From IMG/VR virus record IMGVR_UViG_3300007346_000170, positions 1 through 27,689 of that record: a DNA stretch of 27,689 nucleotides. One strand, written 5' to 3'. The DNA comes from a virus. The position numbers and the translations under genes were made by a program. Of this stretch, positions 1 through 27,689 are shown in pieces (positions within the stretch are counted from its first letter, which is position 1; the number at the start of each line of letters is the position of its first letter). The notes under the pieces were generated by a model. That model saw only the letters and a program-made list of their open reading frames with translations. It was not told the DNA's origin and did no database searches.

Positions 1-1
1 A

Positions 2-211
2 CTCTATGAGGACCGCGACAAGCTCGATGCCGTCTCTGAGCTGTGCTACATCCGCGCTACGGACGATCAGTTCAACTGGGATACGGTTGCTGCTCAGTTC
101 GATGGGGTGTTCCACGAGGTGCTCAACTCTGGGATCGAGCAGCCTGCCGTGAGCCTCGGTAAAAAGAAAAAGAAAGCTAAAGCGGCAAGCAAGGAGCTAG
201 TTGGGGTCTAA
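2..211 (+). CDS. C-terminal end of an unidentified protein (partial)
   Basis: An open frame enters from the left edge and runs 69 codons to TAA at 209-211; its start lies outside the window. The fragment is acidic and aromatic in its first 50 residues and ends in a lysine-rich tail (five consecutive lysines, then KAKAASK). The composition looks coding, and a strong terminator follows about 30 bases after the stop, which fits the last gene of a plus-strand operon. I do not recognise the family. The basic tail could contact nucleic acid, but that is only an inference from composition. Confidence 0.7.
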   Translation, partial: LYEDRDKLDAVSELCYIRATDDQFNWDTVAAQFDGVFHEVLNSGIEQPAVSLGKKKKKAKAASKELVGV

Positions 212-242
212 ACTCTGACTGGGTTATCCGCATGGGAACAAG

Positions 243-270
243 GCCTCCTGCTGCAACAGGGGGCTTTTTT
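243..270 (+). terminator. Rho-independent terminator
   Basis: The arms GCCTCCTG (243-250) and CAGGGGGC (257-264) pair over 8 bp with one T-G wobble, around a 6-base loop, and a run of six T follows. It ends the operon of the partial gene at the left edge. Confidence 0.85.
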
Positions 271-349
271 GTGGGCAACCTGTCTCAGGTCAAGACTCAG
301 GTGTCGGTGTGGAGAATGCAGACTTTGGGGGGTCTTTAATCCTTACGTG

Positions 350-387
350 AGGTAAACGACATAAAGGTACCGATTAGTCGTCTACCT
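350..387. repeat. Imperfect inverted repeat in the leader of the next operon
   Basis: AGGTAAACGAC (350-360) and GTCGTCTACCT (377-387) are inverted copies matching at 10 of 11 positions across a 16-base spacer. An AT-rich TATATAAAGATAAAA stretch follows at 388-402. The repeat lies in the 265-base non-coding gap (212-476) between the terminator and the next gene. A promoter with an operator is the natural guess, but no convincing -35/-10 pair is visible. Apart from the terminator and this repeat I see nothing else in the gap. Confidence 0.45.
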
Positions 388-476
388 TATATAAAGATAA
401 AAGTAGGGTCAAACTCTGCATCCCTGCACCCACCACGACAAAACGGACCTAGAGTGTCCTCACTCAGTCCTTGGTC

Positions 477-1142
477 ATGGCAAACCTCCTTTCCAACCTG
501 CCCTTGTTCCGGCATGTACCAGGTATTGAGCAGCTGGAGGAGGACCGTCTCAACGAACTCGGCTACTACCGAGGCTTCCCTTGCCTTCACAACCATCTCA
601 TCCGAGACTCAACCAACCACTGGTGTTACGAGTGCGCTCACAAAATCCTCAGTAACGTCTGTGGTTTCGACATCAACTACCTCAGCCCTGAGTACCGCAT
701 CAAATACGGCAAGCTCTGGAACTCAGTCCAGATCGGCTTCCCGGACGAGTGTTGGGAGATCAAAGGCCCCACTGGTGCCACGCCAAAGAGGGTCTGTATG
801 CCCTCCTACAGGTCTGAATACAGCAAGCAGAAGTCCGATAACGTCAATGTCCACAAGGCGATCTACCAGTGCGCGTGGGGGGATGTGGGGGACCTAAAGG
901 TGACCCGTCTATGTACCAACCCCAAGTGTGCCAACCCTTTGCATCTGGTCTCCAGCTTCAACCGCACCTACCCGCCTCAGACCATCTCACCGTTGGAAGT
1001 GGAGTTCAAGGCGGAGAAACTCATGCTCTACAACCGGCGCATGCAAGCTGGTCTTGACATGCAACCTTTGAATCGCAAAGAGAACAAGAATGCGATTACC
1101 AACCCTGAATACGTAAAAGATCGCCCAGAGTACAATGAGTAA
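477..1142 (+). CDS. HNH-like zinc-binding protein with altered active site
   Basis: This 221-residue protein has two cysteine/histidine modules. The N-terminal one (residues 36-54) has C36, H38, H40 and a HWCYEC cluster, typical of a zinc knuckle. The second (residues 92-156) follows the HNH_3-type layout CWE...H...C.NP.C.NP.HL, with C92, H126, C146, C151 and H156. In that family the first catalytic His normally sits just before the first Cys of the CxNPxCxNPxHL box; here the sequence reads TRLCTNP, so Arg-Leu replaces it. The ATG at 477 is preferred over an in-frame TTG two codons earlier; neither has a clear ribosome-binding site. It begins a plus-strand run of overlapping genes. It may be a homing-type nuclease that has lost activity or been reused as a DNA-binding protein. 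Confidence 0.75.
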   Translation: MANLLSNLPLFRHVPGIEQLEEDRLNELGYYRGFPCLHNHLIRDSTNHWCYECAHKILSNVCGFDINYLSPEYRIKYGKLWNSVQIGFPDECWEIKGPTGATPKRVCMPSYRSEYSKQKSDNVNVHKAIYQCAWGDVGDLKVTRLCTNPKCANPLHLVSSFNRTYPPQTISPLEVEFKAEKLMLYNRRMQAGLDMQPLNRKENKNAITNPEYVKDRPEYNE

Positions 1143-1162
1143 ACGGGGATAATAAATGTACA

Positions 1163-1894
1163 GTGCCTAGGATTTCGAACACGACTCAGAGGCGTAGAAC
1201 GAAAGATAACCCTCTAGACCTTGGTACTTTTGGGCAAACTTCTCTGCGTTATCTGACCGGCACACTTGGTCCTGTTAATCAGGTCGAACTAAATGGTTAT
1301 GGTGGCGGCACCATGAACCATTGGTTTCGCATCAATATTGCAACACCGGCTTGGATCATCACGCGTAAGGGAGCACCTCGCCCCAACTACATCCAGCTTT
1401 CTGCATACGACTTAAATTTCAATCCGATCCAAGGTCGCATGATCTTTGATCAAGACAGCATCCAGACCACAAATGGACAAGGGGAAGTGTATTACCCCTA
1501 TGTCGGTCACATGATGGGTGCGGCGTCGGACTTCTATAACAACTTTGATCCACGTCGCGTCGATAAAGGTAATGATCTGTACTACCCTCTTCAGCCGGGT
1601 AGCTACCTGCTATGTGTATCGAGTACCAGGAATGAACGCCTGGACTACAGCCTCGGTCTTGTTATCGAGGTGGCTGACCTCAATCCATTCTTGATCCTGG
1701 AAGACTTCAGTTATCTACTTCTGGAAGATTCAACGGGTGATAATGAATTTGTCCTTTGTGATTTGTCTGAGTCTTATACCGGCAGCGAAGAGCACGAGCA
1801 TTCGTTAGCTGAATGGAAAGCCGCCTGGAGTCGCGAGCACCAGGATACAGATGCTTTCCCTGACATCTTTGTTCCATTGGTAACAAGGCCATGA
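1163..1894 (+). CDS. Conserved-looking hypothetical protein with possible beta-sandwich region
   Basis: This 243-residue protein starts at GTG (1163), preceded by a purine-rich ACGGGGAT stretch; an ATG at 1156 is in another frame and soon meets a stop. Residues 1-20 are basic. Residues around 130-165 (PLQPGSYLLCVSS, then LDYSLGLVIEV) resemble the end of bacterial pre-peptidase C-terminal (PPC) domains, a beta-sandwich often found in secreted or virion proteins. The C-terminal third is acidic. Its stop overlaps the ATG of the next small gene (ATGA). The function is not recognised; a virion-surface role is a weak inference from the PPC-like piece. Confidence 0.8.
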   Translation: MPRISNTTQRRRTKDNPLDLGTFGQTSLRYLTGTLGPVNQVELNGYGGGTMNHWFRINIATPAWIITRKGAPRPNYIQLSAYDLNFNPIQGRMIFDQDSIQTTNGQGEVYYPYVGHMMGAASDFYNNFDPRRVDKGNDLYYPLQPGSYLLCVSSTRNERLDYSLGLVIEVADLNPFLILEDFSYLLLEDSTGDNEFVLCDLSESYTGSEEHEHSLAEWKAAWSREHQDTDAFPDIFVPLVTRP

Positions 1895-2016
1895 GTCTCC
1901 TCAAGCGCATCATTTGTTTTCTCACTGGATACAAAAAACCAACACCACAACAGTGTTTTGCCCGTTATTGTGAAGAAAATCCAAGCGCACCAGAGTGCCG
2001 AATGTATGAGGTTTAA
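1891..2016 (+). CDS. Small hypothetical protein (41 aa)
   Basis: A 41-codon frame begins at an ATG overlapping the previous stop (ATGA at 1891-1894) and ends in TAATG, which gives the next gene its start. Double coupling on both sides argues that it is translated. The protein has a short hydrophobic N-terminal stretch (residues 3-12, with basic residues KR at 5-6), then four cysteines, three of them in C-x4-C-x8-C spacing at 22, 27 and 36. It might be a small membrane-associated or metal-binding protein. No family is recognised. Confidence 0.55.
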   Translation: MSLLKRIICFLTGYKKPTPQQCFARYCEENPSAPECRMYEV

Positions 2017-2489
2017 TGGGTATCTTCAGCAGTCTCCTCCCCAAGACAAGAAGAGTACGGCCAAGAAGAAAAAAAATTGCTACTTACCACCGTCTGGAGG
2101 GTGGTTTTCTGGTGAAGACGCGCCTGATCCCTTGGCTACGGACGGAGAAGAATTGTATCTGGCTTGCGTCCGTTGCGGTGAGCAAAAGTGCAAGACAAAT
2201 CAACGATTGGATGTTGCGTCGAAAGAACCGTCGCACCCGCCAGCTGGATGGATCTTTGACCGGTAAAGCCGGAAACAAGGTTCAGGCGATTGCAATTCGT
2301 GCTATGTACGAATGGATGGATCGGATTCCACCAGGGGATTCGATTGTATTCCGTTGTGAATCAGCAGATCCAGAACGTCAATTCAAGGTATGGAAACGTT
2401 GGATTCTGCGTCATAACTGGGACCTCCAACCTGACATTGACGAAGAACTTAAATCTTTCTTTTTCTATAAACCAAGAGGAATAGAATAA
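2016..2489 (+). CDS. Hypothetical basic protein (157 aa)
   Basis: It starts at the ATG in the TAATG overlap with the preceding small gene. The first half is strongly basic (several RRKK-type clusters and KSARQINDWMLRRKNRRTRQ), and the second half (residues 84-150) looks like a compact alpha/beta domain with many aromatic residues. The basic N-terminus suggests contact with nucleic acid or with membrane phosphates. A 102-residue frame at 1958-2266 overlaps it out of phase, but the coupled start and the continuation past 2266 favour this frame. I do not recognise the family. Confidence 0.65.
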   Translation: MGIFSSLLPKTRRVRPRRKKIATYHRLEGGFLVKTRLIPWLRTEKNCIWLASVAVSKSARQINDWMLRRKNRRTRQLDGSLTGKAGNKVQAIAIRAMYEWMDRIPPGDSIVFRCESADPERQFKVWKRWILRHNWDLQPDIDEELKSFFFYKPRGIE

Positions 2490-2507
2490 AAGAAACGGGA
2501 GATACCC

Positions 2508-2669
2508 ATGGATTTTAACAAGTACATCGAGCTGGCTCTTGCCATCCACGCCGCTGCTTCTATTATTGTTTCTCTGACCCCGACCCCTGCTGATGACAAG
2601 ATTGTCGGCAAACTTTATAAGGTCATCGAAACCCTGGCACTGGTGATCGGTAAGGCCAAGCAGCGCTGA
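2508..2669 (+). CDS. Small hydrophobic protein, holin candidate
   Basis: A 53-codon gene with a good ribosome-binding site (GGGAG at 2498-2502) ahead of the ATG at 2508. Residues 6-23 form a hydrophobic helix, a short polar turn with PTPADDK follows, then a second amphipathic helix (residues 33-48) and a basic C-terminal KAKQR. Small size, one or two helices, a charged tail and the closeness of the endolysin gene on the other strand all fit a holin. There is no sequence match that proves this. It is the last gene before a strong terminator. Confidence 0.65.
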   Translation: MDFNKYIELALAIHAAASIIVSLTPTPADDKIVGKLYKVIETLALVIGKAKQR

Positions 2670-2698
2670 TCAATCAGGTAAGGCTTGAAACCACATCA

Positions 2699-2736
2699 AA
2701 CACCTCGAACACGCTATTGTGTTTGAGGTGTTTTTT
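2699..2736 (+). terminator. Strong Rho-independent terminator
   Basis: Two 14-base arms (2699-2712 and 2719-2732) pair with a single G-T wobble around the loop GCTATT, followed by a T run. It ends the plus-strand operon at the holin candidate. The HNH gene begins only 7 bases after it. Confidence 0.9.
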
Positions 2737-2742
2737 AATGAA

Positions 2743-3219
2743 ATGACAAAACCTAAAAACAAATCCAGAAACACTCTTCCTTATGAACTCGTTAGAGAAT
2801 TGTTTACGTATGAAAAGGGTCATCTTTATTGGCTAAAAAAGGATGGTTCAAAAGGTTTAAGAGCGGGTCGCTTTTCTCCGGTAAGTGGATATTCAGATAT
2901 TCGCTATCAATACAAGTCTTATAAAGTTCATAATTTGGTATGGATTTGGCATGGCAACGATCTTTTAGATGACCACGAGGTTGATCATATTGATGACAAC
3001 AGAAACAACAACTGCATTGAAAATCTTCAATTACTAACCTTTGCCGAAAATGTAAGAAAACAAAAGAGAGTTCAACAACCAAAAGGGTGTTATTTTTACA
3101 TGCATTGTCGTAAACGATGGAAAGCCAAACTTGCCAAAAAGCAGCTGGGCTATTTTAAAACTAAAGAAGAAGCCATTAAAGCTTTGGAGAATGCCAGATC
3201 AAACTACACAAAAACTTAA
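2743..3219 (+). CDS. Free-standing HNH homing endonuclease
   Basis: This 158-residue protein has a standard HNH_3 core: KVHNLVW at 61-67, then DHIDDNRNNN at 81-90 with catalytic D81-H82, and the ENLQLLT box at 93-99. A C-terminal DNA-binding tail (residues 112-157) resembles the AP2-like extension of phage homing endonucleases (GYF followed by KEEAIKALENAR). Translation from a GTG at 2719 would start inside the terminator hairpin, so the ATG at 2743 is chosen. The gene is visibly richer in A and T than its neighbours and sits just behind a terminator, as expected of a mobile insertion. It converges on the minus-strand gene at 3216, overlapping by 4 bases. Such enzymes cut a matching site in gene-free relatives and promote their own spread. 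Confidence 0.9.
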   Translation: MTKPKNKSRNTLPYELVRELFTYEKGHLYWLKKDGSKGLRAGRFSPVSGYSDIRYQYKSYKVHNLVWIWHGNDLLDDHEVDHIDDNRNNNCIENLQLLTFAENVRKQKRVQQPKGCYFYMHCRKRWKAKLAKKQLGYFKTKEEAIKALENARSNYTKT

Positions 3220-3377
3220 TCTTGTAAAGGAACAAACCACCACACCGTTCCACCTTGTTCTTCTACCCAATCACGAGTTGCAAGTGCGTTGTTCTTACTT
3301 AGAGTGACGCACTTTTTTTCGTCTTTAAGTTCCCAGCACATATTGACGCGGATGTCTGGATCTTTTTTGCATTTCAT
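3216..3377 (-). CDS. Small hypothetical protein coupled to the endolysin
   Basis: A 53-codon gene whose ATG (3377-3375) forms an ATGA overlap with the endolysin stop. A longer reading from 3437 is possible but would lie inside the endolysin gene, so the coupled start is preferred. The protein contains three cysteines (residues 3, 14 and 23) and ends in a tryptophan-rich segment (GGTVWWFVPLQD). No transmembrane segment is visible. Coupling to a lysin suggests a lysis-related role, but the family is not recognised. Confidence 0.65.
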   Translation of the reverse strand: MKCKKDPDIRVNMCWELKDEKKCVTLSKNNALATRDWVEEQGGTVWWFVPLQD

Positions 3378-4495
3378 TTTGAGACAAGGATCGCCCACCC
3401 CGTGTTTTTGCCGTCGCATTCCCAGCGCCTCAACCAATTTTTACGGCTGTACTGTACTGCAGTCCCACGCTTGCGGTCGTTGCTGGTATAGCCGCCATTG
3501 AGCATATCAGCCTCCCCGTTGGGGTCATGGAAGACAAAGGCATCGGGTGTGAATCCAATGCAGCATGTCCAGTGACCACCACCTGTGGGATAGGAGACGT
3601 TTCCTTTATGTAGCCAACCGACAGCAACGGGTCTGTTATTACGGATCTCGTTCTCCAGTAGGGCTGAATTGCCATTGGTAATAAACTTTGCAGTGAGTCC
3701 CAGGCTACGCAGAGCTGCTAATTGAGCATCTTTACTGGTTGTATCTCCATATTTACTGCGGATTGCATTGTATTCATCATCGCTTTTTACCTTGCCGTAA
3801 TAGCGTGCGATCATGGCACAGGTAGAAGAAAAGCATTCACGGTAACCAGTACCTGACTTGTTGTCGAGTTGGTATTCGTAAGGAACGGTCAGTATTTTTT
3901 CTTTGCTATCTGCTGGTATTTCACCACCAGGGGTACCAAGTTGTTTGTCGAGGATCTGAATTAATTTGGTGCTGTAATCGGGATCAGTAGCGTAACCTTC
4001 TTTGACTAATAGTTGACAGCACTCATTACGACTATTGGCACGGTTAACGCCCTTAAAACGACCAAAGTCTTTGTACCAGCGATCAACCAAGTAATAGATT
4101 GCTGTTGCTAAGTCCGGGAAGTTAATAAAGCCAGCTTGGATTGTGATCCATTGACCATTAATGAACTCTTGTGTATTAACGACGTTACCAGATCCTTTCA
4201 ATCCAAATGCGTTCCAGGCACCAGAGAAATGCTGGCCCCAACCTGATTCGAGTGCCCACTGAGCACAAATGCATTCAGGGAATTTAGCCCCTGCTGCCTT
4301 GGCAACTTTATAGACGCCGTCCCAGGTGTTGTCATTACTTTCAGGTTTCTTAGGAGGTTCTGGTTTAGTTCTGTATTTTGTTGCAAAGGTATCTAATTGT
4401 TCTGCCGTTAAAGCTGACTGCAACCAGTCCCAGGCCTCCACCTGATGTGAAAGCTCCTGATAGAACTTAGCAGCATCGGTAAGTTTAATAGCCAT
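3374..4495 (-). CDS. Endolysin: glucosaminidase plus C39-like peptidase
   Basis: This 373-residue protein has two catalytic regions. Residues 57-185 look like a FlgJ/GH73-type N-acetylglucosaminidase: the ALESGWG motif supplies the likely acid Glu83, followed by the FGLKG and Y-L-V-D-R-W elements of this family. Residues 203-360 resemble a papain-fold C39-like peptidase, with candidate Cys221 ahead of TCAMIARYYG, His308 in GGGHW, and Asp324 in FHDPNGE. An N-terminal helix (1-40) and a Pro/Lys linker (44-53) precede the enzyme domains. It would cut both the glycan strand and the peptide stems of the host wall. It has no signal peptide, so release would need a holin. It may equally be carried on the virion, since fibre genes lie just upstream on the same strand. 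Confidence 0.88.
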   Translation of the reverse strand: MAIKLTDAAKFYQELSHQVEAWDWLQSALTAEQLDTFATKYRTKPEPPKKPESNDNTWDGVYKVAKAAGAKFPECICAQWALESGWGQHFSGAWNAFGLKGSGNVVNTQEFINGQWITIQAGFINFPDLATAIYYLVDRWYKDFGRFKGVNRANSRNECCQLLVKEGYATDPDYSTKLIQILDKQLGTPGGEIPADSKEKILTVPYEYQLDNKSGTGYRECFSSTCAMIARYYGKVKSDDEYNAIRSKYGDTTSKDAQLAALRSLGLTAKFITNGNSALLENEIRNNRPVAVGWLHKGNVSYPTGGGHWTCCIGFTPDAFVFHDPNGEADMLNGGYTSNDRKRGTAVQYSRKNWLRRWECDGKNTGWAILVSK

Positions 4496-4520
4496 GGTTA
4501 CATGTTATTAGTGAGTAGGA

Positions 4521-6407
4521 CTACGCGCCCTTGAGCGCTTGGACTTCGGCTTCTAGGGTTTCGATGCGGGTGAATGCTTCCTGCAGCGCCTTCACTGCCT
4601 TCATGTAGAGCACTGAATAGTTGACGCTCTTGGTAACCGTGCCAAGGTCGTTGCCTTCTTCGTCGCGGTCAGGGGATTCGCTGACAAGACCAGGAGAGAC
4701 AAGTTCAACCTCTTGGGCGATTAGACCGATTTGGGTGTGGGTCTGGCCTTCTTTGAAGTTGTACTTGCGGACTTGGAGAGCCTTAAGATCGTCCCACTGG
4801 GAGCCGGCGTCGACGATGTTTTCCTTCAGCTTGATGTCGGAGATAGCGCCGTATGAGTTATTGGTGTTGACTACGTTTCCGTTTGTGTAAACCGCAAACG
4901 AAAGCGTGCCAGTATTAGTGTTTGTTGCACTGTGCCGTCCGATGTAAAGATATTCGCTGGCGCTGGCTGCAAAAGAAGAACGCGAATTTAGCGCACCTGC
5001 ATCCACAAACATGTCCACGGTTCCACCCGAACGGATCCTCACCCGCTCGACTGGCGATGCGCTGCCATCGGGCGTAGTGGAGAACACTAACTTGCCCGGC
5101 ATATCACCAGAACCGGGAGTGCCGTCTGCTGCGCCTAGAATTGTTGCGCCAGTTCTGAACTGTGTTCCATCTGAGCCTCCGAAATTGATGTGACCAAAGG
5201 CTTGATCACTGGATACAACTGAGTGACCGCCTACTGTGTTGCTTTTTGAAGCGCATAAATCTAGGTTTGGCGCATATGCCGAAGATGAAAAGTTATATAC
5301 GCCAAAACCGTTATTTACACTGTTTGTAGCAGTTGCGACGTATTCCACCCTTGTAGGTGTGGCTTCAGATTCATAGGCGTTTCTTGTGCTGGAAAACGCC
5401 GTAGACGTGCCAACTAACAACCTGCCGGAGCTGTCGATGCGGGCGCGTTCATTGTTCCCGTTTGTGCCAAAAACTAACGCATCATTTGTGCCAGTATGAA
5501 TAATGACTTCATCTGCCGTTGCGTTACGGATTACAATGTTTCCTGAGTTCTTTCCAGTAAATCTAACTATATCGTTTCCGGAAGCAGATGCAGCATCCAC
5601 CTCCAATGGCATGCTGGGACTCGTAGTGCCAATCCCTACGTTGCCCGAAGATGTAATACGCATTACGTCGCCTGATCCTCTGCCTCTGAATGCGTGGGCA
5701 TCAGCGTCGTAAAGATTTAAGTTTGAACTTCCGGATAAGTATCCAATACGAATGCCATTTAAGTTTGCGTCTACAACGTGAAGTTTTGAATCAGGGCTAC
5801 TAGTCCCCAGACCTAAACGGCCACTGGAGTCCAGGCGCATGCGCTCAGTTCCTCCACCAGCAGCAAATACAATGTTTGCCTGAGACCTAATTCCGAAGTC
5901 AGCCTGGTTGCCTGATGCAAGAACAGCGTTTGCGTTGCCAAGGTAACCAGCAACAGAGGTGCCGTCATTCTGTTCCCAACGGTCGTACAGTTTGTGAGAA
6001 ATAACTCCGGCGCTGTTAATCTCAAGACGACCAGTGCCATTAGTCGAGATGGCTACTTGGTCTGCGCCTGGGGAGTAAATACCGGTATTTAGGTCTCCGT
6101 TAAAACTTACAGAAGGAGCGCTTGCACTTCCTGCGCCAAAAGCACCAACACCGTCAACGGTTAATAAAGAAGCTGGGCTTGTTGTTCCAATGCCTACATT
6201 GCCACCATCAAAATAGATATCACTACCACTCGTCACCCACTGACCCGCTGGATCAGAAGTCCAAACTAAATTGCCACCTGCATCCAGACCAAGGACCTGA
6301 CCGTTGGTACCGCCCGTCGCACTGAGCTTCGGAGCTGTAACAGCTTGATCAGCGATATTGCCGGTTTCAACGGCAAAAGACGTGAGGACGTTACCGATGT
6401 AAGGCAT
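4521..6407 (-). CDS. Tail fibre/spike with C-terminal S74 chaperone domain
   Basis: This 628-residue protein ends in a Peptidase_S74 intramolecular chaperone: the SDIKLKENI motif near residue 526 carries the predicted self-cleavage Ser, followed by the KYNFKEG and QIGLIAQEVE boxes and a C-terminal coiled coil (about residues 605-628). In this family the chaperone helps the fibre trimerise and then cuts itself off. The body contains degenerate VGIGTTSP units (with LGLGTSSP and LLVGTST variants), typical of trimeric beta-rich fibres. There is no obvious virion-anchoring N-terminus, so it probably binds the end of another fibre, perhaps the repetitive protein encoded upstream. It begins 2 bases after the preceding stop. 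Confidence 0.9.
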   Translation of the reverse strand: MPYIGNVLTSFAVETGNIADQAVTAPKLSATGGTNGQVLGLDAGGNLVWTSDPAGQWVTSGSDIYFDGGNVGIGTTSPASLLTVDGVGAFGAGSASAPSVSFNGDLNTGIYSPGADQVAISTNGTGRLEINSAGVISHKLYDRWEQNDGTSVAGYLGNANAVLASGNQADFGIRSQANIVFAAGGGTERMRLDSSGRLGLGTSSPDSKLHVVDANLNGIRIGYLSGSSNLNLYDADAHAFRGRGSGDVMRITSSGNVGIGTTSPSMPLEVDAASASGNDIVRFTGKNSGNIVIRNATADEVIIHTGTNDALVFGTNGNNERARIDSSGRLLVGTSTAFSSTRNAYESEATPTRVEYVATATNSVNNGFGVYNFSSSAYAPNLDLCASKSNTVGGHSVVSSDQAFGHINFGGSDGTQFRTGATILGAADGTPGSGDMPGKLVFSTTPDGSASPVERVRIRSGGTVDMFVDAGALNSRSSFAASASEYLYIGRHSATNTNTGTLSFAVYTNGNVVNTNNSYGAISDIKLKENIVDAGSQWDDLKALQVRKYNFKEGQTHTQIGLIAQEVELVSPGLVSESPDRDEEGNDLGTVTKSVNYSVLYMKAVKALQEAFTRIETLEAEVQALKGA

Positions 6408-6409
6408 GG

Positions 6410-6781
6410 TCAGATCGTGTTATCTTGCGGGTTCAGCATGTAGGAAACAATAACGTCCATGACGTTGGTATTCCCCACGTAGGCACGGATCACGTCTTCA
6501 GATTCGACAATGATCTTGTTGCCAGTCATGATCTCAAGCGATGACTGGTTAGGGACAGTACCAGAGGTGACAATGGAACCTGTGGATGTGTTTCCAGATT
6601 TAACCAGTTCGATTGTGACGTTCTGAGCGTTGGCGGATGTGTTGGAAGCAATGATGCTAAGAACTACGCCGTAATTACCAGCCGGTACGCCACTTGCATT
6701 GGATGTGCCAGAGATGATCGCAGTAGGAGAAGTAGACCCGCTTGCGATATTTTGTCTGGCTACAGAAACGAAACGAGCCAT
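6410..6781 (-). CDS. Small beta-rich virion-like protein
   Basis: A 123-residue Ser/Thr/Gly-rich protein with alternating hydrophobic strands and no charged clusters, as in small phage decoration or fibre-tip proteins. It lies between two fibre genes on the same strand, with 2 bases to the S74 fibre and about 40 to the repetitive fibre. A role as a fibre adaptor or capsid-surface protein is inferred from composition and place. No specific family is recognised. Confidence 0.7.
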   Translation of the reverse strand: MARFVSVARQNIASGSTSPTAIISGTSNASGVPAGNYGVVLSIIASNTSANAQNVTIELVKSGNTSTGSIVTSGTVPNQSSLEIMTGNKIIVESEDVIRAYVGNTNVMDVIVSYMLNPQDNTI

Positions 6782-6822
6782 TACTTATCAGTTACTGCGC
6801 AGTTTTCTTAATTATAAACGGC

Positions 6823-8793
6823 TTAGCCAAGAGCAATTGCGTAAACAATTGCGGTGTTATCAGCGTAAGCCTGGCTGGCAACATTTGAACCACTAACCTG
6901 AAGAGTAGTGGAGAACAAACCGCTAGCACCAGTGATTGTCGTACCTGAAACCGTTGTGAAGTTCGCGGTCGTACCTGTGACTGTTGTTCCAGTGATCGTG
7001 GTAAATCCTGCGGTATTACCAGTCAGGGTTCCAAACTGACCTGCATCACCAGTGACGACTGCCCCAGAAAGAAGCGACGTAAAACGACCACTAACAACAA
7101 GAAGGTTCGAGAATCCACCAATGAGACCTTCAACAGTTGCACCAGAGATAAGGGTCGATCCGGTGATGTAAGCCGCGTTGACGTTTGCGAATGTGGCTGT
7201 TGTACCAGTAACGGTCGTGCCTGTGACGGTCGTGAATCCAGCGGTGTTACCTGTCAGTGTTCCGAACTGGCCTAGGTTGCCGGTCACTGTTGCGCCGGAA
7301 ACACTGGTGGTGCCGATGACTGTGACACCAGTTACGGTATTGAACTGACCAGCGGTGAACTGAGCAGTTGTCCCAGTAATGGTTGTGCCAGATAAGGTGC
7401 CGGTGATATTGACATCCTGACTGAAGAACCCTGTACCTTCAACGATCAGGTTGCCGGATACCGTTAAATCACCTGTGACTGTATGACCAGAAGTGATAAG
7501 GGTTTTGAAATTACCAGTTGTAAAGTTTGCGGTCGTGCCAGTAACAGTCGTACCGGAAACCTGAGTTGTGAAGACGCCGTTAACAAAGTTGGCGTTGGTG
7601 CCGGTGACTGTGGTTCCGGTAATTGTCGTGAACCCTGCTGTGCCACCAGTGACGGTTGTGAATTGTGCCGTCGAGCCTGTGAAGGTTACGCCACTAACCG
7701 TGCCGGTAATGCTGACACCGGAACCAAAGAAGCCTGAACCATTAACAAAGATGTCACCCTGTACGGTTGCATCACCAGTAACAGTGATGTTCTCTCGAAT
7801 AATGCCGGTGGTGAACGTTGCCGTAATGGCGTTCAGTGTTGTGAAATTACCAGTGTTACCTGTAACGGTTGCACCAGAGACACTGGTTGTGAAGACACCG
7901 TTTGTGCCGGTAACGGTTGTGAAAAGACCAAAGCCACCTGTTACGGTTGCACCCGAAACCTGAGTGGTGCCAATGACGTTGACACCGGTGACATTGGTGA
8001 ATTTAGCGCTGGTACCAGTGATGGTGGTACCGCTGAGCGTACCAGTGACATTGACACCGGAGCTGAAGTAACCAGAACCAAGGACGCGCAGGTTACCGGT
8101 AACGGTCAGGTTGCCACTAATGTTATGGCTACCAGCGTTGAGAACCTGGAAATTACCAGTGGTGAAGTTAGCGGTTGTACCTGTAACCGTGGCACCGGAA
8201 AGGGTATTGGTATAGACGCCGGTAACGCCTGTAATGCTGCCAAATGCACCAAAGTCACCACTCAAGGTTCCGGCATTGAGGCGGTCGTTAACCGTGCCGC
8301 TACGGATGATGAGGTTACCGAAGGCACCAGTAACACCAGTAACGGTTAGACCAGAAACTCGTGAGGTGAAGGTACCGGAAACACCGGTAATTGACGTTGC
8401 ACTAAAACCAGAGGTGGTGAAGTTAATTGAGTTAATGTTTGTGGCATTAACGTTGGTACCCGTAATGGTGGTACCACTTAATGTGCCACTGATCGTGGTA
8501 TTGCCAGAAACAAAAAGAACACCAACTGTTCCTGTATTGGTTACCGCCAGGCCAGAAGTGGTGGTCTGACGTTCAACCGTTAGGTTTTCTTGAATTGTAA
8601 TTGAGCCACTAACCGTCCCACCAGTGCGGGGGAGGTAGTAAACATTGAGGTATGCCTTGGTGCCAGATATCGTTAATTTCTTATTTTTAATCGCCGGATC
8701 AACCTCGGCAACCTGCACGACGGTGAGCAGGTCCGCCTCCGCTAGGTTGATACCAGCGATCTCCTGTAGCTCAGATATCCGTCTGTTAGCCAC
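6823..8793 (-). CDS. Highly repetitive tail fibre-like protein
   Basis: This 656-residue protein starts at GTG (8793). The N-terminal region (residues 1-55: ISELQEI, then LLTVVQVAEVDPAIKNKKLT) resembles the virion-anchoring N-termini of cyanophage fibres. The rest is built almost wholly from short Gly/Thr/Val units such as VTGTTVTGTTANFTT, which suggests a long trimeric beta-helix or beta-spiral. Longer modules recur, each with a run like GNLTVTGNLxVxGxGFF followed by ITGTLSGTTITGT. It ends in AYADNTAIVYAIALG and has no S74 domain. The protein is probably the shaft to which the S74 fibre attaches. Confidence 0.85.
   Translation of the reverse strand: MANRRISELQEIAGINLAEADLLTVVQVAEVDPAIKNKKLTISGTKAYLNVYYLPRTGGTVSGSITIQENLTVERQTTTSGLAVTNTGTVGVLFVSGNTTISGTLSGTTITGTNVNATNINSINFTTSGFSATSITGVSGTFTSRVSGLTVTGVTGAFGNLIIRSGTVNDRLNAGTLSGDFGAFGSITGVTGVYTNTLSGATVTGTTANFTTGNFQVLNAGSHNISGNLTVTGNLRVLGSGYFSSGVNVTGTLSGTTITGTSAKFTNVTGVNVIGTTQVSGATVTGGFGLFTTVTGTNGVFTTSVSGATVTGNTGNFTTLNAITATFTTGIIRENITVTGDATVQGDIFVNGSGFFGSGVSITGTVSGVTFTGSTAQFTTVTGGTAGFTTITGTTVTGTNANFVNGVFTTQVSGTTVTGTTANFTTGNFKTLITSGHTVTGDLTVSGNLIVEGTGFFSQDVNITGTLSGTTITGTTAQFTAGQFNTVTGVTVIGTTSVSGATVTGNLGQFGTLTGNTAGFTTVTGTTVTGTTATFANVNAAYITGSTLISGATVEGLIGGFSNLLVVSGRFTSLLSGAVVTGDAGQFGTLTGNTAGFTTITGTTVTGTTANFTTVSGTTITGASGLFSTTLQVSGSNVASQAYADNTAIVYAIALG
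6900..8610 (-). repeat. Degenerate internal repeats of the fibre gene
   Basis: Units encoding T-G-T-T-V-T-G-T-like peptides recur dozens of times, and a longer module (encoding a GDLTVSGNLIVEG-like segment plus ITGTLSGTTITGT) appears in full three times, with a fourth, divergent copy near the N-terminus. The DNA copies differ mostly at third codon positions, so selection has kept the protein pattern. The repeats create long false frames on the plus strand. Confidence 0.8.
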
Positions 8794-8846
8794 CTATTAA
8801 ATCACAAAAACCCCATAAAATGAATTATAGTCGCAGTGTGTTTAAC

Positions 8847-9215
8847 CTACCTGGCCTTGATTTCAATGGTTGGGAGACGGTTAGATACGAAGTTCCAGCC
8901 TGTTTGGATACCGGTGACAAGACCGCAAGCCAGCAGTAGAACTAAACCAAGTTCGGCAACGGTCAAGTTGCGACGAACATAAACGTACTGAGGTTCAAAC
9001 TGCGGAAACTGAACCTGCTGACTGGGCTGAACCTCTGGTCGAGCAATGGGGAGATCCGCTGCTTCCTGTTGTTGGGCCTGCTTCTGAAGCATGGTCATAC
9101 GAATTGCTTCCTCTCGAGCGCGTGCTTTCAACGCCTCCAGAATTTCAGGGGTCAGGCCACCAGGAACTGTGGGCTCAGCCTGAGGAGGAACACTGGAAGG
9201 AACCTGATCTTCCAT
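8847..9215 (-). CDS. Single-pass membrane protein, unknown role
   Basis: A 122-residue protein, taking the ATG at 9215 rather than an in-frame GTG at 9239. Residues 21-52 form a charged helix, possibly coiled coil (EALKARAREEAIRM, then QKQAQQQEAA). Residues 55-78 are Pro/Gln-rich, and residues 87-104 are a transmembrane helix (AELGLVLLLACGLVTGI), with a short tail ending PTIEIKAR. The proline/glutamine stretch before the membrane helix is somewhat like spanins, but there is no lipobox or partner gene. It starts the minus-strand fibre/lysin group and is divergent from the HTH gene at 9269. Confidence 0.7.
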   Translation of the reverse strand: MEDQVPSSVPPQAEPTVPGGLTPEILEALKARAREEAIRMTMLQKQAQQQEAADLPIARPEVQPSQQVQFPQFEPQYVYVRRNLTVAELGLVLLLACGLVTGIQTGWNFVSNRLPTIEIKAR

Positions 9216-9224
9216 GGTAAAAGC

Positions 9225-9234
9225 AAAACGTTTT
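9225..9234. promoter_or_regulatory. Perfect 10-bp palindrome between divergent genes
   Basis: AAAACGTTTT lies in the 53-base gap between the membrane-protein gene (-) and the HTH gene (+). The place suits an operator controlling one or both directions, and the plus-strand gene encodes a DNA-binding protein that could bind it. This is an inference from position; such short palindromes also occur by chance. Confidence 0.3.
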
Positions 9235-9268
9235 CCCACAGACTAGCATCTAAACAAAGCGTTTGATT

Positions 9269-9676
9269 ATGGCGTACGGAATCCGCAAGGGCCTAGAAGA
9301 TATCGCCTTTGAACTCAAGGGCATTAAGACAGTTTTATCTTCTTTGTGGCATAGCAGGCACTTTGATGAGGAAAAGGATCTCCTGAATCCAGAGGCATTT
9401 GCTGACGAGTACATCTCGACGGAAGAGTGTGCCAGGCGTCTTAGTGTTTCCGATCAAACAATCCGGAACTGGATTTCGGTTGGCAAGAAAAACAAAGACA
9501 AGGGCTGGAAGGAAGGTATCCACTACGTCAACATCTCCCCAGATACCGGCAAACGAGTTGTCATCAGGATTCCTTGGAACTCTTTGGTGCATTCCTTTGC
9601 ACGCAACAAGGTCATCGAGCTAAAAGATTTCACCCATCCCAGCAAGTACAAGTCAACCCAGGAGAAACTGGAATGA
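9269..9676 (+). CDS. Helix-turn-helix DNA-binding protein
   Basis: A 135-residue protein, ATG at 9269 (an in-frame TTG two codons earlier is less likely). Residues near 49-70 (ISTEECARRLSVSDQTIRNWISVG) match the winged HTH of the MerR/excisionase type: a helix, a turn at S-V-S-D, and a recognition helix QTIRNWI. The following segment, with GIHYVNISPDTGKRVVIRI, corresponds to the wing. It leads a plus-strand operon of four overlapping genes, followed closely by dCTP deaminase, so it may regulate that operon. No dimerisation or ligand domain is obvious beyond the wing. Confidence 0.8.
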   Translation: MAYGIRKGLEDIAFELKGIKTVLSSLWHSRHFDEEKDLLNPEAFADEYISTEECARRLSVSDQTIRNWISVGKKNKDKGWKEGIHYVNISPDTGKRVVIRIPWNSLVHSFARNKVIELKDFTHPSKYKSTQEKLE

Positions 9677-10152
9677 CTTCTAACCGTTTTCGCTCGCTAG
9701 ATATCTATGCGATAACCGTAGAGAACGCAGAGGAGACTCTGCCGGAATCCCTATACAGACAGGTAGAAGAGTTCTTCCCTCCTGGTGGGTCTTTCGATAC
9801 GGGATGCCTCCAACGTTATTTGGAGAACATCAAAAACTACGAAGAGGAGGATGCCAATTCCAACATGACCCTGGCTAACCGCCTCCGATTAGCTTTCAAG
9901 GACATGACCCCAGACACGATCTGCGGTAAGTTTCCGCAAGCAGAATTGCCTCTCAAACGCAGGCTGCGTTGCGTTGCCGAATATCTTATCCGATCAGGCG
10001 AATTTGACAAATTACGTGATGAAGACGGAAAACTTGTCAAAAAACGTGGAAATTTGGGTAAGCTTGTCGTAATTTATAAACCGCTTCCTAAACTACTGGA
10101 AGCATTGTCCCGTCAAGGATTGTTAGAAGGATGGACCGCCGAGAAAAACTAA
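9673..10152 (+). CDS. Hypothetical protein (159 aa)
   Basis: The start is the ATG in the ATGA overlap with the HTH gene; the open frame extends further upstream but that would overlap the HTH gene. The N-terminal third is acidic and the last 60 residues are basic and hydrophobic (VKKRGNLGKLVVIYKPLPKLLEALSRQGLLEGW), consistent with a small helical or winged-helix fold. Its place between an HTH protein and a methylase-like protein suggests nucleic-acid work in early infection. Not recognised. Confidence 0.75.
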   Translation: MTSNRFRSLDIYAITVENAEETLPESLYRQVEEFFPPGGSFDTGCLQRYLENIKNYEEEDANSNMTLANRLRLAFKDMTPDTICGKFPQAELPLKRRLRCVAEYLIRSGEFDKLRDEDGKLVKKRGNLGKLVVIYKPLPKLLEALSRQGLLEGWTAEKN

Positions 10153-10517
10153 TCCATTCCGCCTTGAATGGAGACATTAACGATACCAGCGCCAAGATGC
10201 TGGATCAAACTGTCCGTTTCATCCTTGGTGACATGGGCTCCATGTACCTGAAGTTCTGGGATGCGGAAGGTCCAGGTGTGATCTGCTTCCAGCCAGAGCA
10301 GGAACGTAGCATCCTTTATATGACACTAGAAGAATTACATAGTGCCAAGGAAGCCTGCGAGTCAGAGAACAAGGGGGACCTAGCCGAGACCTTCCGGCGG
10401 ATCCTGGAGGCTGCTCAAAAGATCGACCCCCAGGAAAAAGCTGGATACATCGTTAACGATAAGGAGGGAATGCGATATCTTGAAATTGATTACAACCGTG
10501 TCGTCGACAGCAAATGA
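10131..10517 (+). CDS. Hypothetical protein (128 aa)
   Basis: The ATG at 10131 overlaps the end of the previous gene by 22 bases, with AGAAGG just ahead. The protein is acidic and mostly helical (residues 66-100 especially), and its C-terminus overlaps the next gene by an ATGA. No catalytic motif or membrane segment is visible. It is conserved in gene order terms only by its tight coupling to its neighbours; the family is unknown. Confidence 0.72.
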   Translation: MDRREKLIHSALNGDINDTSAKMLDQTVRFILGDMGSMYLKFWDAEGPGVICFQPEQERSILYMTLEELHSAKEACESENKGDLAETFRRILEAAQKIDPQEKAGYIVNDKEGMRYLEIDYNRVVDSK

Positions 10518-11101
10518 GCGTACGCCGCGTAACGGGACGCAAAGAAGATCTTGAGCTGATCACACCACCAGATCTTGTGGAATCAGCTCATACGCTGATG
10601 GGTGGCATTGATTTAGACCCGGCTAGTTCCAAGGCTGCTCAAGAGTTTGTCCAGGCGGATCAGTTCTTTACGCCACAGGATGACGGCCTGAATTGCCAGC
10701 AGTGGCACGGAAAGGTTTATCTGTTTCCCCCGAGCGGTTCCTATTTCTTTGACAAGAAAAACGATCGGTGGAAGATGACCAGGGCTTCGTCTGGAACTTT
10801 GGTCTCCTCCCATGCCGTCTGGTTTCGCAAACTGTATCGAGCTTGGCTCGCCAACGAGATCGAACAAGGACTTTATTTCACCAACTGTCCGGACATGATC
10901 CGGTACGAACAGAAGATCTTTGATTTTCCAATGTGCATTTTGCGTACTGTCCCTACCCTCATGAAAAATTCCAGTGAGGGATTAAGTACGCATCGGACTT
11001 GCACTTCGTTTTTGGTCTATCTCCAACCACAGTCCAACTCTGCGGCTGCCACACAGAAATTTATCGACATATACGAGGAAAAAGGCCGCGTAATCTATTG
11101 A
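10514..11101 (+). CDS. Dam-like DNA N6-adenine methyltransferase homologue, altered NPPY motif
   Basis: This 195-residue protein follows the phage DNA N-6-adenine-methyltransferase (Dam) family layout: ITPPDLVESA at 16-25, the GIDLDPAS box at 31-38 (the cofactor-side motif), then FFTPQDDGLNCQQW at 51-64. The family motif expected next is NPPY, which carries out the methyl transfer to adenine; here residues 71-75 read FPPSG. Asn is replaced by Phe and Tyr by Ser, so ordinary adenine methylation is doubtful. The C-terminal half keeps a YFTNCPDMIRY segment and appears intact. It is coupled to the preceding gene by ATGA and lies 33 bases before dCTP deaminase. Confidence 0.8.
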   Translation: MSVRRVTGRKEDLELITPPDLVESAHTLMGGIDLDPASSKAAQEFVQADQFFTPQDDGLNCQQWHGKVYLFPPSGSYFFDKKNDRWKMTRASSGTLVSSHAVWFRKLYRAWLANEIEQGLYFTNCPDMIRYEQKIFDFPMCILRTVPTLMKNSSEGLSTHRTCTSFLVYLQPQSNSAAATQKFIDIYEEKGRVIY

Positions 11102-11134
11102 ACCCGGTATAGTTAAAGACGATTAACAGGATCT

Positions 11135-11722
11135 ATGGGAATCCTCTGCGACGCCGAGATTAAAAAATTTGCTATCGAGCAAGGGATGATCGAGCCCCTC
11201 ACCGATCATCTGGTAAATGAAGAGAATGGTCGCCGTATTTTGAGCTATGGACTTAGCTCTTACGGTTACGACATTCGACTTTCACCTAAGCAATGCCTGA
11301 TCTTTGGTCGCATTCAAGAGGGTGTATCTGATCCCAAGGACTTTAACCCCAAGATCTTGACGGAAGCGGAGCTTCTAGAAGATGAAAAGGGCCAATATTT
11401 CCTTCTGCCTCCTTATGGATATTGTCTTGCGGTTGCAGAAGAACGTCTTAAGTTGCCCCAGGATGTCACCGTGATTGCCATGGGGAAGAGCAGCTATGCC
11501 CGTTCTGGCATCATTGCCAACATTACCCCTGCCGAGGCCGGTTGGGAGGGCTACCTGACGCTTGAGATCAGCAATGCGACAGGGCAGTTCAACCGCATCT
11601 ACGCCAACGAAGGAATTATCCAGCTTCTGTTCCTGCGTGGTACTCCTTGTGATGTCTCTTACCAAGATCGGAAAGGTAAGTACCAGAACCAGGCACAAGA
11701 AGTTGTTTATTCAAAGGCTTGA
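11135..11722 (+). CDS. dcd: dCTP deaminase
   Basis: This 195-residue protein matches the trimeric dCTP deaminase/dUTPase superfamily. It has the YGLSSYGYDIRLSP box (38-51), then GKSSYARSGI (117-126) with S119/S120 and Arg123 corresponding to the active-site Ser and Arg of E. coli Dcd, and EGYLTLEISN (138-147) with catalytic Glu144. The enzyme turns dCTP into dUTP, feeding dTTP synthesis for phage DNA. Length is as usual for the family. The ATG at 11135 has ACAGG upstream. No thymidylate synthase is in the window, so the product must be used by a host enzyme or by a gene elsewhere. Confidence 0.93.
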   Translation: MGILCDAEIKKFAIEQGMIEPLTDHLVNEENGRRILSYGLSSYGYDIRLSPKQCLIFGRIQEGVSDPKDFNPKILTEAELLEDEKGQYFLLPPYGYCLAVAEERLKLPQDVTVIAMGKSSYARSGIIANITPAEAGWEGYLTLEISNATGQFNRIYANEGIIQLLFLRGTPCDVSYQDRKGKYQNQAQEVVYSKA

Positions 11723-11724
11723 TT

Positions 11725-11931
11725 ATGCAAAGGCACGATCTCGAGCAACGGTTTCAGATCCTAGAACTCCTGGAAAAACAAGTTGTTTTCCTTGAAAATC
11801 AGGAGTTGTCCTCCGCATTTGCAAGGTTCCGGTCTGAGAATAGCCAGTGGGTCCTCACTGAGATCCAAAATTTACTGGAAGAACTCCAGAACGTCTTGGA
11901 ACTAGAGGACCTTAATACCAACTGGTATTAG
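11725..11931 (+). CDS. Small coiled-coil protein
   Basis: A 68-residue acidic, leucine-rich protein with heptad spacing over residues 5-25 and 43-62; AAAGG at 11714-11718 precedes the ATG at 11725. It begins 2 bases after the dCTP deaminase stop and ends with a 4-base convergent overlap with the minus-strand gene. Probably an oligomerising adaptor; no family recognised. Confidence 0.65.
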   Translation: MQRHDLEQRFQILELLEKQVVFLENQELSSAFARFRSENSQWVLTEIQNLLEELQNVLELEDLNTNWY

Positions 11932-12305
11932 TAGCCGTAGAACGTGCCGAAACTTCCTCCAGGCTTGCGAGCATAGTTCGTGCTTCCTGCTTGGGGGAAC
12001 GTATCACCTTTGCTTGGCACCTCTGTACCAGCAATACTGGCTGGATTTCGAGGTGTCTCGCCACGAATCGTAGGTTCAGCAATGGCTGCCTGCTGTCTGT
12101 ATTTACCAGCTGTCTTTGCAGCTTTGATAAAACGACCAACTCTCTCTTGCTTGTCGTTAATTGCTTCTACATCACCGCGCTCGTCTTCGTCGATGCGACG
12201 TAAGTCCGTATCGTAAGCACGTTCAGGGTGTAGATCCGAAACCTCTGACCCTGAGCTACCAGAGTCCTGTCGAGGATCGTATACCGGGTCGAAAATTCTT
12301 GCCAT
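11928..12305 (-). CDS. Hypothetical hydrophilic protein
   Basis: A 125-residue protein from the ATG at 12305; a TTG at 12332 would add nine residues. It is low in hydrophobic residues, acidic near the middle (RIDEDERGD) and Gly/Ser/Pro-rich at both ends, with a helical stretch at about 41-72. The C-terminus ends in aromatics and glycine (FGTFYGY). It looks largely disordered, and could be a minor virion or scaffolding protein. It is isolated on the minus strand between two plus-strand groups, with its start divergent from the gene at 12345. Confidence 0.65.
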   Translation of the reverse strand: MARIFDPVYDPRQDSGSSGSEVSDLHPERAYDTDLRRIDEDERGDVEAINDKQERVGRFIKAAKTAGKYRQQAAIAEPTIRGETPRNPASIAGTEVPSKGDTFPQAGSTNYARKPGGSFGTFYGY

Positions 12306-12344
12306 GATACTATTGTAAAAGGAATAATTCAAGACTTATATCCC

Positions 12345-12692
12345 ATGTACCACGGTGATTCGGCCGGTTTCTTGGATAGCTTCGTTCAAGATGAAGTCAA
12401 GAAACGCTGTTTGTCTATTGAAGACTTTGGGCAGCCACTCGCTAACGAAGAAAATGATGTACCCTTATATGATCAGTACAATCGTGGGCTGGTTGCATGC
12501 GAGCAGGGGCTAGAAAGGAATCCGTTGAATCTCGAGGGAGCACGTCCTGGAATGACGGGGTACATCCCGTCGATGGAGGAGGGCTTGGCGATGGGAGCAG
12601 CACCTCAACCAAAGACTCTGGTTCTGGAACTGGAGGAACCTTCGGAGGAAATGAAGGAGGAATCTCTCAAACGACGTGGTTTGCGCCGGTAG
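12345..12692 (+). CDS. Hypothetical protein overlapping the DUF3310 frame
   Basis: A 115-residue protein from the ATG at 12345. The first 65 residues look like ordinary coding sequence (acidic, helical), followed by PSMEEGLAMGAAPQPKTLVLELEEPSEEMKEESLKRRGLRR. Its last 196 bases overlap a second open frame that continues into the DUF3310 domain. It is not clear which frame is used in the overlap, or whether both are. No clear ribosome-binding site precedes the ATG. No family recognised. Confidence 0.6.
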   Translation: MYHGDSAGFLDSFVQDEVKKRCLSIEDFGQPLANEENDVPLYDQYNRGLVACEQGLERNPLNLEGARPGMTGYIPSMEEGLAMGAAPQPKTLVLELEEPSEEMKEESLKRRGLRR

Positions 12693-13009
12693 ACGAGATT
12701 AGTGAGTGCCCGGGAGGAGTTTGTCCTGTCCCCTGGGCCGTAAAAGAAGAGCCTGTATTTACGATTGAATCTCCTCCTGTGATCCAGGGGGACGAGGTTA
12801 ATCATCCCTCTCATTACACCGATGGTGCAATTGAGTGCATTGAAGCGATTGAAGCGCAGCAAACCCTTGAAGAATTCCGTGGTTACCTCAAGGGTAATGT
12901 TGTTAAATACCTTTGGCGTGAGCGCCATAAGGGTGAGCTTCAGTCATTAAAAAAGGCCCAGTGGTACCTGGACCGTCTTGTTGCGTTGGTCGAAGCTCAG
13001 AACGGCTGA
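12497..13009 (+). CDS. DUF3310 protein (nucleotide-kinase-like), start uncertain
   Basis: The C-terminal 75 residues fit the DUF3310 family, often annotated as phage nucleotide kinase: VNHPSHYTDGAIECIEAI, then FRGYLKGNVVKYLWRERHKG and a closing YLDRLV helix. The frame opens at an ATG at 12497, but residues up to about 65 are Gly/Ser-rich and lie over the previous gene. The only other usual start before the domain is a GTG at 12779. The region 12690-12779 reads as good protein (EISECPGGVCPVPW, then KEEPVFTIESPP), which argues against starting that late. A strong AAGGAGGA lies at about 12653-12660 with no ATG, GTG or TTG in this frame after it. The end overlaps nblA by 13 bases, convergently. 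Confidence 0.75.
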   Translation: MRAGARKESVESRGSTSWNDGVHPVDGGGLGDGSSTSTKDSGSGTGGTFGGNEGGISQTTWFAPVDEISECPGGVCPVPWAVKEEPVFTIESPPVIQGDEVNHPSHYTDGAIECIEAIEAQQTLEEFRGYLKGNVVKYLWRERHKGELQSLKKAQWYLDRLVALVEAQNG

Positions 13010-13290
13010 CCCTCTTCTTCTTCCTCGTCGTCGTCATCGTAACCTGCGCAGGCGGCGGCGAGTTCTTCTAGTTCCAGATCTGTTGGCACATCAAAGTTCA
13101 GTTCGATGTTTTCATCGATCAGAATTTCCTTCACGGCATGCCATTCCATCAAGCGTTGGTGGTAGAGATTGAGCAGTGCGTAATACAGCTCGTCCCATGT
13201 CATTTCCTGGGCAGCCATCTCAGCCTTGCGCATGGAGAACTGCAGTTCCAGGGGCAACTCAAATTGCCTGGGTTCAACTTGCCTCTCCAT
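12997..13290 (-). CDS. nblA: NblA-like phycobilisome degradation protein with acidic tail
   Basis: This 97-residue protein matches the NblA pattern over about residues 10-62: LPLELQFSMRKAE (family: LxLEQEFxxR), then EMTWDELYYALLNLYHQRLMEWHAVKEIL, the second helix of the usual two-helix bundle. NblA is a small adaptor that binds phycobiliproteins and directs the Clp protease to them, so the antenna is dismantled; phage copies are known from Microcystis phage Ma-LMM01. Bacterial NblA is usually about 55-65 residues. Here residues 66-97 add an acidic tail ending in a run of Asp and Glu. AAAGG lies about 7 bases before the ATG at 13290. It stands between a DUF3310 gene and a lysozyme gene, as a probable auxiliary metabolic gene. 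Confidence 0.72.
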   Translation of the reverse strand: MERQVEPRQFELPLELQFSMRKAEMAAQEMTWDELYYALLNLYHQRLMEWHAVKEILIDENIELNFDVPTDLELEELAAACAGYDDDDEEEEEGQPF

Positions 13291-13324
13291 CTCGTGCCTT
13301 TAACTTGATAGGAATATTCTAATC

Positions 13325-13978
13325 CTAGGTAGCAAATAGAGAATCCAGCTCTTCAGAGCAAAGCGGAATCCATGGACTTTCAGAGATCCGAAAGTTGTTG
13401 GCAAATTCGGCAAGGACGTAAGGGTTAATATTTTCTTCCAACATCCTGATGGCACGTACCTGGTGCGGTGCAGCGGAATAGTTCCTGAATGCCGTCATCA
13501 AAACTTCAGTGGAGGTCCAAGGGGAGTCATCAGTTTCCCGTAGGAACAAAGCAACTTCTTCCCGGCGACGATCCAAGAGGCCGCCAATGACCTCGTGGTT
13601 CTCATTAAAAATCCAGCTCATCATTTCGTCAGCTGCTTCTGCCAAATCGTCGCGTTCGATGGCATCAACGATATTGCTGTAAAGGAATGGAGTCCATCCA
13701 ATGGAGTGGATGAAAGAGATCAATGCCTGTTGCATCGAATGATCAAGATGCAAGTGCAGGCTATCCAACAATGAACAGATAGCTTTGATTTCATGAGCAA
13801 GGTACTCCAAGGCTTTCTCCTTGGTACACCACTGCCCTTGTTTGACGGGGCTACCGTCTGGGTAGTACTCAGTACCGTATCCGACTATGTAGCCAGATCC
13901 ATCCCCAGACGGATATGCTTTTTCGCTAAAACCTTCGTACTTACGAATAAGTTCTACGGCTTCCCGAAATTCGCCCAT
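13325..13978 (-). CDS. T4-type lysozyme (GH24)
   Basis: This 217-residue protein has the GH24 pattern: KYEGF with catalytic Glu15, GDGSGYIVGYGT with Asp26 and Thr36 in the places of T4 lysozyme D20 and T26, and GGLLDRRREEVALFL at about 140-155, the typical C-terminal helix of the family. About 60 further residues (157-217) follow the enzyme domain and are not explained by it; they may bind the wall or the virion. It is the second lytic enzyme in the window and has no signal peptide. It lies 34 bases downstream of nblA's start on the same strand, so the two may be transcribed together. Confidence 0.88.
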   Translation of the reverse strand: MGEFREAVELIRKYEGFSEKAYPSGDGSGYIVGYGTEYYPDGSPVKQGQWCTKEKALEYLAHEIKAICSLLDSLHLHLDHSMQQALISFIHSIGWTPFLYSNIVDAIERDDLAEAADEMMSWIFNENHEVIGGLLDRRREEVALFLRETDDSPWTSTEVLMTAFRNYSAAPHQVRAIRMLEENINPYVLAEFANNFRISESPWIPLCSEELDSLFAT

Positions 13979-13999
13979 GGGAATACAACAAGTACTCCC
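13979..13999 (-). promoter_or_regulatory. Small hairpin directly before the lysozyme start
   Basis: On the minus strand GGGAGTAC and GTATTCCC can pair over 8 bp with one G-T wobble around a 5-base loop, immediately upstream of the ATG at 13978. The hairpin holds the only Shine-Dalgarno-like sequence (GGGAG), so it could mask translation. This is inferred from structure only. Confidence 0.4.
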
Positions 14000-14022
14000 A
14001 TATTACACAAATAAAAAGCTAA

Positions 14023-14142
14023 TCAGCCTTGTCCGCGTTTCTGTTTACGGCCGTGATTTTTCTTTGAATTAGTACCTTGGCCCTGACGGGTCTTTTTAGG
14101 CTTGCCAGCTGTGAAGCCACCGCCTTTCTTCATTTTCTTCAT
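14023..14142 (-). CDS. Small, very basic protein (39 aa)
   Basis: A 39-codon frame from the ATG at 14142 to TGA at 14023. The product is almost all Lys, Arg, Gly and Gln (for example GKPKKTRQGQGTNSKK), so it is a highly positive, probably disordered peptide. Small basic proteins of this style with a KTRQGQGT-like core occur in cyanophages; I know of no assigned function. It follows another small basic protein on the same strand by 12 bases, which supports it being real. DNA packaging or charge neutralisation is a guess from composition. Confidence 0.65.
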   Translation of the reverse strand: MKKMKKGGGFTAGKPKKTRQGQGTNSKKNHGRKQKRGQG

Positions 14143-14154
14143 GGGGAAGGAACG

Positions 14155-14454
14155 TCACCACTTTACTTTGTGAGACCAGTACCTGGCAGACATTTTGTCG
14201 GGATCAGGATCTTGGGCATTGTGCCGAGCGTAGTAGGACTTTTTGCGGGCTTTGTCCTTTTCTGTGGTTGGGTTTTTGCCTGCACCCTCTACGCCTTGTT
14301 GGCCAAACCGTACGATCTTTTCCTCGCCTCCTTCACAAGCTTTAACAACGTGTGATTTAGTGGCGTGGCCAGGAGTACGACGAGGCTTGTTGCACTCCAT
14401 GTCATCTTTGGCAAGCTTGGCTGCCTTGGCTGCTTTCTTACGTTTATCTGACAT
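14155..14454 (-). CDS. Small basic protein with RFGQxGxxGAGKNPT motif
   Basis: A 99-residue basic protein. The N-terminal 18 residues are Lys/Ala-rich, then CNKPRRTPGHATKSHVVKACEGG, then the striking KIVRFGQQGVEGAGKNPTTE box (46-65) and KARKKSYYARH, closing with MSARYWSHKVKW. This layout resembles small basic proteins common in marine and freshwater phages (DUF5872-like); no biochemical role is known to me. The start overlaps the stop of the 1117-residue gene (TAATG), so it is translationally coupled to a large virion gene and may itself be packaged. Confidence 0.75.
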   Translation of the reverse strand: MSDKRKKAAKAAKLAKDDMECNKPRRTPGHATKSHVVKACEGGEEKIVRFGQQGVEGAGKNPTTEKDKARKKSYYARHNAQDPDPDKMSARYWSHKVKW

Positions 14455-17400
14455 TAGAGACCTTTAAACATGGAAGTGAACTCACCGAGGAATTTCTGAC
14501 CTGCATCAGACATGTATTCAACATCTTCCTCGTCGTCTTCTCCAATTTTAAAATAGCTTGTGAACTTTTCAGCAGGTGATTGTTCTTTTGCTTCTTTTTC
14601 TGCCTCTGTTTGATAATCCGGGAAGAAGCTTTCGATCGTGCCAAGAGAAGCAAATGGATCAGAAAGATCTAGGCCATAGGCCTCTAGCTTGTCATCACGA
14701 CCTGCTTTGGTGAGGGTAATCTGCTCACTACGGTCCAGGTCAGGGAAAAAGTTGTTGTAGAACTCGTCTTCTGTTCCTTGGTACCCAGCTTTTTGGAAGA
14801 TGGCATAAAGCTCAGTAGTGGGCTTTGCCATCTCATCTTTATAGTCTTCTGCTCTTTCGATGTAGGTAACACCGAGAATTTCTTGTGTTGGCCGCTGACG
14901 TTTGTCGTTCAGGTACTTGATCTCTTCTCTGATCTCCTGGGCAGAACCCGTACGAAGAGTCTCGATAATGTACTCTTTCAGTTCTTCAATGTTTCCAGCA
15001 AAGTCTTGTAAGCCATAACGTTGCAAGATTTCCTTCCATTCATCAGGTGTCTCGGCTGGATCCAAGCCTCTCAGCATCTCATCGGCAAATTCTTCTGGGG
15101 TGATGAACTGACCAAAGACTGGATCGCCCTTCAAGGCTTCATCCTTCATCACAGGAAGAACAGTGTCATAAATAAAGTCTTTAACCTTACCGGCGTTAAC
15201 AATATCTTCTGCGGGGTCAAAACCTAGACCTTGGCCCTTCACCTCAAAGTGCATGCGTGCAAACGCTGCCTTGTTATTGATATCAATGCCAAATCTGTAG
15301 GCTTGTGCCGCCCAGTAAGCATCGCCAGATTTTGCTTTCTCCCAATCTTCTGCAACGGTGGTCTTTTGTTTTTCGTAATCTTCTTTGTTGTAACTATCAG
15401 TAATAGGTTCAAAGTAAAAATTAGGGTCAAATGCCCTGGGGGTCTCAAGTTTGATCTTGTCGAGATATTCTTTTGTATATTGCTCACCCAACATCTTCAC
15501 GGCGTCATAGGAGTCCTGCGTCTGGAAGGGGTTCTTTTCTTCCTGGCGAACATCCAGATATTCAACAAACTCGTCCATTGAACGAGCGGTGTTAAAACGA
15601 GGCATGAGATATTCGTCAATATAGTCACGAGCAAACTGAGCCTCGATGTTCATTGCTTGGGTGACATCACCAGCGGTGTAGGTCAGTGCCAAAGCGCGAT
15701 CTTTCTGTTCGTCTAGGAGCTTGATGTCAGCTTCAAGGCGGGATCGGATGGGCACCAAGGTTGTCTTTGCACCGTCTCCTGGATCTCCTTTAATCACATC
15801 AAGAATGGTTTGACCTTCTGTTCCTTGTTTCTGCAGGAAATCAACCAGGGCTTGCGTACTGGTAAATCCTGCACGATCTAGAAACTCTTTATTGAATTCA
15901 TTTGTAGCCGCATCGTAAACCTTGGCTTCCGTTGCTGGGCTATTAAAAGCGTCAATAATATCTTTTTTCTCTTCCAGTGGTTCAAAGATGCTGTAGTCAA
16001 TTCCGTATTTATCCTTAATAGCCTGGTCGAACCATTGCTGCCAGTTATAGCCAACGTTGTTGCGTAGGCCAGTGACGTTACCAAGAGCGCCTACAAGATC
16101 TTCTTCTGCTTTACCTGCTGAGGTGAATGAGAGGATACCACCTACTCCAGTGTCTCCAAGGATTGAGTTGGCAAGTGTTTCGTTAATGTTGAAAATTTCA
16201 TTAAAACCTTGGAAGCCTTTGTAGAAGCCAAGCATTTCTTGCTCAGCTTTTACTTTCTTCATTTGCGTGATTGTTTCTTTAAGGATGCTTTGGTTTAATG
16301 CCGCAAACTTTTTGATGTCAACTTCTGCCTTGGCACCAATCGCATCGTTGATTGCTTGCTCCAGTTCTGTGATACCGCTGCCTGCATTGATGTTGTAGTT
16401 GAGCGCGATTTGCTTGTCTTCGTCACGTTCTGACAAGCGGAAAAGCACCGCAAATTCATCAGCGTTCTCCACGTCCAGGTACTTTTCTTTTGCCAAGGCT
16501 GTCCAGTAGGGATCTCCTTGCCGGGCCTTAGTCCATTCGTTATTAACTTCTGTGATGTTTAGAAGACGTTGGGTGATAGTGTCCTGGTCTACACCAAGCT
16601 GCAGGTCTCGAATCTGCTGGATTTCCGCATCAGTAGGACCTTCTTCTATGTAGGAGTCTGCACGAGCTGTGTCTTCTTCTGGGTTACCGCGTAACCCCTG
16701 GTTTCGACCAATGTTTGTGTAGTGCTGCCAGTAGTAGTTGTTTTCGCCATAGCGTTCAGTGATATCAATATCATCATTAAGAACTGCCTGGGAGTAAGCG
16801 GTGATCAGCTCTGGGTTTTGTTCTTTGTAGTAATCAGGATCAAATGTGCCCGTTACAGCGTCTGGTTTGACTCCTAAATTATTAATCAGGTAATCAGCGT
16901 AAGGAGGCTGGGCGCCAAGCTTTGGATCCCAGAGTTCCAACTTTTCTGTTTTATAGAACGTTTTGAACTGTTCTTGAACACTCGAAACCAATGCGTCGGC
17001 ATCTGCTGAAGAAACACCAGCATTAATCAAATCTTGTTTACTGATCTGATCACGTTGCGCAACATAGTCTCCTCCCTGCGTGCTCTTTGCTAATGCAAGA
17101 GTTTTGGAGTAGAGATTATTTTTGGCTGTGTTCTGAGTGTTTGTAGCAGTGTTTTCTGCATTCAGCTGAGCGTTCTTTGCGTTTAAGTCGCGAGCTTGCT
17201 GGTTAAGAGTGGTATTTGTGGTGTTAAGCGTTGCATTGGTTGTGTTTGTATTAAAAATGCCCGTGTTCATTTCTTTAACACGTTCATTTTGTTTTTGAAT
17301 ATCTACGTTTGCTGTCTCATTGTTTAAGTTGGTTTGTGCATTGGCAGCATTAGTCTGCGCATTGGCCACGTTAGTGGCATGGTTGGCGTTATTCTTTTGT

Positions 17401-17807
17401 CTGTTTTCTCTGTTTTTGTCTTCATCATCAACCCATTTAAACTTTTCAACATCAGAGCAACGCCGACGCCACCAAGGACCTTGGCAAACGCGTTCCCAGC
17501 CGTCTGAAACTTTCTTTTTCTTGTCTGTTGGATAATCAGTTCGTAAATTTGTAGGTAAATTAGTCGGTAAATTGGTTGGTAAGTAGGGCATAAAGCCCAC
17601 CGAACCATAGTCAGTTGTGGTGTGCCAGCCGGTTACCCACTTCCTACTATTAGGATCCCAATAGGTTCCATAAGTATGGTATGCGTTATTGGTCGGATAA
17701 TCAGTGCGACGACTGGTGTCGTTGTTGGTTTCGTAATTAGTTCTATAGTCAGTCCTCTCGTTGGTAACGCTCCAGGATAATGTTGAGGGGTTATACGCGA
17801 TACCCAT
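14454..17807 (-). CDS. Very large virion/internal protein (1117 aa)
   Basis: The largest gene in the window. Residues 15-100 are low complexity (repeated T-D-Y and T-N motifs, four PTNL-type units), with WDPNSRKWVTGW and a CQGPWWRRRCSD cluster nearby. Residues about 130-250 are Asn/Thr/Gln/Ala-rich and look like a long helical stalk. Residues 270-1117 are a helix-rich acidic region with repeated segments such as DPYWTALAKEKY and DAYWAAQAYRF (about residues 440 and 850), which hint at internal duplication. There are no transmembrane helices or enzyme motifs. Size, helix content and place at the end of the virion block suggest an internal, ejected or tail-length protein, but no family is recognised. 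Confidence 0.85.
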   Translation of the reverse strand: MGIAYNPSTLSWSVTNERTDYRTNYETNNDTSRRTDYPTNNAYHTYGTYWDPNSRKWVTGWHTTTDYGSVGFMPYLPTNLPTNLPTNLRTDYPTDKKKKVSDGWERVCQGPWWRRRCSDVEKFKWVDDEDKNRENRQKNNANHATNVANAQTNAANAQTNLNNETANVDIQKQNERVKEMNTGIFNTNTTNATLNTTNTTLNQQARDLNAKNAQLNAENTATNTQNTAKNNLYSKTLALAKSTQGGDYVAQRDQISKQDLINAGVSSADADALVSSVQEQFKTFYKTEKLELWDPKLGAQPPYADYLINNLGVKPDAVTGTFDPDYYKEQNPELITAYSQAVLNDDIDITERYGENNYYWQHYTNIGRNQGLRGNPEEDTARADSYIEEGPTDAEIQQIRDLQLGVDQDTITQRLLNITEVNNEWTKARQGDPYWTALAKEKYLDVENADEFAVLFRLSERDEDKQIALNYNINAGSGITELEQAINDAIGAKAEVDIKKFAALNQSILKETITQMKKVKAEQEMLGFYKGFQGFNEIFNINETLANSILGDTGVGGILSFTSAGKAEEDLVGALGNVTGLRNNVGYNWQQWFDQAIKDKYGIDYSIFEPLEEKKDIIDAFNSPATEAKVYDAATNEFNKEFLDRAGFTSTQALVDFLQKQGTEGQTILDVIKGDPGDGAKTTLVPIRSRLEADIKLLDEQKDRALALTYTAGDVTQAMNIEAQFARDYIDEYLMPRFNTARSMDEFVEYLDVRQEEKNPFQTQDSYDAVKMLGEQYTKEYLDKIKLETPRAFDPNFYFEPITDSYNKEDYEKQKTTVAEDWEKAKSGDAYWAAQAYRFGIDINNKAAFARMHFEVKGQGLGFDPAEDIVNAGKVKDFIYDTVLPVMKDEALKGDPVFGQFITPEEFADEMLRGLDPAETPDEWKEILQRYGLQDFAGNIEELKEYIIETLRTGSAQEIREEIKYLNDKRQRPTQEILGVTYIERAEDYKDEMAKPTTELYAIFQKAGYQGTEDEFYNNFFPDLDRSEQITLTKAGRDDKLEAYGLDLSDPFASLGTIESFFPDYQTEAEKEAKEQSPAEKFTSYFKIGEDDEEDVEYMSDAGQKFLGEFTSMFKGL
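17542..17582 (-). repeat. 12-base tandem repeat in the large virion gene
   Basis: Three and a half copies of a 12-base unit (plus strand GGTAAATTNGTN) encode repeated P-T-N-L in the N-terminal low-complexity part of the 1117-residue protein. Such a short in-frame repeat can gain or lose units by slippage without breaking the gene. Confidence 0.75.
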
Positions 17808-17845
17808 TATCTATGTGTTTATCCGATCTTATTATCTTATCAAGC

Positions 17846-18214
17846 TTAGACCGCAAATCTAGGCTGGGCGCCAGGAGAGGTATAAGCGTGAAGATCAATC
17901 ACCTCTTGTTCGGTCCAGGCTTTTAGACGCTGCAGTCGGATCTCATTAAAGAAATCTTGTTGTCGATACCATTCTTCCATGAGGCTGCTGCCTTTATTTG
18001 CATTGCACCTACGACAGGCGGGTACCAGGTTATTACGGTTGCTGGAGCCCGATTTAAATCTTGGTACGATGTGATCAAGAGAGGTGGCAGGTTCGTCGCA
18101 ATAGCCACACTTGCAATCCCAAGCGTCGTAGATAGATTGTCTGAAACGTCGTTTTGCTAACTTCGGAGTTAATTCAATGAGCAGGGCGAGGGGATCCTGT
18201 TCACAGTTGAACAT
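17846..18214 (-). CDS. HNH endonuclease (zinc-finger type)
   Basis: This 122-residue protein has the cysteine-flanked HNH layout: CKCGYC at 34-39, LDHIVPR with D47-H48, then NRNNLVPACRRCNANKG (59-75) with N61/N62, C67, C70 and N71. The two CxxC pairs bind structural zinc and H48 is the expected catalytic base. It could be a packaging-linked HNH enzyme or a mobile one; the first is common in phages but usually next to a terminase gene, which is not seen here. It begins a minus-strand stretch next to the HTH gene at 18355, in the odd cassette inside the virion block. Confidence 0.88.
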   Translation of the reverse strand: MFNCEQDPLALLIELTPKLAKRRFRQSIYDAWDCKCGYCDEPATSLDHIVPRFKSGSSNRNNLVPACRRCNANKGSSLMEEWYRQQDFFNEIRLQRLKAWTEQEVIDLHAYTSPGAQPRFAV

Positions 18215-18292
18215 ACTCTTTAGTTGCCGTTAATTTATTCTAATTTCCCCACACATAAGGCCATCCAAATTAAACAGATAAAAGTTTCCTTA

Positions 18293-18326
18293 AGCCTGTT
18301 GACAGGCTATTGACTCTTGGTACGGT
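18293..18326 (+). promoter_or_regulatory. Putative promoter with operator-like palindrome
   Basis: TTGACA (18299-18304) is a perfect -35 box. TACGGT (18321-18326) behind TGG could serve as an extended -10 at a 16-base spacing, though it is weak. The -35 lies inside the perfect inverted repeat AGCCTGT-TG-ACAGGCT (18293-18308). A protein bound there would block transcription of the HTH gene at 18355. A second TTGACT occurs at 18310. Confidence 0.5.
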
Positions 18327-18354
18327 ATGTCAGTACGCGCTTCAACGCAGCACC

Positions 18355-18573
18355 ATGACCAAAGCACGGGGATGGGTCTCTGCCCAGCGGGCAGAAGAAC
18401 TCCTGGGCATTGACCGCAAAACTCTGTTTCAGTACCGCGATAACGGTACCCTGAAGCTAGGTCCTCACTTCGCAGCTTTCCCTGGTTGCATGTCACGCGA
18501 CAGCTATCGCTGGAACGTGGAAGCCGTCAGGAAGCAACTGCATAAGCAGGGACTGATGCCTGTTGCTGCTTGA
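18355..18573 (+). CDS. Excisionase-like HTH protein
   Basis: A 72-residue protein. RGWVSAQRAEELLGI (5-19) and RKTLFQYRDNG (21-31) form a MerR/Xis-type winged HTH; GPHF (36-39) and SYRWNVEAVRKQL (50-62) match the ends seen in cyanobacterial and cyanophage excisionase-like proteins. The ATG at 18355 is chosen over an upstream ATG-like extension because it follows the promoter and leaves a compact domain. It is a lone plus-strand gene within the minus-strand virion block, and its 3' end overlaps the recombinase-like gene by 47 bases. It could be an excisionase or a small autoregulatory repressor binding the palindrome upstream. Confidence 0.8.
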   Translation: MTKARGWVSAQRAEELLGIDRKTLFQYRDNGTLKLGPHFAAFPGCMSRDSYRWNVEAVRKQLHKQGLMPVAA

Positions 18574-18949
18574 GGTTGCGATAATAGCCTTTGCGCAGAC
18601 GGTGCGCTAAGAGCAGATCGGTGATGTTGAAGCTTACCTGCTGATGCGCCATCGCTCTGTACAAGGATGACGAGAGGGACTCCCAGCAGCCTTGCAGTTT
18701 GTGAGGCTGCTTTTCTTTGAGCTGAAACAAAACAACCCACTGTGGATGCAGCGGGCGGACTGGACGCTTTTTACTTGTGATAACAAGAGAGGTCCCGTCC
18801 CAGTGGTAACCGCTTTCTAGCTCTTCTGGATTGATGCCGTAGGTGGCGACCATGCCATAAAGCCAGGCGATTCCCTTAAAGCCTCGGCGGCCTTCCAGCT
18901 TGAAGAATTCATCCACGATCCGCTGGTCAAGTGGCGGTGCGTTAGTCAT
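18527..18949 (-). CDS. Truncated tyrosine recombinase-like protein, probably non-catalytic
   Basis: This 140-residue protein resembles the catalytic domain of cyanobacterial tyrosine recombinases. KGIAWLYGMVATYGINPEEL (25-44) corresponds to the usual ATYGLRPHEL box, and SLVITSKKRPVRPLHPQWVVLF (54-75) corresponds to the Lys-bearing beta hairpin and its PLHPEW sequel. The catalytic Arg I is Asn40 here, the HxxR region (about 108-117) lacks the His and Arg, and the protein ends before any catalytic Tyr. It therefore cannot be an active integrase. It may be a decaying remnant or a kept DNA-binding or regulatory derivative; the frame has no stops, which supports some use. It lies convergent with the Xis-like gene, with inverted repeats upstream. 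Confidence 0.62.
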   Translation of the reverse strand: MTNAPPLDQRIVDEFFKLEGRRGFKGIAWLYGMVATYGINPEELESGYHWDGTSLVITSKKRPVRPLHPQWVVLFQLKEKQPHKLQGCWESLSSSLYRAMAHQQVSFNITDLLLAHRLRKGYYRNLKQQQASVPAYAVAS

Positions 18950-18971
18950 GGCTGAAGTGAACTGTGATTGC

Positions 18972-19063
18972 CCGAACCATATCGAATGGTCGGTACAGCT
19001 CGCAAGGGGTAAAGGATTCCTTAATAAGTCTCGTGAGACTTAATATAAGTATACAATATTAAG
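18972..19063. repeat. Cluster of three inverted repeats upstream of the recombinase-like gene
   Basis: In the 124-base gap: CCGAACCAT/ATGGTCGG (18972-18993, one bulged base); a perfect palindrome TAAGTCTC-GT-GAGACTTA (19025-19042); and CTTAATAT/ATATTAAG (19039-19046 and 19056-19063) around AAGTATACA. The last two overlap. They could be operators for the minus-strand promoter (TATACT on that strand is a good -10), arm sites of a former attachment site, or a terminator for the gene ending at 19074; there is no T run suited to the last. Confidence 0.6.
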
Positions 19064-19073
19064 ATTTCTTATG

Positions 19074-19295
19074 CTACTCAGGCACTACACCGCTTGAGAA
19101 GGAGCCCCATGCAAGGCCAATGGCCTCCATCGTGGAAAGCTCTCCAGAAGAGAATGGCAAGTTCACCACGTCTCCTGGGTGGTACACGGTAGGGACACCT
19201 TCGGACTTAATCGGACTAAAACCGTACTTACGGATCTCCACTTGCTCCGGAGATAGGACAAATGTACCGTCTACGATGTCGCCAAAATCTGCCAT
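19074..19295 (-). CDS. Small virion-operon protein (73 aa)
   Basis: A 73-residue protein whose ATG overlaps the stop of the 533-residue gene (TAATG). It has a compact beta-rich look: VDGTFVLSPEQVEIRKYGFSPI, then VYHPGDVVNLPFSSGELSTMEAIGLAWGS. A small head or tail accessory protein is likely from its place at the end of the coupled virion genes. No family recognised. Confidence 0.7.
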   Translation of the reverse strand: MADFGDIVDGTFVLSPEQVEIRKYGFSPIKSEGVPTVYHPGDVVNLPFSSGELSTMEAIGLAWGSFSSGVVPE

Positions 19296-20896
19296 TACAC
19301 TCCTGGCCTCCCGCCTTGAGAAGGATTGTATTCAGTTCCATTTTTATCGTACATTCTGAATCCGCTCATCAATACAAAGGTAGATGGGACGTTAAATAGT
19401 TTTTGCATCATAGGCATCATCATGGGTGCCTGACAGTTGTAAGGAGGGACATCCATCAACGAAAGGCCACGCCTGGCAAGCTCATAGCCTGCCTTCTCGT
19501 TCTCCTTGTCAACTTCTTCCACTAACCGTTGTTCCCATTCAACAATGCTGCCGATTTCTACAGGCAAGTCTGATGGCTCAGGCGGAAAGACTTTCTCTGC
19601 AAACTTCATGGCGTAAATGTGTTTGCAGTAACGCAGCTCATCAAGCAATGGTGTCCAGTTGTCCGTTAGAGACGTAATGGTGAAGGAACCATCCCCGTTG
19701 GGAGAACTGGTGTAATCGTTGTAGTTGGGCGGTCCTTCTGCCCTTGCGCCTTCAAGAGATGGCAGTGGGTTGTTCCTTGTGTAGGTCTTACCAAAATCTC
19801 GAAACACACCAGGGTTGTCTCGAATGGTTCCAGGGATTGTTTGGCTGTTTGGTGTGACGGTTGGTGGGATGTTGTATTCAGATGAAGGAGAGATGATCTC
19901 CATTTGACGGTTGACTGTCGCACTGGTCATGGCGCTGTTATCAACCACGCCACGCAGGCGCATGATCTCACGGCGACCGGGCTTCACAGTGGAAACCTTG
20001 GTCCTAGGGAAGATCTTTTGGTTTCCATTGCCTAAACCCATGAGATAAGCGTAGTCTCTACGGGTAAAGTCTTGGCACGAACAACAGTAACGTGTACCGG
20101 TCATCAGAAACCGGCCGACGTTTGGTGGTCTGGTTGCAGGGGTTTGCAAGACACCGTCTGGTGTTGATTCAACAGAACCTTGTTTCTGCAGTTTTAAGAT
20201 CCCGTTAACTTCATCAGTAGATACCAAAACGGCTTGAACATAACCGTATCGTTTTTGAGTTGTTGGGTCGATTGTTTGACTATTGATTGGTGTGCCGCCA
20301 ACAGAAATAATCCGATCTTCCAAAATCTCTCCGTTAATCGGATATTGTTTTGGAATCGGTCCCACGGGGGCAATAAAAAGAGGTGCTGGTAACGGGTTTG
20401 CTGCGCTCCAGTCTCCACTTAAGGTGACGTACCAGTAGTCCGCATCTTCTGTGACGGACAGAATCGGAGAAGGATCTCCGTCTTTGTCTCGAACGTTGTC
20501 GAAACGCAGGCTACCGGCGATGCGAACACCGGCCCAATGCATCCCAAGTTCTTTGTTGGTGGTTGGGAATCCCTGGAACGCACCTGGAATCTTGGGTGGG
20601 TTAGCCCCAGGGGGAATCACCGTCCCTGGAGGCAAAGGAATTAGGTAGTCAAACGGGTAGCTGTAGGTTTCCGTCGCAATGCTGTGGGCGTAGATTTCGT
20701 ATCCACGCCGCCACCTTGACCAAGCAGCTTCTCGGTTTGACGAATAGATCGAATCAGGAACCGAGCCCCTTGAGAACTCAGTCCTTATGGGTGTGACGTT
20801 TCTGGGGGTCGTTGCTTCTGAACGAATGAAGTCCCCAAATGAGTTGCCTTTGGAGTTACGGGCTACTCCAAAGGAGCTTCCGCGTCTCCGGGCCAT
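19295..20896 (-). CDS. Structural protein with CCxC cluster (533 aa)
   Basis: A 533-residue protein with a basic N-terminus (MARRRGSSFG), a Pro-rich segment (PLPPGTVIPPGANPPKIPG, about 89-107), beta-rich middle, and a metal-binding-like YCCSCQDFTRRDYAYLMGLG cluster near residue 270. The last 100 residues are helical and include a Met-rich piece (APMMMPMMQKLF). There are no enzyme motifs or membrane helices. It lies 2 bases after the preceding gene in the virion block. A tail or neck component is likely; the exact role is unknown. Confidence 0.8.
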   Translation of the reverse strand: MARRRGSSFGVARNSKGNSFGDFIRSEATTPRNVTPIRTEFSRGSVPDSIYSSNREAAWSRWRRGYEIYAHSIATETYSYPFDYLIPLPPGTVIPPGANPPKIPGAFQGFPTTNKELGMHWAGVRIAGSLRFDNVRDKDGDPSPILSVTEDADYWYVTLSGDWSAANPLPAPLFIAPVGPIPKQYPINGEILEDRIISVGGTPINSQTIDPTTQKRYGYVQAVLVSTDEVNGILKLQKQGSVESTPDGVLQTPATRPPNVGRFLMTGTRYCCSCQDFTRRDYAYLMGLGNGNQKIFPRTKVSTVKPGRREIMRLRGVVDNSAMTSATVNRQMEIISPSSEYNIPPTVTPNSQTIPGTIRDNPGVFRDFGKTYTRNNPLPSLEGARAEGPPNYNDYTSSPNGDGSFTITSLTDNWTPLLDELRYCKHIYAMKFAEKVFPPEPSDLPVEIGSIVEWEQRLVEEVDKENEKAGYELARRGLSLMDVPPYNCQAPMMMPMMQKLFNVPSTFVLMSGFRMYDKNGTEYNPSQGGRPGV

Positions 20897-20898
20897 CG

Positions 20899-21678
20899 TT
20901 AGAAGAAGCCGCCCTGTGCAGCAACGTGAGCGCCGGGAATATAACCGGAAGCATTCGGTCCGTCCGGGAACACACCGACATAAATGCGGTCACCACGCTC
21001 CAGGTAGACGCCACGGTTACGCAAAGGAGCGCCGTTGCCAAGGCCAGTGGTGTTACCAGCGGCAACCACGGGCACAGCAAGCTCAGGCATCACGTCCGTG
21101 CAATCAACACGCTGGGTGTTAGCCGGAACCTGTTTGGTGAACAGAACCTGGTAGTCACCGGATGCAGGAATCGGAGTGGTGGTGCCACGGGTGTGGTAGA
21201 AAACGAAGGTGACTTCCGGCTGGTAACCGTAGTTCACGCCGTTATAAACAAAGCCAGAGGCGATGCCACCGGAGTAATTAATGGCGGTATTCACACCGGT
21301 GAGGGTGCTGGAACCGGTATAGGTGTAGTAACCAAAGCCACTAGCGACACCGTTGGTCAGAACACCGGTATCAAAAATCAAAACAATCTGACCACTGGTG
21401 AGAGAGATCACCGTGCCAGAGGTACCGCTCGTAACGCTGTAATCAGCATCCCGGTAATAGTCGTTACGGATAATGGTGATGGCTTCTACCACACCACCAT
21501 TGTTATTGTCTTCTTCCAGGGCAGCATCCATGTCCACCAGGATGGAAGGAGCTTGACCACCCTGAACGAAAACGGTGTTGCCTGCTTGGCTGCCAACTGT
21601 CTGAGTCGTGACACGCACCGAATCAAACAGCGGGCGGTCAACTAAAAGCGGCTGCTTGTTTGTGCTAGTACTTGCCAC
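20899..21678 (-). CDS. Beta-rich structural protein (259 aa)
   Basis: This 259-residue protein starts at GTG (21678), with AAGGGACC about ten bases upstream. It is rich in Gly, Thr, Val and Ser with few Lys and no helices of note, similar in style to the decoration-like protein at 25727. It ends in AAQGGFF. A long plus-strand frame over it (20839-21645) is a shadow. A tail tube, sheath-like or tail-tip role cannot be decided from sequence alone. Confidence 0.8.
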   Translation of the reverse strand: MASTSTNKQPLLVDRPLFDSVRVTTQTVGSQAGNTVFVQGGQAPSILVDMDAALEEDNNNGGVVEAITIIRNDYYRDADYSVTSGTSGTVISLTSGQIVLIFDTGVLTNGVASGFGYYTYTGSSTLTGVNTAINYSGGIASGFVYNGVNYGYQPEVTFVFYHTRGTTTPIPASGDYQVLFTKQVPANTQRVDCTDVMPELAVPVVAAGNTTGLGNGAPLRNRGVYLERGDRIYVGVFPDGPNASGYIPGAHVAAQGGFF

Positions 21679-21702
21679 GTCTTTAGGTCCCTTGTTTGTC
21701 TA

Positions 21703-21990
21703 TTATACCGAGCCCGGATTCAATCCGAACTCTTGTACAAGACTCATGTATTGATTAAAACCTTTTGGATATTTAACTGCTTCTGAGTACAAAGAAGAAG
21801 GATTTCGTTGGAGATTAAGGAACCGCTGGAAGGATTCTCCAGACATGGTATCTTGTTCATCCGGGTAGAACTTGACGTTCTTTTTTGCTTGCGCTAATAC
21901 CTTGTAAAAAGGGTTGGTGCTCGCAGCGCCATAAGTGCTGCGATACACCTCACCTGGTAGATACTTATCGGCGTATTCGATATAAGCCAT
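21703..21990 (-). CDS. Hypothetical virion-operon protein (95 aa)
   Basis: A 95-residue helical protein, many Tyr and Lys; its ATG overlaps the stop of the transglycosylase-like gene (TGATG). Nothing specific is recognised. Placement and coupling suggest a partner of the muralytic protein or a small neck component. Confidence 0.72.
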   Translation of the reverse strand: MAYIEYADKYLPGEVYRSTYGAASTNPFYKVLAQAKKNVKFYPDEQDTMSGESFQRFLNLQRNPSSLYSEAVKYPKGFNQYMSLVQEFGLNPGSV

Positions 21991-22646
21991 CAGAAGAGCT
22001 TGCCGGGATTTTGGAAACCTACCGTGGTGCCGAAAACACCAGGGACTGTGGGGACCTGAAGAGCACTGCGAAGCAATTGCTCCACGATGTTCTCCTTTAC
22101 GCTGCCGAGTAACGATTCAGCACGTTGCTTACGCTGTGCAGTCGTCGTCGGATTCTTGGCAACGGGAGCAACTGGGGCTTGGCCACCAAACTCTGCTGGA
22201 ACGTCGCCCAGGACCCGCTGTGCGTTGGCGTAGTAATCCCCGCCTTTTTTGAAACGGGGCAGCATCGATTGGACTGATGTTCCAAACGAATCTTCCGCCG
22301 TCAACGAAACATTGGGATTCCCACCTAATACGGTTGCATAGGCACGAGCGATACCCATGCCCGGCTTGTAGCCACGATCTTGAAAGTACTGAAGAACTGC
22401 TGGCATTTGACCGGCTCTGGTTTGAGGGCCAGAGATTCCGTATAGCTGCTGCTCATTCTGTCCAAATTGGATCAGACCTTTATGGCGATTGCCAGCACCA
22501 CCCACAATGTTGGGGTCCATGTTCGGACCGGCTTCCAAGGAAAGGAAGGCGCCGAATTCGTAAGGATCTAAACCAAGGCGCTTGGCACCTTGCAAGATTG
22601 CCATACGTTCTTCTGGGGGAAGAATTCCGACTCTTTTAGGTGCCAT
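21990..22646 (-). CDS. Virion transglycosylase-like protein
   Basis: A 218-residue protein. The start at 22646 is fixed by a perfect AAGGAGGG at normal spacing and a TAATG overlap; a longer frame to 22712 is not needed. Residues 23-70 fit a lysozyme-like/transglycosylase fold: GLDPYEFGAFLSLEAGPNMDPNIVGGAGNRHKGLIQFG, with Glu38 as the probable catalytic acid and the GLIQF motif of lytic transglycosylases. The C-terminal half is Ala/Pro/Gln-rich. Such virion enzymes open the wall locally during DNA entry. Confidence 0.78.
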   Translation of the reverse strand: MAPKRVGILPPEERMAILQGAKRLGLDPYEFGAFLSLEAGPNMDPNIVGGAGNRHKGLIQFGQNEQQLYGISGPQTRAGQMPAVLQYFQDRGYKPGMGIARAYATVLGGNPNVSLTAEDSFGTSVQSMLPRFKKGGDYYANAQRVLGDVPAEFGGQAPVAPVAKNPTTTAQRKQRAESLLGSVKENIVEQLLRSALQVPTVPGVFGTTVGFQNPGKLF

Positions 22647-23929
22647 TACTGGACCCTCCTTTTCATCTTTTCGAGAAGGCTGTACGCAAGTCCAGGATTC
22701 GCCTGAGCCCATTGATTCAAGGCTTCGGTCGTCATCCCTTTCGCACCTCCAAGATCTTGCAGCTGTTGCTGCAGTACTCCACCCTTCAGTAAGCTCCTAC
22801 CCAATTGCTGCTGGCCCTCATAGAAGGAAGAAAGGGGGACACTTGTAGGAGCAGCGTACTGCTGAGCAGCATTAAGTACTTCTTGAGAGAGTGCGCGTTG
22901 TTGAACATTTTCACGTAATGCGGGAACACCGGCCCCGTTAGATCTCGTCCCAGGTGCTACAGGAGCAGCGGGAGGAATCTGTCGTCCGGCACGCCCGTCA
23001 ATCACCCCTGGAGGAGGGGGAAGAACGGGAGCTGGCGGCGGAGTGCCACCAGCAGGAATTGGAGGACCATATTGTTCGGAACCGCGTGCTCGATCACTGT
23101 TCTCAATCTGCGCTTGACGGCTTACGCGCCGAAGCATGTCATCTTTTGACGAGTAACCTAAGCGCTGCCAATTATCGTAAGGATTTTCCGACTGAGGAGT
23201 AGAGCCTTCTAATTGAGTTAATCCAACAATCGTTCCAGCAACTGATGTGGGAGCAACAAGTGATTGCGCCCAGCCGGGCATTGAACCTAAAACAGGAACG
23301 CGAGCAAACGCAGAAGATGGTTGTAAATAAGGTGCTGCAGCAGTACCAAGACTCCTAAACATGCTGCCAACTTGACCAAAACCAGATTGGCCACTTAAAG
23401 CGCGAGCTGCTTTTTCAGTAGTCCCACCAAACTGTTTGATGAATTCGCGACGAGCTGCTGGATCACGAGCAAATTGACCACCTGTTTGGATTGCGGTTTG
23501 CAATGGATTAGTCAGAACAGACTGACCAGCACGCAGAGCGTCACCAATGACAGGGGCACGCAAGGCGCCTTCAGCTGTCTGAGTAACTGTACGAGAAAGC
23601 TGTGGAGCAATACCCGCCGCTTCTTGAATGGCACGATTAACCATGCCAGTTTGAACGTTACGAGCTAAACCAGCTGGTGCATTGGTAATATCAGAGATCA
23701 TCCCCGTGAAGCGAGTAGGGATGTTTCCAAAATTAGGGCCAGAGAAGGCCTGTGGCAATGGCTTCTGAAGCACGCGTTCAGCCTGACCTGCTAATGCGCG
23801 GTAAGTCTGAGGATTAGTTACCTGATCAGTAACAGACTTTAAAGCAGGTGCTGCTTTGGCGCCAAAGCCCTGCACTGCCTTTAGTACTTGAGGATTTGAT
23901 TGAGCAAATTGCCTAAGAAATTTCCACAT
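22646..23929 (-). CDS. Ala/Gln-rich internal virion protein candidate (427 aa)
   Basis: A 427-residue protein rich in Ala, Gln, Gly and Pro. Residues 1-220 look helical and amphipathic; residues 290-345 are Pro-rich (for example PPPAPVLPPPPGV), and the C-terminus is helical again. There is no enzyme motif. It is coupled by TAATG overlaps to both neighbours, the connector-like protein before it and the transglycosylase-like protein after it, an arrangement like the internal core proteins of podoviruses, which are ejected with the DNA. That comparison is by composition and place only. Confidence 0.78.
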   Translation of the reverse strand: MWKFLRQFAQSNPQVLKAVQGFGAKAAPALKSVTDQVTNPQTYRALAGQAERVLQKPLPQAFSGPNFGNIPTRFTGMISDITNAPAGLARNVQTGMVNRAIQEAAGIAPQLSRTVTQTAEGALRAPVIGDALRAGQSVLTNPLQTAIQTGGQFARDPAARREFIKQFGGTTEKAARALSGQSGFGQVGSMFRSLGTAAAPYLQPSSAFARVPVLGSMPGWAQSLVAPTSVAGTIVGLTQLEGSTPQSENPYDNWQRLGYSSKDDMLRRVSRQAQIENSDRARGSEQYGPPIPAGGTPPPAPVLPPPPGVIDGRAGRQIPPAAPVAPGTRSNGAGVPALRENVQQRALSQEVLNAAQQYAAPTSVPLSSFYEGQQQLGRSLLKGGVLQQQLQDLGGAKGMTTEALNQWAQANPGLAYSLLEKMKRRVQ

Positions 23930-24390
23930 TATCGCCAGTTCTCCATTAGGTAAATACGAGAGCCAACAGCAGTGTCAGCGGGTCCAGGTAAAGCCTGAAT
24001 AAATTCAGCGCCGGAGCGTTCGTAACGATAACGAGCCTGGAACGGATCTTTATAGTTAGGAACGTAGAGGATGCCAGCAAGTCGGTTGGTTTCATAGAGA
24101 TAAATCTCGTCCCAAACCTTCAGTGCCTCTTTGGCATTGCTGGAGCGAATCGTACGATCCACGTCACCCAGGATAGTTTCCAACCGGGTGGAAGGAGAGC
24201 TGGCAACCTCGGTCTTCTTCTCAGCCGTATCACAACGGCCGATCTGAATAATAATTTTATCGTAGAAGTACGAGTCGGGAACCGTATTCATTGCTTCTTC
24301 CAGACGGGCATAGTCACCCGCTGGCACAGAAACAGTGAAGTAGCCCAGGTGATACCTGACCCTACTTTTGTCAAAGTCAGATAACTGCAC
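23929..24390 (-). CDS. Head-tail connector/neck-like protein
   Basis: A 153-residue protein starting at GTG (24390), with GGAAGG 6 bases upstream. LSDFDKSRVRYHLGYFTVSVPAGD at the N-terminus, the ILGDVDRTI segment and GPADTAVGSRIYLMENW at the end are of a kind common in cyanophage neck proteins as I remember them; the precise family is not certain. It lies between the M23 peptidase and the internal protein candidate. A role in joining head and tail is an inference from context. Confidence 0.7.
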   Translation of the reverse strand: MQLSDFDKSRVRYHLGYFTVSVPAGDYARLEEAMNTVPDSYFYDKIIIQIGRCDTAEKKTEVASSPSTRLETILGDVDRTIRSSNAKEALKVWDEIYLYETNRLAGILYVPNYKDPFQARYRYERSGAEFIQALPGPADTAVGSRIYLMENWR

Positions 24391-24429
24391 TTCTACCTTC
24401 CAGCATCAACTCATTATAGTTGCAGCTAA

Positions 24430-25194
24430 TCAAAAGAGATTTCCACCCAGGAACTGACCGGTTGCCAGGGATCCACCTTGGATATACGGGTCTTCACTCA
24501 TGAACTTGCCAAGGAAGTTTTGAGGAGTTAAAGCTTGGCTAATAGCGTTGCCGATAAGGGCTTCTGATAACTGTTTTGAAAGACTCTTGGGCTTTTCTTT
24601 GCGTCCTTCGACTGCTTCAAGAAGAGCATCAACAAGTCGACCTGTATTGTCTTGCTGCTGCACAAAAGCAGTCGCAAGTGCCCCAAGGGATGAATCCGTG
24701 CTGGGTTGGTCTGGTGTGCTCTTGCGTGTCGTAGCAGCACCAGGTAGCTCACTCAGGTGGAATGTCTCAAGTTCGTAGCCACTTGGTAGACGTAGCGCAG
24801 AAACATTACCAGCACCTCCTAGACCGGCATGCGTGCTTACAGACCCTTGGCCAAGAAAGCGTAGTTGAGTTCCAGAGGGCAAAGCATAGTCTTCTCCGGA
24901 GTGCATCCTGCGATCACCATGGACAGGATGAACTTCTCGCATTCCAAAAGCGCTTCCACCTGTAGGTGGTTGCATATAAGGAGCAGAGACGAAATTCCCG
25001 TCTTGCCCTTTGGTATACATGTTGACCCACTGCTCGGATCCTGGAACCCGATACTGCAGGTACTGGCCGACATCTGTACGTGCAGTAGAGAACGGAATCT
25101 CTTTACCGTCTTTCGTTAGTTTGAAATGGAAATGTTCACCGGTTACATCACCAGTGGCGCCTTGTCTACCTAAATAAAGTGCGGGGCCAGCCAT
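24430..25194 (-). CDS. M23-type zinc metallopeptidase with permuted motif order
   Basis: A 254-residue protein with AAAAGG ahead of the ATG. Residues 83-150 form most of an M23 (LytM) domain: FGMREVHPVHG, then HSGED (H98 and D102, the HxxxD zinc motif), a GxG-rich turn and FHLS (H146). The HxH motif that normally closes the domain, within GxxTGxHLHFE, is instead at the N-terminus: VTGEHFHFKLTKDG (17-30), H21 and H23. All expected metal and catalytic residues exist, but in permuted order. Residues 160-254 are helical. Peptidases of this type cut peptide crosslinks in the wall; in the virion block it probably aids DNA entry. Confidence 0.8.
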   Translation of the reverse strand: MAGPALYLGRQGATGDVTGEHFHFKLTKDGKEIPFSTARTDVGQYLQYRVPGSEQWVNMYTKGQDGNFVSAPYMQPPTGGSAFGMREVHPVHGDRRMHSGEDYALPSGTQLRFLGQGSVSTHAGLGGAGNVSALRLPSGYELETFHLSELPGAATTRKSTPDQPSTDSSLGALATAFVQQQDNTGRLVDALLEAVEGRKEKPKSLSKQLSEALIGNAISQALTPQNFLGKFMSEDPYIQGGSLATGQFLGGNLF

Positions 25195-25220
25195 ATCCTT
25201 TTATTTTTGATTTTAAGACA

Positions 25221-25244
25221 AGAAAACCCCCGGTTTCCCAGGGG
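25221..25244 (-). terminator. Rho-independent terminator with GAAA tetraloop
   Basis: On the minus strand CCCCTGG and CCGGGGG pair over 7 bp (one T-G wobble) around a GAAA loop, followed by TTTTCTTGTCTT. It stands after the HhH gene and before the M23 gene, so it would separate capsid genes from the following genes, probably by partial termination. Confidence 0.75.
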
Positions 25245-25262
25245 CCTTCCAGAGGAGATGAA

Positions 25263-25691
25263 TCAAACTCTGATTAGGTCAGCTGCAAGAACGGCGTCCC
25301 AATCAACCCGTTTGATTTGTTTAAGTTGCTCGAGATTATTGAACCTTTCACCCGATAAGGACATTTGCAGGTCTTTAATCTCGCGAGCGGTTTTCAGACC
25401 AATGCCTTTAATATGATCTGCGATCATCTGGGCGGTGGCCGAATTGATGTTCAAACGAGTATCGGGTGGGAAAGAACGAGGCTCCTCTTGGGCTGCCTTG
25501 TCCTTTACTTGAAGCGTTTGAACTTTCTTGGTTGCTGCCTCGTCAGGAGTCAGTTCAGTTTTGTAAGCGGTGAAAAGGCGACCGTCTTGGTCTTCAACCA
25601 TGAACCAGTCGCCGTTATCCCATTCACTTACTACTTTGACTCGTGCCCCTGTTTTCTTGTGTTGATACAGGGGCGAAGCAGTTGTAGACAT
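25263..25691 (-). CDS. Helix-hairpin-helix protein of the head operon
   Basis: A 142-residue protein. Residues 7-46 look like a small SH3-like beta barrel (KKTGARVKVVSEWDNGDWFMVEDQDG). Residues 79-128 form a ComEA-type helix-hairpin-helix: LNINSATAQMIADHIKGIGLKTAREIKDL, the GERFNNLEQLKQI sequel being typical. HhH folds bind DNA backbones without sequence preference. In a capsid operon it may hold DNA near the portal or act in head completion. It follows the decoration-like gene across a short gap with a hairpin. Confidence 0.83.
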   Translation of the reverse strand: MSTTASPLYQHKKTGARVKVVSEWDNGDWFMVEDQDGRLFTAYKTELTPDEAATKKVQTLQVKDKAAQEEPRSFPPDTRLNINSATAQMIADHIKGIGLKTAREIKDLQMSLSGERFNNLEQLKQIKRVDWDAVLAADLIRV

Positions 25692-25714
25692 AGGACCATT
25701 GTTTATCTGGTCCT
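25692..25714. repeat. Hairpin at the start of the HhH gene
   Basis: AGGACCA (25692-25698) and TGGTCCT (25708-25714) are perfect 7-base inverted arms with a 9-base loop, ending directly at the ATG of the HhH gene. The minus-strand transcript would fold just ahead of the start, with its only AGGA in the arm. There is no T run, so a translation-control or RNA-processing hairpin is more likely than a terminator. Confidence 0.55.
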
Positions 25715-25726
25715 AGTTTACATCAA

Positions 25727-26524
25727 TCAGCTAACAGTGCGACCGAGCAGGTAACCGTCGATGTCCTCGTAGCCAGGGGCGGTATCAGGCTGCAGATAGC
25801 AGACTTCAACCACGAAGTAACCCTTACGGTTAGCGGCAGAGTCAGCATCAGAGATGTACCAGCCACCAGAGGTGGAGGTGCCGGTGGTGGTGCCACGGGC
25901 GTACACCTTGAAGGTGGTAGCAGCGGTCAGCTCCTTGTACACGCCGGAAGCGTCCACACCAGCGGCGCCGGTAGCGGTCAGGATCGGCAGTTCGCTATAA
26001 GCAGCGGAGGTACCAGCGAGGAAGATTTCACCAGCTTGAGCACCAGACACGGTGGAGGTCAGGTTGGCCTGAGCCACAGCCTCACCAGCGCCAGTCACGG
26101 ACACAGGGCCGCTGGAGTCGCGACCGAAGGTGACCACGGTACCGGTGGCGGCGTACACACCAGAAGCTACGGTGCCGTCCCAACCGGAAGCCACGGAGAT
26201 GGTGGCACGGTAGACGTACACAGGCAGGGTGCTGTCGCCGGAAACCACCATGCCGGTGATGTCGGGGCGGGTGTCGTCATTCCGATAAGGGGAAGGAACG
26301 ATCACATTGCCGGTAGCAACTGCGCCACCACCAGAGGTGTTGGACACAGCCACGTAACCGCGCTGTTGGAAATACTTCCAGCCAGGGATGGCCAGGACGG
26401 CGGTGGGGCCGCCCTTGGAAGCATCGGTGCTACCGCTGTCGTTGGTATCAATGTTCTTGTACCAACCGTTCAGAGGCTCTGCCCAGTTACCCGGGAAGAT
26501 CTTTTTGGACGAAAGATAGGTCAT
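25727..26524 (-). CDS. Decoration-like/capsid-associated structural protein
   Basis: A 265-residue protein rich in Gly, Ala, Ser, Thr and Val, mostly beta strands, with AAGGAAAAG before the ATG at 26524. Residues 45-60 (AIPGWKYFQQRGYVAVS) begin the beta-rich core; the end reads GYEDIDGYLLGRTVS. It follows the major capsid candidate by 34 bases. Composition and position suggest a capsid decoration or tail-tube protein made in large amounts. Codon use (many GCN, GGT, ACC) fits high expression. Confidence 0.78.
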   Translation of the reverse strand: MTYLSSKKIFPGNWAEPLNGWYKNIDTNDSGSTDASKGGPTAVLAIPGWKYFQQRGYVAVSNTSGGGAVATGNVIVPSPYRNDDTRPDITGMVVSGDSTLPVYVYRATISVASGWDGTVASGVYAATGTVVTFGRDSSGPVSVTGAGEAVAQANLTSTVSGAQAGEIFLAGTSAAYSELPILTATGAAGVDASGVYKELTAATTFKVYARGTTTGTSTSGGWYISDADSAANRKGYFVVEVCYLQPDTAPGYEDIDGYLLGRTVS

Positions 26525-26558
26525 TTATCTTTTCCTTAAGGTTGACTATTTATGAATA

Positions 26559-27689
26559 TCAGACAGTGCCGTCGTCCTGGACAAAGCTGAAGGCGGTGGT
26601 CACGAAGTCCTTGTTGAGGATCTCGAAGCCAGCGTACAGTTGCCAGATCAGGATGATGAAGCGGCTGAAGTCGTCGTTGTTGTTGATGAGCACCTGAGCG
26701 TTAGGACCGCCGATACCCACGCCAACGGACTGAGGACCGAAGAAGTAACCCTGGGCCACTTCCTTGGAAGCGTAGCTAGAACCAGCGTCGAAGGAAGCAG
26801 TAACGTTCTTGGTCGGGAAGTTGGTCGACTCGAAGAACTTAACGCCTTCAAACTGAACGCCAGTAGGCATCACGGGCTCACCAGCCAGGAAGTAACCCTG
26901 ACCAGCTTGGGGACCCATGTAGAAGCTGGCGTTGTTGGGCATCATGGGGTTACCCAGATACATGCCCTGACCAGGGTTGCCAGCGTAGCGAGCAATCTCA
27001 CGGAAGTCGGTGTCACGACGCAGGTGCATCATGAAGGTGGGATCGCAGATGCAGCGATACAGACCATCCGAGAAGGTGGGGACGTTACGCTTACGCAGGT
27101 CCTTAACAATGTTCAGCAGGTCGGTGCGAACCTGAAACTGCTGCACTTCAGCGGCGTACTCAGCGGTGGTGTAAGACACGCGACCGGAGGAGTCCTTGGT
27201 CTTGCCGCCAGCGAAGTAGTAACCACCCTGGGTGGTAGAAGCGGCACCGTTGGCTTCGGCTTTGGAGAGTTCGTCAAGGAACACGCGGTCGCGCCAGCGG
27301 CGATAGTCGTCGAGCAGGGTCAGGCTGCCGATCGACTGGTGGAACATGTTCAGGTTACCGGTGTCCAGCAGCAGACGCTGGGCGGTAATCAGGGTTTCCC
27401 GAGCAATCTTGAAGGTGCTGGGCTGAGTGGGATCACCCGGGTCTGCAGGACCGGTGTACTCCTTAAGCACCACCAGGACTTTCTCCTTGGTGATGTTACG
27501 GCTGTTAGCGGTACCGATGGTTTGATCGGCAATACGCTCACGGCTGTCCTTAGTGCCGGGGGTTCCCCAGAACTTGTAGCGGTCCAGCTGAACGGTTTGA
27601 CCGGGCTGACGGGTGAAGTCGTGGACAACCACGGGCTCAACCGCCATTTCCGCGATGTAAGCAGGGTGGGGACGATAGAGTTCCGCACC
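26559..27689 (-). CDS. Major capsid protein candidate (partial, start outside the window)
   Basis: At least 376 residues: an ATG occurs at 27647, but the frame stays open to the window edge and the 14 extra codons read ELYRPHPAYIAEMAVEP, which looks like protein, so the true start is probably outside. The sequence has the mixed alpha/beta composition of an HK97-fold capsid protein, with an E-loop-like Gly/Gln-rich part and the strands GYFFGPQSVGVGIGG and FIILIWQLYAGFEILNKDFV near the end. Placement at the head of the virion operon and codon use typical of abundant genes support the call. No portal or scaffold is visible to confirm it. Confidence 0.7.
   Translation of the reverse strand, partial: GAELYRPHPAYIAEMAVEPVVVHDFTRQPGQTVQLDRYKFWGTPGTKDSRERIADQTIGTANSRNITKEKVLVVLKEYTGPADPGDPTQPSTFKIARETLITAQRLLLDTGNLNMFHQSIGSLTLLDDYRRWRDRVFLDELSKAEANGAASTTQGGYYFAGGKTKDSSGRVSYTTAEYAAEVQQFQVRTDLLNIVKDLRKRNVPTFSDGLYRCICDPTFMMHLRRDTDFREIARYAGNPGQGMYLGNPMMPNNASFYMGPQAGQGYFLAGEPVMPTGVQFEGVKFFESTNFPTKNVTASFDAGSSYASKEVAQGYFFGPQSVGVGIGGPNAQVLINNNDDFSRFIILIWQLYAGFEILNKDFVTTAFSFVQDDGTV

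Follow-up and report, generated by a model that had tools for sequence, protein, structure and literature searches.

The gene at 24430-25194 of the window (the whole stretch of viral DNA analysed here, 27,689 nt) probably encodes a circularly permuted M23 zinc endopeptidase fused to a helical tail. The protein would be carried by the virion, held there at its C-terminus, and would cut peptidoglycan at DNA entry, and its locus is a slot in which enzyme heads are exchanged. The window comes from a freshwater-type, S-EIV1-like cyanophage; 19 of its proteins match those of Synechococcus phage S-EIV1, mostly in the same order. The open reading frame is complete, starts with ATG, encodes 254 amino acids and lies on the minus strand, which the initial annotation did not state. 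The parts of the gene and the two genes that flank the slot are as follows.

24430..25194, minus strand: gene of the permuted M23 protein (254 aa), with an N-terminal enzyme head and a C-terminal tail
24724..25194, minus strand: enzyme head, residues 1-157, a single domain in the AlphaFold2 prediction (pLDDT 76, pTM 0.72)
25096..25182, minus strand: residues 5-33 (ALYLGRQGATGDVTGEHFHFKLTKDGKEI), the segment that closes a normal M23 domain
25126..25134, minus strand: HxH, with H21 (assigned as catalytic, invariant) and H23 (assigned as zinc ligand; Asp in S-EIV1-type members)
24955..25095, minus strand: new connection, residues 34-80, predicted to be structured (pLDDT ~88-91 for residues 31-70) and conserved in part
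24745..24954, minus strand: residues 81-150 (SAFGMREVHPVHG...HLSEL), the segment that opens a normal M23 domain
24889..24903, minus strand: HxxxD, with H98 and D102, invariant, assigned zinc ligands
24757..24759, minus strand: H146 in FHLS, invariant, assigned second catalytic His
24433..24723, minus strand: C-terminal tail, residues 158-254, a variable linker followed by helices
25263..25691, minus strand: upstream flank of the slot, an HHH motif protein, 82% identical to its S-EIV1 counterpart
23929..24390, minus strand: downstream flank of the slot, phrog_29158, 88% identical to its S-EIV1 counterpart

The M23 motifs occur in the order TGEHFHF (H21/H23), HSGED (H98-D102) and FHLS (H146); HxH comes first, and the normal order (HxxxD, HL, HxH) is absent from the protein. 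The residue numbers given in the initial annotation were correct. It had also placed all of these residues on one zinc site as ligands. All five catalytic residues are indeed present, but H21 and H146 do not correspond to zinc ligands. In M23 enzymes, zinc is bound by H(x)nD, through both its His and its Asp, and by the second His of HxH; the proposed water activators are the first His of HxH and a His ~30 residues before it (PMC9662197). By this scheme H98, D102 and H23 are assigned as ligands, and H21 and H146 as the water-activating histidines. The first His of HxH, H98, D102 and H146 (the last corresponding, in its HL context, to H260 of LytM) are invariant in sets of 45 sequences, 70 aligned heads and 69 thinned, slot-based heads. 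The whole H21-F22-H23 pattern, as HxH, is found in the window protein and 47 other distinct slot proteins, and Asp replaces H23 in most S-EIV1-type members.

Profile searches revealed that the two halves of an M23 domain are present in swapped positions. In native order the Pfam M23 score is 28.2 bits, below the cut-off of 28.7, and residues 96-150 match profile positions 1-55, whereas residues 8-33 align with the closing GxTGxxTGxHxHF segment in PHROG 7767 and in PDB chains. When residues 1-157 were doubled, a single Pfam M23 match appeared, in which residues 96-190 cover positions 1-94 of the 96 in the profile (59 bits, E 5e-16). Doubling the head of two slot relatives raised the Pfam M23 score from 35.4 to 63.6 and from 34.8 to 72.6 bits, and the slot relatives L262 and L250 exceed the Pfam M23 gathering score natively, in two pieces. 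We also built a small, independent profile of normal-order M23 domains and scanned rotated sequences with it. The window head rose from 44.2 to 64.9 bits, with the best cuts all within residues 32-80, and the tape measure domains of Acinetobacter, Moraxella and A. rudis likewise rose, while two normal controls, themselves part of the profile, scored best unrotated. Applied to the 107 distinct permuted slot heads, the scan placed the best cut in the linker every time. All 48 of the HxH heads among them gained more than 5 bits (median 28.7), and the smaller gain of the HxD heads (median 4.2) is explained by their divergence. Furthermore, hhalign gave crossed matches between HxH heads and normal M23 domains (40-154 with 1-97, 99.0%; 1-46 with 89-141, 98.2%). 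Doubled S-EIV1-type (HxD) heads stay below Pfam M23; they match the HxH heads in hhalign at 99.8% (E 6e-28), and it is from this homology and their motifs that S-EIV1-type heads also appear to be permuted.

These results strongly support that the M23 sequence of the window protein is circularly permuted, as the initial annotation had proposed from the motifs. A chance order is excluded, since doubling yields a single Pfam M23 match of 95 residues and more than 100 distinct homologues share the order. A fragment of a larger, normal M23 gene was also ruled out, because in the same frame two codons upstream of the ATG are preceded by a stop (the slot translation starts KDMAG) and no other M23-like stretch was found in the six frames of the 27,689 nt window.

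The homologue in S-EIV1 (AHV82231.1, 'peptidase M23 family') occupies the same slot, covers 92% of the length and has the same permuted order and a related tail. It is only 28% identical to the window protein, compared with 82% and 88% for the flanking genes, and has HLD for HFH; its product name makes no mention of permutation. A first IMG/VR scan from this homologue gave 45 loci, and further loci came from wider scans. In a strict motif census, 101 distinct HxD domains were permuted, and at no locus did a permuted domain occur together with a normal HxH/D. Seven M23 domains in normal order were also retrieved, and these belong to other proteins. A second, normal HxH, which would have spoken against permutation, occurs in no homologue checked. 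The arrangement is thus not the rare single case that it had been taken for: the family that has it is old and diversified, and relatives occur among other tail and virion proteins. The closest relatives of the window protein are HxH heads, up to 69% identical. In a tree, the cyanophage HxD heads cluster together (support 89, which is below the starred level); two changes in total account for the H/D label. Profile libraries detect the family poorly: Pfam M23 fails to match the majority of S-EIV1-type members altogether, and such virion lysins have therefore probably been missed in annotation.

We collected slot loci via the two flanking genes; 258 have both flanks, and among them the slot has 137 distinct contents. 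These comprise 48 permuted HxH heads, 59 permuted HxD heads, 15 heads that are M15-like by motif and 15 others, at least 10 of which are of one unassigned head type. No normal-order M23 was found among the 136 slot proteins read. The M15-like heads (GHSPTGYHPKGLAIDV...HDTHVHLAL, with HxxGxAxD and HxH; L044, L046, L047, L323 and L289 among the loci) have the same tails as the permuted M23 heads. They have no clear Pfam, PHROG or PDB match, and their putative label comes from the motifs and a weak Extensin-like_C match (E 0.13). When heads and tails were clustered separately, one tail type was found with head clusters 0, 1, 2 and 3, a second with 0, 1, 2 and 4, and the window's own with 0, 1 and 4; the last ~55 aa of the window protein are thus of a type common to other heads. 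These mixed pairings indicate that a set of C-terminal tails carries the enzyme head as an exchangeable module. Several permuted M23 lineages, the M15-like head and one further type are interchangeable on shared tails. A third head type in the slot, GFTGPSAKIGGSTDYHIDLK...HPGWQSLDFYVP...RVGHGN (L226, L304, L315, L318, L268), has no Pfam match. It was considered as a decayed permuted M23, since its motif (GFTGPSAKIGG...YHIDLK...SLDFYVP...RVGHGN) is suggestive, but hhalign gave no support and the type is left unassigned.

Besides the slot, the permuted order occurs in large virion proteins. Tape measure proteins of Acinetobacter and Moraxella (pro)phages (PHROG 1506, Pfam TMP_3) carry GISGxSGxxTGxHLD...HxGID...LLHxxP, in the same order as the window protein. 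Here the domain is embedded in 1100-1500 aa and has a shorter linker; it is a self-contained module of ~120 residues in a coiled-coil-like region. Its second HxH residue is mostly Asp (HxD), and A. rudis has the canonical HLH. A scan of genome contigs with a narrow alignment returned only Acinetobacter tape measure homologues and a few normal M23 genes. A decayed permuted stretch (TGPHLDVK...GxDxx...FxHG) forms the C-terminus of the cyanopodovirus virion proteins P60 gp33, DSL-LC07 'tape measure' and S-CBP1_0035. These share the permuted order with the window protein but are strongly diverged, and the His of HxxxD is shifted or missing (missing in P60). BFVD matches of the window model were to P60, S-TIM5 and a tape measure fragment, and P60 was confirmed by sequence. 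PHROG 19560 spans only residues 1-876 of P60 gp33, and the permuted domain there is therefore an added module. We lean towards the view that permuted M23 is an old, separate M23 branch specialised for phage virions. It would have spread to stand-alone cyanophage proteins, tape measure proteins and internal virion proteins, tried Asp as an alternative to the His that binds zinc, and come to occupy, in S-EIV1-like phages, a head-exchange slot where cell-wall enzymes are swapped on shared virion anchors.

The peptidase gene lies near the major head protein gene, in synteny with S-EIV1. This structural-gene location, the tape measure and virion relatives, and a tail on the FHLS end together suggest a virion-bound lysin. 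The C-terminal tail would serve as its anchor, and the enzyme would cut peptidoglycan cross-links during phage DNA entry. The initial annotation had called the protein a phage entry enzyme, and from the genomic context this role is likely. A similar role has been proposed for the virion-associated lysins phi29 gp13 and Tal2009, which, unlike the window protein, have the normal M23 motif order as far as described (PMC9662197). It is rather unlikely that an active permuted M23 serves host lysis at the end of infection or virion maturation instead of DNA entry. The PHROG names of weak matches include 'endolysin', and a location among structural genes is also compatible with maturation. However, the window encodes a separate phage lysozyme at 13325-13978, which is the likelier lysis enzyme, and the closest permuted relatives outside the S-EIV1-like group are tape measure and virion proteins.

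EnvC and NlpD are M23-like proteins that are catalytically dead and play a structural or binding part. The window protein could be such a dead fold, although we regard this as unlikely. Asp stands as the second HxH residue in most S-EIV1-type members, and the cyanopodovirus versions have lost or shifted the His of HxxxD. Because of this Asp, and because P60 lacks the His of HxxxD, some permuted members may be inactive. On the other hand, the window protein and the 47 other distinct slot proteins mentioned above retain all five catalytic residues, and even where Asp has replaced H23 there is no variation at the first His of HxH, H98, D102 or H146. Moreover, the slot also accepts an M15-like head with HxxGxAxD and HxH, which suggests that hydrolysis is the function needed there. 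An active zinc endopeptidase is thus the reading that we prefer for the window protein.

The predicted structure bears on how the two halves would come together. With 45 full-length rows, AlphaFold2 reached pLDDT 70 and pTM 0.54; with 70 head-only rows it gave the values listed above, with both halves in one domain and predicted strands that, once rotated, run in the M23 order. Overall model confidence is moderate, and it is poor for the stretch preceding H98. The connector, put at 50 residues in the initial annotation, comes to ~45 (34-80) and is predicted to be structured; residues 31-70 are among the best-predicted parts of the head-only model. Foldseek searches of the PDB with both models returned no M23 structure. 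This result is uninformative because the aligner is sequential and cannot handle permutations; a nil would be expected of a permutant or of a wrong model. Virion proteins are often oligomeric, and the N-terminal HxH segment might complete the site of a neighbouring subunit in a virion oligomer, so that no chain would be a whole M23. Such a segment-swapped assembly is quite unlikely, as the monomer prediction packs both halves and the structured linker in one domain, and the tape measure module is self-contained within its ~120 residues. An artefact of assembly or of a frameshift, or the remains of two broken genes, is refuted as an explanation: the sole closely matching contig (L001) is DNA-identical and therefore no independent support, but more than 100 distinct homologues on many contigs, isolate S-EIV1 included, have the same order.

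The permuted single-chain enzyme can be compared with the M23 family (PF01551; LytM, ShyA, NMB0315, phi29 gp13), which has the same motifs, the same flanking glycines and, after rotation of the predicted head, the same strand order, but the halves in the opposite linear order. The window gene product would be a LytM/lysostaphin-type domain whose chain starts within what is, in a normal M23, the loop from the FHLS strand to the strand that precedes HxH. This FHLS-to-HxH segment (about Pfam positions 56-67) is intact in the family and is the open point of the window chain, and the linker, which would bridge the former N- and C-termini, is new. The chain would leave the fold after FHLS, so that the small helical tail hangs from the FHLS segment, not from the HxH segment. 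Folding would bring H98, D102 and H23 together around a single zinc ion, and the water would be activated by H21 and H146. We found no link of M23, LytM or lysostaphin to circular permutation in the open literature, although priority is uncertain. The main M23 review makes no mention of permutation (PMC9662197), and the literature matches that mention both terms concerned other enzymes in their matching passages. Natural circular permutation of a catalytic metallopeptidase that is kept across large divergence is uncommon and directly testable; it would mean that the M23 chain tolerates a break in the hairpin that separates its two catalytic histidines. In addition, permuted M23 and M15-like heads on common tails offer a ready means to learn which bond of the cell wall is limiting when phages enter cyanobacteria.

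Several other genes deserve mention. The major head gene of S-EIV1 looks misannotated at KJ410740.1 60784-62010 (L002:9346-10572). The 362-aa major head protein of the window aligns in one frame and at full length (87%) to L002:9496-10569, whereas the record as deposited shows there no more than a 156-aa C-terminal piece and a CDS on the opposite strand. The 427-aa gene at 22646-23929 has no family match and no detectable S-EIV1 counterpart, although the surrounding genes are mostly well conserved, and it overlaps its downstream neighbour in a different frame. The product of 21990-22712, two genes past the downstream flank of the peptidase, has a weak transglycosylase-type match (phrog_28981) and is possibly a second virion cell-wall enzyme. 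At 3374-4495, near the fibre genes, a two-domain protein combines a glucosaminidase domain with a C39/C70-like cysteine peptidase domain. The C-terminal end of the 4521-6407 protein resembles, by eye, an S74-type chaperone, and 6823-8793 encodes a long fibre-like protein with degenerate TGTTVTG-type repeats. The 1117-aa protein of 14454-17807 has asparagine/threonine-rich N-terminal repeats (TNLPTNLPTNLRTDYPT) and matches its 901-aa S-EIV1 counterpart only in part.
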